Below are positions 1-64,000 of a stretch of 64,000 nt of DNA, piece by piece. The number at the start of each line of letters is the position of its first letter. Within the stretch, counting starts at the first letter, position 1. Under the pieces are notes generated by a model. It made no database searches. It was not told the DNA's origin and was given only the letters and a program-made list of their open reading frames with translations. The translations under genes were made by a program, and so were the position numbers. Origin of the DNA: Geomonas subterranea (GTDB taxonomy: Bacteria; Desulfobacterota; Desulfuromonadia; Geobacterales; Geobacteraceae); assembly GCF_019063845.1 (NCBI RefSeq), contig NZ_CP077683.1:2604001-2668000 (forward strand), in the 5' to 3' direction.

Positions 1-1049
1 CCATGGCGACCTCCAGCGGCCAGGCGGCCTCCACCCTCGCCGTCATGAACATCTGCCGAGCGGGACAGCACGTGGTCGCCGCCAGCACCCTGTACGGCGG
101 CACCTACTCGCTGTTCGCCAACACCTTCCCTAAAATGGGGATCGAAGTGACGTTCGTGGACCCCGAGGCGGACGATGCGACCATCGTCGCGGCCTTCCGT
201 CCCGAGACCCGCTGCCTCTTCGGCGAGACCATCGGCAACCCCGGGCTCAACATCCTCGATTTCGACAAGTTCTCCCGCATCGCGAAGAAGATGCAGGTGC
301 CCCTCATCATAGACAACACCTTCCCGACCCCGTACCTGTGCCGCCCGCTCGAGCACGGCGCCGACATCGTGATCCACTCGGCGACGAAGTACATCGACGG
401 GCACGCGACCAGCGTGGGGGGCGTCATCGTCGACAGCGGCAACTTCGACTGGGGCAACGGGAAGTACCCGGAGATGACCGAGCCTGATGAAAGCTACCAC
501 GGGCTGCAGTACCTGAAGACCTTCGGGAAGCTCGCCTACATCGTCAAGGCGCGCGTGCAGCTCATGCGCGACATCGGCCCCTGCCCGGCGCCCATGAACG
601 CCTTCCTGTTCAACCTGGGGCTGGAGACGCTGCCGCTTCGGATGCAGCGCCACTCGGAGAACGCCCTCGCCATGGCGAAGTTCCTCGAGAAGCACGAGGC
701 GGTCTCCTGGGTGAGCTACCCGGGGCTTGAGAGCCACAAGAGCTACGCGCGGGCGCAGAAGTACCTCCCCAAGGGGGCGAGCGGCGTGCTCACCTTCGGC
801 ATCAAGGGGGGCGCCGAGGCGGGCAAGAAGTTCATGGAGAGCTGCCAGCTGGTAGCGCTCGTCGTGCACGTGGGCGACGCCAGGAGCTGCGTGCTGCACC
901 CGGCCAGCACCACGCACCGCCAGCTTTCCGAGGAGCAGCAGATCGCTTCCGGCGTGTCGCCGGACCTGATCCGGCTCTCGGTGGGGATCGAACATATCGA
1001 CGACCTGATCGAGGACGTGAACCAGGCGCTTTTGGCCAGCCAGAAGTAG
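1..1049 (+). CDS. metY: O-acetylhomoserine sulfhydrylase-type PLP enzyme, 5' end cut by window
   Basis: Cytoplasmic Cys/Met-metabolism PLP enzyme; this subfamily makes homocysteine (or methionine) from O-acetylhomoserine and sulfide or a thiol. The visible 348 residues include the PLP-lysine motif SATKYIDGH (Lys about 129 of the visible part), the cofactor Asp in IIDNTFPTPYL, and the C-terminal SVGIEHIDDL typical of the family. The frame is open to the window edge, so roughly 80 N-terminal residues are missing relative to a usual length of about 430. Methionine gamma-lyase or cystathionine gamma-synthase are alternatives. The long middle insert (GNFDWGNGKYPEM) favours the O-acetylhomoserine branch. 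Confidence 0.9.
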   Translation, partial: MATSSGQAASTLAVMNICRAGQHVVAASTLYGGTYSLFANTFPKMGIEVTFVDPEADDATIVAAFRPETRCLFGETIGNPGLNILDFDKFSRIAKKMQVPLIIDNTFPTPYLCRPLEHGADIVIHSATKYIDGHATSVGGVIVDSGNFDWGNGKYPEMTEPDESYHGLQYLKTFGKLAYIVKARVQLMRDIGPCPAPMNAFLFNLGLETLPLRMQRHSENALAMAKFLEKHEAVSWVSYPGLESHKSYARAQKYLPKGASGVLTFGIKGGAEAGKKFMESCQLVALVVHVGDARSCVLHPASTTHRQLSEEQQIASGVSPDLIRLSVGIEHIDDLIEDVNQALLASQK

Positions 1050-1064
1050 GGGGAAGGTGAAAGG

Positions 1065-1160
1065 CCCTCACCCGGCCTGCGGCCACCCTCTCCCGGAGGG
1101 CGAGGGTATTGGCTGCCCTTCTCCCACCGGGAGAAGGTGCCCCGAAGGGGCGGATGAGGG
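1065..1160. repeat. REP-like intergenic repeat (CCCTCACCC ... CCCTCTCCCGG type)
   Basis: G/C-rich sequence with the motifs CCCTCACCC, CCCTCTCCCGGAGGG and a closing GGATGAGGG, able to fold on itself. Close relatives occur in this window at 32360-32455, 38608-38650, 28360-28462 and 54484-54597, always between genes. Confidence 0.6.
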
Positions 1161-1182
1161 CGCCGGCACAAGCGGTCAGTAG

Positions 1183-1225
1183 CAAAAAGAAGGGGCGAGT
1201 GGATTTTTCCACTCGCCCCTTTCCT
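1183..1225. terminator. Bidirectional intrinsic terminator between convergent genes
   Basis: Perfect 13-bp stem AGGGGCGAGTGGA / TCCACTCGCCCCT (1191-1203 and 1208-1220) with a 4-nt loop. The T-run is on the minus-strand side (TTCTTTTTGCT), so it serves mainly the YchJ gene and possibly metY. Confidence 0.8.
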
Positions 1226-1269
1226 ATTCCCGCCTCAGCGATTCTTGCCGCTGCGGTTTTCTACCTGCT

Positions 1270-1758
1270 TTACTTGCCGCAACACTTCTTGTACTTCATG
1301 CCGCTGCCGCAGCTGCAGGGATCGTTGCGCCCGATCTTCGGAGAGGTCCTCATGATCGGCTGCTGGGTCACCGGCTTGCCGTCGGTGAACAGCCACTTCT
1401 CCTTCTCCTTCTTGAACAGGGCGCGCTCGTGGTGCACACGGTCCTGCCCCTGCTCCTTCCAGCGGGCGATGAACTCCACCTCACCGGTGGTGTCATCCTT
1501 GCCGCCATCCTTGGTGGAGACGATCTCCAGTCCCTGCCAGTCGGACTTCTCGGCCCACTCGCGGGTCCCCTCGGCGTCGTACCCCTCGCGGTGCTTGGGG
1601 TGGGTACTCTCCAGTATGAACTCGGTCTCGACGTTGGCGTACGCGGCGTAACGCGCGCGCATCAGCGCCTCGGCCGTCTCAGCGCGGCGCTCCCCTTTGA
1701 TGACGGGGCGGCAGCATTCGGCGTAAGCCACGCCGCTGCCACAGGCACACAGCTCCAT
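1270..1758 (-). CDS. YchJ-family protein with two SEC-C metal-binding motifs
   Basis: 162-residue cytoplasmic protein. The N-terminal CxCGSG...CC knuckle ([15 protein letters not shown]) and C-terminal [15 protein letters not shown] are SEC-C type zinc sites as in SecA; the middle is the YchJ NTF2-like core. The family is widespread and its exact role is unknown. It starts at ATG behind AGGAGG. It lies 38 bp downstream of the Dabb gene on the same strand and is probably co-transcribed with it. Confidence 0.88.
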
Positions 1759-1796
1759 CAGTTACTCCTCCTCTTGCTCAATGTATGTTGCTTGGA

Positions 1797-2087
1797 TCAG
1801 ACTTCGTAATCCGCGGCGACCACCGAAGCGCATACGCTCCTCATGTAGGCGGCCACTTCGTTGGCGTGGTACGGGTGCACCTGGTAGGCCTGCAGGTCCT
1901 CCAGGGAGTCGAACTTGGTGTACAGCGCGATGTCCGCGGAGCGCTCGGAACGGATCAGGTCAACCCCGACCTCGAGATGGCGCAGCAACTCGACCTTGCC
2001 GTCCATGCTCAGAAGACGCTGGCGCGCGGCCTCGACGTTCTCTGCGGTGGCCTCTTTGAGCTTGAAAAGCACTATATGCACGATCAT
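1797..2087 (-). CDS. Dabb (stress-responsive A/B barrel) family protein
   Basis: 96 residues forming one Dabb ferredoxin-like domain: N-terminal MIVHIVLFKLK strand, LRHLEVGVDL, and the conserved tail YQVHPYHANEVAAYMR with its His pair. Family members are small dimeric proteins, some enzymes, many of unknown function. It is first of the two-gene minus-strand unit with the YchJ gene. No catalytic claim can be made from sequence. Confidence 0.85.
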   Translation of the reverse strand: MIVHIVLFKLKEATAENVEAARQRLLSMDGKVELLRHLEVGVDLIRSERSADIALYTKFDSLEDLQAYQVHPYHANEVAAYMRSVCASVVAADYEV

Positions 2088-2271
2088 GTGTAGCCCCCAG
2101 AATCAGTAATGTCGTTCTCCGGATACCTGTAATACATCGTGGCCCGCCCCCCTGTCAACGGTGGCAGTCCCGTTGAGAGAAAAAAGTTGTTGCGCGGCCG
2201 GAACAATGCTGTTATAAGGACCAACAGGATCAAAAAGGTCTCTTTTAAATTTTAATGCAATGGAGGATTAA

Positions 2272-3024
2272 ATGACTGGCGCTTTGAGATTCATGAGTAT
2301 AATTGTACTGGCGTTCCTAATGATGACCGCTCCCGCCATGGCCGCGGGCAAGGTCCTCTTCGACAACGGGCACGGCGAGCGCTTTCAGGTGAAGGAGCAG
2401 GGGCCGCTGCAACTCTCCGGGCTGGCGGGGCTTTTCCAGGAGGCGGGGCTCGAGGTGGACACCGTGGACCAGCCGCTCTCGGACGCCACCCTGGCCGGGG
2501 CACGCGCCCTGATCATCAGCGGCGCCTTCGCCCCGCTGCACCCCAACGAAATCGAGGCCGTGGCGCGGTTCATCGCCAACGGCGGCCACGTGGCGGTGAT
2601 GCTCCACATAGCCCCCCCGGTGGCGCCACTTCTGAACCGGCTGCAGGTCAGCCACACCATGGGAGTGGTCCAGGAGCGCGAGAACGTGATCGACGGCGAC
2701 CTGCTCAGGTTCCGGGTCACCAGGCTGAAGGAGCACCCGCTGTTCCGGGATCTCAAGGATTTCAGCGTCAACGGCGCGTGGGGACTGATCAACCAGACCG
2801 ACAGCGCCGCGGTCATCGCGGCCACCGGCTTCCAGGCGTGGATCGACGTGGACCAGGACCAGAAGCAGGCCAAGGAGGAAACCGCCTCCTTCGGCATCGT
2901 CGTGGCCGGCACCATCGGGAAAGGGTCCTTCCTCGTCTTCGGCGACGACGCCATTTTCCAGAACAAGTTCCTGGAAGGAAACAACAGGATTCTCGCGGCG
3001 AACCTCGCCGCCTGGCTCAAATAG
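2272..3024 (+). CDS. Secreted DUF4350-like/GATase-fold protein
   Basis: 250 residues with a clear signal peptide (hydrophobic residues 6-22, likely cleavage after AMA near 24). The mature part begins with KVLFDNGHGERF and continues with alternating strands and helices (ARALIISGAFAPL, FIANGGHVAVMLHI, GSFLVFGDDAIFQN), like the glutamine-amidotransferase fold of DUF4350 proteins that sense or bind ligands. No catalytic Cys is visible, so it is probably not an amidotransferase. GGAGG lies 6 bases before the ATG. It precedes the superoxide reductase gene by 61 bp and could share its transcript. Specific function unknown. Confidence 0.7.
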   Translation: MTGALRFMSIIVLAFLMMTAPAMAAGKVLFDNGHGERFQVKEQGPLQLSGLAGLFQEAGLEVDTVDQPLSDATLAGARALIISGAFAPLHPNEIEAVARFIANGGHVAVMLHIAPPVAPLLNRLQVSHTMGVVQERENVIDGDLLRFRVTRLKEHPLFRDLKDFSVNGAWGLINQTDSAAVIAATGFQAWIDVDQDQKQAKEETASFGIVVAGTIGKGSFLVFGDDAIFQNKFLEGNNRILAANLAAWLK

Positions 3025-3085
3025 CCACCCCAAACCAACCAAAGAACAGCGGTACATACCAACCAACAAAAAAAGGAGGGATTAG

Positions 3086-3460
3086 ATGGCTCAGGCTCTG
3101 GAAATCTACAAGTGCGAGATGTGCGGCAATATAGTCGAGGTGTTCCACGCAGGCGGTGGCCAACTGGTCTGCTGCGGCGAGGAGATGAAACTGCAGAAGG
3201 AAAACACGGTGGACGCGTCCAAGGAGAAGCACGTACCGGTCGTCGAGCGCGGCGAGGGGACCATCACCGTCAAGGTGGGGAGCATCCCGCACCCGATGGA
3301 GAGCGCCCACTACATCGAGTGGATCGAAGTGATCGCCGACGGCAAGGTCTACCGCGCGCAGCTCCAGCCGGGCCAGGCACCGGAAGCGACCTTCCCGGTC
3401 AGCGCAGCCGACGTCAAGGTCCGCGAGTACTGCAACCTGCACGGCCAGTGGTCCGCCTAG
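3086..3460 (+). CDS. dfx: Desulfoferrodoxin (two-iron superoxide reductase)
   Basis: 124 residues. Reduces superoxide to hydrogen peroxide without making oxygen, a typical defence of anaerobes; cytoplasmic. The N-terminal desulforedoxin domain has four Cys (YKCEMCG and VCCGE) for the rubredoxin-like iron. The catalytic centre II ligands are visible: His in EKHVPV, His pair in [11 protein letters not shown], and Cys/His in [10 protein letters not shown]. Both iron sites are intact, so this is the 2Fe class. A strong AGGAGGG precedes ATG. Rubrerythrin at 45447 is the likely downstream peroxide scavenger. Confidence 0.96.
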
Positions 3461-3487
3461 GACGCCGGCACGAGGCACGGATGTGAG

Positions 3488-3521
3488 AAGGGGGGACGGC
3501 TTGCGCCGTCCCCCCTTTTTT
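3488..3521 (+). terminator. Intrinsic terminator of dfx
   Basis: Stem GGGGGGACGGC / GCCGTCCCCCC with TTGC loop followed by six T. Confidence 0.9.
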
Positions 3522-3546
3522 CGTTGCATCCGGGAAAAGTCGAATC

Positions 3547-3680
3547 CCCCCCCAGCGTTATCCCCCCTGCCCCAGCGTTGTCCCCCTCCCCTCGCGGGAG
3601 GGGGTTAGGGGTGGGGGAAGGTGCCACATGTGCGCTGCTGGCAGTCCCCCCCTGCCCCATCCCGTCGCGCGGGAGAGGGA
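3547..3680. repeat. C/G-rich intergenic repeat
   Basis: Contains TGCGGGAGGGGGTTAGGG-like sequence followed by GTGGGGGAAGGTGCCAC. A close copy sits at 63853-63900 at the other end of the window. It fills most of the interval between dfx and the HD-GYP gene. Confidence 0.55.
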
Positions 3681-3694
3681 GAGCCGGAAACGGT

Positions 3695-5065
3695 TCAGGC
3701 GAGGAGGTGGGTGGCCAGGTTGATGTTTTTCAGGAGCGGATCCACCGGGGCGATGATGGTCGCGTAGCGCCCTCCCCCCTCTTCGGCGAGGCTCACCAGC
3801 CGTGGCGTTTCCAGCGTCTCGCCCCGCGCGCCGATCAGGATCTTCACCGACGGCTCCGCGCACTCCATCGGATGCGGCTTCAGCACCACCCCGATCTCGT
3901 TGGTGTCCAGGCGCACCAGGCTCCCCACCGGATATTCCCCCATCATCGCCTCGAACTTCTCCACCAGGTCGGCGTTCAGCGAAGAGCCCCCCAGGCGGTG
4001 CATGATCTCCATCGCCTCCTTGGGAAGGGTCGGCCTCTGGTAGGTGCGCAGCGTGGTGATGGCGTCGTAGCAGTCGGCCACGGAGACGATCTCGGTGTAA
4101 AGGCCGAACTGCATCTCCCGCGCCCACTCCGGGTAGCCGGTGCGGTCATGGCGGATGTGGTGCCCGAGCACCGCTTCCGCCACCGCCGGAGGGATGTTCT
4201 TCATCTTCTTGACGATCTCCGACCCCTCCTCGGCGTGGCGCTTCATCTCCTTGAACTCGGTGTCCGAGAGCTTGCCGGGGCTGTTCAGGATGGTCTTGGC
4301 GATCCTGGTCTTGCCGATGTCGTGCAAAAGACCGGCGGTGTTGATCTCGTGCAGCGCCTCCTTCTCCAGACCCAGAAACGCGGCCAAGGTGAGCGCCAGG
4401 ATGCCGACGTTGACCGAATGGCTGAAGGTGTAGTTGTCGTAGTCCTTGATCATGGCCAGGCCAAGGAGGGTGGTCGGCTCCTCCATGGTGACGGACACCA
4501 TGTTCTCGACCACGCCGTTGATCCAATCGCCGCTGGGGATCCTGCCGTTGTCGATCTCGCGCATGGTGTCGCGCACGGCCTTGAGCGCGTCACGGTAGAT
4601 GGCGGCCGGGAGAATGGCTTCCTTGTGCCCCTCCCCCTCGCCGGCGACCAGCTCGTCGATGCCCAGGCGGACGTTGCTGATTCCCTTTCGTTCCAGCTCG
4701 GCGGCGAACGTCTCCGGACCGACCTGCCGGTTCGCCAGCAGGGCAGCGAAACCGAAGAGGTCGTCGGGTGTGACGCCGGCGTAGATGGTGACGGCGTCCA
4801 CCCCTTTTTGCAGCAGGCGATCTACCAGCTCCACCACGGCGGCGTTGGGGGTGACCAACAGGCACCCTTCGATGAAGAAGGTACCTTCCACCACGCCAAG
4901 GTGCAGTTCGTGCCGCTCCCCCATCATCTCGCCCATCAGCCCGACCAGTTCCTGCAGGGGCTGCCGCACCGCCGGGTGGGCCAGGGGATAGAGCAGCACC
5001 GACTTTATGGAAGCGGTGAAGAGCATCGCCGCGCGCTGCACATCCTGCTTGGTGATCTCACTCAT
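3695..5065 (-). CDS. HD-GYP domain phosphohydrolase-like protein
   Basis: 456 residues. Residues 1-150 are a non-catalytic region seen in Geobacter-type proteins; 205-370 form the HD domain with HD at 248-249 (LLHDIGKTRI) and HHIRHDRTGYP at 302-312. HD-GYP proteins hydrolyse cyclic di-GMP; here the usual HHExxDGxGYP reads HHIRHDRTGYP, so the Glu and one Gly are replaced and activity is uncertain. The ATG at 5065 overlaps the stop of the HEAT-repeat gene by 8 bases, implying translational coupling. A longer upstream frame is open but lies inside the HEAT gene and looks non-coding. Confidence 0.88.
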   Translation of the reverse strand: MSEITKQDVQRAAMLFTASIKSVLLYPLAHPAVRQPLQELVGLMGEMMGERHELHLGVVEGTFFIEGCLLVTPNAAVVELVDRLLQKGVDAVTIYAGVTPDDLFGFAALLANRQVGPETFAAELERKGISNVRLGIDELVAGEGEGHKEAILPAAIYRDALKAVRDTMREIDNGRIPSGDWINGVVENMVSVTMEEPTTLLGLAMIKDYDNYTFSHSVNVGILALTLAAFLGLEKEALHEINTAGLLHDIGKTRIAKTILNSPGKLSDTEFKEMKRHAEEGSEIVKKMKNIPPAVAEAVLGHHIRHDRTGYPEWAREMQFGLYTEIVSVADCYDAITTLRTYQRPTLPKEAMEIMHRLGGSSLNADLVEKFEAMMGEYPVGSLVRLDTNEIGVVLKPHPMECAEPSVKILIGARGETLETPRLVSLAEEGGGRYATIIAPVDPLLKNINLATHLLA

Positions 5066-6662
5066 GCCCCGGTTCCCTCTGCGCCATCGACTGTAACGCT
5101 GCCGCGGCGGGGTCGGCCAGCTCGCCCCTCCCCGAGGCGTACCCCTGCAGGAAGGCCCGCGCCTGGTCCCCTCCCAGGGCGGCGATCGCCTCGATGGCGG
5201 CGAGCTTGTGCTCGCGGCGGCGGGTCGTACCGACCAGGCAGCGCCTGCGGACCAGCTTGACCAGCGCCCCCAGGGCACGCCGGTCCCCGATGCGTCCTAT
5301 GGCCCGCAGCGCCTCCAGCTGCAGCACGTGCAGCTTTCCCCTCAGGTCGCGCTTCCCGGCCAGCCGGAGCAGGGGTTCGAGCGCGCCCTGGTTCCTGCAG
5401 TTCCCCAGCCAGGCGATCGCCTGCAGCGCGGTCGCCTCATCCCCCTCCTGCACCAGGGAGAGCAGGACGTTGGTGGCCTCCATCCCCCCGATCCGCGCCA
5501 GCGCCCGGATGCTCTCCGTGCGCACCCGCCCGTCCGGGTGATAGACGGTCACCACCAGCCCCTTGACCGCATCCCGGGTGCCAACCTCGGCCAGGATGGC
5601 CACCGCCATCTGCACCACCTGAGCCCTGCCGTCCTTGAGCAGGGTGAGCAGCTTGGGCTGCGCCTGTGCCCCGATGCGGACCAGGGCGGTGCCGAACGCC
5701 TTGCGGGCGGACCTGCTGCCGGTCACCGTCAGGCGCCGGATCACGGCGTCCACCACCTCGGCACCGGCCAGCCGGAGCATGCGGCAGATCCCCTCCTTGT
5801 CGGGGAAGTCGACATCCTCCAGGTGGTCCAAAAGGTGCTCGGCCATATCCCCCAGGCTCAGTTGCTGCAGTACCGTGTGCGCGGTTTCGCGGCAGGCCGC
5901 GCTCCTGGCCGGGTCCGCCTGCTCTTCCACCAGGCGCGTCAGCACCACGTAGAGCCGGTCGTAGTTCCCCTCGAGCTTGAGCGGCAGGGCCTTTTTCAGC
6001 AGCAGCCGCGCCAGCTGCCGGTAACGTTCGTCATCGGTCTCGGCGGCCAGGGCAGCCAAGATCTGGTCGAGCCCCGGCTCGGCCGCCTGCCCGGCCACGC
6101 TTCCCTGCGCCTGGGCGGGCTCGGGCGGGGCCTCCTCCGGCACCTCGGCGCCGTCCCCGGTCTCATCATCGGCCTGCCCCGCCGATTTCTTGGTGTACAC
6201 CGCCGTCACATCGATCTGGTTCACCATCACGGCGGAGACGCCGTTTCGGGCCAGCATCCCTGCCACGCCGCCTTCCTCCGCGATCTTCTGCGGCGACACG
6301 GCCAGCGCGGAAAGAAGGGCGGAGAGATCGGCCAGGGACAACTCGGGGAGAAAGGTGAGGCGTTGCAGTTCGCGCGTGAAGAGTTCCTGGGCCAGTGCCT
6401 TGGTCATCGGGTTGCTTTCGATGGCCTCCTTCTGACCGGCGATGGCGAAGCCGCCGCGCTGAACGATGAGGGTGACGCTGCCGTGGCGGACCATGGCTGA
6501 GACAGCCTGATAAGCGGAATTGAGTATCTGCGAACGCAGGGGATGATTGTCGGGATAGAAGGAAAAGGCCTTCAATGCCTTCGAGGTTTCGGCGAGTGCT
6601 TTCTGGCAGGCGGCGCCGAGATCTTCACCTTCTTGAAATAGATTTTGTTGGTTTTCCGGCAT
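5058..6662 (-). CDS. HEAT-repeat protein
   Basis: 534 residues, no signal peptide. The N-terminal ~130 residues (ACQKALAETSKALKAFSFYP...) resemble the N-terminus of the coupled HD-GYP protein, including the YPDNHPLR / YPLAHPAVR element, so the two share an ancestral module. Residues ~280-530 are HEAT repeats (FGTALVRIGAQAQPKLL, MAVAILAEVGTRDAVKG, SIRALARIGGMEATNVL, LEALRAIGRIGDRRALG). This is a scaffold or protein-binding architecture. A Pro/Ala/Glu-rich linker lies near 160-200. Likely a partner of the HD-GYP protein; no enzyme motif seen. Confidence 0.82.
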   Translation of the reverse strand: MPENQQNLFQEGEDLGAACQKALAETSKALKAFSFYPDNHPLRSQILNSAYQAVSAMVRHGSVTLIVQRGGFAIAGQKEAIESNPMTKALAQELFTRELQRLTFLPELSLADLSALLSALAVSPQKIAEEGGVAGMLARNGVSAVMVNQIDVTAVYTKKSAGQADDETGDGAEVPEEAPPEPAQAQGSVAGQAAEPGLDQILAALAAETDDERYRQLARLLLKKALPLKLEGNYDRLYVVLTRLVEEQADPARSAACRETAHTVLQQLSLGDMAEHLLDHLEDVDFPDKEGICRMLRLAGAEVVDAVIRRLTVTGSRSARKAFGTALVRIGAQAQPKLLTLLKDGRAQVVQMAVAILAEVGTRDAVKGLVVTVYHPDGRVRTESIRALARIGGMEATNVLLSLVQEGDEATALQAIAWLGNCRNQGALEPLLRLAGKRDLRGKLHVLQLEALRAIGRIGDRRALGALVKLVRRRCLVGTTRRREHKLAAIEAIAALGGDQARAFLQGYASGRGELADPAAAALQSMAQREPGHE

Positions 6663-6705
6663 TTTCCATTCCCGTTGATAGGACGCCAGATTCTAGCCGA
6701 TATAA

Positions 6706-6717
6706 TGATAATTATCA
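6706..6717. promoter_or_regulatory. Fur-like palindrome
   Basis: Perfect 12-bp palindrome TGATAATTATCA embedded in GATATAATGATAATTATCAA, close to the Fur consensus GATAATGATAATCATTATC. It lies between the divergent HEAT gene (44 bp away) and mntH (162 bp away), fitting metal control of mntH. Confidence 0.55.
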
Positions 6718-6878
6718 AACAATTTCACAGCGGCCGAGATGACCGCCCGGCTATAGTATCTCACCGTCGCTTTTACCATGCTCCAAGGTCCGCTGCCAAC
6801 TCATTTCGCAGCGCATACCGGTTGTGCATGTTTTTGTCAGCGGACAGTTGCTCTTGATGTCATGGCGGATAGAATTAG

Positions 6879-8210
6879 GTGACGTTTTCACCCATCCCCT
6901 CCCGCGAGGTGACATTGCCTAAAAACAGCACCGGCAGTCTTGACTCAAGGACCGTCCAGTCCGCCCTGGAGGCCCTGTCGCGCGAAACGAAAAAATCCAG
7001 ACTCGCCCGCGTCTTCCCCTTCCTTGGTCCCGCCTTCATCGCCAGCGTCGCCTACGTCGATCCCGGCAATTTCGCCACCAACATCCAGGGGGGTGCGCAG
7101 TTCGGCTACCTGCTCCTTTGGGTGATCGTCTCCAGCAACCTTATCGCCATGTTGATCCAGACGCTCTCGGCAAAGCTTGGGCTCGCCACCGGCCAGAATC
7201 TCGCCGAGCACTGCCGCAACCAGTTCCCGAAGCCGGTGTCGATCACCATGTGGATCATCATGGAGGCGGTGGCCATGGCCACGGACCTGGCGGAATTCAT
7301 GGGGGCGGCCCTGGGCTTCCAGCTCCTGTTCGGCATACCGCTTCTGGCCGGAGCCCTGCTCACCGCGCTGACGACCTTCGGCATCCTGGGGATGGAACGC
7401 TTCGGCTTCAGGCCCCTCGAGGCGGTGATCTCCGCCATGGTCGCCGTCATCGCCCTCTGCTACGTCGCCGAGATCTTCATCGCCGCCCCTGACTGGGGCG
7501 ACATCGCAGGGCACGTGATACGCCCCGCCTTCGCGGGCAGGGAAAGCGTCCTTTTGGCCACGGGCATCATCGGCGCCACCGTGATGCCCCACGCCATCTT
7601 CCTGCACTCGTCGCTCATGCAGGGGAGGATCGTGGTGAAGGACAGGAAGAGCCTGCGCACCCTGTACCGCTACGAGATCATGGACGTGGTGATCGCCATG
7701 GGGATCGCGAGCTTCGTGAACATGTCCATGCTCATCATGGCGGCGTCCACCTTCTACGCCACCGGCAAGACCTCGGTCGCCACCATCGAGGAGGCGTACC
7801 GGACCCTGGAGCCGCTCCTTGGTCCGGCGGCGAAGTTCATTTTCGGCGTTTCGCTGCTCTTCTCCGGCCTCTCCTCCAGCAGTGTCGGTACCAGCGCGGG
7901 GCAGGTGATCATGCAGGGGTTCATCCAGCGCCACATCAAGCCGTGGATCAGGCGCCTGGTCACCATGGCCCCATCCCTGTTCGTCATCGCCATGGGGTAC
8001 GACCCGACCCGGACCCTGGTGATCAGCCAGGTGGTGCTTTCCTTCGGGCTCCCCTTCGCCATCATCCCGCTGGTGCTCTTCACCCGCCGGCGCGACCTGA
8101 TGGGGGACCTGGTCAACAAAACGGCTACCACGGCCTGCGCCGGGGCTGCGGCAACGCTGATCGTCGCCCTCAACGTCTACCTGATCTACGCAACCTTTTT
8201 CCCAGGATGA
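6879..8210 (+). CDS. mntH: Nramp-family Mn/Fe transporter
   Basis: 443-residue inner-membrane proton-coupled divalent metal importer with about 11 membrane helices. The helix-1 metal motif DPGNFA is present. The helix-6 motif reads MPHAIFLHSS, so MPH is kept but the common next residue Asn is Ala. The GTG start has only a weak ribosome site; the N-terminus is about 40 residues longer than usual before the first helix, so an internal start near 6915 is possible. A Fur-like palindrome lies upstream. The stop overlaps or nearly touches the UspA gene, suggesting an operon. Confidence 0.9.
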   Translation: MTFSPIPSREVTLPKNSTGSLDSRTVQSALEALSRETKKSRLARVFPFLGPAFIASVAYVDPGNFATNIQGGAQFGYLLLWVIVSSNLIAMLIQTLSAKLGLATGQNLAEHCRNQFPKPVSITMWIIMEAVAMATDLAEFMGAALGFQLLFGIPLLAGALLTALTTFGILGMERFGFRPLEAVISAMVAVIALCYVAEIFIAAPDWGDIAGHVIRPAFAGRESVLLATGIIGATVMPHAIFLHSSLMQGRIVVKDRKSLRTLYRYEIMDVVIAMGIASFVNMSMLIMAASTFYATGKTSVATIEEAYRTLEPLLGPAAKFIFGVSLLFSGLSSSSVGTSAGQVIMQGFIQRHIKPWIRRLVTMAPSLFVIAMGYDPTRTLVISQVVLSFGLPFAIIPLVLFTRRRDLMGDLVNKTATTACAGAAATLIVALNVYLIYATFFPG

Positions 8211-8215
8211 TTACC

Positions 8216-9133
8216 ATGTTCAAGCACATCCTCGTCCCGATGGACGGATCGAAACTCGCCGAGGCGGCCCTCCCCGCCGCCCGGTTCATGGCGGAAAAGC
8301 TGGACGCCCAGGTAACCCTCTTCCACGTGGTGGAAAAGGACGCCCCAAGCCAGGTGCACGGCCAGAAACACCTGACCGGTTCCCAAGAGGCGCACGCGTA
8401 CCTGCAGGAGGTCGCGCGCACCTGGTTTCAAGGCATCCCCAAGGTCGAATGCCACGTGCACGAGAGCGAGACCACGCTGGTCTCCGAGAGCATCGTCGCC
8501 CACGCCGCGGAGCTCGGCCACGACCTGGTGGTGATGTGCTCGCACGGGCGCGGCAAGGCGTTCCACCTCCTTTTTGGCTCCATCGCCCAGAAGGTGATCG
8601 CCGGGGGGACCCTGCCGGTCCTGATCACCCATCCCGACGAAAACGGGGAGCCCCCCCCATTTTGCTGCTGCCAGATCCTGCTGCCGCTCGACACCGATCC
8701 CGAGCACGAAAAGGGGCTGCCGGTGGTGAAATCGGTGGCGCGGATCTGCAACGCCGACCTGCACATCACCACGGTGATTCCCACCTACGAATCGCTCCCC
8801 CCCGAGGAGAAGGTGACGGCGCGCACCCTGCCGGCGACCGTTGCGCGCATGCTCGACCTGGAAGCGCGGGACGCCTCCGAGCACCTGGCCGGGGTGGTAC
8901 AGGAACTGGTCAGGGAAGGGATCCACGCCTCGGCCCACGTCTTGAGGGGGGACCCGGCCGAAACTATCGCCCGGGCCGCCCAGGAGGCGAAGATAGACCT
9001 CATGGTGCTCCCGACCCACGGCAAGACCGGCATGGCCGCCTTCTGGACCGGCAGCGTGGCCCACGGCATCTGCAGCCGCAGCAGGTGCCCCCTGCTCCTG
9101 GTCCCCATCTCCGAGCCCTCCCCCGCCGACTGA
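8216..9133 (+). CDS. Tandem universal stress protein (UspA x2)
   Basis: 305 residues with two Usp domains: 1-145 (MFKHILVPMDGS ... SHGRGKAFHLLFGS) and ~150-300 (ILLPLDTD ... THGKTGMAAFWTGSVAHG). The second has the ATP-binding Gly pattern G-x2-G-x9-G-S; the first is degenerate at the first Gly pair. Cytoplasmic. The ATG at 8216 is chosen because AGGA sits 8 bases before it; another in-frame ATG at 8207 overlaps the mntH stop. Co-transcription with mntH suggests a role in metal or stress adaptation, but this is inference. Confidence 0.9.
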   Translation: MFKHILVPMDGSKLAEAALPAARFMAEKLDAQVTLFHVVEKDAPSQVHGQKHLTGSQEAHAYLQEVARTWFQGIPKVECHVHESETTLVSESIVAHAAELGHDLVVMCSHGRGKAFHLLFGSIAQKVIAGGTLPVLITHPDENGEPPPFCCCQILLPLDTDPEHEKGLPVVKSVARICNADLHITTVIPTYESLPPEEKVTARTLPATVARMLDLEARDASEHLAGVVQELVREGIHASAHVLRGDPAETIARAAQEAKIDLMVLPTHGKTGMAAFWTGSVAHGICSRSRCPLLLVPISEPSPAD

Positions 9134-9173
9134 GTCTGCGGCAACGGTCAACATAACCATCCAAAGAACGAGC

Positions 9174-9206
9174 AAAGGGGGAGGCCGTTACGGCCTCCCC
9201 CTCTTT
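9174..9206 (+). terminator. Intrinsic terminator of the mntH-usp unit
   Basis: 12-bp stem AGGGGGAGGCCG / CGGCCTCCCCCT with TTA loop, then CTTTC. Confidence 0.85.
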
Positions 9207-9255
9207 CGTTGCCCGTGACGGCGGGCGTTCATCCTGTCTCTCTTACCGCGTAATT

Positions 9256-9378
9256 CTATTTCCGTCCCGATCCCTTGCACATGGTGCAGGGAACTTCCTC
9301 AACGTCGTATCCTGACTGACGGGAAGCCGCCATGATTTTTCCTTTCCCGTTGCATTTGGGGCATCTCGATCCAAGCAT
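9256..9378 (-). CDS. 40-residue protein with two CxxCxGxG zinc knuckles
   Basis: Tiny gene starting at ATG 9378 behind a near-perfect AAGGAGGT. The product starts MLGSRCPKCNGKGKIM and ends CTMCKGSGRK. The two CxxCxGxG motifs, about 22 residues apart, are the half-sites of the DnaJ cysteine-rich domain, so four Cys could bind one zinc. It is not attached to any J domain. The strong ribosome site and complete motif pair argue that it is real. Possible roles are a free-standing zinc ribbon or a chaperone/RNA accessory; function unknown. Confidence 0.75.
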   Translation of the reverse strand: MLGSRCPKCNGKGKIMAASRQSGYDVEEVPCTMCKGSGRK

Positions 9379-9524
9379 CGCTTACCTCCTTTGACAGCAG
9401 CTATCTTCTTCTGTGACAACAATTCTATCAAAAAAGCGTAGAATAAAGTAGCTGCAACTCTACCGGCACTGTGAGGTCAATGAGACACAGTGGCTATGAC
9501 TTTTCCATCAGGGAGGTGATCATC

Positions 9525-9713
9525 ATGGCATGCAACAAAGAAGGGCACAGCGAGCACATCTGCGCCCTTACCGCGAGAGGGGAGATCGACAAGGTTCACC
9601 AACTCACGCTGCACCCCACCGTCGAATGCGGCAACTGCGGCGCGAAGGCCAAGGAGATCGATGCGGTGTGCGACCCGATACAGCTCCCCGAGGCGGGGTG
9701 GCTGGGGGACTGA
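9525..9713 (+). CDS. Small conserved-looking Cys protein, unknown
   Basis: 62 residues beginning MACNKEGHSEHICAL with a central CGNCGAKAKEI and VCDPIQL near the end. ATG at 9525 follows GGGAGGTGATC. Five Cys, including one CxxC, suggest metal binding. No known domain recognised. It is divergently oriented from the 40-residue zinc-knuckle gene, 146 bp away, and followed by a strong terminator, so it is a single-gene unit. Confidence 0.7.
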   Translation: MACNKEGHSEHICALTARGEIDKVHQLTLHPTVECGNCGAKAKEIDAVCDPIQLPEAGWLGD

Positions 9714-9730
9714 AGAGCAGATAAACAAGA

Positions 9731-9765
9731 AGTGGGAAAGGCCGCGTGCCTTTCCCACTCTTTTT
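9731..9765 (+). terminator. Intrinsic terminator of the 62-residue gene
   Basis: Perfect 12-bp stem AGTGGGAAAGGC / GCCTTTCCCACT, 5-nt loop, then CTTTTT. Confidence 0.92.
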
Positions 9766-9932
9766 CCATTCCGGTGCGTCCGCCGCACCTCTGTTTTTGT
9801 GTGTTCCCGTGCAGAGTGCTTCATGCCGGTTATAGCTGTCACACCAGCTTCATCTGCTGTTTCAGCACCTATCCCTAAACATAAGCTTTCTTCTTCTAAT
9901 TCTCCGGATCCGTCCGCACCATCGCTCGGGAA

Positions 9933-11360
9933 TTACCTGCCGCTGCGCCGGGCGGCGTGGTTGCCGGGACGCTGCGCCCCGCTGCGCTGCCCTTCCCCCG
10001 CGCCGTGGCCGGCCGGGTGGCTGCCACCCTGGCGCTGCCCTGCCTGGTTGCGGTTGCCGCCGGGACCGCGAGAGGGACCGGAGTTGTTGCGGCTGCCGGG
10101 CTGCGACGGCTTACCGCCCGCGCCCTGGGCGGCCTTGGCCTCGGCGGGCTTCGCCTTGCCCTGTGCCGGAGCGGCCTGCTTCCTGCGCTGCGGCTCGCGG
10201 GGCGGACGGGCGAACTCCACCTCTTTCTTCGGCGCAGGCACGGTATAGTCGAACCCTTCCACCCGGCGCCGCTCGATCTTGGCGCCGAGCACGCGCTCGA
10301 TGCTGCGCACCATCGCCTCGTCCTCGCCGGTCACCATGGTGAAGGCGTCGCCGGTCTTGGCGGCGCGCCCGGTGCGGCCGATGCGGTGCGTGTACGCCTC
10401 AGGGGTGTCGGGAATGTCGTAGTTGATGACGTGCGAGATCAGGGAGACGTCAATGCCGCGGGCGGCGATGTCGGTCGCCACCATGATCTGGTAGGTGCCG
10501 TCCCTGAAGCCGTCCAGCGCCGCCTGCCTGCGGTTCTGGGACAGGTTCCCCTGCAGCGAGGTGGCCTTGTACCCCCCCTTTTCAAGCTGCTCCCCCACCC
10601 TTTTGGCGCGGTGCTTGGTCTTGGTGAAGATCAGCACGCTCTCGGTGTCGGTGTGCTTCAAAAGCTCGAAGAGGAGCGGGGTCTTCAGGTGCTGCCCCAC
10701 CGGGTAGAGCGCGTGGGAGACGGTCGCCGCGGGGGCGGTGCGGCTCACCTGCACGGTGACCGGACGGCACAGGATCTCGTGCGCCAGCCGGCGGATGTCG
10801 TCAGGCATGGTGGCGGAGAACATGAGGTTCTGCCGCTTGCCGGGGAGCGCGCGCAGGATCTTTCTCACATCGGGGAGAAAGCCCATGTCGAACATCTGGT
10901 CCGCCTCGTCCAAAACCAGGACCTCGACGCCGGAAAGATCGACGGTCCCCTGGGAGATGTGGTCCAGAAGGCGCCCCGGGCAGGCGACCACGATATCGGC
11001 CCCTTCTTTGAGCCTCTTGATCTGGGTGTTGATGTTGACGCCGCCGTAGACGGTGATGCATTTCAACCGGGTCTGCTGGGCCAGCGCGTTGAGCGATTCG
11101 TTGATCTGCTCGGCCAGTTCCCGGGTGGGTGCGAGTACGAGACCGCGCACCTTGCCGCGAGTCCCCTCCACCAGGCGGTGCAGCAAGGGAAGGCCGAAGG
11201 CGGCGGTCTTGCCGGTGCCGGTCTGGGCCAGCCCCAGCACGTCCTGCCCCGCTATCACGGAGGGAATGGCCTGAATCTGGATGGGGGTCGGGGTCTGGTA
11301 CCCCACGGCCACTACGCCGGCCTGGACCTTGGGGTGCAAGTTAAACTGTTCGAAATCCAC
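9933..11360 (-). CDS. rhlE: DEAD-box RNA helicase, RhlE type
   Basis: 475-residue ATP-dependent RNA helicase. Motifs in order: Q motif (GYQTPTPIQIQAIP), I AQTGTGKT, Ia PTRELA, a CPGR variant of the TPGR motif, II DEADQMFDMGF, III SAT, IV-V IMVATDIAARGIDV, VI HRIGRTGRA. The last ~100 residues are low-complexity Gly/Arg/Gln/Pro, typical RNA-binding tails. The GTG at 11360 is chosen for AGGAG six bases upstream. A terminator-like hairpin lies ~31 bases before the start. Likely role in ribosome assembly or cold adaptation. Confidence 0.93.
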   Translation of the reverse strand: MDFEQFNLHPKVQAGVVAVGYQTPTPIQIQAIPSVIAGQDVLGLAQTGTGKTAAFGLPLLHRLVEGTRGKVRGLVLAPTRELAEQINESLNALAQQTRLKCITVYGGVNINTQIKRLKEGADIVVACPGRLLDHISQGTVDLSGVEVLVLDEADQMFDMGFLPDVRKILRALPGKRQNLMFSATMPDDIRRLAHEILCRPVTVQVSRTAPAATVSHALYPVGQHLKTPLLFELLKHTDTESVLIFTKTKHRAKRVGEQLEKGGYKATSLQGNLSQNRRQAALDGFRDGTYQIMVATDIAARGIDVSLISHVINYDIPDTPEAYTHRIGRTGRAAKTGDAFTMVTGEDEAMVRSIERVLGAKIERRRVEGFDYTVPAPKKEVEFARPPREPQRRKQAAPAQGKAKPAEAKAAQGAGGKPSQPGSRNNSGPSRGPGGNRNQAGQRQGGSHPAGHGAGEGQRSGAQRPGNHAARRSGR

Positions 11361-11390
11361 TGGTACTCCTGTTTCTTGGTGTGACGCCAC

Positions 11391-11424
11391 AAAAAACCCC
11401 AGAAGCCTGAAAGGCCCATGGGGT
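11391..11424 (-). promoter_or_regulatory. Terminator-like hairpin in the rhlE leader (possible attenuator)
   Basis: On the minus strand CCCCA-TG-GGCCT, TTC loop, AGGCT-TC-TGGGG, followed directly by six T. It ends about 31 bases before the GTG start and has no gene upstream for which it would be the natural terminator. Confidence 0.55.
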
Positions 11425-11625
11425 CCGTGACTCATTAGATGCAGGACTATAACATGAAACGGGAGAAAAGAGGGGTCAAATTTATCTAATGCTGAGCGTT
11501 GCCGCCGGAAAGGCTTCCCCCTCCCGCCCCTGCCCCTCCGGGAGAAGGAGGAGAGCCCGGAAATTCAGACGCGGGAGGAGGTTGCCAGCTGTCGGATGGG
11601 TGACGGTCCCATCCTTTTTCCAGCA

Positions 11626-12210
11626 TCAGTGACGGTCCCTGTCCCCCCGGTGATCATCCCTGCGATCATCCCTGCGATCATCCCTGTACCCGTTGCGGTA
11701 CGCGTCGCGGTAGTAATCCCTGCGTTCGCCCCAGCGTCCGTCGCGGCGCTCGGCGACCGGGCGGTACCAGTTGCCGCGGTAGCGCTCGCGGTCGCTCAGG
11801 TAGGTGCGGTATTCGTGATCACGGTAGTAACGGATCTGCTCGTAGCGGTGCTGGTGCAGGCCGTACGGGAGCCGGCGCGGGGCCACGTAGGTCCACGGTC
11901 CGCGGTAGCTGTTGGCCATGTACCAGTACCCGTCCCGGTTCTGGTAGTAGCAGTTGTCCATGTACACCACGTCGTAGGGGAGCCCCACCGAGACGTAGAA
12001 CCCAAGGGCGGGCGAGTAGATGAAGCTTGGCGGCTCGGCGTAGGCGACCGGGGCCGGAGGAGCCGGGTATGCGACCGGTGCCGGGTACACGACCGGTGCC
12101 GGGGCCACGGCGACCGGCACCCCGATGTTGACGCTGAAGTCCACCCTTGCCTGGGCCGTGGCGGCCGCGGCAAGCACGATAACGAATGCCAGTGCGATGA
12201 GCTTTTTCAT
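11626..12210 (-). CDS. Secreted Tyr/Arg-rich protein of unknown function
   Basis: 194 residues. Signal peptide 1-21 (AQA cleavage). Then a Pro/Ala/Val segment (PAPVVYPAPVAYPAPP), a Tyr-rich core (YYQNRDGYWYMANSYRGPW), and a strongly charged C-terminal tail with repeats DDRRDDRRDDHRGDRDRH. Similar YXXWxxxxYRGPW proteins in proteobacteria are periplasmic or outer-membrane and of unknown role. It is divergent from a BaeSR-like two-component system, making it a plausible regulon member. The tail is encoded by a 12-bp tandem repeat at 11652-11687. Confidence 0.75.
   Translation of the reverse strand: MKKLIALAFVIVLAAAATAQARVDFSVNIGVPVAVAPAPVVYPAPVAYPAPPAPVAYAEPPSFIYSPALGFYVSVGLPYDVVYMDNCYYQNRDGYWYMANSYRGPWTYVAPRRLPYGLHQHRYEQIRYYRDHEYRTYLSDRERYRGNWYRPVAERRDGRWGERRDYYRDAYRNGYRDDRRDDRRDDHRGDRDRH
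11652..11687. repeat. 12-bp tandem repeat inside coding sequence
   Basis: Three in-frame copies of GATCATCCCTGC (minus strand codes Arg-Asp-Asp/Arg units) at the 3' end of the Tyr/Arg-rich gene. Unit length is a multiple of three, so slippage would change protein length without a frameshift. Confidence 0.8.
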
Positions 12211-12449
12211 GATCTTCTCCTTGCGGCCTTAGCCGTCTTGCTTCCTGCTGACTGTTCCTCTGTTTGCCGTTGGCTGCGGTCGCATCTTCGCGACCGGGTT
12301 CATTCATTCTTTGAGGTCCAAGCTAACAGCACAATAAGGAACAATTGTGGAGCAAATGTGGAATTTGGATCTGCGCCAAAGATGCAATGGCACATTGCCG
12401 GCAACTATGTTAATAACAAAGCTGTACGCTGACTTAAACGGTGGATCAC

Positions 12450-13898
12450 ATGAAGTTAAAGATCAAATACAGGCTTTTGTTCACCATGCTCGCGGCAACC
12501 GGCGTGGTGGTTGTCTCCATGTTCCTCATCATGCAGTGGAGCGTGGGGCACGGCTTTTTGGCCTACGTGAACACCATGGAGAAGGACCGCCTGCTGCGGC
12601 TGGCCCACGTGCTGGAGCAGTCCTACAGCCGCAACGGGAGCTGGGACTTCCTGCGGCAGGAGCCGTCCACCTGGCCCGAGATGGTCGCCGCCACGCGGGA
12701 AGGGCGCGAGGGTGGCGACAACGACGCCGCGCAGCGCAGGATGGGTCGGCGCGGCTTCCCCAACCTCAGCAGCCAGGGACAGCCCCCCCCGCCCCGTTTC
12801 GCCTTCCGTTTCGAGGGGCGCGTGGTGCTGCTCGACGCGGGCAAGCGCCCCGTCCAGGGGATCCCGGGGAACCTGGACACGGCGCAGGTCAGGAAACTCA
12901 CCAGCGACGGCGAGGTGGTCGGGTACCTGGCGCTCCGCCCGCGACAGCGGCTCACCGACACCTACCAGCTCCTCTTCGTGCAACAGCAAAAGCTCACCAT
13001 GGGGCTGGTGGCGATCGTGATGCTGCTCGTGTCGGCGGCGCTCTCGCTCCCCTTGGCGCACCGCCTGGTCGAGCCGATCAAGAGGCTCGCCGCCTCCATG
13101 CACCGGCTCGCCTCGGGCGAGTACGAAACCAGGGTCCCGGTCGGAAGCAACGATGAGCTCGGGCAGCTGGCCCGCGACTTTAACACCCTGGCGCTCTCCC
13201 TGGAGAACAACGAGCGCGCGCGGCGGCGCTACCTGGCCGACATCTCCCACGAACTGCGCACGCCGCTCTCCATCCTGCGCGGCGAGATCGAGGCGCTGCA
13301 GGACGGGGTGCGCCCCATGGGGCCCGAGTCGATGCGTTCGCTGCACGCCGAGGTGATGCATCTGAGCCGGCTGGTGGAAGACCTGTACCAGATCTCCATG
13401 TCCGACATCGGCGCGCTCAACTACCGGAAGGAACTGATCGACCTGACCGAGCTCATCGAGGACACCCTGGAGCCGTTCGCCGCCAGGTTCAGCCAGAAGA
13501 ACATCACGCTGCGGCAGCGACTACCCGACGAAGATCTCACCGTCTTCGCCGATGGTGTTCGCCTGAACCAGCTTTTCAGCAACCTTTTGGACAACTCGCT
13601 CAAGTACACGGACCAGGGGGGCGAGCTGTCGGTGCGGCTCGCGCGCGAGGGGGGCCGGGCCGTGGCGGAGTTCGCCGACTCGGCGCCGGGGGTGAAACCC
13701 GAGGAGCTGCCCCAGCTCTTCGACCGGCTGTTCCGCGTGGAAAACTCCAGGAACCGGGCCCTTGGCGGCGCCGGGCTTGGCCTCGCCATCTGCAAGAACA
13801 TCGTTGAGGCGCACGAAGGGACCATCGTGGCGCTCCCCTCCCCGAAGGGGGGGGTGCTGATCAGGATAGAACTGCCGCTTACCGGGAGCAGGACATGA
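12450..13898 (+). CDS. Sensor histidine kinase, BaeS-like
   Basis: 482-residue inner-membrane kinase. TM1 ~9-29, periplasmic domain ~30-170 with a Gly/Pro/Arg-rich loop, TM2 ~180-202, HAMP ~203-255, HisKA with phospho-His in ADISHELRTPLS, HATPase with N box FSNLLDNSLKYT, D-box FADSAPGV and G box GAGLGLAICKNI. BaeS kinases sense envelope damage. ATG 12450 is preferred over GTG 12441. It overlaps the response regulator gene by 4 bases (ATGA). The divergent secreted protein may be a target. Confidence 0.92.
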   Translation: MKLKIKYRLLFTMLAATGVVVVSMFLIMQWSVGHGFLAYVNTMEKDRLLRLAHVLEQSYSRNGSWDFLRQEPSTWPEMVAATREGREGGDNDAAQRRMGRRGFPNLSSQGQPPPPRFAFRFEGRVVLLDAGKRPVQGIPGNLDTAQVRKLTSDGEVVGYLALRPRQRLTDTYQLLFVQQQKLTMGLVAIVMLLVSAALSLPLAHRLVEPIKRLAASMHRLASGEYETRVPVGSNDELGQLARDFNTLALSLENNERARRRYLADISHELRTPLSILRGEIEALQDGVRPMGPESMRSLHAEVMHLSRLVEDLYQISMSDIGALNYRKELIDLTELIEDTLEPFAARFSQKNITLRQRLPDEDLTVFADGVRLNQLFSNLLDNSLKYTDQGGELSVRLAREGGRAVAEFADSAPGVKPEELPQLFDRLFRVENSRNRALGGAGLGLAICKNIVEAHEGTIVALPSPKGGVLIRIELPLTGSRT

Positions 13899-14575
13899 CA
13901 CAGACCATCATGATCGTAGAGGACGAGGAAAAACTGGCGAGCCTTCTGGGTGATTACCTGAAGCAGTCCGGATTCGAAACCGAGTGGATCGCAAACGGCA
14001 CCGAGGTGGTGCCGCGGGTGCGGGAGAAGCAGCCCGATCTCATGCTGCTCGACCTGATGCTCCCCGGGCGCGACGGCCTGGAGATCTGCAAGGAGATACG
14101 CACCTTCTCGAAGCTCCCCATCATCATGATCACCGCCCGCGTGGAGGAGATCGACCGGCTGCTCGGCCTGGAGCTTGGGGCCGACGACTACGTCTGCAAG
14201 CCCTTCAGCCCCCGGGAGGTGGTGGCCCGGGTGAAAACCGTGCTGCGCCGCAGCGTGGAACAGCCGGCGCCGTCGGCCGGCGGCCTCACCCTGGACCAGG
14301 ACCGCTACTCCGCGCAATGGCAGGGGCACGACCTCGACCTCACCGTGGTCGAATTCAAGCTTTTGCACTTTCTCTACCAGACCCCCGGGCGCATCTATTC
14401 CAGGACGCAGCTCATGGACCGGATCTACCCGGACCAGCGCATCGTGAGCGACCGGACCATCGACAGCCACATCAAGAAGCTGCGCAAGAAGATCTCCGCC
14501 GTGGCCCCCGACCAGGAGCTCATCCACTCCATCTACGGCGCGGGCTACAAGTACGAGCCCCCCAGCCACAACTGA
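13895..14575 (+). CDS. OmpR-family response regulator, BaeR-like
   Basis: 226 residues: receiver domain 1-120 with acidic pair in IVEDEEKL, phospho-Asp in LLDLMLPGRDG, Thr/Lys switch residues in IMITAR and VCKPFSP; winged-helix DNA-binding domain 130-226 ending DRTIDSHIKKLRKK and GAGYKYEP. Starts inside the kinase stop codon, so the pair is translationally coupled and cognate. Confidence 0.95.
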   Translation: MTQTIMIVEDEEKLASLLGDYLKQSGFETEWIANGTEVVPRVREKQPDLMLLDLMLPGRDGLEICKEIRTFSKLPIIMITARVEEIDRLLGLELGADDYVCKPFSPREVVARVKTVLRRSVEQPAPSAGGLTLDQDRYSAQWQGHDLDLTVVEFKLLHFLYQTPGRIYSRTQLMDRIYPDQRIVSDRTIDSHIKKLRKKISAVAPDQELIHSIYGAGYKYEPPSHN

Positions 14576-14912
14576 GATCAGCGGCGTTCACTGTCATCGT
14601 TTCTGACCTTCCCCCTGTTCCTCTCTCAAAGCCAATCCGCCAGACACTCTTGACTGGATCTGTGCCTGGGCGTGCATCAGTACGCTTGGGCCGTTTCCCT
14701 CTTTGTCAAATCTTTACTTAAGAAAAACCCACCACCGCCGATATCCACATTAGCACATGGAAAATGCGAATACGGTCTTACCCACCAGCACACGCCCCGC
14801 GGGAGTTTTGGAAAGCAGCATTTCCAACATGACCATACTGTGAGTGCAACCGTGGTCGATACGTGATTTAGCGTACAGTCAAAGATAGGCGTTCAGCCTA
14901 AGGAGGATAAAA
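14576..14912. other. Intergenic region ahead of the chemoreceptor gene
   Basis: 337 bases without a credible gene. Holds a candidate sigma-28 promoter (14718-14744) and the strong AGGAGG of the downstream gene at 14901. No clear terminator for the response-regulator gene was seen. Confidence 0.6.
14718..14744 (+). promoter_or_regulatory. Candidate sigma-28 (FliA) promoter of the MCP gene
   Basis: TTAA, 15-base spacer, GCCGATAT against the FliA consensus TAAA-N15-GCCGATAA: 3/4 and 7/8 matches at the right spacing, about 170 bases before a chemotaxis gene. Confidence 0.55.
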
Positions 14913-16601
14913 ATGCTAATGAACATGAAGATTGGTACCAGGTTGATGCTCAGTTTCGGGCTCGTATTGCTGCTGCTGATAGCTGTGGCCGGAACAGGTT
15001 ACTGGGGAGTCAAGGAAGGGGAGAACACGATTGACCACATGCTCGAAACGGAGGGGAGGCTTTCGGAGCACTCGTCGCGGGCAAGGGCCAACATCCTGGG
15101 TATGAGGCGGTACGAGAAGGATATTTTCCTCAACATAAACGATCAAGGAAAGGTCGCTGAATACTACGGGAAATGGACGGAGGAGGCAAATAAGACCACG
15201 GAGCGCGTCGCGGACCTGGAAAAGGCCGCCGTACATCAAGATGACAAGGAAGACATAAAGACCATCAAGGACAACATGCAGGGCTATAAAGCCGGGTTCA
15301 GCAAACTCGTCGCTGCCATTCAGAGCGGTCGCATCAAAACTCCAGGTGAGGCGAATAGCGCCATGGCGGAGTTCAAGGGCGAGACCCACAAAATGGAGGA
15401 AACCGCCGTCAAGCTGTCACAGGAAGCAACCAAGGCGATGCATGATGCAAAAACGGTCATCGACCGCGCCACCGCCAAGGTGGAAAAGTTGCTGCTCGGG
15501 GCAACGCTGCTGGCGGTGCTGCTCTGCGTTTTTCTGAGCGTCATGGTGACCCGCAGCATAAAAAGGCCGCTGCAAAGGGGAGTTGAGACTGCGGATCGGC
15601 TGGCAGCAGGGGATCTAGCCTTCGAAATCGGAGCGACATCCAAGGATGAGACGGGCCTGCTACTGGCCGCAATGGAAAAGATGCTGAACAAGCTTAAAGA
15701 GGTGGTAACCGAGGTGAAGGCCGCCAGCGACTACGTGGCGCAGGGAAGCCAGGAGCTATCCTCCAGCTCCGAGGAGATGTCGCAGGGGGCAAGCGAGCAG
15801 GCGGCAGCAGCCGAGGAAGCCTCATCCAGCATGGAGCAGATGACCTCCAACATCCGTCAGAACGCCGACAATGCGATCCAGACGGAAAAGATCGCGGTCA
15901 AGTCGGCCGACGACGCCAAAGAAGGAGGCAAGGCGGTACTGGAGACCGTCCACGCCATGAAGGAGATAGCCAGCAAGATCAACATCATCGAGGAGATCGC
16001 GCGCCAGACCAACCTCCTGGCCCTGAACGCCGCCATCGAGGCTGCCCGCGCCGGCGAGCACGGCAAAGGTTTCGCAGTGGTTGCAAGCGAGGTGAGGAAG
16101 CTCGCGGAGCGGAGCCAAAAGGCCGCCGGCGAGATTTCTGAGCTCTCCGCCAACAGCGTGAACATCGCCGAGAAGGCGGGCGAGCTGCTGGCCAAGATGG
16201 TCCCGGACATCCAGAAGACCGCTGAGCTGGTCCAGGAGATCAGCGCAGCCAGCCGCGAACAGGACACCGGCGCCGAACAGATCAACAAGGCGATCCAGCA
16301 GCTCGACCAGGTCATCCAGCAAAACGCCAGCGCCTCCGAGGAGATGTCCTCCACCGCCGAGGAGCTCGCCTCGCAGGCCGAGCAGTTGCAGAGCACCATC
16401 GCCTTCTTCAAGATCGGGGACGATGGGAGGATCAGGTCCAAAGCGGTCAGGTCCGCGAAACCGGCGGGGAAACCCGGCTCCAAGCAGATGACCGCGGCCA
16501 AAGCGGCGGCTCATAGCGGCGCGGCGCACAACGGCGCGGCTCATCTGGGCAAGGCCGTCGGCGCCGACCTGGAGATGGACGAGGAGTTCGAGCGCTTCTA
16601 A
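14913..16601 (+). CDS. Methyl-accepting chemotaxis protein
   Basis: 562-residue membrane chemoreceptor. TM1 ~9-30, periplasmic four-helix-bundle-like domain ~31-187, TM2 ~188-210, HAMP ~211-265, long coiled-coil signalling domain with hairpin tip [20 protein letters not shown] and [18 protein letters not shown]. The Ala/Lys-rich tail ends DEEFERF, a possible tether for adaptation enzymes. AGGAGG lies six bases before ATG. Single-gene unit with an upstream sigma-28-like promoter and downstream terminator. Ligand unknown. Confidence 0.95.
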
Positions 16602-16621
16602 GAATCATTCCGACTCGACAA

Positions 16622-16677
16622 AAAAAGCCGGGTGCCCGGGTGACCATCATGGTCGCCCGCGGCACCCGGCTTTTTCG
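16622..16677. terminator. Bidirectional intrinsic terminator
   Basis: Stem AAAAAGCCGGGTGCC / GGCACCCGGCTTTTT around a second inner hairpin; lies between the convergent MCP and 16699 genes. Confidence 0.9.
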
Positions 16678-16698
16678 TTGTCTAAAACCTGTCTTTAC

Positions 16699-17007
16699 TT
16701 ACAGGAGCTCAACCTTGCTCGCCCTGACGATGAGCAGCGCCTGCCGGAAGTCGGCCGTCAACTGCAGCCGGTACTTTCTCCACCAGGCGCGGTCCAGCTC
16801 CTTGGTCATCACCTCGTAGATGACGATGTCATCGTGGACCGTGGTTTCCTTGGTCTCCTTCCACAGCCCCCGCGCTGGAGAACGCATATACGTGGTGATG
16901 CCGCCAAAGCGCTCCGACAGCCCGTCGCGCACCTTTAAAAACTCGTCCTGGGTGAACTGGTTCCCGTCGTTGTCGTAGAGCGGCAGCAGGATCTGGATCA
17001 GGTGCAT
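16699..17007 (-). CDS. Small protein of unknown function, coupled to CBS-ACT gene
   Basis: 102 residues starting MHLIQILLPLYDNDG; ATG at 17007 follows GGGGGAG. Central segment GLSERFGGITTYMRSPARG, then DDIVIYEVMT and a basic C-terminal helix RKYRLQLTADFRQ. The strand/helix order suggests a small alpha-beta barrel, but no family motif is certain. It sits 16 bp after the CBS-ACT gene on the same strand, so the two are one transcription unit. Function unknown. Confidence 0.72.
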   Translation of the reverse strand: MHLIQILLPLYDNDGNQFTQDEFLKVRDGLSERFGGITTYMRSPARGLWKETKETTVHDDIVIYEVMTKELDRAWWRKYRLQLTADFRQALLIVRASKVELL

Positions 17008-17023
17008 GTCAACTCCCCCGCAG

Positions 17024-17677
17024 TTAAGAGGTCTCGCGCACGTCCATGATCTCGCGCACGTGCGGCCGGATCGCCTCCACCAGCTTCTCCTTGGGCACCC
17101 CCTGCACCTTGAAGGTGTTGACCCAGGTGTCGGCCTTGTCGCCGTCCACCTCGCTGAAGCCAAGCCCCACGATGTTGCCGCCCGCCTCGTAAATGGTCTT
17201 GGTGACGTCGGCGAGGGTCCCCTTGGCGCCGGTGGTGGCGACGGTGAGGCGTACCCCCTGGCGGCGGCCGCCCAAAAGCTCGAGCAGGATGTTGAATAGG
17301 TCGGACTCGGTGATGATGCCCACCAGTTTGCCCGCGTTCACTACCGGCAGGCCGCCGATCCTGCGGTCCACCATGATGCGGGCCGCCTCCTCGAGCGGGG
17401 TGTCCTCGGAGACGGTGATGACGTCTTTCGCCATGCACTTCTCCACGGTGAGCTTGGCCAGGAGGTCATGGATCTCCCAGATGGCCAGCGAGGTCGCCGG
17501 AGACGGGGAGGCCTGGAGCAGGTCGCGGTCTGAGACGATGCCCACCAGCTGCCCGGAGCGGTCCACCACGGGAAGGCGCCGGATCTTCTTCTCGCTCATC
17601 AGACGCAACGCCTCGGTCACCGAGATGTCGGGAATGATGGTTATCGGGTTTTGAGTCATCCTGTCTCGTACAAGCAT
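17024..17677 (-). CDS. CBS-CBS-ACT domain protein (AcuB-like)
   Basis: 217-residue cytoplasmic regulatory protein. CBS pair at 1-135 (VRDRMTQNPITIIPDISVTEA ... RRLPVVDRSGQLVGIVSDRDLL; CMAKDVITVSEDTPLEEAA ... GGLPVVNAGKLVGIITESDL) binds adenine nucleotides in this family. An ACT domain at ~143-210 (RLTVATTGAKGTLADVTKTIYEAGGNIV) would bind a small ligand. It starts at the ATG at 17677. AcuB-like proteins are linked to acetate metabolism by name only; a direct role here is unproven. Confidence 0.9.
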   Translation of the reverse strand: MLVRDRMTQNPITIIPDISVTEALRLMSEKKIRRLPVVDRSGQLVGIVSDRDLLQASPSPATSLAIWEIHDLLAKLTVEKCMAKDVITVSEDTPLEEAARIMVDRRIGGLPVVNAGKLVGIITESDLFNILLELLGGRRQGVRLTVATTGAKGTLADVTKTIYEAGGNIVGLGFSEVDGDKADTWVNTFKVQGVPKEKLVEAIRPHVREIMDVRETS

Positions 17678-17715
17678 TGTGGCACCCTCCTAGTTTTGTT
17701 GTGCTGCAGCCGGCG

Positions 17716-18327
17716 TCACGGCCGGTTCATCGAATCAGAGGCTGGCATCGGTACCGCCGAAGCCCCGTTCGGGGCGGTGGCGGCGGGGTCGGGCATCTCG
17801 CGGTTGGAGGATTTCTTCATCATGGTGATCGCGCGCTCCTTGATCTTCATGGAACTCTCCACCATGTAGTCCACGTAGGTCTTGTAGAGGAAGACCATGA
17901 CGCCGACGAAAAAGGAGATGTAGATCACCCTGGAAAGCATGGGCGAGGAGAGCCAGGAGGCGAGTTTGCCTGCACCCACGAAGAGGGCGGCGATGGCGGC
18001 TACCGCCAGCAACGGCTTGAGCCAGAGGTGGCTCGACGCGAGTTGGGCGAAGCGCCCCGGCGGGGGCTCTGGCGCCTCCTGCTGCACCGACGGGCTTTCC
18101 GGGGCCTGCTGGGAGGCGCCGGCAGGCTGCCCGGCGGGCTGCTTTTTCGGCTCTTCGCGGATCACCTTCATGCTGTCACGGTACTGAGCCGGAACAGCCT
18201 GCAGCTTGTTGGTCATGTGGACGACGCCGCGGTTGTCGGTGTAGCGGTAATAGTCGGCGAGAAGCCGAGCGGGAAGCGCGCAGACGATGAGCGCGCCGAG
18301 CAGCAGGAAAAGCAGTGACTTGTTCAC
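17716..18327 (-). CDS. DUF4124-type membrane protein
   Basis: 203 residues, GTG start with GGGGAAG just upstream. Signal/TM 5-24, then the DUF4124 signature DYYRYTDNRGVVHMTNKL (periplasmic), a Pro/Gln-rich linker, two membrane helices (~105-123 and ~133-152) and a basic/low-complexity tail. DUF4124 proteins are cell-envelope proteins of unknown role. It lies between metF and the CBS-ACT gene on the same strand with short gaps, but no shared function is evident. Confidence 0.8.
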   Translation of the reverse strand: MNKSLLFLLLGALIVCALPARLLADYYRYTDNRGVVHMTNKLQAVPAQYRDSMKVIREEPKKQPAGQPAGASQQAPESPSVQQEAPEPPPGRFAQLASSHLWLKPLLAVAAIAALFVGAGKLASWLSSPMLSRVIYISFFVGVMVFLYKTYVDYMVESSMKIKERAITMMKKSSNREMPDPAATAPNGASAVPMPASDSMNRP

Positions 18328-18375
18328 CTTCCCCCCATGCAGCGGCCGGTGGCCGCCGATCTCAAAGTAATTGCA

Positions 18376-19257
18376 TCACAGTTCTTGCAGCGTCAGCCCT
18401 TGCACCAGGTCGAGCACCGCCTGGTCCCGGTTCAACGTGTAGATGTGCACCCCGGGAACGCCCGCGGCGAGCAGTTCCTCTGCCTGCCTCCGTGCGTGCG
18501 CCACCCCGACCTCCTGGACCGCGGGCGCCCCCCCCTTCCGGTCGGCCTCCTCCAGTTCGGCCAGGTAGGCCGCCGGGAGGGACGCTCCGCAAAGGGAGAC
18601 GATGCGCTGGATCACCTTGAGGCTCACCACCGGGATGATACCGGGGATGACAGGCTTGTCAATGCCGATGGAACGGGCCTTGGCGACGAAATCGAAGTAC
18701 AGCGCGTTGTCGAAAAAGAGCTGGGTGATGGCGAAGTCGCCCCCCTGGTCCAGCTTCAGTTTGAGGTAGCGGAGGTCGTGTTCGGCGTCGACCGCCTCGG
18801 GGTGCACCTCGGGATACCCCGCCACGCCGATCCCCATGCCGGGGTGGGACTCCCTGATGAAGGCGGCGAGGTCGGAAGCGTGCAAGAGCGTCCGGCACAC
18901 GGAGAACTCCGGGGGGGCGTCCTTGGGAAGGTCCCCCCGCAGGGCGAGGACATCGTTCACCCCGGCCTCGGCCAGGCTGTCCAGGAAGAGCTGCAGGTCG
19001 CCGCGGTAGGCGCCGATGCAGGTGAGGTGCGCCATGGTGTCCAGGCCATGCTCGTTCTTGAGCCGGCTCACGATCTCGAGGGTGTCCCCCTTGGTGCTGC
19101 CGCCGGCGCCGTAGGTGACCGAGGCGAAGAGCGGCTTTATCTGCGCCAGGCGATCGACCACCTGGAAGAAGCCGGGCCACTCGCTCTTGTCTTTGGGTGG
19201 AAAAAACTCCAAAGAGATGAACTGCCGGGAGCGGTCCATCTTGTCGATTATCTTCAT
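18376..19257 (-). CDS. metF: Methylenetetrahydrofolate reductase
   Basis: 293-residue FAD enzyme, normal length. Reduces 5,10-methylene-THF to 5-methyl-THF for methionine synthesis (or acts in the methyl branch of C1 metabolism). Family signatures: SLEFFPPKDK at the N-terminus, SVTYGAGGSTK, HLTCIGAYR, LALRGDLP, GVAGYPEVHPEA, FAITQLFFD and PVIPGIIPV. GGAG precedes ATG. The strands place it apart from metY, so the two methionine genes are not one operon. Confidence 0.96.
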   Translation of the reverse strand: MKIIDKMDRSRQFISLEFFPPKDKSEWPGFFQVVDRLAQIKPLFASVTYGAGGSTKGDTLEIVSRLKNEHGLDTMAHLTCIGAYRGDLQLFLDSLAEAGVNDVLALRGDLPKDAPPEFSVCRTLLHASDLAAFIRESHPGMGIGVAGYPEVHPEAVDAEHDLRYLKLKLDQGGDFAITQLFFDNALYFDFVAKARSIGIDKPVIPGIIPVVSLKVIQRIVSLCGASLPAAYLAELEEADRKGGAPAVQEVGVAHARRQAEELLAAGVPGVHIYTLNRDQAVLDLVQGLTLQEL

Positions 19258-19439
19258 GTATGCTCCAAGGCTGCCCGGTCGCGCGGCGGTGCCATGGCAG
19301 CGGCCGCGACGACTGAGACAGGCATCTTTGTCTCCTCGACAGGGGTGGACGTGACTTTAGCATTTTTTTATAAGAAAAGCGACAGCGCCGTACCTCTGTC
19401 AGGGGAGCGTTAAAATCCTTCCAGAACAGAAAAAAGACG

Positions 19440-19469
19440 TTGCCCTGCCAGTTGCCGGGATGCTATAAG
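19440..19469 (+). promoter_or_regulatory. Candidate sigma-70 promoter for the ABC-F gene
   Basis: TTGCCC, 18-base spacer, TATAAG with an extended TGC just before it. Predicted start near 19476 would put the hairpin below at the very 5' end of the mRNA. Confidence 0.4.
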
Positions 19470-19482
19470 TACAAGATTCGTG

Positions 19483-19507
19483 ACCACAGGCTATCCTGTG
19501 GTTTTTT
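19483..19507 (+). promoter_or_regulatory. Terminator-like hairpin in the ABC-F leader
   Basis: Perfect 8-bp stem ACCACAGG / CCTGTGGT with CTAT loop followed by TTTTTT, ending 24 bases before the ATG of the ABC-F gene. Could be an attenuator or a 5' stabilising stem. Confidence 0.65.
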
Positions 19508-19530
19508 CATTTTTCGCAGAAGGAGCAAGC

Positions 19531-21165
19531 ATGATCAGCGCATCAAACGTCACCCTTTCCTACGGCAAGAGGGTACTGTTCAAGGACGTAAATATAAAGT
19601 TCACCCCGGGCAACTGCTACGGTCTGATCGGGGCCAACGGCGCCGGCAAGTCGACCTTTCTGAAGATCCTCGCCGGCGACATCGAGCCGGACAAGGGTGA
19701 GATCTCGGTCGGCAAGGGGCGCATCGCGGTGCTAAAGCAGGACCAGTTCGCCTACGACGAGCACACCGTCTTCAACACCGTCATCATGGGGCACAAGAAG
19801 CTCCACGAGGTGATGGCCGAGCGCGATGCGATCTACTCGAAACCGGAGTTCAGCGAGGAGGACGGCATCCGTTCCGCGGAGCTCGAGGCCGATTTCGCAG
19901 AGATGAACGGCTACGAGGCGGAGAGCGAGGCCGCCGTGCTTCTGAACGGCCTGGGCATCCCCGAGGAGCTGCGCGGCAAGCTGATGAAGGAACTGGAGGC
20001 GGGCGACAAGGTGCGCGTGCTCCTGGCGCAGGCGCTTTTCGGCAACCCCGACGTGCTTCTCCTGGACGAGCCGACCAACCACCTGGACCTGAAATCTATC
20101 TCGTGGCTGGAGGACTTCCTGTACCGCTTCCAGAACACGGTCATCGTCGTGTCCCACGACCGTCACTTCCTGAACCAGGTCTGCACGCACATAGCCGATA
20201 TCGACTTCAGCCGCATCCAGGTCTACGTCGGCAACTACGACTTCTGGTACCAGGCGAGCCAGCTGAACCTGAAGCAGCGCCAGGACGAGAACCGCAAGGT
20301 TCAGGACAAGGCCGCCGAGCTGAAGGAGTTCATCCAGCGCTTCTCCTCCAACGCATCGAAGGCGAAGCAGGCGACCTCCAGGAAGAAGCTCCTCGAGAAG
20401 CTCACCATCGAGGACATGCCGGTCTCCTCCCGCAAGTACCCGTGGGTGGTGTTCAAACCGGAGCGCCCCTGCGGCGACATCATCCTCGAGGTGAAAGGGC
20501 TTACCAAGACGGTGGACGGCGTGCAGGTGTTCAAGGACCTGGACCTGATCGTGAGAAAGGGAGACAAGATCGCCTTCGTGGGGAGCAGCTCGCTGGCGAA
20601 GACCACCCTGTTCCAGATCCTCGCAGGCGAAATGGAGCCGGACGAGGGGACCTTCCGCTGGGGCGTCACCATCACCAACGCCTACTTCCCCAAGGAGAAC
20701 GGCGACTACTTCAAGGGGGACCTGAACCTGATCGAGTGGCTGGGGCAGTACTCCCCGCCGACCGAGGGGGAGAGCTTCGCGCGCGGCTTCCTGGGGAGGA
20801 TGCTCTTCTCCGGCGACGAGGCGACCAAGAAGACCAGCGTACTATCCGGCGGCGAGCGTGTGCGCTGCATGCTCTCCAGGATGATGCTCACCGGCGCCAA
20901 CGCCCTGATCCTGGACGAGCCGACCAACCACCTGGACCTCGAGTCGATTACCGCGCTCAATAACGGGCTCATCTCCTTCACCGAGGTGGTGCTGTTCGCC
21001 TCCCACGACCACGAGTTCGTCTCCACCGTGGCCAACAGGATCATCGAAATCACCCCGGGCGGCATCATCGACCGCGACATGAACTTCGACGACTACCTGG
21101 AGGATGCCGACGTCATCGCCGAGCGCGAAAGGCTCTGCAACGGGCACGCGGAGCTCAGCCTGTAA
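19531..21165 (+). CDS. ybiT: ABC-F ATPase, YbiT type
   Basis: 544 residues, two ATPase domains and no membrane segments; ABC-F proteins act on the ribosome. Domain 1: Walker A GANGAGKST, Walker B LLLDEPTNHLDL. Linker ~240-310. Domain 2: signature LSGGERVRCML, Walker B LILDEPTNHLDL, but Walker A reads GSSSLAKTT, with Ala for the Gly before the Lys. The tail ITPGGIIDRDMNFDDYLE is typical of YbiT. ATG 19531 is chosen for AGGAGC spacing. A terminator-like hairpin is in the leader. Confidence 0.93.
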   Translation: MISASNVTLSYGKRVLFKDVNIKFTPGNCYGLIGANGAGKSTFLKILAGDIEPDKGEISVGKGRIAVLKQDQFAYDEHTVFNTVIMGHKKLHEVMAERDAIYSKPEFSEEDGIRSAELEADFAEMNGYEAESEAAVLLNGLGIPEELRGKLMKELEAGDKVRVLLAQALFGNPDVLLLDEPTNHLDLKSISWLEDFLYRFQNTVIVVSHDRHFLNQVCTHIADIDFSRIQVYVGNYDFWYQASQLNLKQRQDENRKVQDKAAELKEFIQRFSSNASKAKQATSRKKLLEKLTIEDMPVSSRKYPWVVFKPERPCGDIILEVKGLTKTVDGVQVFKDLDLIVRKGDKIAFVGSSSLAKTTLFQILAGEMEPDEGTFRWGVTITNAYFPKENGDYFKGDLNLIEWLGQYSPPTEGESFARGFLGRMLFSGDEATKKTSVLSGGERVRCMLSRMMLTGANALILDEPTNHLDLESITALNNGLISFTEVVLFASHDHEFVSTVANRIIEITPGGIIDRDMNFDDYLEDADVIAERERLCNGHAELSL

Positions 21166-21285
21166 CAGGGATAAAAGGGATAACAGGGATAGGGAAAGAG
21201 GTAAAGGGGGCTCCGGGTTGGAGTCCCCTTTTTTGTTGTGCCATCCCCTCGCCCTCCGGGAGAGGGGCAGGGGTGAGGGCGCCGC
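21164..21285 (+). repeat. Direct repeat copy A (~122 bp) at one edge of the glycan operon
   Basis: Begins AACAGGGATAAAAGGG overlapping the ybiT stop, contains the ybiT terminator (AAGGGG-CTCC / GGAG-CCCCTTTTTT, about 21203-21235) and ends GTGAGGGCGCCGC. Nearly identical to 28274-28394 in the same orientation. Confidence 0.85.
21203..21236 (+). terminator. Intrinsic terminator of ybiT
   Basis: AAAGGGGGCTCC / GGAGTCCCCTT stem with GGGTT loop and six T; part of repeat copy A. Confidence 0.8.
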
Positions 21286-21327
21286 GACAGTCTGGACCTC
21301 TTCGCCCCGCCCTCGCCCCCCTGGGGG

Positions 21328-23295
21328 TCACCGCAACCCCGCCACTTCCCGCAGCCGGGCTATCTTCGGCTCCAGGTCGGCCCGAGGGGCAAGGGCATAG
21401 GCGGTTTCGTATGCGGCAAGCGCCTCGGCATGCCTGCGCTCCCGGACGCAGAGCAGCGCCAGGAAAAGATGCGCATACTGGGCGGAGGGATCGACGGCAA
21501 TGGCTTCCTGGTACTTGCGGCGCGCACCCGCCAGATCCCCCTGCGCCTCCAGGATCTGTCCCATGAACGCGTGGGGACGGGCGTCCTGCGGTTCCAGGCG
21601 GACGGCGGTGGCCAGCGCGTCGGCCGCCTCGCGGTACCTTCTCTGAACCAGGAGCGCCCCCCCCAGGAAGGTGTAGGCAGCGCCGGAGCGCGGGTCGAGC
21701 CTGATGGCGGTCTCGAATTCGCGCACCACCTCGCCGAGCACCTCGTTTTGCCTGGCGTCCATCGGCTGCAGCATGACGTTCACATCGTCGGTGTGCCAGG
21801 GGGGAAGGGTATTGGCCAAGGCGACCCCCAGCGAGAAGTGGGGGCGATGCTTCGCCGGGCTCTTGCGTACCGCATCGCGCCAGAGGGAAACCGGCGTCTC
21901 CCATACCGTGTTCCTCATGTACGCGGCCGCCGCACTTGCCGTGACCAACAGAACCAGGACGGCGATAGCCGGTCGCGAGGTACCCAGCGGCTCACCGGCA
22001 CGCCGCGGCAAAAGAGAGAAAGCGCCGGAGACTGCGGCCATGAAGAAACCGACCGAGGGGAGATAGGCGCGGTGCTCAAAAATCAGATCGTCGATCGGTA
22101 CCACGCTGGACTCGACGCTCAGGGTGATGAAGAACCACCAGATACCAAAGCCGGCAAGCGCGAGCGGGGCGCAGCGGGGATCGCGGCGCGACCGGAACAA
22201 AAGCCATGCGCCCACCGCCGCAAGTGCCAGGAGAAGGGCCAGCGGGAGCAGTACGGCCGGGGCCAGCAACACCTTCTGCAGCGGGTAGTCGTAGTCGAAG
22301 TTCTGCCCCACCGGTAGCAGCAGAAGCCTCAGATAGGTGGCGACGACGCCGAACTGGGTCATCAGGTACTCCCAGGACGAGACCTGCTTGAAATTGACTA
22401 GGTTCACCGCCCCCGCCACCTTCCCCCCCTGGGCCGTGGAAGCCATCGCCGAAAGCTGCATCAGCTTGACAGGGATTATCGCCATGGTCAGCGCGAAGGG
22501 AAGCAGACGGAGCAGGCGGGCGCCGGTGAAGGCGCCCCGGAAAAAGACCCATTCGTAGAGCAGTATCAAAGCCGGCAGGGTGAAGGCGTTCTCCTTGGTT
22601 TTCATGGCCAGCACGCAGGCGAGCAGGGAAGCCAGGTACAATCCGTTGCGGGCCGCGCTGCCCCGGGCCAGCCGGCCGGCCACGTAGAGCACCAGCGTCC
22701 CGATACAGAAAAAAGCGACCAGCGGGACGAAGCGCTGGATGACGTAGGTGACCGCCTGGGTCTGCAGCGGGTGGCAGACGAACAACAAAGAGCAGGCGAG
22801 GGGTAGATAGCAGAAACGCTCCGCGGGCTGGTCGGCCTCCCCTCCCTCGGCCACACGAAGCAGCGGCGTCCTCAGGGTGAGCCATAAGAGCAGGTACACG
22901 AGCAGGGCGTCGACCAGGTGCAACAGGAGGTTGACCACGTGATACCCCCCGACGTCCAGGCCGTGGAGGGCGTAGTTGAGCGCGAAGGTGAAGTAGGCGA
23001 CCGGGCGCAGCATGAAATTGTTCTTGAGGTCGGGGTTGATCGGGAGCGCGAACACCCGTTGCGGGTCCGTGAAGGCCCCGAAATCCTTGATCAGGGGGTT
23101 GCCAGCCAGAAACGGCTGGTCATCGAACACGAAGGGGGCCCAGATGATGTTGGAGTAGACGGCGATCCCCACCGTCAGGATGAGCAGGATATGGACCAGG
23201 GGGTCGCGCCACAGGTTCAGCTCCTCCTCCGCGGCCGGCGCCGCCGGAACGGGCTGTACCTCCCCCGTACCTGCCGCTTTTTTTCGCTTCTTCAT
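21328..23295 (-). CDS. TMTC-like membrane protein with C-terminal TPRs (putative protein O-glycosyltransferase)
   Basis: 655 residues. Cytoplasmic tail 1-27, then about 11-13 membrane helices. The first periplasmic loop has the acidic pair APFVFDDQPFLAGNPL, the catalytic-type motif of the GT-C/PMT fold. The C-terminal ~210 residues carry TPRs (TAIRLDPRSGAAYTFLG, ATAVRLEPQDARPHAFMG, EAIAVDPSAQYAHLFLA). Eukaryotic TMTC O-mannosyltransferases share this layout. ATG 23295 overlaps the upstream methyltransferase by 4 bases, and it is the last gene of the operon. Inference: transfers a lipid-linked sugar to exported proteins. Confidence 0.8.
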   Translation of the reverse strand: MKKRKKAAGTGEVQPVPAAPAAEEELNLWRDPLVHILLILTVGIAVYSNIIWAPFVFDDQPFLAGNPLIKDFGAFTDPQRVFALPINPDLKNNFMLRPVAYFTFALNYALHGLDVGGYHVVNLLLHLVDALLVYLLLWLTLRTPLLRVAEGGEADQPAERFCYLPLACSLLFVCHPLQTQAVTYVIQRFVPLVAFFCIGTLVLYVAGRLARGSAARNGLYLASLLACVLAMKTKENAFTLPALILLYEWVFFRGAFTGARLLRLLPFALTMAIIPVKLMQLSAMASTAQGGKVAGAVNLVNFKQVSSWEYLMTQFGVVATYLRLLLLPVGQNFDYDYPLQKVLLAPAVLLPLALLLALAAVGAWLLFRSRRDPRCAPLALAGFGIWWFFITLSVESSVVPIDDLIFEHRAYLPSVGFFMAAVSGAFSLLPRRAGEPLGTSRPAIAVLVLLVTASAAAAYMRNTVWETPVSLWRDAVRKSPAKHRPHFSLGVALANTLPPWHTDDVNVMLQPMDARQNEVLGEVVREFETAIRLDPRSGAAYTFLGGALLVQRRYREAADALATAVRLEPQDARPHAFMGQILEAQGDLAGARRKYQEAIAVDPSAQYAHLFLALLCVRERRHAEALAAYETAYALAPRADLEPKIARLREVAGLR

Positions 23296-24053
23296 AGTGC
23301 CTCCTGTCCCGCGCCACCCTTTCTGGCGACGCAAAATAACGATGACCCGACCGGCAGCGTGCCCCTTCGCAGCAAGGCGTTCTCCGCCCGCATGACCCGC
23401 AAAAGGAGCGTGTTCACCAGAGGTGACGGGAGCGCCACGTCCGACTCGCCCCCCTTGCGGCGCCCCCACGCCCCCCGCAGCAGCCGGTACGTCGCTATGA
23501 GCGGGAACAAAAGGCCCACCCGGAAGGTGAGCTTTTCGGCAATGAAACCCGCGGCTGTGAGCCTGTTGCTAAGGGTAGGCACGTGGTAGCGCTCACGGGT
23601 GTGGACCGCGACGTCGTGGGAGCTGCGCAGCCATTCCAGGGCGACCAGGTTCAGTACCAGCATCCCCCCCGGCCGCAGCGCCGTACGGAACGCCTTCATC
23701 ACCTCCACGTCGCTGCGGACCCCCGTGTGGTAGAGAACATCGATGCAGGTGATCACGTCGTACGACTCCGGCTCAAGCACCAGAGTGTTCAGGTCCCTCC
23801 GTTTCGCCACGGCGCCGCGTCGGCGGCAGTAGCGGATCGCCTCCGGTGACGCATCCACCCCCTCCACCTCCCCCAAGGGGGCCAGAAGCTGGCACAACCT
23901 TCCGGTGCCGCAGCCGGCGTCGAGGATGCGCAAAGGCCTCCCCAGGCGCCCTTGCTCCCGCGTCACGTGCGCAAGGATCAGTTCATGCAGCCCCACGTAC
24001 CACCAGTGCGTCTCCTCCGCCTCGAACATGACCCGGTACTCCGCGGGGTTCAT
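23292..24053 (-). CDS. Class I SAM-dependent methyltransferase
   Basis: 253 residues. SAM motif I ILDAGCGTGRLCQLL near 41-55, acidic VEGVDASPEAI, and motif IV VITCIDVLYHTG; the N-terminal ETHWWYVGLHELI is common in sugar/lipid-linked methyltransferases found beside glycosyltransferases. Overlaps by 4 bases both the aminotransferase gene before it and the membrane TPR gene after it. Likely methylates the deoxysugar (for example on the amino group) or its carrier-bound form; substrate is inference. Confidence 0.85.
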   Translation of the reverse strand: MNPAEYRVMFEAEETHWWYVGLHELILAHVTREQGRLGRPLRILDAGCGTGRLCQLLAPLGEVEGVDASPEAIRYCRRRGAVAKRRDLNTLVLEPESYDVITCIDVLYHTGVRSDVEVMKAFRTALRPGGMLVLNLVALEWLRSSHDVAVHTRERYHVPTLSNRLTAAGFIAEKLTFRVGLLFPLIATYRLLRGAWGRRKGGESDVALPSPLVNTLLLRVMRAENALLRRGTLPVGSSLFCVARKGGAGQEAL

Positions 24054-25177
24054 CGTCCCCCCCGGAAAAAGCGCCGCACCGTCTCGACCACCCTTTCCGC
24101 GTGGCGTGTGGGCAGCTCCGGGTAGATGGGAAGAGAGAGGATGCTGCGGGCCAGCCGCTCGGTGACAGGCAGGTCCCCCTCCCGGTTTCCCAGGCCGGAG
24201 TAGCCACGCATCAGGTGCACCGGGTGCGGGTAGTTGATCTTGGTCTCGATTCCCTCCTTGTCCAGGAACTCCATCAGCCGGTCGCGGTGCTGCGTGCGCA
24301 CCGTGTACAGGTAGTACTGGTGCCGGCGCCCCGGGCGGACGGCCGGGCGTGCAATATCCCCCACCCCGGCGAGCCCCTCGTCGTATATCCGCGCGATGTC
24401 GCGCCGTGCTGATGCGGCTGCCTCGATCCCGGGAAGCTTCAGGTTCAGGATCGCCGCCTGAACCTCGTCCAGGCGGGAATTAAAGCCCTCCTCCTCGGCG
24501 TGGTACCCCTCCGCGATGCCGTAAAAGCGCAGCCTCCTGAGCCGCGCCGCGAGATCCGGGTCTGACGTGGTCATGGCACCCGCGTCGCCGAACGCCCCGA
24601 GGATCTTGGTCGGGTAAAAGGAGAAGGCGCCCACGTCACCGAAGCTGCCGGCCCGCTCCCCCCCGTAGGCGGCGCCCATGGCCTGGGCGCAATCCTCGAT
24701 CACCCACCCTCCCCGCCGCCGCGCTATCTCCTGCAGCGGCGCCATATCCGCCATCTGCCCGCACAGGTGCACCGGCAGCAGGCAACGGGTGCGCGGGGTG
24801 ACGGCGGCCTCGACGCGGGAGACATCCATCAGGTAGGTGTCCTCCTCGACGTCGACGAAGACGGGGGTCGCTCCGCTGGCGCGGATCGCGGCCACGGTCG
24901 GGACGGCGGTGTTGGAGACGGTGATCACCTCGTCTCCCGCCCCTATCCCCAAAGCCTTCAAGGCCAGGAGGATGGCATCCGTTCCGGAATTAACGCCAAC
25001 GGCGAACGCGGCCCCGCAATACGCCGCCAACCCCTTCTCGAACTCCGCCACCTCCCGCCCCAGCACCAGCCGGCCGGATGAAAACACGCGGTCCACCGCG
25101 GCCAGATACTCCGCGCGGCGCGGTGTGTATGCTCCCAGATAGTCCCAGTAGCGGACGGTGTCATTCAGACCTGGCAT
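24050..25177 (-). CDS. DegT/DnrJ/EryC1-family sugar aminotransferase
   Basis: 375-residue PLP enzyme transferring an amino group to a keto-sugar nucleotide. Seen: GVNSGTDAILLAL, VEDCAQ-type VIEDCAQAMGA (PLP Asp), and the Schiff-base Lys in FSFYPTKILGAFGDAGA; tail motif NYPHPVHLM. ATG 25177 has GGGGGAAG ahead; an earlier in-frame TTG is unlikely. Beside a 2,3-dehydratase the likely product is a 3-amino-2,3,6-trideoxy or 3-amino-2-deoxy sugar, as in EvaB-type pathways; this is inference from context. Confidence 0.93.
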   Translation of the reverse strand: MPGLNDTVRYWDYLGAYTPRRAEYLAAVDRVFSSGRLVLGREVAEFEKGLAAYCGAAFAVGVNSGTDAILLALKALGIGAGDEVITVSNTAVPTVAAIRASGATPVFVDVEEDTYLMDVSRVEAAVTPRTRCLLPVHLCGQMADMAPLQEIARRRGGWVIEDCAQAMGAAYGGERAGSFGDVGAFSFYPTKILGAFGDAGAMTTSDPDLAARLRRLRFYGIAEGYHAEEEGFNSRLDEVQAAILNLKLPGIEAAASARRDIARIYDEGLAGVGDIARPAVRPGRRHQYYLYTVRTQHRDRLMEFLDKEGIETKINYPHPVHLMRGYSGLGNREGDLPVTERLARSILSLPIYPELPTRHAERVVETVRRFFRGGR

Positions 25178-25228
25178 CACTTCCCCCTTCCCCGGCAACT
25201 TCCGCTGCGTGCGCCCCCCGGTGCGTCA

Positions 25229-26629
25229 TCACAGAAGGCATGAGATGATGCTCCGCGCGCAGGAATTGACCTGCTCACCCAGGTGCACCAGCACGAGCAC
25301 CTGCTGCATGGTCAACCAGCGGTAGTCGGGGGGAAGCGCCAGTTCGACCCCCTCGGGAAGCCTCAGGATACGGTGCAGGTTGTATTCGCGGTAAAAACGC
25401 GCCCCTTCCTCGGCCTGGCGGCTCTCGTGGACCAGCGGAAAGCGGCCGGGTGCGGAAAACTCCCCGAACAGGAACGGCTTTTCCAGCTTCTGGTTCCCTT
25501 CGTAGTTCCCTTGCGTGAACTGGGCCGTGGGGGCGAGTTGCACCGTGGTGCGGTTGCCGGCCTCCGCCTTGGCCTGCATCAGAAGTTCCGTCCCGTCGGG
25601 CCCCTCGCGGAGCAGCAACCCGATGATCCCGGGGGCGGGATTTTCGATGATCGGCTGTCCCCATGAGCCCACCTCCCTGGTTTGCGAGGAGACCGTTAGC
25701 CCCACGATCCGGAAAAAGGCCCCGGATACGTGGGAGAAGTACCCCTTTTCGTCCAGGCGCCACTCCGTAAGATCGTGGAGGCCGATGCGCCTGGTCAGCA
25801 TATGCGTCACGGCCCTGCAGTCGTCCAGCCACTGCAGCGTATCCCGCAGCCCCTCCCGCCCGGCTGTGGAAACCGTTCCCCCCGCGCTCCCGTCGCTGAC
25901 GAGGCAGGCCAGGATGCTGCGCGTGCAGGCGTTTACCAGGTTGTCGCGGCGGATGAGGGTCGCGATCTGGCGCAGGGTCAGCCAGATGAACCCCTCGGGA
26001 AGTTCGACCGGCACCTCATCCCCCGCCACGATGATCATGTTGCGATTGGACTTGTACAGGAACCTACCGCCATCCTCGGTTTGCAGGCGGGCAAACAGCC
26101 GCCGGGCAGGGTCCGGCTCGATGAAGCGTTCGATGAAGAGCGGCCTCCCCCCGCCATGAGCTCTGGTGTAGTTGCTGTAGGTGGCCTGGACGGTCGGGGA
26201 GAGCTGGACCCCTCCCACGTTGCCCGGTTCTTCCTTGGCCTGGAGGCAGAAGTGGAGAGTGCCGTCGATGTATTTGGCCAGGATCCCGAGAATCCCGATT
26301 TCCGGCTGCTCGATGATCGGCTGGTCCCATTCCAGTTGGTGGTGCCTCACCCGGTGCCGGACGTGCACCCCCATCACGCTGAAGAAGCGACCGCTGTCAT
26401 GCCGGATGTTTCCGCTCGCCGGTTCCCTGTGCCACCCCTGCACCGCGTCCAGTGGGACCTGCATGTTACAGAGCGAACATCTCTCGCGCGACGCGGCGAC
26501 CCACCGGTCGACGAAGGCATCGTCGTGCAGGGCAAAGCCGCCGCTTCTCGAACCGGCGACCCCGGCTGCGTGGCCGGGCGAAAGGGTGACGCCTGCCGCG
26601 AGTATCGCGGCGCTCATATTAGCCGCCAT
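25229..26629 (-). CDS. NDP-hexose 2,3-dehydratase (EvaA/TylCVI type)
   Basis: 466 residues, the normal length of this family, formed by two tandem homologous domains (~1-240 and ~241-466). Each has the signature W/GQPIIE-x-P-E/A-GI-GIL/LL, a QAK-x-E-x-GN segment, QLSPTVQATYSNY / QLAPTAQFTQGNY, and a closing N-x-C-x-RSI-x-CL. The family removes water from dTDP-4-keto-6-deoxyglucose, the first step of 2-deoxysugar synthesis. It overlaps the glycosyltransferase gene by 11 bases. Such genes are best known from actinomycete antibiotic clusters; here it is in an envelope-glycan context. Confidence 0.9.
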   Translation of the reverse strand: MAANMSAAILAAGVTLSPGHAAGVAGSRSGGFALHDDAFVDRWVAASRERCSLCNMQVPLDAVQGWHREPASGNIRHDSGRFFSVMGVHVRHRVRHHQLEWDQPIIEQPEIGILGILAKYIDGTLHFCLQAKEEPGNVGGVQLSPTVQATYSNYTRAHGGGRPLFIERFIEPDPARRLFARLQTEDGGRFLYKSNRNMIIVAGDEVPVELPEGFIWLTLRQIATLIRRDNLVNACTRSILACLVSDGSAGGTVSTAGREGLRDTLQWLDDCRAVTHMLTRRIGLHDLTEWRLDEKGYFSHVSGAFFRIVGLTVSSQTREVGSWGQPIIENPAPGIIGLLLREGPDGTELLMQAKAEAGNRTTVQLAPTAQFTQGNYEGNQKLEKPFLFGEFSAPGRFPLVHESRQAEEGARFYREYNLHRILRLPEGVELALPPDYRWLTMQQVLVLVHLGEQVNSCARSIISCLL

Positions 26630-27566
26630 TGCGGTCCCTCCTCGCGGCCCAGGTCTCCCTGACGATGAATTGCGGCTCCTGGTTCAGCTTGAGATAGATG
26701 CGCCCCACGTACTCGCCCACGACCCCCGTCGCCAGCAGCTGGACTCCCCGGAAGAACATGGTGATGGAGTTCAGCGATTGGATGTCGCTTGGGTCGTTCA
26801 GCATGGGTAGCCATCCCCGGATCAGCATGACGGAGACGGAGTAGATCCCCGAGAGGGTCAGGATCGCTCCCGCGATGGCCAGCAGGCGCAGCGGGATCAG
26901 CGAATAGCTCACGAAGACGTTGCCCCAGAGATCGATGAGCTTCTTGACTGTGTAACCGGACCTCCCTTCGCGGCGCGCGTCATGCCGCACCTCGACCGTG
27001 CCGATATTGCGGGTGCTGCGCAAGACGAGGGCATCGAGGTAGACGTTCGGGCTTTTGTGTGCGACGAGCTGGTCCACCAGGAAGCGGTTCATCACCTTGA
27101 AGCTCGACAGGTAGAGGTTGGCCGGCTTGTCGAGGGTGACGCGGGCAACCGTACCGTTGAGGTAGCTCCCGAGGTTGCGGAACCAGCTGTCGCTTTTTTT
27201 CGGGTATTGGCAGTAGACCACGTCGTACCCCTTGGCTATCTCGGCCAGCAGCTTGGGCACCTCCGCGGGCGGGTTCTGGAAGTCGTCGTCCATGACGACC
27301 ACGTAGTCGCCGCGCGCCTGGTTCAGCCCGGCCATCACCGCGTTGTGTTCACCGAAATTGCGGGACAGGGAGAGATAGGTCACCGTCTCCGGCGATGCGA
27401 CGTGAAGCTGACGACAGACGGCATCGGAGCCGTCGCGGCTGTAATCATTCACCAGCACGATCTCGAGCCGGTAATGGTCCTTTAGGTGAGAGACCAGGGC
27501 CTGGCACAGGGGCGCGATGGTCGTCTCGGCGTTGAAGACAGGGATGACGATAGATATGAGGGGCAT
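26619..27566 (-). CDS. GT2 polyprenyl-phosphate glycosyltransferase (GtrB/DPM-like)
   Basis: 315 residues. The GT2 catalytic domain 1-220 has ISIVIPVFNAE, VLVNDYSRDGS, metal-binding VVMDDDFQNPP and the R-x-x-R region RREGRSGYTVKKL. Two C-terminal membrane helices (~230-252 and ~264-285) are as in GtrB, which loads a sugar from a nucleotide onto undecaprenyl phosphate. First gene of the five-gene minus-strand operon. It would supply the lipid-linked donor for the TMTC-like protein. Confidence 0.92.
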   Translation of the reverse strand: MPLISIVIPVFNAETTIAPLCQALVSHLKDHYRLEIVLVNDYSRDGSDAVCRQLHVASPETVTYLSLSRNFGEHNAVMAGLNQARGDYVVVMDDDFQNPPAEVPKLLAEIAKGYDVVYCQYPKKSDSWFRNLGSYLNGTVARVTLDKPANLYLSSFKVMNRFLVDQLVAHKSPNVYLDALVLRSTRNIGTVEVRHDARREGRSGYTVKKLIDLWGNVFVSYSLIPLRLLAIAGAILTLSGIYSVSVMLIRGWLPMLNDPSDIQSLNSITMFFRGVQLLATGVVGEYVGRIYLKLNQEPQFIVRETWAARRDRNGG

Positions 27567-27766
27567 GGCACTCTTTCACGCTGGTGTCCACGGGGGACGT
27601 GGCAAGACTTCCGGCACGCGCGACAAGGCACGACGGCTCGACCGCGCAGCTTCAAGCAGGCGGGACGGGGCGCACCGTGGGCGCAGGTATGACGCGACCC
27701 GGCCTTGTGACGGATGCCACAGGCGAAGGTGCAGTACACCGGCCGGTTTGGAAACGAGTCAGGGGA

Positions 27767-28093
27767 TCAGCAGGAGGGTGGGGAACGACCGGGAAGGGTC
27801 GGCGTGCAGGGGCTCTCGGTATGAGCTGCCAGGAGCCCGGTCAATGCGACGAGGCGTCCGATCGGTTCGTTGAGGTTGTGGTGGTGGAATTCACCGTCGA
27901 TGGCGTGGAGGGGGAAAGTATCGCTGCAATTGGATGCGGATGCCTGCTTCTGGACGCACAGGTTGAGGACGGCCCGCGGCTTGGGCTTGGGCCCCGGGGA
28001 ACGGTCGAGGAGCGCGATCCTCATGCCTGCGAAGACCAGGAAGAAGATCACGGCGAACGCCGCCGCAACTTTTACCTTTCTGCTGTTCACCAT
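27767..28093 (-). CDS. Possible small single-pass membrane protein
   Basis: 108 residues from ATG 28093: basic start MVNSRKVKVAAAF, one hydrophobic segment (~8-26), then a Pro/Lys-rich stretch GPKPKPRAVLNLC and a His-rich HHHNLNEP. Weak ribosome site (GGGA). No family recognised. It is 200 bp upstream of the glycan operon on the same strand and could be its first member or a chance frame. Confidence 0.4.
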   Translation of the reverse strand: MVNSRKVKVAAAFAVIFFLVFAGMRIALLDRSPGPKPKPRAVLNLCVQKQASASNCSDTFPLHAIDGEFHHHNLNEPIGRLVALTGLLAAHTESPCTPTLPGRSPPSC

Positions 28094-28483
28094 CGGTCCC
28101 AGGGCTGGCTCCACAAGATCACGCCCCACCGGAATTTGGCTGACAGTTTCAACTGCAGAACAGGTAAGGCGACGCGAAACATAACGTGAAACGGGTCGAC
28201 AAGTCAACACCAAATTAGACGAGACACATTCAAAAAAGTAGAACCCGCGCACACGGAGCGAGCCTGCAAAGCGAACAGGGATGAAGGGGATAAAAGGGAT
28301 AAGGAAAGTGGTAAAGGGGGCTCCGGGTCGGATCCCCTTTTTTGTTGTGCCATCCCTTCGCCCCCCGGGAGAGGGGCAGGGGTGAGGGCGCCGCCACGAG
28401 GAGGATCTACCTTCGCGGCACCTCCCTCCACTGGGGGCACCCTCTCCCGGGGGAAGAGGGGTATCCAGGTAGGGCGGAGGATC
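28094..28483. other. Intergenic region with repeats
   Basis: 390 bases without a credible gene. Holds direct-repeat copy B (28274-28394) with its terminator-like stem and further REP-like C/G-rich sequence to 28462. Confidence 0.7.
28274..28394 (+). repeat. Direct repeat copy B (~121 bp) at the other edge of the glycan operon
   Basis: Starts AACAGGGATGAAGGGG, contains GTAAAGGGGGCTCCGGGT and CCCCTTTTTTGTTGTGCC, ends GGTGAGGGCGCCGC. Same order and orientation as 21164-21285 with a few substitutions. Here the terminator stem serves no plus-strand gene. Confidence 0.85.
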
Positions 28484-29095
28484 TTACGCGCCGATCTTCA
28501 GAAAGTTCCTTACCCCGGTGAAGACGATCTGGGCGGCGAGGGCGGCGACGAAGAGGCCGGTCAACTTGCTCAGGATGGTGATCCCCTTCTTGCCGACGAT
28601 GTGCTCGATGAACGAGGCGCAGACCAGCAGTATCCCGACGCAGAGAACCGCCATGGCGAGGGCGGCAAGCCCCACGAACACCTGCCAGTTGTGCTGCACC
28701 TCGGCGCCCATGACCAAAAGCGCGCCGGTGGTCCCGGGACCGACCGTCACCGGTATCGCCAGGGGCACCACGGAGATGGCGCCGCGCTTTTCGCTCGGAG
28801 GCGCGCTGTCGTCGCCGTGCACCATGTGCACCGCAGAGAGGAAGAGGAGGCTTCCCGCACCGATCCTGAAGGAGTCGAGCGTGATGCCGAACAGGGAGAA
28901 GAGGGTGTTGCCGAAGGAGTACAGGACGAAGCAGGCGACCAGGACGGCGAGGGTCACCCGCAGGGCCGTGGCGCGCCGCTCACCGGCGGTCAACTCGGGG
29001 GTCATGGCCAGGAAGGTGGAGAGCACGAAGAAAGGGGTGAGCAGGAAGAAGAACCTGATCCACACGGTGAAGAAAAAATCCGAATAAGCTTCCAT
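28484..29095 (-). CDS. MarC-family integral membrane protein
   Basis: 203 residues with six membrane helices; family signature elements FFLLTPFFVLSTFLAM, GSLLFLSAVHMV, and PLAIPVTVGPGTTGALLV with conserved PxxxGPG. Inner-membrane protein of unknown transport or scaffold role; the old link to multiple antibiotic resistance has been withdrawn for E. coli MarC. Single gene, ATG at 29095. Confidence 0.9.
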   Translation of the reverse strand: MEAYSDFFFTVWIRFFFLLTPFFVLSTFLAMTPELTAGERRATALRVTLAVLVACFVLYSFGNTLFSLFGITLDSFRIGAGSLLFLSAVHMVHGDDSAPPSEKRGAISVVPLAIPVTVGPGTTGALLVMGAEVQHNWQVFVGLAALAMAVLCVGILLVCASFIEHIVGKKGITILSKLTGLFVAALAAQIVFTGVRNFLKIGA

Positions 29096-29163
29096 CCTGT
29101 TACTGGTTCTCCTTTATTCGGACCTCCACGGTGGCAGCGTGAGTAGTCGGCATGGTCAAAGTT

Positions 29164-29191
29164 GTAGGGGCGAATAATTATTCGCCCCTAC
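29164..29191. repeat. 28-bp perfect palindrome with GGGGCGAATAATTATTCGCCCC core
   Basis: Two perfect 14-base arms (GTAGGGGCGAATAA and its complement). A truncated copy with one substitution is at 63947-63970. Confidence 0.85.
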
Positions 29192-29228
29192 CGACACCCG
29201 CACGCTTACCCCCACAGGGAAGGTCCAG

Positions 29229-30218
29229 TTATTGCGCTATCTTGAGCACGATCTTGCCGAAGTGCTTGTCTTCTTCCATCATCCGGTGCGCCTCGACCAC
29301 CTGGTCGAGGGGGAACACCTTCTCTATGATCGGCACGATGGTGCGGTCCGCAAACTTGGGCATCGCGCGGCGCACGAACTCGGCGGCGATCTCACCCTTC
29401 TCGGAAACCGGACGGGAGCGGAGCACGCTGCCGATGATCTGCTGACGCTTCACCATCATGAGCGCGAGGTTCAGCTCGGCCTTGATGCCGGAGATGACGC
29501 CGATGACGACCAGCCTCCCCTTGTACCCCAGGGAGTTCATGTTGGGGGCCAGGTACTTGGCGCCGACATGGTCCAGGATCACGTCGACACCTTTCTTGTT
29601 GGTGAATTCCTTGACCGCCTCGCTGAAATCGGGGGTCTCGCGGAAATTGATCACCAGGTCCGCGCCCAGTTCCTTGACGCGCTCGATCTTCTCCGGGGAC
29701 GCGGTGACGATCAGCTTGGCGTTGGGCACCAGGGCCTTGCAGAGCTGGACCGCCGCGGTGTTGACCCCCCCGCCGCCGCCATGAAGGATCGCCGTCTGGC
29801 CGTCCTCCAGCCCGCCGATCATGAATACGTTGAGAAACGCGGTGATGTAGGACTCGCAGATGCAGGCGGCCTCTTCGAAGCTGACCGTATCCGGGATCGG
29901 CATCAGGTGGTTGGCGTAGGCCACGGCGTACTCGGCGTAACCGCCCCCCCCCACCAGCGACACGACCCGGTCACCCACCTTCCAGCCGCTGACGCCCGCT
30001 CCCAGTGCCTCGACGACGCCGGCCACTTCGAGTCCCAGGATCTCGGAGTCGCCGGGCGGGGGGGGATATTTCCCTTCGCGCTGCACCAGGTCGGGGCGGT
30101 TTATCGAGGTGGCGTGAACCTTGATCAGCACCTCGTTTTCCTTGGGAGCGGGCTTGTCCACCTCGCCCACCTTGAGCACCTCGACGCCGCCGAAACCTTC
30201 CATCAGTACCGCTTTCAT
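29229..30218 (-). CDS. NAD(P)H:quinone oxidoreductase, zinc-free MDR (PIG3/QOR type)
   Basis: 329 residues. N-terminal GroES-like domain (MKAVLMEGFGGVEVL, NRPDLVQREGKYPPPPG) and Rossmann domain (AILHGGGGGVNTAAVQL, DVILDHVGAKYL). No zinc Cys/His ligands, as expected for quinone oxidoreductases. The nucleotide loop reads GGGGGVN, with Asn in place of the usual last Gly. AGGAGG precedes ATG. Single gene; a role in quinone or xenobiotic reduction is inferred from family. Confidence 0.92.
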   Translation of the reverse strand: MKAVLMEGFGGVEVLKVGEVDKPAPKENEVLIKVHATSINRPDLVQREGKYPPPPGDSEILGLEVAGVVEALGAGVSGWKVGDRVVSLVGGGGYAEYAVAYANHLMPIPDTVSFEEAACICESYITAFLNVFMIGGLEDGQTAILHGGGGGVNTAAVQLCKALVPNAKLIVTASPEKIERVKELGADLVINFRETPDFSEAVKEFTNKKGVDVILDHVGAKYLAPNMNSLGYKGRLVVIGVISGIKAELNLALMMVKRQQIIGSVLRSRPVSEKGEIAAEFVRRAMPKFADRTIVPIIEKVFPLDQVVEAHRMMEEDKHFGKIVLKIAQ

Positions 30219-30347
30219 GGCCTTCCTCCTGTATCGATTGAATTCATGGCGGCCGGGTGAACCGGCCGCGATAGTGTATACGCGCGCACACTATCTCAAA
30301 AATGTGCGCCGTTTATCAACGGAATTCTCTCAACGGGAGGGAAAAAA

Positions 30348-30713
30348 TCAGCGGAACTTTATGGCGGTCCCCCGCGCGGTCATCTCGCTCTTGGGGAAGA
30401 AGATGAAGGTGTCCATCTCCACTTTCACTTCGGGAAGGATGACGGCATCGGCGCCGATCTTGGCCGCCTCCGCACGCAAGGCGTCGTTGGCCCAGTTGTA
30501 ATCGGCGGGAGTGAGGTCCTCCCTGGCGCCGTAACGCACCCGGTGCACCTCGATGGTCCCCACTTTCTGATAGGGTCGCAGGAGTTCCTCCTGGGTCAGG
30601 ATGGGGGGGGCGTCGCGCCTGTAAGCGACGTGGGTGCAACCGCCGCAAAGCACGGCGCTGAGCAGCAAAAGCAGAGCGAGGTGGTTTTTCAGTAGCCGCT
30701 TGGTCGCGTTCAT
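30348..30713 (-). CDS. Small lipoprotein with YbjQ-like domain
   Basis: 121 residues. Lipoprotein signal with lipobox LCGGC (Cys 26), then a compact domain GTIEVHRVRYGAREDL ... ALRAEAAKIGADAVILPEV resembling the YbjQ/DUF74 fold. GGGAGAG precedes ATG. Exported and membrane-anchored; function unknown. Confidence 0.75.
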   Translation of the reverse strand: MNATKRLLKNHLALLLLLSAVLCGGCTHVAYRRDAPPILTQEELLRPYQKVGTIEVHRVRYGAREDLTPADYNWANDALRAEAAKIGADAVILPEVKVEMDTFIFFPKSEMTARGTAIKFR

Positions 30714-30856
30714 GCACTCTCCCTATCAGGGGACGTCCCCCTTCAGCATTGTTCCAGGGTCACAGTTTAACTGCCATTTTCCCACTTTACAACACTCTTT
30801 TGGGCATGATAGTATTTCGCGTTTCATTCATAAACTGATCGGAAAGGAAGCAGATC

Positions 30857-31600
30857 ATGTCAGGCCATAATAAATGGAGTACCATCAAGCACAAGAAAGG
30901 CGCCGCGGATGCCAAACGCGGCAAAATATTCACCAAGCTGATCAAGGAAATCACCGTTGCCGCGAAGCTCGGCGGTGGCGACCCGGATGGGAACCCGCGC
31001 CTGAGGACTGCTATCGATAAGGCAAAAGGCGAGAACATGCCCAAGGACAACGTCGAGCGCGCCATCAAGAAGGGCGTGGGCGGGATGGAAGGGGTGAACT
31101 ACGAGGAGACCACCTACGAAGGGTACGGCCCGGGCGGCACCGCGGTGCTGGTCGAAGTCATGACCGACAACCGCAACCGCACCGTCTCCGACGTGAGGAG
31201 CACCTTCTCCAAGTGCAACGGCAACATGGGCGAGACCGGCTGCGTCTCCTGGCTCTTCGACAAGAAGGGGCTCCTCGTGTACCCGAAGAGCACCGACTTC
31301 GACAAGCTGTTCGAGGCTTCCATCGAGGCCGGCGCCGACGACGTGGTCGATGAAGAAGAGCAGTACGAGGTACTGACCGACCCGACCGCGTTCCACCAGG
31401 TAAAGACCGCGCTCGAGGCGGCAGGGTTCAAGCCCGAGTCCGCCGAGATCACCATGATCCCGCAGACCATGGTCAAGCTTGAAGGGAAGAACGCCGAGAA
31501 CATGCTGAAGCTCATGGACCGTCTCGAGGACAACGACGACGTCCAGAACGTCTACGCCAACTTCGACATCTCCGCCGAGGACATGGAAAAGATGATGTAG
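30857..31600 (+). CDS. yebC: YebC/PmpR-family protein
   Basis: 247 residues, full length. Signature [27 protein letters not shown]-like N-terminus, [21 protein letters not shown], and [16 protein letters not shown]. Family members bind DNA or the ribosome (translation of proline-rich stretches or transcription control). First gene of a group leading to ruvC and ruvA, a widely conserved arrangement. Confidence 0.97.
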
Positions 31601-31626
31601 CAAAAGCGTGTTGTTTTGTGGTACTA

Positions 31627-31656
31627 AGAGCGCGGGCATCCCCCGCGCTTTTTTAT
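31627..31656 (+). terminator. Intrinsic terminator of yebC
   Basis: GCGCGGG-CATCC-CCCGCGC stem followed by TTTTTTA; separates yebC from ruvC. Confidence 0.85.
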
Positions 31657-31679
31657 TTGAACCAAAGACAAAACTATTT

Positions 31680-31795
31680 GCCACAGAGAAAATCTGAGAA
31701 CTTCTGAGAGAACCTAAAGCTGAGAGAGCCAACGGCTTTTGTCTCTACTCAAAGTCTTTGCCTTTCTCAGATTTCCTCTGATTTTCTCCGTGGCT
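31680..31795. repeat. Long imperfect inverted repeat (CCACAGAGAAAATC type)
   Basis: Left arm GCCACAGAGAAAATCTGAG (31680 on) and right arm CTGATTTTCTCCGTGGC (ending 31795) with further pairing inside. Lies between yebC terminator and ruvC start. A related element is at 61000-61125. Confidence 0.7.
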
Positions 31796-31816
31796 AACGG
31801 TTTTAAGGTTTTGACC

Positions 31817-32311
31817 ATGATCATTCTCGGCATAGACCCAGGCTCCCGCAAGACCGGCTACGGCCTCATCTCCAAACAGGGAAACCGCCTGATCCACATC
31901 GACAACGGCGCCATCTTCACCCAGAGCGCCAAGGACTTCCCGCAGCGGCTGGAAAAGATCTTCACCGGTCTTTCCGCCATCATCGCCGAGTTCCAGCCGG
32001 AAGTGGTGGCGGTGGAGAACGTCTTTCTCGCCAAGAACGCAATGAGCGCGCTGAAGCTCGGACAGGCGCGCGGAGCCGCCATCGTCGCCGCGGTCAACGT
32101 GGGGCTCCCCGTCCACGAGTACACCGCGATGCAGGTGAAACAGGCGGTGGTGGGGACCGGCCGCGCCGAGAAGACCCAGGTGCAGCAGATGATCAAGGCG
32201 CTCTTGAACCTCCCCGAGGTGGCCCAGGAGGACGCCTCCGACGCCCTCGCCGTCGCCATCTGCCACGCCCACTCCGCCGGCATCGGGAGTCTGTTGAAAA
32301 GCATGAGGTAG
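31817..32311 (+). CDS. ruvC: Holliday junction resolvase RuvC
   Basis: 164 residues. Catalytic acids visible: Asp in [10 protein letters not shown], Glu in [11 protein letters not shown], and the Asp pair in [16 protein letters not shown]. Cuts Holliday junctions moved by RuvAB. ATG 31817 gives the standard length; upstream in-frame sequence is the inverted repeat. Confidence 0.97.
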
Positions 32312-32359
32312 AGCCCGATTTTTCATTGTCAGTCCCGATTGGCGATGTTCTCCGTTAGT

Positions 32360-32455
32360 CCCCTCTCCCGCCGGGGGAGGGTGCCCGAAGGGCGGGTGAG
32401 GGAGGATTCGCTCGCTAATCCCCTCACCCTAGCCCTCCCCCAAAGGGAGAGGGGA
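32360..32455. repeat. REP-like repeat pair
   Basis: CCCCTCTCCCGCCGGGGGAGGG ... GGGTGAGGG followed by CCCTCACCC ... CCAAAGGGAGAGGGG, two inward-facing halves between ruvC and ruvA. Confidence 0.7.
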
Positions 32456-32482
32456 TGCTATCAGTTGTCCATTGAGGTTTAA

Positions 32483-33082
32483 ATGATCGCCCTTCTCACC
32501 GGCAAGATCGCACACAAGGCCCCCGACTACGTCATCCTGGACGTGAACGGCGTGGGCTACCAGGTATTCATCCCCTTCTCCACCTACTACGCCCTTCCCG
32601 CCGAGGGGAGCACCGCGACGCTGCAGATCCACACCTCGGTCAAAGAGGACGCAATAAACCTGTACGGCTTCCGTACCCAGCAGGAGAAGGAACTGTTCCA
32701 GCTGCTGATCGGCGTCTCAGGGGTCGGCCCCAAGCTCGCAAACGGCATCCTCTCCAACAGCGAACCGGCGGAGCTTTCCGAATCGCTGGTGAGCGGCAAC
32801 ATCGCGAGGCTTTCCGCCATCCCCGGCATCGGCAAGAAAACCGCGGAGCGTCTCGTGCTGGAACTGAAGGAAAAGATGAAGAAGCTGGGGTTGGCGCCCT
32901 CCACGCCCGGCACCGCTGCGGCGCCGCCCAAACCGGAGGTCCGCGAGGATGTCCTCTCCGCGTTGATCAACCTGGGCTACAAGGAGAATGTAGTACAAAA
33001 AGCACTGGCTGAGCTGAAATTCCCCGAAGATGCCACAGTGGAGTCAGGTCTCAAACTGGCCCTGAAGAAACTGATGAAATAG
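32483..33082 (+). CDS. ruvA: Holliday junction branch-migration protein RuvA
   Basis: 199 residues. N-terminal OB fold (MIALLTGKIAHKAPDYV), double helix-hairpin-helix (LIGVSGVGPKLANGIL, LSAIPGIGKKTAERLV), and C-terminal RuvB-contact domain from ~150. TGAGG precedes ATG. Works with RuvB at 36815. Confidence 0.97.
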   Translation: MIALLTGKIAHKAPDYVILDVNGVGYQVFIPFSTYYALPAEGSTATLQIHTSVKEDAINLYGFRTQQEKELFQLLIGVSGVGPKLANGILSNSEPAELSESLVSGNIARLSAIPGIGKKTAERLVLELKEKMKKLGLAPSTPGTAAAPPKPEVREDVLSALINLGYKENVVQKALAELKFPEDATVESGLKLALKKLMK

Positions 33083-33302
33083 TCACCTGCCGGAGCCCGC
33101 AGAACGTGCTCCGGCACTGGCATTTCCCTCCTCTAGATCCCATCCCCCCCCGTCAGAAAGAACCTCCCTTGTCTGCGCACTCTTTTTCACTTTTTTATGA
33201 GTGCCGCATTCCGCCATGCGATTGAATGTAATCCTCGATAGGATACAATTACCGTGATCTTTTGTTGACTTAGCATAAACTTGATCCTGGAAGGAAAAAA
33301 CT

Positions 33303-34322
33303 ATGCGTACGACAATGAGGACGGTGATGGTTTTCCTGATGGTTCTGGCTGTGCCTATGACAGGCATCTGTGCCCCAGCAAAGGAGCGTAGCGGATCGGT
33401 AACCTTTTCCATAACGCTCGACTCCCCCCAGCAGGCACAGAACGTCAAGATGTGGTTCCCCTACCCCACCTCGGACCTCAACCAGAAGATCGAGAACCTC
33501 CACTTCGACGGCAACTATGCCACCTTCACGCTATCCCGCGAGCCGCAAAGCGGTGCGCTTTACCTGTACACCGAATGGCGCGGGCCGCAGAAAGAGAGGC
33601 ACCTGAACGTGACCTTCGACGCCACGGCGCAGGAGCGCAAGGTGTCGAGGCTGGTGGAGCGCCCCGCCCCCATCCCGGCGGAAGTCGCCAAGTACGTGAA
33701 ATCGGAATTCTGGATTCCCTCCGACGACAAGAAGGTCAAGGCACTCTCGCACCGGATCACCGCCGGCAAGAAGGGGATCCTCAACAAGTCCCGCGCCGTC
33801 TATGACTGGGTGGTCGACAACACCAAGCGCGACCCGAAGGTGCCGGGGTGCGGCGTCGGCAACGTGCAGGCCACCCTGGCCGCCCGCAGCGGCAAGTGCG
33901 CCGACATCAGCACCCTCTTCGTCGCCCTGGCGCGCGCCTCCGGCGTTCCCGCCCGCGAGGTCTTCGGCCTGAGGCTTGGGCGCCCGGGACAGACCGACAT
34001 CTCCAACGGGCACCACTGCTGGGCCGAATTCTACCTCCCCGGCACCGGCTGGGTGCCGGTGGACCCGGCCGACGTCAGCAAGGCGGTCCTGGAGAAGAAC
34101 CTCAGCGTGGCGGCGGCCAAGCCGTATCGCGAATACTACTTCGGCGCGGTGGACGAATTCCGCATCGTGCTGCAAAAGGGGGAGCGTGGCATCGTCTTCA
34201 CCGAGGGGAACAAGGAAAAGGTGAACTACTTCATGTACCCCTACGCCGAGGTGGACGGCAAGAGCCTCGACTACTGCCGCCCTGACACCTTCGCCTATAC
34301 CGTGAAGTTCCGGGAACGCTGA
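33303..34322 (+). CDS. Secreted transglutaminase-like protein
   Basis: 339 residues, signal peptide 1-23 (GICA). The transglutaminase-like core has the catalytic triad: Cys in SGKCADISTLF, His in GHHCWAEFYL, Asp in VPVDPAD. Bacterial members are mostly cysteine proteases or transpeptidases of the envelope. GGAAGGA precedes ATG. It sits, with the next kinase gene, inside the ruvA-ruvB interval; no functional link to recombination is evident. Confidence 0.9.
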   Translation: MRTTMRTVMVFLMVLAVPMTGICAPAKERSGSVTFSITLDSPQQAQNVKMWFPYPTSDLNQKIENLHFDGNYATFTLSREPQSGALYLYTEWRGPQKERHLNVTFDATAQERKVSRLVERPAPIPAEVAKYVKSEFWIPSDDKKVKALSHRITAGKKGILNKSRAVYDWVVDNTKRDPKVPGCGVGNVQATLAARSGKCADISTLFVALARASGVPAREVFGLRLGRPGQTDISNGHHCWAEFYLPGTGWVPVDPADVSKAVLEKNLSVAAAKPYREYYFGAVDEFRIVLQKGERGIVFTEGNKEKVNYFMYPYAEVDGKSLDYCRPDTFAYTVKFRER

Positions 34323-34405
34323 TCTCCCGTGCCGCGCGCCTGCCTTCCACACGACCGGGGACCACTCCCCGCCACCGCCCCAAAAGGGGAGCCCCGGGAG
34401 CCTTC

Positions 34406-36745
<2,340 letters not shown>

Positions 36746-36814
36746 CCTTTACCCTCAACTGTTATAATTTGGCTCCCTGCATTCGGGCGGCATGAGCCGC
36801 CGGCAAGGAGAGGT

Positions 36815-37828
36815 ATGAGCCGCTTTATCAGCGCCGAGAGGTCCGAAGACGACCTTCTAGAAGCATCACTGCGCCCCCGAGCGCTGGCGGACTACGTGGG
36901 ACAGGAGAAGGCGAAGGGGAACCTCGGGCTCTTCATCGACGCCGCGCGCGGCAGGGGCGAGGCGCTGGACCACGTGCTTTTGTACGGCCCGCCGGGACTG
37001 GGGAAGACCACCCTGGCCAACATCATCGCCTGCGAGATGGGGGTGAACATCAAGTCCACCTCAGGGCCCGTGATCGAGCGCCCCGGCGACCTGGCCGCCA
37101 TCCTGACCAACCTGGAGCCGCACGACGTCCTCTTCATCGACGAGATCCACCGCCTCTCCCACGTGGTGGAGGAGATCCTCTACCCCGCCATGGAGGACTT
37201 CCAGCTCGACATCATCATCGGCCAGGGACCGAGCGCGCGCACCATCAAGCTCGACCTCCCCAAGTTCACCCTGGTGGGCGCCACCACCCGCGCCGGTCTC
37301 CTCTCCTCGCCGCTCAGGGACCGCTTCGGCGTCATCTCCCGGCTCGAGTTCTACACCCACGACGAGCTCGCCTTCATCATCACCCGCTCCGCGCGCATCT
37401 TCGGCATGGAGATCGCGCCGGACGGCGCGCTGGAACTGGCGCGCAGAAGCCGCGGCACACCGAGGATCGCCAACCGTCTGCTGCGCCGCGTGCGCGACTT
37501 CGCCCAGGTGCGTGCCGACGGCGTGATCACCCGCGCGGTAGCGGACCAGGCGCTGGCGCTTCTCGAGATCGACGACATGGGTTTCGACACCATGGACCGG
37601 GCCATCCTTTTGACCATCATCGACAAGTTCGGGGGGGGGCCGGTGGGGCTCGACACCATCGCGGCGGCCATCAGCGAGGAGAGCGACACCATCGAGGACG
37701 TCTACGAGCCCTTCCTGATCCAGAACGGTTTCCTGAACCGCACCCCGCGTGGACGCGTCGCCACCGCCGCGGCCTACAGCCATTTCGGCAGGATCGCCCC
37801 TGAGCCGCCGCAGGGAAGGTTGTTCTAG
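36815..37828 (+). CDS. ruvB: Holliday junction branch-migration ATPase RuvB
   Basis: 337 residues. AAA+ motor: N-terminal [14 protein letters not shown], Walker [12 protein letters not shown], Walker B FIDEIHR, sensor [18 protein letters not shown], and C-terminal winged helix with [11 protein letters not shown] and TPRGR. AAGGAGAGG precedes ATG. Separated from ruvA by two unrelated genes. It ends one base before the next gene. Confidence 0.97.
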
Positions 37829-37829
37829 A

Positions 37830-38537
37830 ATGCAGATGATCTTCGACTTTCCCGTCGTCCCGCGCTTTTGCTTCGAGAACTTCGTGGTCTGCGGCGGCAA
37901 CAAGACCGCCTATCAATTCGCGCAGAGGCTTGCCAGCGGCAGCGACGCCGAGAACCTCCTCTACATCTACGGCCCCGAAGGCTCCGGCAAGACCCACCTG
38001 TTGACCGCCCTCTCCAGCACCATCGACGGCAGGTACTTCTCCTTCCGTGACGCCAATGCCCTTTACGGCAAGAGCCACGGCAGCGAAGGCCCCTCGCGTC
38101 TAGCCGAGCACTTCGCCGGCGCCAAGGCCCTCATCCTCGACGACCTGGACCTGCTGCCGGACCGCCAGGAGCTGAGGGTCGAGCTTTGGGAGCTGTTCAA
38201 CGCCTTCTACGGTTCGGGAAGGAAAATCGCCATATCGGGTCTTACTCCCCCGAAGGAGCTGCCGCACCTGGACGGGCACCTGACCAGCCGGCTCTTGTGG
38301 GGGCTGGTGGCGCGCATGGACGTCTCGGACGACGAGTCCAGGCGCATGATCCTGAAGAAGCTCGCCGAAGACCGTCAGATGACCCTGCCCGACGAGGTGA
38401 TCGACGAGATGCTCTTGAAGGTGCGGCGCGACATCCCGTCGCTCGTCTACGCGCTGGAGACCATCAACCGCACCGCCATAGCCACCAAGAGAAAGGTGAG
38501 CCTGAGGCTTGCCAAGGAAATCTTTAAAGGCAACTGA
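37830..38537 (+). CDS. Hda/DnaA-like AAA+ ATPase
   Basis: 235 residues. DnaA-type AAA+ domain: Walker A IYGPEGSGKTHLL, Walker B ALILDDLDLL, and a C-terminal lid ending RKVSLRLAKEIF. No DNA-binding domain IV, as in Hda, which promotes hydrolysis of DnaA-bound ATP; the N-terminus MQMIFDFPVVPRFCFENFVV resembles the Hda clamp-binding start. Starts 1 base after ruvB, so co-translated. Candidate DnaA boxes are at 55436-55660 in this window. An exact Hda role is inference. Confidence 0.85.
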   Translation: MQMIFDFPVVPRFCFENFVVCGGNKTAYQFAQRLASGSDAENLLYIYGPEGSGKTHLLTALSSTIDGRYFSFRDANALYGKSHGSEGPSRLAEHFAGAKALILDDLDLLPDRQELRVELWELFNAFYGSGRKIAISGLTPPKELPHLDGHLTSRLLWGLVARMDVSDDESRRMILKKLAEDRQMTLPDEVIDEMLLKVRRDIPSLVYALETINRTAIATKRKVSLRLAKEIFKGN

Positions 38538-38607
38538 CAAGGGGACCGGCTCCGCCAGGTGCCTGTCCCCCTTGCCTTTGAAGGTAACATGGCGGCAGCC
38601 GGAAGAG

Positions 38608-38650
38608 CCCTCACCCGCCCTTCGGGCACCCTCTCCCGGAGGGAGAGGGG
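38608..38650. repeat. REP-like repeat
   Basis: CCCTCACCCGCCCTTCGGGC followed by ACCCTCTCCCGGAGGGAGAG, same family as at 1065 and 32360. Confidence 0.7.
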
Positions 38651-38679
38651 ACCACGGCCCAAGACGATGCATTCCACCA

Positions 38680-38724
38680 TAAAAAAAGGCTTCTGCAGGG
38701 ACGTGCCCTCAGAAGCCTTTTTTT
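38680..38724. terminator. Bidirectional intrinsic terminator
   Basis: AAAAAAAGGCTTCTG / CAGAAGCCTTTTTTT-type stem (one bulge) around a GGGACGTGCCC inner hairpin between the convergent Hda-like and uup genes. Confidence 0.88.
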
Positions 38725-38761
38725 GATGCAAAACGGCCGGCAGAGTGTCAGTTGTCCACCA

Positions 38762-40660
38762 TCAACTTCCCTTCTTCGTCTCCAGCTCCTCCCACCGCCC
38801 GTACGCTGTGGCCAGCTCCGTCTCGAGCCTGCCGTAGTCGGCGGTGATGGCGGCGATGCCCCCTTCGACCGTGTCGTAGCGGGAGGGATCCCCCAAGAGC
38901 TCCTGCACCCGGGCGAACTCCTGCTCCAGCCCCTCGATGCTCCCCTCCAGCTTCTCCAACTCGATACGCTCGGCATAGGTGAGTCCCTTTTTGGGCTTCT
39001 CCGCCTTGGCCGCCTGGGCTTCCTTCTTCTCGACCCGCTGCGCCGATGCCGCCGCCCGGGCCGCCTCCTTGCGCTCGCGGTAGTTGGTGTAGTTCCCCTC
39101 GTAGAACACCACCTCGCCGTCCCCTTCGAAGGCCAATACGCCGGTGGCCACCTTGTCCAGGAAGAAGCGGTCGTGGGTCACCATGAGGACGCAGCCGGGG
39201 AAGGCGGCGATGGAGGCATCGAGCAACTGCAGGGTCGGGATGTCCAGGTCGTTGGTCGGCTCGTCCAGCACCAGCAGGTTCGAATCCTGCAGCATGAGTC
39301 TCGCCAGGATCAGCCGGCTCTTCTCGCCGCCGGAGAGACTCCCCACCGGCCGCCTGCGGTCCTCACCCGAGAACAGGAAGTCCTCCAGGTAGCCGATCTT
39401 GTGCCGCTTCTCCCCGTTGGCGGTGGTCACGTAGTCCCCTTCGCCGAAGAAGTCGTAGATGGTCTGGTTGGGATCGAGCACTTCGCGCAACTGGTCGAAG
39501 TAGGAGATCCTGGTCTTCTTGCCGACCACAACCCTCCCCTGGTCGGGCTCCTCCTCCCCCATGATCATCCTGATCAGGGTGGTCTTGCCACAGCCGTTGG
39601 GGCCGATCACGCCGATCCGGTCGCCGCGCTTCATGCCGAAGCTGAGCCGGTTGACGAGCTTTCTCTCCCCGAACCCTTTTGCTACGCCGTCGAACTCGAG
39701 TATGGTACCCCCGAGCCCCTCCTCGGTGTTGAAACCGATCTTGAGCTCGCGGCGCGCAGGTCCCGAGAGGGTGTCTTCGAGGGCATGGTAGCGGTCGATC
39801 CTCGCCTTCTGCTTGGTGGAGCGCGCCGGGGGACCGCGCCGGATCCAGTCGGTCTCGATGCGCAGCAGGTTCAAAAGGCGCGAGCGGCGGTTCGCCTCGC
39901 CCATGAGGCGTTCTTCGCGCAGCGTGAGGTAGGTGGAGTACCCGCCCTGGTAGGAGATGAGGGCGCCCCGCTCCAACTCCAGCATCCGGGTCACCACCTG
40001 GTCCAGGAAGTAGCGGTCGTGGGTGATCAGCATGACGGCGCCGGGGTAGGCCTTCAGGTGCTCCTGGAGCCACTGCGTGGTGTCGGCATCCAGGTGGTTG
40101 GTCGGCTCGTCCAAAAGCAGCAGCTCCGGAGCCTGCAGCAACAGCTTGGCCAGGGCGACCCGGCGCTTGGTCCCGCCGGAAAGCGTTCCGATGACCTGGT
40201 TCGGGTCGGGAAGCTGCAGGTGGGTCATCATCTCCAGCACGCGATGGTCGGTGTTCCAGCCGCCGTGATGCTCGATCCAGACCGAGAGTTCCCCCTGGCG
40301 GGCGAGCAGGCGGTCCATGTCGGGCGGATTGGCGGCCATCTTCTCGGAGAGTTCGTTGAAGCTCGCCATGGCGGCACGGATGGCGGTGAGGCCGCTCTCG
40401 ATCTCGGAGGCGACGGTGGCGCTATCGTCGAGGACCGGCTCCTGGCTCAGGTAACCGACCGACGCCCCGCGTTTCATGGCGATGGAGCCGCCGTCGCGGT
40501 CCTCGGCCCCGGCGAGGATGGTCAGCAGGGTCGACTTTCCGGCGCCGTTGGCCCCGATCAGCCCCACCCGCTCATCCTCCCCCACGGCGAAAGTGACGCC
40601 GTCCATCAGGACACGGGAGCCGAAGCTCTTGGAAAGCCCCGTGATATCAACAACGTTCAT
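38762..40660 (-). CDS. uup: ABC-F ATPase, Uup type
   Basis: 632 residues, two ATPase domains: Walker A GANGAGKST and GPNGCGKTT, signatures LSGGTKRRVALA and LSGGEKSRLILA, Walker B LLLDEPTNHLD and LVLDEPTNDLD. The C-terminal coiled coil (~545-625) is the Uup DNA/junction-binding CTD. Uup proteins affect ribosome function and transposon precise excision. GGAG precedes ATG. Second ABC-F gene of the window; unlike the YbiT type, both Walker A loops are canonical. Confidence 0.95.
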   Translation of the reverse strand: MNVVDITGLSKSFGSRVLMDGVTFAVGEDERVGLIGANGAGKSTLLTILAGAEDRDGGSIAMKRGASVGYLSQEPVLDDSATVASEIESGLTAIRAAMASFNELSEKMAANPPDMDRLLARQGELSVWIEHHGGWNTDHRVLEMMTHLQLPDPNQVIGTLSGGTKRRVALAKLLLQAPELLLLDEPTNHLDADTTQWLQEHLKAYPGAVMLITHDRYFLDQVVTRMLELERGALISYQGGYSTYLTLREERLMGEANRRSRLLNLLRIETDWIRRGPPARSTKQKARIDRYHALEDTLSGPARRELKIGFNTEEGLGGTILEFDGVAKGFGERKLVNRLSFGMKRGDRIGVIGPNGCGKTTLIRMIMGEEEPDQGRVVVGKKTRISYFDQLREVLDPNQTIYDFFGEGDYVTTANGEKRHKIGYLEDFLFSGEDRRRPVGSLSGGEKSRLILARLMLQDSNLLVLDEPTNDLDIPTLQLLDASIAAFPGCVLMVTHDRFFLDKVATGVLAFEGDGEVVFYEGNYTNYRERKEAARAAASAQRVEKKEAQAAKAEKPKKGLTYAERIELEKLEGSIEGLEQEFARVQELLGDPSRYDTVEGGIAAITADYGRLETELATAYGRWEELETKKGS

Positions 40661-40777
40661 AAAATCTCCACGCAGGCCGGACAGGAAGAGGTGCCCCCCG
40701 GTTTCCCTTGGAGGGGGGCTCTCTGTCTCCGAACTTGCCGACCGTAGCGCTCAGCGCGAAGGTCCGACCAACGGTTT

Positions 40778-41272
40778 TTAGAATTTCAAAAAGTCGGCGA
40801 GTTTGCCGAAGATGGCTGCCGGGCGGTACTTCTTGGGAATGGCATAGGTGCCGCTTTTCTTGACCGGAACCGTCATCTGCCCCATCGGCGTCTCAAGGTC
40901 GAGCCCGGCCGCCACCTGGTACGGGATCTTGTCCGGGTCAGGCTTGCGCTTGAGGATCTCCAGCAGGTCGGAATAGGTGATGCGGATCGGGATGCGGACG
41001 TCGGTCTCCTCGTTGGCGGGGAAATTGACCTCTTCACGCGCCCCCCCCTTGGCCAAGGGGAGCGCCATGATCTTGATGTCATAGCTGTACCCCTGCAGCT
41101 GCACGTCGAAGCTGTTGGTGTTTCGCACCTTGAGGTACAGTTCCATCCCCGCACCGGCCGGATCGACCGAGACCACGTTGAGATCCTGCACGGTGACCAC
41201 GGGTGCGCTGACCAGCTTGCCGCACCCGGAAAGAAGAACTATCAGTGACAAAAGGCAGACTATTTTCCTCAC
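40778..41272 (-). CDS. LEA14/WHy-domain lipoprotein
   Basis: 164 residues from a GTG at 41272 with AGGAGAG upstream. Signal with lipobox LLSGC, then a WHy/LEA-14 domain (VVTVQDLNVVSVDPAGAGME, LKVRNTNSFDVQLQGYSYDI, RIPIRITYSDLLEIL). Envelope-anchored; plant relatives relate to desiccation stress, bacterial role unknown. A longer ATG frame exists but lies over the upstream terminator. Confidence 0.85.
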   Translation of the reverse strand: MRKIVCLLSLIVLLSGCGKLVSAPVVTVQDLNVVSVDPAGAGMELYLKVRNTNSFDVQLQGYSYDIKIMALPLAKGGAREEVNFPANEETDVRIPIRITYSDLLEILKRKPDPDKIPYQVAAGLDLETPMGQMTVPVKKSGTYAIPKKYRPAAIFGKLADFLKF

Positions 41273-41301
41273 AACTCTCTCCTGATAAATCGTGTCCCGA
41301 A

Positions 41302-41336
41302 TAAAAAGCGGGCGGGCTCCCGAAAGAACCCGCCCA
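41302..41336 (-). terminator. Intrinsic terminator of the lytic transglycosylase-like gene
   Basis: GGGCGGG / CCCGCCC stem with an 11-14 nt loop, then TTTTTAT on the minus strand. Confidence 0.75.
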
Positions 41337-41370
41337 CTATAGCACAACCGTAGCTCAAACAGCAAAAGGA

Positions 41371-42063
41371 CTATCCGTTGACGGCGACCTGCTGCATCAG
41401 CATGCCCCTTTGCATCTCCCGCAGTATCTCCGTTCTGAAGCGTTTGCGGATCTTGTCATAGGCCCTCGCCGCCGGCCCGGTGCCGCAGTAGAGCCTCTTG
41501 GCGCGGCCCATGTTCCCCTTGGCCATGTCCAGCTTTTCGTAAAGCTCCTTCACGGCCGCTTCCGCGCACTTCTCGTCATCCCACATGTCCTGCGGGGTGT
41601 AGCCGTGGCTTTCCGCCCGCTCCGGCATCAACTGCCAGACCCCCAGGGCACCCTTGGTGGATACCGCTCTTGAGGAGAGCTTGTGTCCGCCTGTTTCCGC
41701 CAGAGCTATCTCAGCCAGGTCCAGCGGCGTGAATTTCGTTCCCTCTGTCTTCTCGTAGCAGATTTCCGCGAGCCACTTGGCCCTGGCAGGTGTAGTCCTG
41801 CGAGCGAAGGTGGCGTAGATGGCGGGAACCAGTTTCTTCCTTCCGTCGAGTTCTGCCGCCTTGGGCAGATCCATCTGCACGGCCGGGGGTGTCGCGGGGG
41901 ATTTCTCTCCCTGCTTCTCGCTCCCCTCAGCCCAGGTCAGCAACGCCCGGTCCGACTCCGACACCGAGGGAGTCACCGGTACCTGCGCCTGCTGCAGGTG
42001 GGACTGGTCGCACGATGCGTTCATCAAGAGCACCGCGACCAGCAATGCAAGTTTTCGTTTCAT
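41371..42063 (-). CDS. Lytic transglycosylase-like (SLT) lipoprotein
   Basis: 230 residues. Lipobox MNASC (Cys 18). A goose-lysozyme/SLT domain from ~110: IALAETGGHKLSSRAVS holds the catalytic Glu, and KGALGVWQLMPERAESHG replaces the usual GLMQ-x-MP with GVWQLMP. Would cleave peptidoglycan at the inner leaf of the outer membrane or the inner membrane. Single-gene unit with its own terminator. Confidence 0.82.
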   Translation of the reverse strand: MKRKLALLVAVLLMNASCDQSHLQQAQVPVTPSVSESDRALLTWAEGSEKQGEKSPATPPAVQMDLPKAAELDGRKKLVPAIYATFARRTTPARAKWLAEICYEKTEGTKFTPLDLAEIALAETGGHKLSSRAVSTKGALGVWQLMPERAESHGYTPQDMWDDEKCAEAAVKELYEKLDMAKGNMGRAKRLYCGTGPAARAYDKIRKRFRTEILREMQRGMLMQQVAVNG

Positions 42064-42245
42064 AAATCGCTGTTGATATGGCTTTTGCCGGCTTTAGGTA
42101 GAGATACTAAATGTCGGTAGTGAAGCCCGCGCCAATCATCTCCTTTCATTGGAATCACATTGGCTCGTCGCCAATCTGAGGTTATCAGTGTAATCAAACC
42201 CGACAGAATTGCAAGCGATACATTAATTTTTTACAATCACGTCGA

Positions 42246-42276
42246 ATAAAAAAGGAGCCCCGCCCAGCGGAGCTCC
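42246..42276 (-). terminator. Intrinsic terminator of trpB
   Basis: Minus-strand stem GGAGCTCCGC / GCGGGGCTCC (one mismatch) with TGG loop, followed by TTTTTTATT. Confidence 0.9.
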
Positions 42277-42302
42277 CCCACTAAAACCTCGAATTTTCTA
42301 TA

Positions 42303-43493
42303 TTAAAGCTGAACCCCCATAACATCGGCCACGGTATGGATGTCCTTATCGCCCCTGCCCGACAGACAGACGACGATGCTCTCATTGGCGGAAAGAGTCG
42401 GAGCCAGACGCAGTGCATGGGCGACTGCGTGGGAAGACTCCAGGGCGGGAATGATCCCCTCCTCACGGGTCAGCACCTGGAAAGCGTCCAGGGCCTCATC
42501 ATCGGTGACGGAGACGTAGGTGGCCCGTCCGATCTCCTTCAGGTACGAGTGTTCCGGCCCGACGCCCGGGTAGTCCAGTCCGGCCGAAATGGAATGGGCA
42601 TGGGCTATCTGTCCGAACTCGTCCTGCAGAAGGTAGGTCTTGTTGCCGTGCAGCACGCCGACGCTGCCGGCGGTAAGCGGTGCGGCGTGCTTGCCGCTGT
42701 CGATGCCGTAGCCGGCGGCCTCGACGCCGATCATCCGCACCGACTCGTCGTTGACAAAGGGATGGAAGAGCCCGATGGCGTTACTCCCCCCACCGACTGC
42801 TGCGACCAGGTAGTCAGGAAGCCGCCCCTCGGCCTCGAGGTGCTGCGCCCTCGCCTCCTGGCCGATGATGGCCTGGAAGTCGCGCACCATGACCGGATAG
42901 GGATGGGGACCGGCGACGGTGCCGATGATATAGAATGTATCCTCGACGTTGGTCACCCACTGGCGCATCGCCTCGTTCATGGCGTCCTTCAGGGTCGCAG
43001 TGCCGGAGCTGACCGGGTTTACCTTGGCGCCCAACAGCTTCATCCGGAACACGTTCAGGGACTGGCGGCGGATGTCCTCCTCGCCCATGAACACCTCGCA
43101 CTCCATGCCGAAGAGCGCCGCGACGGTCGCAGTCGCCACGCCGTGCTGGCCGGCGCCGGTCTCGGCGATCACCTTGTTCTTCCCCATCCGCTTGGCAAGC
43201 AGCGCCTGGCCGATGGTGTTGTTCACCTTGTGTGCGCCGGTGTGGTTCAGGTCCTCGCGCTTCAGATAGATCTTCGCGCCCCCCATTTTCCGGGTCAGTT
43301 TTTCGGCGAAATAGAGCGGATTGGGGCGGCCGACGTACTGGCGCAGGTAGTAGGCGAACTCATCCCGGAACCCCTTTTCGTTGCGAAAATGGTTGTACGC
43401 TTGCTCGAGTTCGAGCAGCGCCGGCATGAGCGTTTCCGATACGTATCTGCCGCCGAAACGGCCGAAGTGACCACTGTTGTCAGGCGTGTCCAA
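42303..43493 (-). CDS. trpB: Tryptophan synthase beta chain
   Basis: 396 residues, TrpB1 length. PLP Lys in [12 protein letters not shown], phosphate-binding [14 protein letters not shown]-terminal [20 protein letters not shown]. Joins indole and serine. Starts at TTG with GGAGGCAA just ahead; no ATG fits. It stands alone, with no trpA or trpF beside it and its own terminator, unlike the usual trp operon. Confidence 0.97.
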
Positions 43494-43755
43494 AGTTGCC
43501 TCCGGTAGGTGTGTGAGGGGAGCATTATAGACTATCTGTCGATAAATTGCAAGCTTACAGAGCTTACCCCCCAGACAACCCCCGCCGTTACAGGCTTTTA
43601 GCCGTTTCTCTTTGCCTTATTTTTTGCTTTGAGCTACAAATATCACCTGTTCAAGAAGCTCGTTTTCGGGCTCGAAATTCGTCTCATCCTGTCCTTTTTT
43701 TCCTGTGACAGAGTCCTTTTTTGCTTCCTTAAAAGCCCCCTTTTCGAGGTCACCG

Positions 43756-44232
43756 ATGTCCCTGCAACAACCATTTCACATAGTGCTGGTGGAGCCGGAG
43801 ATTCCACCCAACACCGGCAACATCGCCAGGCTTTGCGGCGCCACAGGCACCATCCTGCACCTGGTCGGCAAGCTCGGCTTCTCCACCGACGACCGTTACC
43901 TCAAACGGGCCGGGCTCGACTACTGGAGCGAAGTCGACATCCGCTACTGGGACGACCTCGACGCGCTGCAGAGGTCCTTCCCGCAGGGGCGCTTCATCTA
44001 CACCAGCAAGAAGGCGCCTAAAAGCTACCTCGAATTCGCCTTCCGCTCCGGCGATTTCATCGTTTTCGGAAAGGAAACCAAGGGGCTTCCGGAGGAGCTC
44101 ATCGAGTCGAATCCGGAAACCGCGGTGCGGATCCCGATCATTGGGAAGGTTCGCAGCCTGAACCTCTCCACCTCGGCCGGCATCGTTCTCTACGAGGCGC
44201 TGCGCCAGACCGGCGCGCTGGACGGTGCATAG
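43756..44232 (+). CDS. trmL: tRNA (cytidine/uridine-34 2'-O)-methyltransferase
   Basis: 158 residues, minimal SPOUT enzyme. Motifs: HIVLVEPEIPPNTGNIARLC, FGKETKGLPEEL, and trefoil-knot tail IPIIGKVRSLNLSTSAGIVLYEA. Methylates the wobble ribose of tRNA-Leu. ATG 43756 with GAGGTC upstream gives the family length. Confidence 0.95.
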   Translation: MSLQQPFHIVLVEPEIPPNTGNIARLCGATGTILHLVGKLGFSTDDRYLKRAGLDYWSEVDIRYWDDLDALQRSFPQGRFIYTSKKAPKSYLEFAFRSGDFIVFGKETKGLPEELIESNPETAVRIPIIGKVRSLNLSTSAGIVLYEALRQTGALDGA

Positions 44233-44313
44233 TCAGTAAAAGGGAAGACGCAGGATTACCCCTCCCCTGCCCGCTCCCGCACGTGGACGGGGAACGAAGC
44301 ATAAGGAGAACGC

Positions 44314-44637
44314 ATGTTCGAGGAGAAAAGCGACGCAGGTTACCAGCAGGTGCTGCCGGGGATCCGCCAAAAAACCCTGGTGCATGGCGAGAAGACACTG
44401 ATGGTGGAGTTTCTCCTGGAGAAGGGGGCGCTGCTCCCCTTGCACAGCCACCCGCACGAACAGACCGGGTACCTGGTGAGCGGCCGGATCAGGCTCAGCA
44501 TCGACGGTGACAAAAGGGAGCTGCAGCCGGGGGACAGCTGGTGCATCGCGGGGGGAGCACGGCACAACGCCGACATACTCGAGGATTCCGTGGCCATCGA
44601 GGTGTTCTCCCCGGTGCGCGAAGAGTACCTCCCCTAG
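44314..44637 (+). CDS. Cupin-domain protein
   Basis: 107 residues, one conserved beta-barrel cupin: metal motif 1 PLHSHPHEQTGYLVSGR and motif 2 PGDSWCIAGGARHNAD. Small monocupins of this type bind a divalent metal; substrate unknown. AAGGAG precedes ATG. It is convergent with the ExoD gene, only 5 bp apart. Confidence 0.88.
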   Translation: MFEEKSDAGYQQVLPGIRQKTLVHGEKTLMVEFLLEKGALLPLHSHPHEQTGYLVSGRIRLSIDGDKRELQPGDSWCIAGGARHNADILEDSVAIEVFSPVREEYLP

Positions 44638-44642
44638 CCTTT

Positions 44643-45227
44643 TCAGCCGAACTGGTAGATCACCACCGCGAAACTCACCGCCGTTACTGCGAACGCGATC
44701 AGCGCGAGAAGACCGTCACGCGAGATCAGGGCCAGCCCGAAGGCGGAAAGGGCGAGGCCGGCGCCATGCGCGGAGAAGGGAACCAGTTCCATCATCGGCA
44801 TCACTACAGCTATCGCCGCGCATACGAACGAGATGAGGTAGATGCTCCCACCCCTGATCAGCGCGGGCAGCCGGGGACGCAGCCACCGGTCGATGAAGCG
44901 CGCCACGGGAAGCAGCCACCGGATCGCCTTGTGCACCTTGTCCTGCGCGAGCGAGCGCCGCAGCAACCACTTCGGCAGCCAGAAGTGATCCCGGCGCAAA
45001 AACAGTTGCATCGCGATCAGCAGGATGAAGACGCCGGTGGCGGTCGGCACTCCCGGCATGCCGCTCAGCGGCGAAGCGGCGATCACCCCCACCATGAGCA
45101 GCAGCGGCCCGAAGGAGCGGTCACCCACCGAATCCACTATTTTCCCCAAAGAGACACGTCCCTCGTTGTCCCCCGAATCCCCGATCCGGTCGAGCATCTC
45201 CTGGAGCGTGGTGATATCTCGAGCCAT
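44643..45227 (-). CDS. ExoD-family membrane protein
   Basis: 194 residues from ATG 45227. N-terminal soluble part TTLQEMLDRIGDSG, motif GDRSFGPLLLMVGVIAASPLSGMPGVPT typical of ExoD, then several membrane helices. In rhizobia ExoD affects exopolysaccharide; the molecular role is unknown. A longer frame to 45302 lacks a ribosome site. Confidence 0.85.
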   Translation of the reverse strand: MARDITTLQEMLDRIGDSGDNEGRVSLGKIVDSVGDRSFGPLLLMVGVIAASPLSGMPGVPTATGVFILLIAMQLFLRRDHFWLPKWLLRRSLAQDKVHKAIRWLLPVARFIDRWLRPRLPALIRGGSIYLISFVCAAIAVVMPMMELVPFSAHGAGLALSAFGLALISRDGLLALIAFAVTAVSFAVVIYQFG

Positions 45228-45383
45228 GCAGTACCTCGCGGGTGCCACCGCAACAGTACCGGCACCCTTTCCGCAACACCCACGAAGATTACATTGGAGC
45301 ACACCAATGTCAAGATTGTGCGACTCCGTCAGTGTCAGTCAAAAAACGTATACATATCAGACAAATATAATGTACCCCTCGCC

Positions 45384-45411
45384 TTGACTGGGACAGATGC
45401 CTCGTTATATT
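45384..45411 (+). promoter_or_regulatory. Sigma-70-type promoter of rubrerythrin
   Basis: TTGACT, 16-base spacer, TATATT; start predicted near 45418, 30 bases before the ATG. Confidence 0.65.
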
Positions 45412-45446
45412 CATGCTGCACATTTTCACACAATGAGGAGGAAGAG

Positions 45447-45947
45447 ATGTCGACCAGGGATAACCTTGCCGAGGCGTTCGCCGGAGAGAGCCAGGCCAAC
45501 CGTAAGTATCTTGCCTTCGCCAAGAAGGCCGAAGCGGAGGGGCTACCGCAGGTAGCGAAGCTGTTCCGCGCGGCGGCGCACGCCGAAACCGTGCACGCTC
45601 ACGCGCACCTGCGTGCCATGGACGGGATCAAGAACACCGTCGAGAACCTGAAGGAGGCCATCGAGGGAGAGGGGTTCGAGTTCCAGAAGATGTACCCGCC
45701 CTTTGTCGAACAGGCGAAGCAGGAGGGGCATCGCGCCGCCGAGAACTCGTTCAAGTTCGCCTTGGCGGTGGAAGAGATCCATCACGACCTGTACCAGCAG
45801 GCCCTGGCTGCGGTACAAAACGGCGTCGATCTCGCCGACCGTGCCGTCTACGTCTGCGAAGTCTGCGGCAACACCGTCTATGACGAGGCGCCCGACAAGT
45901 GCGCCATCTGCATGGTCCCGAAGGACAAGTTCACCAGGATCGCCTAA
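45447..45947 (+). CDS. rbr: Rubrerythrin
   Basis: 166 residues. Ferritin-like diiron domain with Glu ligands in AFAGESQANRKY, AAHAETVHAHAHL, EGHRAAENSF and VEEIHHDLY, plus a C-terminal rubredoxin-type iron site (VCEVCGN ... KCAICMV). Reduces hydrogen peroxide in anaerobes, complementing the superoxide reductase at 3086. GAGGAGGAAGAG precedes ATG; a strong promoter and terminator make it a single highly expressed unit. Confidence 0.96.
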   Translation: MSTRDNLAEAFAGESQANRKYLAFAKKAEAEGLPQVAKLFRAAAHAETVHAHAHLRAMDGIKNTVENLKEAIEGEGFEFQKMYPPFVEQAKQEGHRAAENSFKFALAVEEIHHDLYQQALAAVQNGVDLADRAVYVCEVCGNTVYDEAPDKCAICMVPKDKFTRIA

Positions 45948-45951
45948 AGGC

Positions 45952-45981
45952 AAGGCGCCGCCGAAAACGGCGGCGCCCTTT
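45952..45981 (+). terminator. Intrinsic terminator of rubrerythrin
   Basis: Perfect 10-bp stem GGCGCCGCCG / CGGCGGCGCC with AAAA loop, then CTTTC. Confidence 0.88.
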
Positions 45982-45991
45982 CAACAGCCTC

Positions 45992-46088
45992 AACGCAAAG
46001 GCGCGAAGCCGCAGAGACGCAAAGAAAAGGATGTGCGGGGTAAAACCTCCCCCCCCCCCCCTTTCTTTGCGGCTTCGCGGCTTCGCGT
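45992..46088. repeat. Inverted repeat of ACGCAAAG units
   Basis: Left arm AACGCAAAGGCGCGAAGCC ... ACGCAAAG (45992-46024), right arm CTTTGCGGCTTCGCGGCTTCGCGTT (to 46088); the loop has a run of 13 C (46049-46061). Related to 57941-58040. Confidence 0.75.
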
Positions 46089-46118
46089 TTTTTCGTCAGT
46101 CGCCCTGGACTTATAGGG

Positions 46119-46856
46119 TCACGGGTTTCTGATGCTCACCCGCCCCGGCGTCGCCCAGTCGTTGTGCCCACCTTCTATTTCCCGGAACACCGTGCCCGGC
46201 CTGCTCTCCGCAAGGCTCTTGGCGAACTTCTCCGGGATCACCTCGTCCTGCCTTGCACCGAAGATCTCCACCCTCCCCCGATACCCCTTGAGAGCCTTGA
46301 TGTTGTCCCAATCGTCGGAGAGGAGCAGGCGCACCGGCAGGAAAGGGTAGTGGTACTGCCCCACCCGGTGCAGCTTGTCAAACGGCGCCACCAGCACGAT
46401 CTTGTCCGGCGGAGGTTCGACTCCCGCCAAAGCGCAGGCTGGACCGCTCCCTATCGATTCCCCAACGATACAGACCGGTGTGGCCGGATAGTGCTGCCGG
46501 AGCAGAAGGTACGCCTGCCGTGCCGCCCGGTCCAGCGTTTCTTTGGAAGGGGTACCGGGGCGGCGGCCGTAACCCGGGTACTCCAGGATGTAGACGCTGT
46601 CCTCCAGGGAAAACGAAGGGAGCGCGTAGGCGCGGTCGGTCGCCTGCCCGCCGTTTCCGTGCAGCATGAGCCAGACGTTTCTGGGCGCGGGAACGGGACG
46701 GGCGAAGCCGAGCAGCTCCCCCTGATCGCGCCACGGCACCAGTCCGTTGCTGCGGTCGTGGTGGGTCGGGAAATAGAGCAACTGTCGCTGCCAGGCTGCC
46801 GCGCTCAACACGATAGCCACCAGGCAGACCAGCAATAATACGCCAAGCCGTCCCAC
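46119..46856 (-). CDS. Membrane-anchored alpha/beta hydrolase (ABHD13/Bem46-like)
   Basis: 245 residues from GTG 46856 behind AGGGGGA. N-terminal membrane anchor 4-22, then an alpha/beta hydrolase: oxyanion LMLHGNGGQATD, nucleophile GESIGSGPA (Ser), Asp in GARQDEVIP, His in EGGHNDW. Active site would face the periplasm. Likely an esterase or lipase-like enzyme; substrate unknown. Ten bases downstream of the kinase gene, so probably one transcript. Confidence 0.88.
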   Translation of the reverse strand: MGRLGVLLLVCLVAIVLSAAAWQRQLLYFPTHHDRSNGLVPWRDQGELLGFARPVPAPRNVWLMLHGNGGQATDRAYALPSFSLEDSVYILEYPGYGRRPGTPSKETLDRAARQAYLLLRQHYPATPVCIVGESIGSGPACALAGVEPPPDKIVLVAPFDKLHRVGQYHYPFLPVRLLLSDDWDNIKALKGYRGRVEIFGARQDEVIPEKFAKSLAESRPGTVFREIEGGHNDWATPGRVSIRNP

Positions 46857-46866
46857 GGCATCCCCC

Positions 46867-48618
46867 TTAGCCGTTTGGCATGGTGAAGTAGACGGTCGCC
46901 CCCTGGTCGACTACGCCGTTGGCCCAGACCGTACCACCATGCCGCTCCACTATGCGCTTCACCGTGGCCAGGCCGATACCGGTTCCCTCAAACTCGGCGC
47001 CGTGCAGCCGCTGGAACGCCCCGAAAAGCTTGTCCTGGTAGGCCATGTCGAACCCGACGCCGTTGTCCTTGATGAAAAAAGCGTCCGCACCGTCATGCCG
47101 GCAGCACCCGAACTCGATCCGTGCCCGCTCCCTGATGCTCGAGTACTTCCATGCGTTGCCGACCAGGTTCTCCAGCATCAGTTCCAGTAGCAGCCGGTCG
47201 CCCTGCACCTGCATCCCCGGCTCGATCAGGAGGTCCACCCGCCGCGCCGGTTCGGCGTCCTGCAGCTTGCATCCGATGCCGAAAGCGAGATCGCTCAGGC
47301 TCACCGTGGCCTTGTTCAGCTCGGAGCGCCCGATGCGCGAAAGCTCAAGCAGGTCGTCGATCAGGTCCCCCATCCTCTTGCTGGACGTGCGGATCCGCTC
47401 CAGGTACCCACGCGCCTCAGGTTCCAGGGCAGGGCCGAACTCCTCGAGCAGTATCGCCCCATAGCTGTTGATGTGGCGCAACGGACCGCGCAGGTCGTGG
47501 GACACGGAATAGCTGAAGGCCTCCTGCTCCTTCATGGCGGCTTCCAGCCGCGCCGTCCGTTCTGCAACCCGCCGCTCCAGATCTTCGTTCAAAAGCCGCA
47601 GTTCCTCCGCCATGCGCCGGCTCTGCGTGACATCTCGCGCGATGCCGAACAGGCCGACGACCTGTCCCTCCTTGTTGTGCAACGGGCCCTTGATTACCTC
47701 CAGCAGAATGCGCTCCCCGTTGACGCCATCCAACTCCCACTCCAACGTATGCGCTTGATTCCCCTCAAGGACCTCCCGGTCCATCCGCAGGACCTCGAGC
47801 GCCACCTCCGGAGGAAACAGAGCGTGGTCGTCCCGCCCGAGCACCTGTTCAAGCGTCTTTCCCGTCATCTGGCACGCCCCCTTGCTGAAAAGGAGATAAC
47901 GCCCGCTGACGTCCTTTACGAAAACGGCGTCAATGGTGCCATCGATGACAGAGTTCAGCAGTTCCCTGTTCTGCAGCAGTGCCCCTTCCACAGCGCTGCG
48001 CTCCACGATCACGCGCTGCAGTTGCTCGTTGACCGAAACCAGCCGGTTTCGCTCCTCTTCGTAATTTCTCAGCAGCGTCCACAGCATCACCGCGCACGAC
48101 AAGGCCGTCACCGCGAATCCCACGATGTTGTCGGAGACACGGTCCTGTTCGGATCTGAACGGGGTGGCCCACTCGGGGAACCGTAATTCCAGGGCCATGA
48201 GGGCTACGCCGTCGATCACCGTGAGAAGCAGCGGCAGCCACCGGGCACGCCCCCTGAAAAAAATGGGAAGGTACATCAGCAGGCAGAAGAAGTAAAAGGG
48301 GAGGCTCCCTTCCGACGCACCGTTGGGAAACCAGATCAGGTTCAGCAGGGCCATGAACAGGAAGAAGAGCGATTTCGTGTGGTAGCGCCCCTTGCACGCT
48401 TCGTTCAGAAGCACCAGGGAGAACGTCCCGAAGACGGCGACACAGACGTTGATGTAGATGGGGAGGTGTTGCAGGTAGTTGGTCGGTATAACGAGAAAAA
48501 AAGAGGCGGCGGCGGCCATCGTGCACAACAGCACGAAAAGGTGCTGCTCCATGGTGCAGCCCCCCCTGCTCCATATGCAGGACTTGAACCTCGCTATGGG
48601 CGATCCAATCTCGCTCAT
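46867..48618 (-). CDS. Membrane PAS sensor histidine kinase
   Basis: 583 residues. Six hydrophobic segments in the first ~185 residues form a MASE-like membrane sensor; PAS ~218-335 (NSVIDGTIDAVFVKDVSGR ... GLFGIARDVTQ), coiled coil, HisKA phospho-His in FSYSVSHDLRGPLRHIN, HATPase with ENLVGNAWKYS, DNGVGFDM and GTGIGLATVKRI. Phytochrome-like kinase class without receiver. GAGGTGAC precedes ATG. Cognate regulator not in the window. Confidence 0.92.
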   Translation of the reverse strand: MSEIGSPIARFKSCIWSRGGCTMEQHLFVLLCTMAAAASFFLVIPTNYLQHLPIYINVCVAVFGTFSLVLLNEACKGRYHTKSLFFLFMALLNLIWFPNGASEGSLPFYFFCLLMYLPIFFRGRARWLPLLLTVIDGVALMALELRFPEWATPFRSEQDRVSDNIVGFAVTALSCAVMLWTLLRNYEEERNRLVSVNEQLQRVIVERSAVEGALLQNRELLNSVIDGTIDAVFVKDVSGRYLLFSKGACQMTGKTLEQVLGRDDHALFPPEVALEVLRMDREVLEGNQAHTLEWELDGVNGERILLEVIKGPLHNKEGQVVGLFGIARDVTQSRRMAEELRLLNEDLERRVAERTARLEAAMKEQEAFSYSVSHDLRGPLRHINSYGAILLEEFGPALEPEARGYLERIRTSSKRMGDLIDDLLELSRIGRSELNKATVSLSDLAFGIGCKLQDAEPARRVDLLIEPGMQVQGDRLLLELMLENLVGNAWKYSSIRERARIEFGCCRHDGADAFFIKDNGVGFDMAYQDKLFGAFQRLHGAEFEGTGIGLATVKRIVERHGGTVWANGVVDQGATVYFTMPNG

Positions 48619-48784
48619 GTGTCACCTCGTGCGCTGCCGGGAACGGCAGCGAAAACCGCCGGGGGCTAAAAATAACACATTAGCTCAAGCTGATAAAGAT
48701 GTTTTTTCGCCCCTGCAACAAGGAGAAGGACAGCTGTGACAGAAAGGAGGTTGTCCCGGGAAAAGAGGAGCAGGTGAGCCCCGG

Positions 48785-49102
48785 TCAGCGCCCCCTGGAT
48801 CGGGTCATCTTGCGGAATATGACGAGTTGCGCGGTGATGTCGACGGCGAGAACCGCGGTAGTGAAGTATAAAAGCCACCCGATGCGGTCGAAGTAGGCCA
48901 GGCAGTTGAAGAACATGTACAGGGCCACCACGAAGGAGAGCAGCCTGCGTATCCCCCCGACCGGTCCCTCGCTCCCCTCCTCGCTCCCCTCCTCGCCGCT
49001 TCCCATCAGCGCGGCCAGCGCCGGTGCGGCAAGGTACCCGATGGTGGCGTCTATAAAGGTCAAAAAGATGTTGGCCACGAAGGCGTAGGTGAACAGTTCC
49101 AT
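48785..49102 (-). CDS. Small membrane protein, unknown
   Basis: 105 residues, three hydrophobic segments (~8-35, ~55-70, ~75-95) separated by a Glu/Gly/Ser-rich loop GSGEEGSEEGSEG. GGAGTG precedes ATG. No family recognised. Confidence 0.7.
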   Translation of the reverse strand: MELFTYAFVANIFLTFIDATIGYLAAPALAALMGSGEEGSEEGSEGPVGGIRRLLSFVVALYMFFNCLAYFDRIGWLLYFTTAVLAVDITAQLVIFRKMTRSRGR

Positions 49103-49190
49103 ATCACTCCCATCGGCTTAAGCCGGCTGGGCCAGAAAGTAAGGCAATTCGGGTCCGGAATCAAGTGAATAAACGGGGCGCGCTGTGATG

Positions 49191-49222
49191 AAAAAAAGGG
49201 CGGAAGGTTTCCCTTCCGCCCC
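49191..49222 (-). terminator. Intrinsic terminator of the frd operon
   Basis: Minus-strand stem GGGCGGAAGG / CCTTCCGCCC with GAAA loop followed by seven T. Confidence 0.93.
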
Positions 49223-49247
49223 GTGTTTGCGACTGGTGCGCCCCGTG

Positions 49248-49987
49248 TTACTTGAAGAGCGCCTTCTGGTACTCGCGGTTGAGCCTCGCGATGAACTTGA
49301 CGTTGATCCCTTTCGGGCAGGCGGCCTGGCACTCGTAGTGGTTGGAGCAGTTGCCAAAGCCGGCTTCCTGCATCGCCTCGGTCATGGCGCAGACGCGCTC
49401 GGCGGCCTCCGCCTGGCCCTGCGGCAGGGCGGCCAACTGGGCAACCTTGGCCGAGGTGTAGAGCATGGCCGAACCGTTCGGGCAAGCGGCGACGCAGGCA
49501 CCGCAGCCGATGCACTCGGCGGCGTCCATGGCGTAGTCGGCGGCGATCTTCGGCACCAGGATGGCGTTGCCGTCGGCAACACCGCCGGTGTGGCAGGAGG
49601 TGTAGCCACCAGCCTGCATGATCTTCTCAAGGGCGTTCCTGTCCACGATCAGGTCTTTCTGGATCGGGAAGGCAAGTGCGCGCCACGGCTCGATGTAGAT
49701 GGTGTCACCGTCGTTGAAGTTCCTCATGTGCAACTGGCAGACGGTGGTGCGCTCCTGGCCGCCGTGCGGCACGCCGTTGATGACCTGGGAGCACATGCCG
49801 CAGATACCCTCGCGGCAGTCGTGGTCGAATGCGATCGGATCCTTCCCCTCTTTGATCAGGTGCTCGTTCACTTCGTCGAGCATCTCCAGGAAGGACTGGT
49901 CCGGGCTTACGTTTTTGGCCTCGTACTGCTCGAGCTTTCCCGGAGCTTTGGGGCCACTTTGGCGCCATACGTGTAGTGTGAGGTTCA

Positions 49988-49988
<1 letters not shown>
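49248..49988 (-). CDS. frdB: Fumarate reductase/succinate dehydrogenase iron-sulfur subunit
   Basis: 246 residues. [2Fe-2S] ligands in CREGICGMCSQVING and TVCQLHM, [4Fe-4S] in CIGCGACVAACPNGS, third cluster in CSNHYECQAACPKGI. Carries electrons between FrdA and the quinone site in FrdC. In Geobacter one complex works in both directions. Its ATG shares one base with the frdA stop (TAATG). Confidence 0.96.
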
Positions 49989-51901
<1,913 letters not shown>

Positions 51902-51910
51902 TTGAACCCC

Positions 51911-52576
51911 CTAAAGTTTCAATAAGCCGGCCAGGATGACCGCAGGAATCGAGATGTAAGCAAGCATGAGGAGGGCGGAGATGACCTTGCCGCCGGTACC
52001 GAAGGCCGGGATGGTCTTCTCGTTGTTCCACCCCATGGTCTGCAGGAAGCTCGGGATGCCGTGGGAGAGGTGCAGGAAAAGCATCAGCATGGCGAACATG
52101 TAAGCCAGCGAGATCAGCGCGTTGCCGAAGCTGGTCACGACCATCCTGAACACGTCGGGACGGTTGGCGGAATCGAGGCCGACCACCACGTCAGGGGTGC
52201 CGTGAATGGTGAACTGAAGCAGGTGGTACATGATGAAGCCCAGCACCAGAAGGCCGGTCCAGATCATGTTCTCGGAGGCGAAGCTCGCCTTCAGGTTCCT
52301 TTTTACGGCGTAGGCGCCGGGGTTGGCCGCCCTGTTCTCCAGGGTCAGCGTGACGCCGTAGCAGATGTGGATGGCGATGGCTGCCAGCATGAACAGGCGG
52401 AAAGCCCAGACCAGCGGCGGCAGGCTATGCAGGTGCTCAGCATAGGCGTTGATGCCGTTGGGGCCAAAGAAGATGGTGGAGTTTCCGATCAGGTGTATCA
52501 GGATGAAGATGATCAGGAGCTGACCCGTGATGGACATCAGGATCTTTCTTCCCACAGAGCTAGATAAGATTCGCAT
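51911..52576 (-). CDS. frdC: Fumarate reductase/succinate dehydrogenase cytochrome b
   Basis: 221 residues, five membrane helices with His residues placed for two hemes (e.g. FILIHLIGNST, AIHICYGVTL, MYHLLQFTIH, FLHLSHGIPS). Diheme Wolinella/Bacillus-type membrane anchor. First gene of frdCAB, ATG behind AAAGGGA. Confidence 0.95.
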   Translation of the reverse strand: MRILSSSVGRKILMSITGQLLIIFILIHLIGNSTIFFGPNGINAYAEHLHSLPPLVWAFRLFMLAAIAIHICYGVTLTLENRAANPGAYAVKRNLKASFASENMIWTGLLVLGFIMYHLLQFTIHGTPDVVVGLDSANRPDVFRMVVTSFGNALISLAYMFAMLMLFLHLSHGIPSFLQTMGWNNEKTIPAFGTGGKVISALLMLAYISIPAVILAGLLKL

Positions 52577-53013
52577 GTTTTTTGTCCCTTTGCCTTTTTT
52601 CGATTAATCAGTTGAGTTGGATTGCTGCGTACACCGGAGGAGTACAAGTCCCGAAAACCGGGTCACGGGGCGGACTCGCGGCTTCCGCTTGGGGAGGATG
52701 GGGGACCACGCCACGGGCTCAGTGTCTGCATTCGATCTCTCCTTTATTAATCTCACATTAGCAACAGTGGATGGTATCTATAACATAAAAATCGGCGGGT
52801 TGATAGACGCGCATATTAAATGCCGTTATACCAAATTGCAACAGTTTTTTGTATACAGCATACAATTAATGGTTCAGCCATCTTAGCCCCCTCTAAATTG
52901 CAGTAACCATGTTTTGAAATAACGCTTACGCGGCCCCGATCTTGCATTTTTTACCCCGCTCTGCTAATTAGGATAACCACCATCAGTAAAACATTAGGAA
53001 ACCAGGAAGGTTC
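52577..53013. other. Divergent control region between frdCAB and tgt
   Basis: 437 bases without a credible gene. G/C-rich near frdC, then AT-rich from ~52735 with a TTGTAT-ACAGC-ATACAA dyad at 52849-52865. Promoters for both directions must lie here; none is unambiguous. Confidence 0.65.
52849..52865. promoter_or_regulatory. Dyad TTGTAT-N5-ATACAA, possible repressor site
   Basis: Perfect 6-bp arms in an AT-rich setting between frdC and tgt. The half-sites resemble GntR-family operators, but the regulator is unknown. Confidence 0.4.
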
Positions 53014-54120
53014 ATGATTTATAAACTGCTCAAGAAGGACCCGAAGTCCGGCGCCCGCCGCGGCGTAGTGACCACCGCCCACGGCGAGATCCAGACCCCC
53101 ATTTTCATGCCGGTGGCCACCCACGCAGCCATGAAGGCGATGACGCCGGCCCAGGTCAAGGAGACCGGTGCCCAGATCATCCTTTCCAACACCTACCACC
53201 TGCACCTGCACCCGGGCGAGGCCCTGGTGCAGAAGGCGGGCGGCCTGCACAAGTTCATGTGCTGGGATGGCCCGATCCTCACCGACTCCGGCGGGTTCCA
53301 GGTTTTCTCGCTCCCGAAGAAACGGATCACCGAGGAGGGGGTCTTCTTCCGCCACGAGGACACCGGCGAGGAGATCTTCCTCGACCCCGCCAAGGCAGTC
53401 GCGATCCAGGAGGCCCTCGGCGCCGACATCATCATGAACTTCGACGAGTGCATCCCCTACCCCTGCGACAAGGCGTACGCGGAGCGCTCCACCGAGAAGA
53501 CCATCCGCTGGGCCAAGCAGTGCATCGACGCCCACTCGCGCGAGAACCAGTACCTGTTCGGCATCGTGCAGGGAAGCGTGTTCGAGGACCTGAGGAAGCG
53601 CTGCGCCAAGGCCCTGGTCAAGATGGACTTCCCCGGCTACGCGATCGGCGGGGTTTCCGTGGGCGAGGGGCTGGAGCTTCTGAAGCAGGTCGTGGGGTAC
53701 ACCGCGCCGCATCTCCCCGAGGACAAGCCGCGCTACCTGATGGGGGTGGGGCTTCCGGAGGACATCCTGGAGAGCGTCGAGCGCGGCATCGACATGTTCG
53801 ACTGCGTCATCCCGACCCGCTACGCAAGAAGCGCGACCCTCTTCACCAACCGCGGCCGCATCCGGCTCACCAACAAGAATTACCGGCGCGACTTCTACCC
53901 GGTGGAACCCAACTGCAGCTGCTACACCTGCCGCAACTTCACGAGGGCCTACCTGCACCACCTGTTCACGTCCAACGAGGTGCTCTCGGCGATCCTCGCC
54001 AGCATCCACAACGTGCACTTCTACCTGAACATGATGGCGGAGATCCGCACCTCGATCGAGGAGGGGCGCTTCGTGGAGTACAAGCAGCAGTTCCTTGCTG
54101 CCTATCTGAAGGGCAAATAG
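53014..54120 (+). CDS. tgt: Queuine tRNA-ribosyltransferase
   Basis: 368 residues, full length. Exchanges G34 for preQ1 in tRNAs. Substrate-binding Asp in LTDSGGFQVFSL, nucleophile in the CVIPTRYARSATLFT region (Asp of MFDCVIPT), zinc ligands CSCYTCRNFTRAYLHHL. AGGAAGG precedes ATG. Followed directly by a cytochrome gene. Confidence 0.97.
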   Translation: MIYKLLKKDPKSGARRGVVTTAHGEIQTPIFMPVATHAAMKAMTPAQVKETGAQIILSNTYHLHLHPGEALVQKAGGLHKFMCWDGPILTDSGGFQVFSLPKKRITEEGVFFRHEDTGEEIFLDPAKAVAIQEALGADIIMNFDECIPYPCDKAYAERSTEKTIRWAKQCIDAHSRENQYLFGIVQGSVFEDLRKRCAKALVKMDFPGYAIGGVSVGEGLELLKQVVGYTAPHLPEDKPRYLMGVGLPEDILESVERGIDMFDCVIPTRYARSATLFTNRGRIRLTNKNYRRDFYPVEPNCSCYTCRNFTRAYLHHLFTSNEVLSAILASIHNVHFYLNMMAEIRTSIEEGRFVEYKQQFLAAYLKGK

Positions 54121-54129
54121 GTGATCCCC

Positions 54130-54477
54130 ATGCGAGAAAGCTTTCTTGTCGCAGCCACCGTCCTCTCGCTCTTTTGCGGCTGCTCAAAGCACGAGGAGGC
54201 GCAGGCACCCGCGCCGAAGCAGTCCCCGGCCCGGCTGGAGCTTTTCGGCGAGGAACTCTACAACGAACGCTGCCGGGACTGCCATATCGTGAAGGACAAG
54301 GGGGGTGTCGTCGGCCCCGAACTGACCCACGTCGGGAGCAAGCGCGACCGCACCTTCCTGGAGCGGGTGATCCGCGAGCCTGGGAAGGTCTATCCCGGCA
54401 CCGTGATGCCTCCCTACGACACCTTTTCGAAGAAACAGATAGACTCGCTGGTCGACTACCTGAGCGGACTCAAGTAG
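54130..54477 (+). CDS. Monoheme c-type cytochrome lipoprotein
   Basis: 115 residues from ATG 54130 (AGGTGA six bases upstream, within the tgt stop); a GTG at 54121 is the alternative. Signal with lipobox LFCGC, Ala/Pro linker, heme site CRDCH near 55 and distal Met in GTVMPPYDTFS, closing SLVDYLSGLK. Class I cytochrome c, periplasmic and lipid-anchored; small electron carrier or sensor. Confidence 0.92.
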   Translation: MRESFLVAATVLSLFCGCSKHEEAQAPAPKQSPARLELFGEELYNERCRDCHIVKDKGGVVGPELTHVGSKRDRTFLERVIREPGKVYPGTVMPPYDTFSKKQIDSLVDYLSGLK

Positions 54478-54483
54478 CTGTAG

Positions 54484-54597
54484 CCCCTCACCCCAGCCCC
54501 CCCCTGGAGGGGAAGGTTGGGAGGGGGGAAGGCCGCAGTCCCGCAGAAAATTACCCCTCCCTTGCCCTCCCCCTCCGGGGGAGGGAACACTTCCTTC
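54484..54597. repeat. C/G-rich REP-like repeat
   Basis: CCCCTCACCCCAGCCCCCCC, GGAGGGGAAGG and CCCTCCCCCTCCGGGGGAGG between the cytochrome and mazG genes. Confidence 0.55.
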
Positions 54598-54609
54598 CGG
54601 AGATCCATC

Positions 54610-55404
54610 ATGTCCACTGAAACCACACAAGACCGCTTCGACCGCCTCATGGAGATCATGCGCAGGCTGCGCGCCCCCGGCGGGTGCCCCTGGGACGCGG
54701 AGCAGACCCACGAATCGCTCAAGCGCTACCTCCTGGAGGAGTCCTACGAGGTCATCGAGGCGATCGACGCCAGGGACCAGAAGCTTCTGAAGGAGGAGTT
54801 GGGGGACCTGATGCTGCAGCCGGTGTTCCACGCGGCCATAGCCGAGGAGAGCGGCACCTTCACCATGGACGAGGTGCTCGACGCCATCAACGAGAAACTG
54901 GTGCGCCGCCACCCCCACGTCTTCGGGGACCAGGTGATCGAGAGCAGCGCCGCGCAGGTGGAGAACTGGGAGAAGATCAAGAAGAGTGAAAAGGGAGACG
55001 AGCGCAAGTCGGCGCTCTCGGGTATCCCGCCGCACCTCCCCGCGCTCATGAAGGCGCAGAAGATCACCGAAAAGGCGGCGCGGGTCGGCTTCGACTGGGA
55101 GCATACGGACCAGGTCTTCGCCAAGGTGATGGAGGAACTGCACGAGTTCCAGGAGGCGATGGCCGCCGGCGACCAGCAGGAGATGGAGTCCGAACTGGGG
55201 GACCTCCTCTTCGCCATCGTGAACCTGGGGCGGTTCCTTGCCATCGACCCGGAGGAGGCCCTCAGAAAGACCATCCAGCGTTTCACCCGGCGCTTCGAAC
55301 ACATAGAGGAGACCCTGCATGGCGGTGGCCGGAAGCTGCAGGATGCCTCCCTGGAGGAGATGGATCTGCTCTGGGAAGAAGCGAAGAAACTGGAGAAACG
55401 TTGA
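54610..55404 (+). CDS. mazG: Nucleoside triphosphate pyrophosphohydrolase MazG
   Basis: 264 residues, two MazG domains. First: CPWDAEQTHESLKRYLLEES, EVIEAI and EELGDLMLQPVFH; second (active in E. coli): KVMEELHEFQEAM and SELGDLLFAIVNLGRF. Hydrolyses NTPs to NMP and pyrophosphate, limiting mutagenic nucleotides. ATG 54610 is the family start. Confidence 0.96.
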   Translation: MSTETTQDRFDRLMEIMRRLRAPGGCPWDAEQTHESLKRYLLEESYEVIEAIDARDQKLLKEELGDLMLQPVFHAAIAEESGTFTMDEVLDAINEKLVRRHPHVFGDQVIESSAAQVENWEKIKKSEKGDERKSALSGIPPHLPALMKAQKITEKAARVGFDWEHTDQVFAKVMEELHEFQEAMAAGDQQEMESELGDLLFAIVNLGRFLAIDPEEALRKTIQRFTRRFEHIEETLHGGGRKLQDASLEEMDLLWEEAKKLEKR

Positions 55405-55435
55405 ATCTAATTAATATTTTTGGGCAACCAGCGGC

Positions 55436-55660
55436 TTATCCACACTTTTTGTGGAAAAGGTGTGGATAACGATGTTGACAAACTGAGAAACCTACGGCTT
55501 TTAAGCAGTTTCCGCGTTCTGCATAAATATTGGCCACGACGATATTCGAACGAAAGATCAGCTAGTTACGATAAATTGTATACATCCGCGGTCAATCAAC
55601 CTCAACTAAAATTAGCTACACCTAATTAGGTCCCCAGCCAGGTGGAAATCCTGTGCATAA
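55436..55660. other. Cluster of DnaA-box-like sequences
   Basis: TTATCCACA at 55436-55444, its inverse TGTGGATAA at 55461-55469 (together a 10-bp perfect dyad), a one-mismatch box TGTGGAAAA at 55450-55458 between them, and TGTGCATAA at 55652-55660. The stretch between is AT-rich and holds no gene. Confidence 0.6.
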
Positions 55661-56224
55661 CTACCCGATTTTGGCCCGTATCACGCCCCCCCGGGCATCG
55701 AAACCCACCCCCTCCATCGACAACAGCCCGCGCTTGGACTCCGTCCCCCCTGGAGCGGTGAACCCGGTCATGACGCCGCTGGCCCCGACCACCCGGTGGC
55801 AGGGGATGATGACCGGGAGCAGGTTTCTCGCCATGGCCCCTCCGATCGCCCTCGCCCCGTTGGGGGAGCCGCACGCCCCGGCGACCTCCCGATAACTGAG
55901 CACGGCCCCGTAAGGGATGGCGGCTACCACACGGTAGACGGTTTTCTGGAAGGGCGTGCATCCATCGAGGTCGAGGGGAAGCTCGAAAGCAACCCTCTCA
56001 CCCGCGAAATAACGCCGCAGCAGCGCCGCTCCTTTCGCGGTCAGATCGCTCTCCCCTTTTGCCAGCGGGTACAGGGTCGCCGCCAGCTCCAGGGCCCCGG
56101 CGGCGGACGCCGTGCCGTAGGGGAGATGGTGGGCAACCAGACCCTGCTCGCTCGCCGCCAGCACCCCGTAACCGGCACCGGTTTCGTACATGGTCCACGC
56201 CGTAGCGGCCGACCTCTCTCTCAT
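55661..56224 (-). CDS. ogt: Methylated-DNA-protein cysteine methyltransferase
   Basis: 187 residues from ATG 56224 (GGGAGAAGAG ahead). Active-site IIPCHRVVG with the acceptor Cys, helix-turn-helix YREVAGACGSPNGARAIGGA with Arg finger, and PFQKTVYRVVAAIPYGAVLSY. Removes alkyl groups from O6-guanine. A longer ATG frame upstream lacks a ribosome site. Confidence 0.95.
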   Translation of the reverse strand: MRERSAATAWTMYETGAGYGVLAASEQGLVAHHLPYGTASAAGALELAATLYPLAKGESDLTAKGAALLRRYFAGERVAFELPLDLDGCTPFQKTVYRVVAAIPYGAVLSYREVAGACGSPNGARAIGGAMARNLLPVIIPCHRVVGASGVMTGFTAPGGTESKRGLLSMEGVGFDARGGVIRAKIG

Positions 56225-56347
56225 ACTCTTCTCCCATAAAAAAAACCGCGCTGGATTGACTACATCCGTCAGGACAGCAGAAACAATACCATGTTGTTCC
56301 TGTCCCTTTCCAGTGGATTTCGCAGTCGCGGCGCGGTCCTTCAACTT

Positions 56348-57916
56348 CTATTTTTTGAGCAGCTTTCTCTTCGCCAGCCCGATCACGTCACCGGCCTCCT
56401 CGCAGCGCAGCAGGTGCGCCGACACGAGAAAGATGGCCATGCCCGCCAGCACCCCGCCCCCCAGCACGCCTCCCTTGAGCAGACGCCTGCCGGCCGGGGA
56501 CCAGTCGATGAGCCGCATGATCCAGTACACCACCAGCGCCATCGGGACGGAGGCCATCATCCCTTTCACCCCGGCGACGGCAATGGCCCGCCCCCCGAAG
56601 GGGCCGATCTTCCTTCTCAAGAACCAGAGCAGGAGCATCATGTTGCCCAGCGCGGAAAGGGACGAGGCCAGCGCGAGCCCGCCGTGCTTCATAGGCCCCA
56701 TCAGCATCAGGCTGAACAACAGGTTGAGCAGGAAAGCGGCGAAGGCGATGACGACCGGTGTCCTGGTGTCCTTGAGCGCGTAGAAGGCCGGGACCAGCAC
56801 GCGCACCAGCGCCACGAATGTCAGCCCCACCGAGTAGTAAAGGAGCGCGGTGCCGCAGTTGACCGCCTTGGCGTAGTCAAAGGCGCCCCCCATGAACAGC
56901 AGGGAGAAAATCGGCGTGGCGCAGAACATGAGCCCCACCATGGCGGGAATGGTGATGAACAGGGTAAGCCGGACGCCGTAGGAGAGGGATTCCTTGAGCG
57001 CGTCCATGTCCCCAGCGGCCGCCTGGCGGCTCATCGACGGAAGGACCGCCTGCGCAACCGAAACCGTGAAGATCCCCTGCGGGAACTCGAAGAGCCGCTG
57101 AGCGTAATAAAGGTAGGAGACGCTCCCCTCGGGAAGGAGCGACGCCAGGATGGAACCGACGGCGATGTTGAGGTAGTAAACACCGACACCGAACACGGAC
57201 GGCCCCATGAGCAGCGTGATCCTTTTCAGCGCGGGATGCCCGAAGTCGAAGTTGGGCCTCACCGGAAAGCCCTTCCGGTAAAGCACCGGGAGTTGCAGCG
57301 CCAGTTGCAGCACCCCGCCGATCAGCACGCCCACCGCCAGCGAGACGATGGGAACCTGGAACCGGTGGTTAAGCAGCAGCGCGCACAGGATCATGGAGAT
57401 GTTCAGGAACACCGTGGAGATCGCCGGCGTGAAGAAGTGGCGCAAGGTGTTCAGTATTCCCATACACAGGGCGACCAGGCTCACGAAGAAGATGTAGGGG
57501 AACATGAGCCGGTTCAGCAAGATGGTGACCGAAAGTTTTTCCGGGTTGGAGGTGAACCCCGGGAACATGAGGTGGACTATCTGCGGCGAGAAGATGATGC
57601 CGGCGATGGTGATGACGGCCATCACGATGGTGAGCGCGGTGAAGCAGACGTTCGCCAGCGCGCGGGTCTCCTCCTCCCCCTTCTGGGTGTGCCATTCCGA
57701 GAAGGTGGGGACGAAGGCGGAGGTGAGCGCCCCCTCGGCGAAGAAGCGGCGCAGCATGTTGGGGATCTGGAACGCGGCGAAGAAGGCGTCCGTGTAGAGG
57801 CCGGCGCCGAAGAGGCGGGAGACCACCATGTCGCGGATCATCCCCATGATGCGGGAGAGCATGGTGGCCGCGCCCAAAACGCCAGCGGCGCGGGCTATGT
57901 TCTTCTTTTCAGACAA
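56348..57916 (-). CDS. murJ: Lipid II flippase MurJ
   Basis: 522 residues, about 14 membrane helices. Family signatures: GVLGAATMLSRIMGMIRDMVVSRLFGAG at the N-terminus (in parts), RRFFAEGALTSAFVP, and YYAQRLFEFPQGIFTVSVAQAVLPSMS. Flips the peptidoglycan precursor. The TTG start at 57916 has AGGAGG five bases ahead; no better ATG exists. Confidence 0.95.
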   Translation of the reverse strand: MSEKKNIARAAGVLGAATMLSRIMGMIRDMVVSRLFGAGLYTDAFFAAFQIPNMLRRFFAEGALTSAFVPTFSEWHTQKGEEETRALANVCFTALTIVMAVITIAGIIFSPQIVHLMFPGFTSNPEKLSVTILLNRLMFPYIFFVSLVALCMGILNTLRHFFTPAISTVFLNISMILCALLLNHRFQVPIVSLAVGVLIGGVLQLALQLPVLYRKGFPVRPNFDFGHPALKRITLLMGPSVFGVGVYYLNIAVGSILASLLPEGSVSYLYYAQRLFEFPQGIFTVSVAQAVLPSMSRQAAAGDMDALKESLSYGVRLTLFITIPAMVGLMFCATPIFSLLFMGGAFDYAKAVNCGTALLYYSVGLTFVALVRVLVPAFYALKDTRTPVVIAFAAFLLNLLFSLMLMGPMKHGGLALASSLSALGNMMLLLWFLRRKIGPFGGRAIAVAGVKGMMASVPMALVVYWIMRLIDWSPAGRRLLKGGVLGGGVLAGMAIFLVSAHLLRCEEAGDVIGLAKRKLLKK

Positions 57917-57940
57917 ACAACCTCCTAAAACCTGAAACCC

Positions 57941-58040
57941 AAAATTAACGCAAAGACGCAAAGCCGCGAAGTAACCAACCCGAAGGTCTTAAAAGAAGGT
58001 TGTGACTTCTTTGCGCCTTTGCGGCTTTGCGTTAAATTTT
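57941..58040. repeat. Inverted repeat of ACGCAAAG units
   Basis: Left arm AAAATTAACGCAAAGACGCAAAGCCGCGAAG begins at 57941; right arm ends GGCTTTGCGTTAAATTTT at 58040, overlapping the stop codon of the aldolase gene. Same family as 45992-46088. Confidence 0.8.
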
Positions 58041-59208
58041 AAGCCTTTGTGATATCAAGCTGCCGGAAGTACTCCTCCCGGCAGAAATTTTCCACATCGA
58101 CCATGGCGGCGAAGGCCTCGCCGAACCCTTGCCGCCCCAGCGTGAAGACGCCGTGGCCGTAGACGATGGCGGAACCGCTGGCGCCGATCACGGGGGGCAC
58201 GCGCTTGGCGAGTCCGCCGGCCCCGATCTCGCCGGCGACCACCGGGGTTCCCCCCAGATCCCGCACGTGGGGGCACTCCTTCCAGCAGTCCTTGATGGCG
58301 CACTCCCGCTTGCGATCGCAAAGCATGCTCATCACCACGGAAAACTTCGGATGGCCGTGCAGGATGACGCGGGCGCCGGTCTGCTCGTAGATCTTCCGGT
58401 GCGCCAGAAGCTCGCTGGAGGCGGTGATCCCGGTGGTGGACGAGTTGTCGGCCGGAACCGGGTCGATGCACCCTTTCAGCTCGTCCAGGCTCGCGGCGGT
58501 CTGGGAGATGTAGATCAACTCACCCGCCGACACCGAGATGTTGCCAAAGAAGGAATCCACCAGCCCGCGCTCCACGGTGTAGCGCCCCACCCGCTCGATC
58601 TCGGCAAGGATGCCGTTCTTGTCCAGGGAGAGGGCACCCGCGAAATCCAGCCCCTCGGCGAAGAGCGGCCTCAGCCATTGCCGCCGGAAGGCCTCGAAGG
58701 CTTCACGCTCCCCCGGCAGGCGGAAGCCGTCGGCAAGCAGATCCTGCAGGTATTTCACGAAGGTGGAATGGAACACCGAGGAGTAGTTGATGAAGGCCTG
58801 CTCCACGGTGATGGCGCCGACGGCGACGATCCCGATCCCTTCGACGATGACCCCTTTCCTGTTGCCCAGGAGCCTGGCCAGGACGGGGGCGGGGTCGCCT
58901 GCGAGATCTTTTTTACGCAGGAAGGGGATGTCGTGCAGGAAGGTCCGCGTCTCGGTGTCCTGGGGGACGATGCACTCCTCCCCCTCCCCGGCCCGGGCGA
59001 TCAGGAAGTCCGCGAAGGGAAGCGACGGGCGCGCGGCCACCAGAGCGAGGGAGTTCAGACGCGACAGCGTCCCCCCCGCCAGTGCGGCCAGGTCGGGGGC
59101 GCCTGCCGTGATGAGCGCGTCGTCCTGCGCCGCGAAGGCGATGCCGTCGGCACAGGCCGAGCGGTCGGCAAGAAGTTTGCCGGTATATTTACTGATCTGG
59201 TCTCGCAT
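58039..59208 (-). CDS. Class II aldolase/adducin-like protein with degenerate N-terminal half
   Basis: 389 residues. The C-terminal domain (~190-389) has class II aldolase features: GNISVSAG, SSELLAHRKIY, zinc His pair in ILHGHPKFSVV and a third His in IVYGHGVFTLG. The N-terminal half has a matching tail VEGIGIVAVGAITVEQAF without the His ligands, suggesting a degenerate duplicate. It follows the AOR gene by 31 bp on the same strand and is probably its operon partner, acting on or producing an aldehyde; substrate unknown. Confidence 0.82.
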   Translation of the reverse strand: MRDQISKYTGKLLADRSACADGIAFAAQDDALITAGAPDLAALAGGTLSRLNSLALVAARPSLPFADFLIARAGEGEECIVPQDTETRTFLHDIPFLRKKDLAGDPAPVLARLLGNRKGVIVEGIGIVAVGAITVEQAFINYSSVFHSTFVKYLQDLLADGFRLPGEREAFEAFRRQWLRPLFAEGLDFAGALSLDKNGILAEIERVGRYTVERGLVDSFFGNISVSAGELIYISQTAASLDELKGCIDPVPADNSSTTGITASSELLAHRKIYEQTGARVILHGHPKFSVVMSMLCDRKRECAIKDCWKECPHVRDLGGTPVVAGEIGAGGLAKRVPPVIGASGSAIVYGHGVFTLGRQGFGEAFAAMVDVENFCREEYFRQLDITKA

Positions 59209-59239
59209 ATCTCACAGCTTCATGTTTGTGGTGGCACGT

Positions 59240-60979
59240 TCAGGGCAGCTCGCCGAGGAGGTCGCGGTCACCGAAACCTCCGTCCTCGTCGAGTCCGCGG
59301 ATACGGTAGTACTTCTGCAGCTCCTCGTCGAAACGGGCGCGGTCGATGGGGGGGACGTCGATCCCCTCGCCGGCGCTTCCCGCCTCCTCGAAGAACCGGC
59401 GCGGCAGCGTGTCGTGACTGCGGTCGAAACCGTTGCCGCAGTTGTAGAAGCGCTCGGTGAGGTAGATCCGCTCGCCGATCGCCTTGAGCGACTCCGGGCC
59501 GTACTCCACGCCGGTCACCGCGGAGAGGAGCTCGCCGTACTCCTCGAGGGTCGCGCCGAAGAAGGCGAACTTGCAGGCGACCAGCGAGTCTACCGCCGCG
59601 TTGACGTCCTCCGCGATCTTGATGATCCTCGCCTTCCCCGAGAAGGAGAAGCGGTCGGTGGGGACCGGCTTTCTCAGTATCTCGTGCGAGATGGGATACG
59701 CGCGCAGATGACAGCCGCCGCGGTTCGAGGTGACATAGGCGAGCGCCATGCCGTAGGCGCCGCGCGGGTCGTAGGCGGGAAGCTCTAGGGACTTGACGCT
59801 CATGGACAGCTCCGGCTTCCCCAAGACCTCGCCGACGCGACGCGAACCGAGGCTCAGGAGCTCCCCCTGGTCGTGCCGGTAGGCGATGTCGGCGAGCAGG
59901 CTCGCCACTTCGGCCGCATCCGGAAAACGTCCGCGCGCCTCGCCGAAGGCCGACAGGGTGGCCGCGGCGGAGATGGTGTCCAGGCCGAGCTCGTTGCACA
60001 TCGTGTTGGCCCTGACGATGGCATGCAGGTCGGAGATGCCGTTCAACGCGCCGAAATGATTCACCGTTTCGTATTCCGGCAGCGGCTCGCCGGCGGCGCT
60101 CGCTTTCTTGCACTGGATGGGGCAGCCGTAGCACCCCTCCTTCCTTGCGCCGCACTCCTTGCGGATGGCCGGACCGGAGTAGTTGCCGGATCCGGCGAAG
60201 AAGGTGGAGCGGAAGTTCTCGGTGGGAGCCATGCGCCGCTGCGCCATCAGGTCGACCAGGGCCGGTGTGCCGTACTCGGCGATGCCCAACTCGCCGAAGA
60301 TGACCGGCGAGGCCAGGAAAAGGCGCATGACATCGGCGCGGGCGGCATCGAAGCGCTCCCTGTCGGCGATGCCGGTCACGCCGTCACCCTGTGCCGTGAC
60401 CGCTTTCAGCCCCTTGGCCCCCATGACGGCACCGAGGCCGCCGCGGCCGATCGAGTTCCCCTCCCCCATCATGATGTTGGCGAAGAGGACGCCGTTCTCG
60501 CCGGCGGGGCCTATGGCCGTCACGGAACCCCGCTCCTTCAGTGCCGCCACCGTCTCCTTCACCCCCTTGCCCCACAGCGACTGGGCCGGATGCAGTTCAT
60601 CACGTACCGGGTCAATGCAAAGAACGACCGGGTGGGGGCTCTTTCCGGTGATGAAGAGTGCGTCGAGGCCGGCCGCCTTGAGGCGCCACGCGAAGCGCCC
60701 CCCCGCCGAGCAGTCGTAGATGGTGCCGGTGAGCGGCGATCGCGAAACGCAGGCGAGGCGCGCAGCCGTAGGGGAATTGGTGCCGCACAGGGGGCCTACC
60801 GCGAAGATGAGCGGCATGTCAGGCTCGAAGGGGCCGAGGCGGAAGTAGTCACGCATCAGCCGGACGCCAAGCCCGCGCCCCCCCAGGTAGGCGTGCAGAA
60901 TCTCTGAGGGGATCTCCCTGCGTTCGCAGGTGCCACGGGTGAGATCAACATGCAGCAACTTTCCGGTCCAGCCGAACAT
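59240..60979 (-). CDS. aor: Aldehyde:ferredoxin oxidoreductase (tungsten/AOR family)
   Basis: 579 residues. N-terminal domain FGWTGKLLHVDLTRG, YLGGRGLGVRLM; tungstopterin region RGGLGAVMGAKGLKAV; [4Fe-4S] Cys in GCYGCPIQC and DSLVACKFAF. Oxidises aldehydes to acids (or the reverse) with ferredoxin. GAGG precedes ATG. No ferredoxin, MoaD-like or cofactor genes are adjacent, so the electron partner is elsewhere. Confidence 0.93.
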   Translation of the reverse strand: MFGWTGKLLHVDLTRGTCERREIPSEILHAYLGGRGLGVRLMRDYFRLGPFEPDMPLIFAVGPLCGTNSPTAARLACVSRSPLTGTIYDCSAGGRFAWRLKAAGLDALFITGKSPHPVVLCIDPVRDELHPAQSLWGKGVKETVAALKERGSVTAIGPAGENGVLFANIMMGEGNSIGRGGLGAVMGAKGLKAVTAQGDGVTGIADRERFDAARADVMRLFLASPVIFGELGIAEYGTPALVDLMAQRRMAPTENFRSTFFAGSGNYSGPAIRKECGARKEGCYGCPIQCKKASAAGEPLPEYETVNHFGALNGISDLHAIVRANTMCNELGLDTISAAATLSAFGEARGRFPDAAEVASLLADIAYRHDQGELLSLGSRRVGEVLGKPELSMSVKSLELPAYDPRGAYGMALAYVTSNRGGCHLRAYPISHEILRKPVPTDRFSFSGKARIIKIAEDVNAAVDSLVACKFAFFGATLEEYGELLSAVTGVEYGPESLKAIGERIYLTERFYNCGNGFDRSHDTLPRRFFEEAGSAGEGIDVPPIDRARFDEELQKYYRIRGLDEDGGFGDRDLLGELP

Positions 60980-60999
60980 AAAAACCTCAAGAATTCAAA

Positions 61000-61125
61000 A
61001 AGCTCACCACAGAGGGCACGGAGGTCCACGGAGGTCTCAGAGGAAAGGCTGCTTCAGGAAAATGACAAATCCTCTGTGACCGCCTTGGCTTTTCCTTTGT
61101 GTCCTCTGTGCTCCGCCTTTGTCCC
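61000..61125. repeat. Inverted repeat of CACAGAGG units
   Basis: Left part CACCACAGAGGGCACGGAGG ... CACGGAGG, right part CCTTTGTGTCCTCTGTGCTCC; central ATCCTCTGTGACCGCC. Lies upstream of AOR and downstream of manC (minus strand). Related to 31680-31795. Confidence 0.7.
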
Positions 61126-61135
61126 TTTACTATTT

Positions 61136-62209
61136 TTAAAGCAGTTCCTGCTTCCCCTGCCGCTCCAGTTCCTCGACCACTTTCTTCACGTCCTGCGCGG
61201 CCGCTTTCGAGCAGACGAGCAGGGCATCGGGGGTGTCCACGACGATCAGGTCGCTGACGCCGACAAAGGCTACCACTTTACCGTTGCCATAGGCAAGACA
61301 CTCCTTGGCTCCTACCGACACGGCACCCGTCGAGTTGATGACCACGTGCCCCGCCGCGTCCGCCTCCATCACCTCGGGAAGGGCGCTCCAGGAGCCTACG
61401 TCGCTCCAGCCGAAGGAGGCGGGAATGACCTGCACGTCCCGCGCCTTCTCCATGACGCCGAAGTCGATCGACTCCCCCTTGATGCCGCCATAGATCTCGG
61501 CTACCTGAGGGTTCAGACCGGAAAGGTCCCAGACGTCGGTCTCGAAGCTGAGCTTTGCCAGGGCCTGGGAGAGTTCCGGCATGTGCAACGCGATCTGGTC
61601 CAGTATCGCGCGGGCGGACCAGACGAACATGCCGCTGTTCCAGTAGAAGCGCCCGGACGCGAGGAACTCCATCGCACGCTCCAGGTTCGGCTTTTCCACG
61701 AAGCGCTTTACCGGTGCCGCGCCTGACTCCGCATGCTGGCAGGCCTCGATGTAGCCATAGCCGGTCTCCGGCCGCGTCGGGGTGATTCCCAGCGTCACCA
61801 GCGCGCCGCTCACCGCGACCGAACGCGCGGCAGCCAGGGTGGCACGGAAGGTCTCCTCGTCGACGATGTAGTGGTCGGCGGGGAGCACCACCATGATCCC
61901 GTCGGGATCGAAACGGGCGATGACGGAGGCGGCAAGGCCGATGGCAGGCGCCGTGTTGCGCCCCACCGGCTCCTCGATCACGTCGACCGGGACCCCGTCG
62001 ATGTAGGCCAGCTGGGCCCTGGTCTCCGCGGCCTGCAGCGCGTTGGTGACCACCATTACCCGCTTGGGGGCGAGCGGCAGGACGCGCTCCACAGTCCTTT
62101 GCAGCATGGACTTGCCGCCGAAAACGGACATGAGCTGCTTCGGGGTGCTCTTGCGGGACAGCGGCCAGAACCTGGTGCCGGAGCCGCCCGCGAGGATGAC
62201 GATGTACAT
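61136..62209 (-). CDS. manC: Mannose-1-phosphate guanylyltransferase
   Basis: 357 residues: single nucleotidyltransferase domain, without the fused isomerase domain of bifunctional ManC/AlgA. Signature ILAGGSGTRFWPLSRKSTPKQ-type N-terminus, VVLPADHYIVDEE, EKPNLERAMEFL, and FGWSDVGSWSAL. Makes GDP-mannose. ATG 62209 follows GGAGGAA. The matching PMI-type cupin is two genes upstream at 63419, with nhaA between. Confidence 0.94.
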   Translation of the reverse strand: MYIVILAGGSGTRFWPLSRKSTPKQLMSVFGGKSMLQRTVERVLPLAPKRVMVVTNALQAAETRAQLAYIDGVPVDVIEEPVGRNTAPAIGLAASVIARFDPDGIMVVLPADHYIVDEETFRATLAAARSVAVSGALVTLGITPTRPETGYGYIEACQHAESGAAPVKRFVEKPNLERAMEFLASGRFYWNSGMFVWSARAILDQIALHMPELSQALAKLSFETDVWDLSGLNPQVAEIYGGIKGESIDFGVMEKARDVQVIPASFGWSDVGSWSALPEVMEADAAGHVVINSTGAVSVGAKECLAYGNGKVVAFVGVSDLIVVDTPDALLVCSKAAAQDVKKVVEELERQGKQELL

Positions 62210-62266
62210 GGTTTCCTCCAGCTGTAAGAGATCCCCCTGCCCAAAGGAGGGGAGAAACAAGAAAAC

Positions 62267-63418
62267 TTAGGCGCAGCCCCGCGTGAGCCTGCGCATCTTC
62301 ATCACCAGGGCCGCGGGCACGAAGGCAAAAAGACTCAACATGGCTCCCATCTTGGCCGACGAACCGGCTTCCGAGCCAGGGAATGCCTCTCCGGCTACAA
62401 ACAGGGCCACGGTGAAACCGATCCCGGCGACGAGGCCGGTTGCGAACAGCTCGCGCAGCCCCACCCCGATGGGGAGCGGGAAGCCGAGCTTGCTTCCCAT
62501 GAGCCCGAACAGCACGATGCCGATCATCTTGCCGCAGATCAGGGACGCCAGTACCAGCCACGTGGCGGGGCCGACCGAGCCGAGGGCGACGCCGGCGTTC
62601 ACCAGCCCGAAAACGAAAAGCCCGATATCGACGAACAGCTTCCAGTCGTGCTCGAACCGGGAGAGCGGCGTCAGGTCGTCAGGGTCGATGTCGAACATGT
62701 GGCGCTTCTCCACCGGCGGGTGCGGCAGGAACGGGACCACGAGGGCCAGCGCCAGGGCCGGGTGCAGGTGGGCTTCATGCAACCCCAACCAGCTCAGAGC
62801 CCCCCCGAAAATGAGGTAGGGCCAGTAGTTATTCACCCTGCAGTGCCGCAGCAGGTAGCAAAGGGCCAGCGCGGCGCCGCAAAGAAGCAGCCATTGAGGC
62901 TGCACCGGGGCAAGCGGGTCGCCGTAGAAAAGCGCTATGATGACCAGCCCCACCGCGTCGTCGGCAATCGCCAGAAGCAGCAGGAAGGAGATGGCCGGGT
63001 GTCCCTTCCCGAAGATGAACCGCGCGGCGAGCCAGGCCAGCGCGATGTCGGTCGCAGTCGGAATCCCCCACCCACGGTTCAGGGCAGGAGTGCCGAATGC
63101 GGCATTCAGGAGCAGATAGAGCACGACCGGCCCAAGTATCCCGCCGACCGTGGCCAGCAGCGGGTTGACGGCACGCCGCAACGGGTGCAGATCGCCCCCC
63201 GGCAGGCAGCTTTGGGTTATCTCCACGGCGGCGATGCCGAAGAAGAACGCCATGAAGATGTCGTTGGTGACGAAGTGAATAGAAAGACCCGCTAAAAGCG
63301 GGTCGTGCAGGAAGTGGTGGTACTGCCCGGGGGCGAGGTTCGCCCAGACCAGCGCGGCGATGACGCCCGCCGCCAGCGGGACGGAGAATTCCCTGAGCAG
63401 GCTTAGTTGTTTATGCAT
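62267..63418 (-). CDS. nhaA: Na+/H+ antiporter NhaA
   Basis: 383 residues, about 12 membrane helices. Core ion-site motif FLLLLAIADDAVGLVIIALF with the essential Asp pair, plus GWGIPTATDIALAWLAA. Exchanges sodium for protons. Starts immediately after the cupin stop codon, so probably co-translated; the ribosome site would lie inside that gene. Confidence 0.95.
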   Translation of the reverse strand: MHKQLSLLREFSVPLAAGVIAALVWANLAPGQYHHFLHDPLLAGLSIHFVTNDIFMAFFFGIAAVEITQSCLPGGDLHPLRRAVNPLLATVGGILGPVVLYLLLNAAFGTPALNRGWGIPTATDIALAWLAARFIFGKGHPAISFLLLLAIADDAVGLVIIALFYGDPLAPVQPQWLLLCGAALALCYLLRHCRVNNYWPYLIFGGALSWLGLHEAHLHPALALALVVPFLPHPPVEKRHMFDIDPDDLTPLSRFEHDWKLFVDIGLFVFGLVNAGVALGSVGPATWLVLASLICGKMIGIVLFGLMGSKLGFPLPIGVGLRELFATGLVAGIGFTVALFVAGEAFPGSEAGSSAKMGAMLSLFAFVPAALVMKMRRLTRGCA

Positions 63419-63811
63419 TTATACGATGGGCTCCACGGCCGCCTCGACGGCGCTCTCCGCACCAGGAGCCTCGACACGGTGGTAGTCGTCCTGGAAGCGG
63501 ACGATGTCGTCCTCGCCCAGGTACTCGCCGCTTTGCACCTCGATGATCACCAGCGGTATCACGCCGGGGTTCTCCAGTCGATGGGTCGACCCGATCGGGA
63601 TGAAGGTGGACTCGTTGATGTTGATGATCTTCACAGTCTCGCCACAGGTGACCTTGGCCGTGCCGGAAACCACGATCCAGTGTTCGCTGCGGTGATGGTG
63701 CATCTGCAGCGAAAGTCGCTGGCCCGGCAGCACCTCGATGCGCTTGATCTTGTAGCCGTTATGCTCGTCCAGGACCGTGTATGTTCCCCAGGGACGCTCT
63801 CCGCGTTCCAT
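63419..63811 (-). CDS. Stand-alone mannose-6-phosphate isomerase type II cupin
   Basis: 130 residues, equal to the C-terminal cupin of bifunctional ManC/Alg[21 protein letters not shown], metal His in [17 protein letters not shown], and [14 protein letters not shown]. Expected to interconvert fructose-6-P and mannose-6-P, supplying manC. CGGAGG precedes ATG. First gene of the cupin-nhaA-manC run. Confidence 0.9.
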
Positions 63812-63852
63812 GATGTCCTCCGTGTTGTTGTAGATACCGTTACACGACTAGT

Positions 63853-63900
63853 TCCCCCGCCCCTTGCGGGAGGGGGTTAGGGGGTGGGGGCAGGTGCCAC
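63853..63900. repeat. C/G-rich intergenic repeat, copy of 3547-3680 element
   Basis: CCCCCGCCCCTTGCGGGAGG, GGGTTAGGG and GGTGCCAC as at 3576-3630. Confidence 0.6.
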
Positions 63901-63946
63901 AACGTCGCTGATGCCGGCTCCCCCAGCCCCCTGGGGGGCGGTCGCT

Positions 63947-63970
63947 GTAGGGGCGAATAATCATTCGCCC
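63947..63970. repeat. Truncated copy of the GGGGCGAATAAT palindrome
   Basis: GTAGGGGCGAATAATCATTC then GCCC; lacks the final CTAC and has one substitution relative to 29164-29191. Confidence 0.75.
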
Positions 63971-64000
63971 GGTTTCGGAATTATGCCGGCCTCAACTCCA

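Follow-up and report, generated by a model that had tools for sequence, protein, structure and literature searches.

The 64,000-nucleotide stretch of DNA analyzed here (the window) comes from a Geobacter-related soil bacterium and contains an operon of five minus-strand genes, whose products are a GtrB-like glycosyltransferase, an NDP-hexose 2,3-dehydratase, a sugar aminotransferase, a methyltransferase, and a membrane protein ending in tetratricopeptide repeats (TPRs) (Table 1). All five genes are found in the list of open reading frames at the positions given by the first-pass annotation, as are the reported overlaps between the GtrB-like gene and the dehydratase (11 bases), the aminotransferase end and the methyltransferase (4 bases), and the methyltransferase and the membrane/TPR gene (4 bases). 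The aminotransferase has 2 possible starts, of which the ATG has the better ribosome site as judged by eye. A sixth gene, absent from the first-pass annotation, stands first in transcription order and encodes a short leader. An Rfam search of the window returned no match, and P0001 was not found in the viral contigs searched.

Table 1. Genes and other features of the operon, in positions of the window
Feature	Coordinates	Strand	Basis
Predicted sigma-70 promoter, TTGACT-18-TATGTT	28178..28207	-	Promoter scan and genus alignment
Leader gene, 108 aa	27767..28093	-	ORF conservation, dN/dS, C-terminal RSPP
Leader-gtrB intergenic region, 200 bases	27567..27766	-	Conserved blocks; fold not significant
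GtrB/ArnC-like polyprenyl-phosphate glycosyltransferase, 315 aa	26619..27566	-	Pfam Glycos_transf_2, PDB sequence matches
NDP-hexose 2,3-dehydratase, EvaA type, tandem domain, 466 aa	25229..26629	-	Two Pfam Hexose_dehydrat copies, 4j7g match
DegT/DnrJ/EryC1 sugar aminotransferase	24050..25177 (375 aa, ATG) or from 25198 (382 aa, TTG)	-	Pfam
SAM-dependent methyltransferase, 253 aa	23292..24053	-	Pfam
TMTC-like protein, 655 aa	21328..23295	-	Predicted GT-C membrane domain (~30-480), TPRs (~480-650)

Sugar genes, their predicted product, and their distribution

The two Hexose_dehydrat copies of the dehydratase (457.8 bits) and its match to the EvaA structure 4j7g (E 5.7e-90) bear out the earlier proposal that the operon begins a 2-deoxysugar pathway. 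EvaA-type 2,3-dehydratases have two Nudix-like domains and the catalytic residues E139 and E190, according to the available part of PMC8987622, and E134 and E185 of the window protein, both in domain 1, align with these when counted on the 4j7g alignment. The aminotransferase matches DegT_DnrJ_EryC1 at 377.1 bits, and Pfam also recognizes methyltransferase, Glycos_transf_2, and TPR families in the operon proteins. Among solved structures the GtrB-like protein is closest to ArnC (9hwj, E 1.5e-44), followed by Sll0501 (5ekp, E 5.2e-32), consistent with the lipid-loading function previously suggested for it. As had been noted, the 4,6-dehydratase is not in the window; rmlB is found roughly 1 kb beyond the right edge, at C1:2669009-2669995, with an RmlD-like gene (read by eye) adjoining it.

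In the pathway that we propose, RmlB would supply dTDP-4-keto-6-deoxyglucose, which the 2,3-dehydratase would convert to a 3,4-diketo-2,6-dideoxy sugar, to be aminated by the DegT-type enzyme, methylated, and probably placed on undecaprenyl phosphate by the GtrB-like enzyme. The first-pass annotation expected the amino group at C3. A KijD10-like 3-ketoreductase is added at 23 of the 33 related loci, which would leave C4 alone for amination there, and since such an enzyme has no place in a genuine 3-amino route, the 3-amino position is questionable. The gene content of the loci with this enzyme points instead to a 4-amino sugar.

A dehydratase of this type, accompanied in relatives by a 3-ketoreductase, is shared with the EvaA/KijD10 deoxysugar pathways, and the best-known 2,3-dehydratases belong to antibiotic pathways (PMC8987622, in the part available), which speaks for a secondary-metabolite role. 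We regard this as highly improbable, since inspection by eye of the ORFs located between 18 and 31 kb showed no polyketide or peptide synthase and a membrane lipid loader and predicted GT-C enzyme stand in place of a soluble transferase; the product would be expected on a lipid carrier rather than on an antibiotic.

Of 141 genomes of the order, 33 encode a homolog of the dehydratase. Full-length matches show 53-88% identity, while G361, G376, and G411 have matches of lower identity or in separate pieces. Across the phylum, a sample of 297 genomes has its Pfam family in just 7. A GtrB-like gene lies beside the dehydratase in 32 of the 33 carrier genomes of the order. In the 32 carriers other than the window genome, the GtrB-like gene immediately precedes the dehydratase in 31 and the aminotransferase follows it in all 32, and the grouping is therefore not due to chance. 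One carrier, L063, has no methyltransferase. The terminal GT-C gene is TMTC-like at 18 of the 33 loci, a c7-type PMT_2 gene at 8, and neither at 7, with none carrying both. These 2 kinds have no blastp similarity to each other (best E 0.31), and their mutual exclusion is imperfect, as at L072 the TMTC-like genes adjoin a PMT_2 protein of another kind. Most TMTC-like loci have no such cassette, a dehydratase lying within 9 kb at only 8 of 80 of them.

The membrane/TPR protein and its possible acceptors

Because a Foldseek search with the full 655-residue model was swamped by TPR matches, the membrane half was folded alone (pLDDT 82.3, pTM 0.86). Among the best 50 of 348 PDB matches, ranks 1-21 are solely GT-C enzymes or, with chains assigned from the entry titles, components of the oligosaccharyltransferase and GPI-transamidase complexes, at probabilities of 0.98-1.00, and ranks 22-50 include three further GT-C-type matches at 0.57-0.97, the others being at 0.30 or below. 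The top match is ArnT bound to undecaprenyl phosphate; E-values are weak (best 1.6e-3, none below 0.001) and global TM-scores for the best two are modest, at 0.41 and 0.48. Profile searches with the GT-C domain found no Pfam GT-C family and no PDB sequence match. The C-terminal part matches Pfam TPR and forms helices at 483-652 in the model. On the strength of the modeled fold, we predict that the membrane half is a GT-C glycosyltransferase, in line with the architecture first proposed for this protein.

The residues expected to be catalytic are strongly conserved in 56 homologs: D58 in 55 (one gap), D59 in 48 with E in 7, K234 and E235 in all, T239 in 54, and E407, R409, and Y411 in all. The eukaryotic TMTC1-4 O-mannosyltransferases, whose motifs are DD, KETxxT, and ERxxY in the portion of PMC7801869 available, share the predicted GT-C domain, the DD loop, the KE-T and E/R/Y residues, and the C-terminal TPRs. 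The bacterial protein differs in that the arginine of the last motif is shifted by one residue (ExRxY), that DUF1736 is not among the Pfam matches of 18 members at E values up to 10, and that its donor is not expected to be mannose. We expect that the enzyme would act on the periplasmic side, transferring the sugar to an acceptor bound to the TPR domain or kept close to it.

The first-pass annotation named exported proteins as the acceptor, which is not established, as the solved relative closest to the loader is ArnC, the top fold match of the GT-C domain is ArnT, and related sugar genes at L016, elsewhere in the phylum, lie within a polysaccharide-type cluster. The main rival, to which we give real though less than even weight, is an ArnC/ArnT-like or Gtr-like pair that decorates lipid A, core, or O-polysaccharide with the aminosugar. 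Like ArnC-ArnT, which transfers L-Ara4N to lipid A, the operon combines GT2 loading of an aminosugar on undecaprenyl phosphate with GT-C transfer, ArnC being the closest solved relative of its loader and ArnT the top fold match of its GT-C domain. The genome also has one Wzy_C (WaaL/Wzy-type) protein. Unlike ArnC-ArnT, the operon adds an EvaA-type 2-deoxy sugar, a methyltransferase, C-terminal TPRs, and a stalling-type leader, and to our knowledge a TPR domain is unusual for ArnT- or Gtr-like enzymes, which we count against this rival. Three-component Gtr systems (GtrA, GtrB, and a GT-C enzyme), which decorate O-antigen, similarly place a GtrB-like loader and a GT-C enzyme in one operon (PMC11127046, as far as available), whereas the present operon has its own rare-sugar genes and a TPR-bearing GT-C enzyme. 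Against both models, no GtrA-type gene, formyltransferase, or deformylase was seen among the operon genes (ORF list, Pfam), and the flanking genes in the window genus, named by eye as MarC, ABC-F, and MTHFR, are not polysaccharide genes. We slightly favor an exported protein over lipopolysaccharide. A pilin motif scan at 84 TMTC-like loci flagged 7, of which L120 and L177 (2 of the 80 named loci) and L041 were judged convincing; since these are too few, we do not argue for a pilin acceptor.

The leader gene

The leader has an N-terminal membrane anchor (identified by eye) with a Ser/Pro/Arg-rich stretch beside the membrane, a PKPRA motif, and RSPP two residues before its C-terminal end. Its dN/dS of 0.16-0.43 (13 measurable of 14 chosen pairs) shows that the ORF is coding and under purifying selection. 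Leaders of this RxPP type lie upstream of GtrB at 25 of 32 operons, at L072 2.3 kb away, and none was found by this search at the other 7. An R[ASGP]PP ending occurs in 19 of 610 selected ORFs from 38 loci, and all 19 are these leaders. The C-terminal motif is present in 24/24 family members at these operons (RSPP in 13, RAPP in 7, RASP in 3, RPPP in 1), at 59-66 residues from PRA in every case, while the central part of the leader shows no conservation. The window leader has no Pfam match, DUF2946 included, and other members have scattered matches at E 0.034 or weaker.

Within the genus, MarC adjoins the leader in 8/8 carriers. Of 10 non-carriers retrieved, 9 have MarC directly beside the ABC-F gene, and in these no leader or operon match exceeds 60 bits. 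Leader and operon have thus been gained or lost together. The promoter scan gave 1 promoter in the region versus a mean of 1.0 in shuffles, which is weak alone, and both hexamers are identical in 7 aligned genus loci (of the 8 carriers, L068 being left out). The intergenic region contains conserved blocks; its fold is not significant (z -0.58), and 3 of 60 pairs are compensated, with an unfavorable covariation term.

A small upstream ORF with an N-terminal localization signal and a C-terminal RAPP-like motif is also characteristic of the RAPP-type arrest peptides SecM, ApdA/ApdP, and CruR/DUF2946, and RSPP is reported as partly permissive for arrest and has served there as a search motif (arrest-peptide literature including the available parts of PMC10987492 and PMC12992588). 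We consider the leader a candidate RAPP-type translation-arrest peptide, one that would be inserted in the membrane as a nascent chain and whose ribosome stall at RSPP would set expression. The genes downstream differ from those of known RAPP-type leaders in being for sugar transfer rather than Sec/YidC or copper.

Being small, anchored, Ser/Pro/Arg-rich in part, and inherited with the operon, the leader might instead serve the GT-C enzyme, either as its dedicated acceptor or as a structural partner. We find this unlikely, as its middle varies while RxPP and the PRA spacing are kept, a pattern matching published arrest peptides, and as the wider family also precedes unrelated operons. The latter, at 20 hand-picked, nonrandom loci, were judged by inspection to be operons of the acetate-permease/IclR and lipoprotein/TPR kinds, with a neighbor family search at L209 and L210 only, and on this ground the leader was rejected as an obvious glycan acceptor. 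A variant of the arrest-peptide reading, in which contact with the sugar machinery holds or releases the RSPP stall so that the leader monitors glycosylation, with feedback like that of SecM/SecA, seems to us a long shot.

A probable leader-controlled sugar transfer system

The gene content, the conserved catalytic motifs, the predicted GT-C fold, and a coding, co-inherited leader were all computed here; from them we infer the reactions, the acceptor, the stalling, and a flippase, although the operon shows no gene for one. As a whole, the locus probably encodes a lipid-linked aminosugar transfer system controlled by a stalling leader, a reading we hold with moderate confidence. Searches of the open-access journal literature found no RAPP-type leader described before glycosyltransferase genes and no publication title on this operon, and the string "glycosyl" is absent from the main text of the arrest-leader papers PMC10987492 and PMC12992588. 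No donor assignment for bacterial TMTC relatives was found in literature titles or the accessible part of PMC7801869.

In this operon a pathway for a rare 2-deoxy-aminosugar is combined with a TMTC-like GT-C enzyme and a stalling-type leader. Since it carries its own sugar genes, the sugar donor can be guessed, which makes the function of a bacterial TMTC-like protein directly testable in a genus that has natural carriers and non-carriers. If true, control by the leader would widen the kinds of genes known to lie behind RAPP-like leaders.

Operon genes and their neighborhoods

The positions and overlaps of the five genes were confirmed as the first-pass annotation had given them, and Pfam and PDB comparisons agree with its assignment of the parts. 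By these comparisons, the operon encodes a loader resembling GtrB and ArnC, an EvaA-type 2,3-dehydratase with tandem domains, an aminotransferase of the DegT family, a SAM methyltransferase and, from its last gene, a membrane protein with TPRs at its C-terminus. E134 and E185 of the dehydratase align with the catalytic E139 and E190 of EvaA in the PDB comparison. What had been overlooked is a leader gene preceding the operon.

Locations of the window, the leader, and the other features discussed
Feature	Location	Strand	Remarks
Window	C1:2604001-2668000		within a 4.99 Mb genome, single contig
Leader ORF	window 28093-27767		108 residues; 5' of GtrB
Interval between ABC-F and MarC genes	window 21165-28484		
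RmlB	contig 2669009-2669995		~1 kb past window edge
TMTC-like paralog, window's genome	L040:8279-10066	-	43% identity over residues 27-610
Distant TMTC-like paralog, window's genome	L041, 7379-12327		~3 kb from PilA-like pilin start
ORF outside main leader family	L091:7662-8012	+	C-terminal RGPP; 157 bases 5' of GtrB

The Pfam dehydratase family was found in 7 of 297 sampled genomes of the phylum versus none of 14 control genomes, and homologs of the window dehydratase in 33 of the 141 genomes of the order, both counts including the window's own genome. Neighborhoods were read for all 33 dehydratase loci. The aminotransferase is present at every one, GtrB at 32 (the exception is L092), and the methyltransferase at 30, being absent from L063 and L092, while L075 stops short of that point. 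A TMTC-like gene is found at 18 loci and a PMT_2 protein of one cluster (c7) at 8; no locus has both and 7 have neither, among which L069, L075, L082, and L084 stop at or near a contig edge. Exclusion between TMTC-like and PMT_2 genes is imperfect, as TMTC-like genes in L072 adjoin a different kind of PMT_2 protein. A distance of 1.4-3.1 kb separates the TMTC-like gene from its neighbor in L074 and L085.

TMTC-like relatives are widespread: tblastn confirmed 503 stretches across the collection of genomes. The best 80 of these belong, by title, mostly to Nitrospirota and Geobacterales, and 8 of the 80 have a dehydratase within their flanks, some of which end at contig ends. The closer paralog in the window's genome (L040) lies at a locus without a dehydratase, of which this genome has just one. 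In Nitrospirota, type IV pilin-like starts flank the TMTC-like gene on both sides in L120 and on one side in L177.

Sugar pathway and position of the amine

RmlB, recognized by TIGR01181 (487.6 bits, over the cut-off), is adjoined by an RmlD-like gene, read by eye. A Gfo/Idh/MocA oxidoreductase is present at 23 of the 33 dehydratase loci and missing from the window, L062-L068, L079, and L091; its best PDB match is 3rbv, "Sugar 3-ketoreductase" (E 1.5e-53), presumably KijD10. No ortholog of this 3-ketoreductase was found in the window's genome, where the single match had 29% identity over part of the protein. With the ketoreductase present, C4 alone stays a keto group, which points to a 4-amino-2,4,6-trideoxy sugar at those loci. 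Without it, as in the window, amination could occur at C3 or C4. The strongest PDB matches of the aminotransferase include 2oga (which we take to be DesV), QdtB, and WbpE, all presumably C3 enzymes, and there are less strong matches to perosamine synthetase and ArnB, which we assume to be C4 enzymes. The C3 amine of the first-pass annotation is unproven. At 7 of the 33 loci (L015, L066-L068, and L071-L073), the vicinity of the TMTC-like gene includes one for a B12-binding radical SAM protein; it possibly carries out an extra C-methylation, and its presence may point to sugar variants.

The membrane protein and its acceptor

A good full-length model (pLDDT 88.6, pTM 0.89, 56 sequences) returned TPR proteins in Foldseek. 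The membrane half was modeled alone (residues 1-500, 18 sequences, pLDDT 82.3, pTM 0.86), and its top match was ArnT (E 1.6e-3, TM 0.41), followed by Pmt4 (TM 0.48), AglB, oligosaccharyltransferase chains, PglB, and others. Ranks 1-21 are all GT-C enzymes or chains of oligosaccharyltransferase or GPI-transamidase complexes (probability at least 0.98), the chains being, judging from entry titles, STT3 and PIG-U; in ranks 22-50, 6c26 reaches 0.97, ALG3 0.96, and EmbA 0.57, with the remainder at 0.30 or below. The E-values are weak, and it is the consistency of the matches that argues for the predicted GT-C fold, in line with the original proposal. The conserved residues of this protein agree with the motifs published for TMTC proteins except in ERxxY, where the arginine is displaced by one. 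Since Pfam gave no DUF1736 match, we do not assign the protein to the TMTC family and describe only its layout as TMTC-like.

Protein as the acceptor, as first proposed, is unproven; the TPR domain and TMTC-like layout argue for it, and we rate it at nearly an even chance. LPS or another glycan follows close behind: the closest solved relatives are ArnC and ArnT, and L016 combines related sugar genes with genes of GT4, GT2, and PMT_2 type (8 of its proteins scanned, 2 without a match). The remaining probability is assigned to neither.

A conserved leader and apparent inheritance as a block

A profile search found leader homologs in 24 of 38 loci, all 24 among the 33 dehydratase loci; the L072 copy is separated from GtrB by 2.3 kb that include another ORF. 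Leader dN/dS is 0.16-0.43 (13 measurable of 14 chosen pairs). Conservation covers two parts that lie 59-66 residues apart: PKPRA, preceded by a membrane anchor, and, near the C-terminus, RSPP (13), RAPP (7), RASP (3), or RPPP (1). Counting the L091 ORF, which by eye also has a membrane anchor and is possibly a case of convergence, an RxPP-type leader precedes 25 of 32 operons; a scan of 900 bases upstream of the other 7 found no convincing leader. Among 610 ORFs selected from the 38 loci, 19 have R[ASGP]PP ends, and all 19 are leaders of these operons. A promoter-like TTGACT-18-TATGTT about 85 bases upstream of the leader is by itself no better than chance; both hexamers are identical across the 7 loci compared.

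RAPP-like arrest peptides in the literature are typically small proteins of secretory or membrane type ahead of regulated genes, such as CruR, a leader of this kind controlling a copper operon. RSPP is reported as partly permissive in ApdA/ApdP and has been used as a search motif. By analogy, the leader is a candidate RAPP-like arrest peptide with putative stalling. Its wider family occurs in 71 of 141 genomes (E at most 0.01), and at 20 further hand-picked loci (L194-L213) relatives precede other operons, by eye of acetate-permease/IclR and lipoprotein/TPR types. The two top-scoring of these leaders precede a lone PMT_2 gene (L209) and a lone TMTC-like gene (L210), so an association with GT-C genes holds for the closest subgroup but not for the family overall.

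Within the genus, 8 of 19 genomes carry the operon, and MarC adjoins the leader in all 8. Ten of the 11 non-carriers were compared, G339 being left out as it had no MarC match. In 9 of the 10, MarC and an ABC-F gene are neighbors, with no leader or operon match above 60 bits and a gap of 82-278 bases in 7 and about 1.7 kb in 2; in L224, MarC alone is visible. The interval between the two genes in the window thus corresponds to a near-empty site in 7 of the 10. This pattern of near-empty sites and 1.7 kb gaps indicates that the leader and operon seem to be gained or lost as one block.
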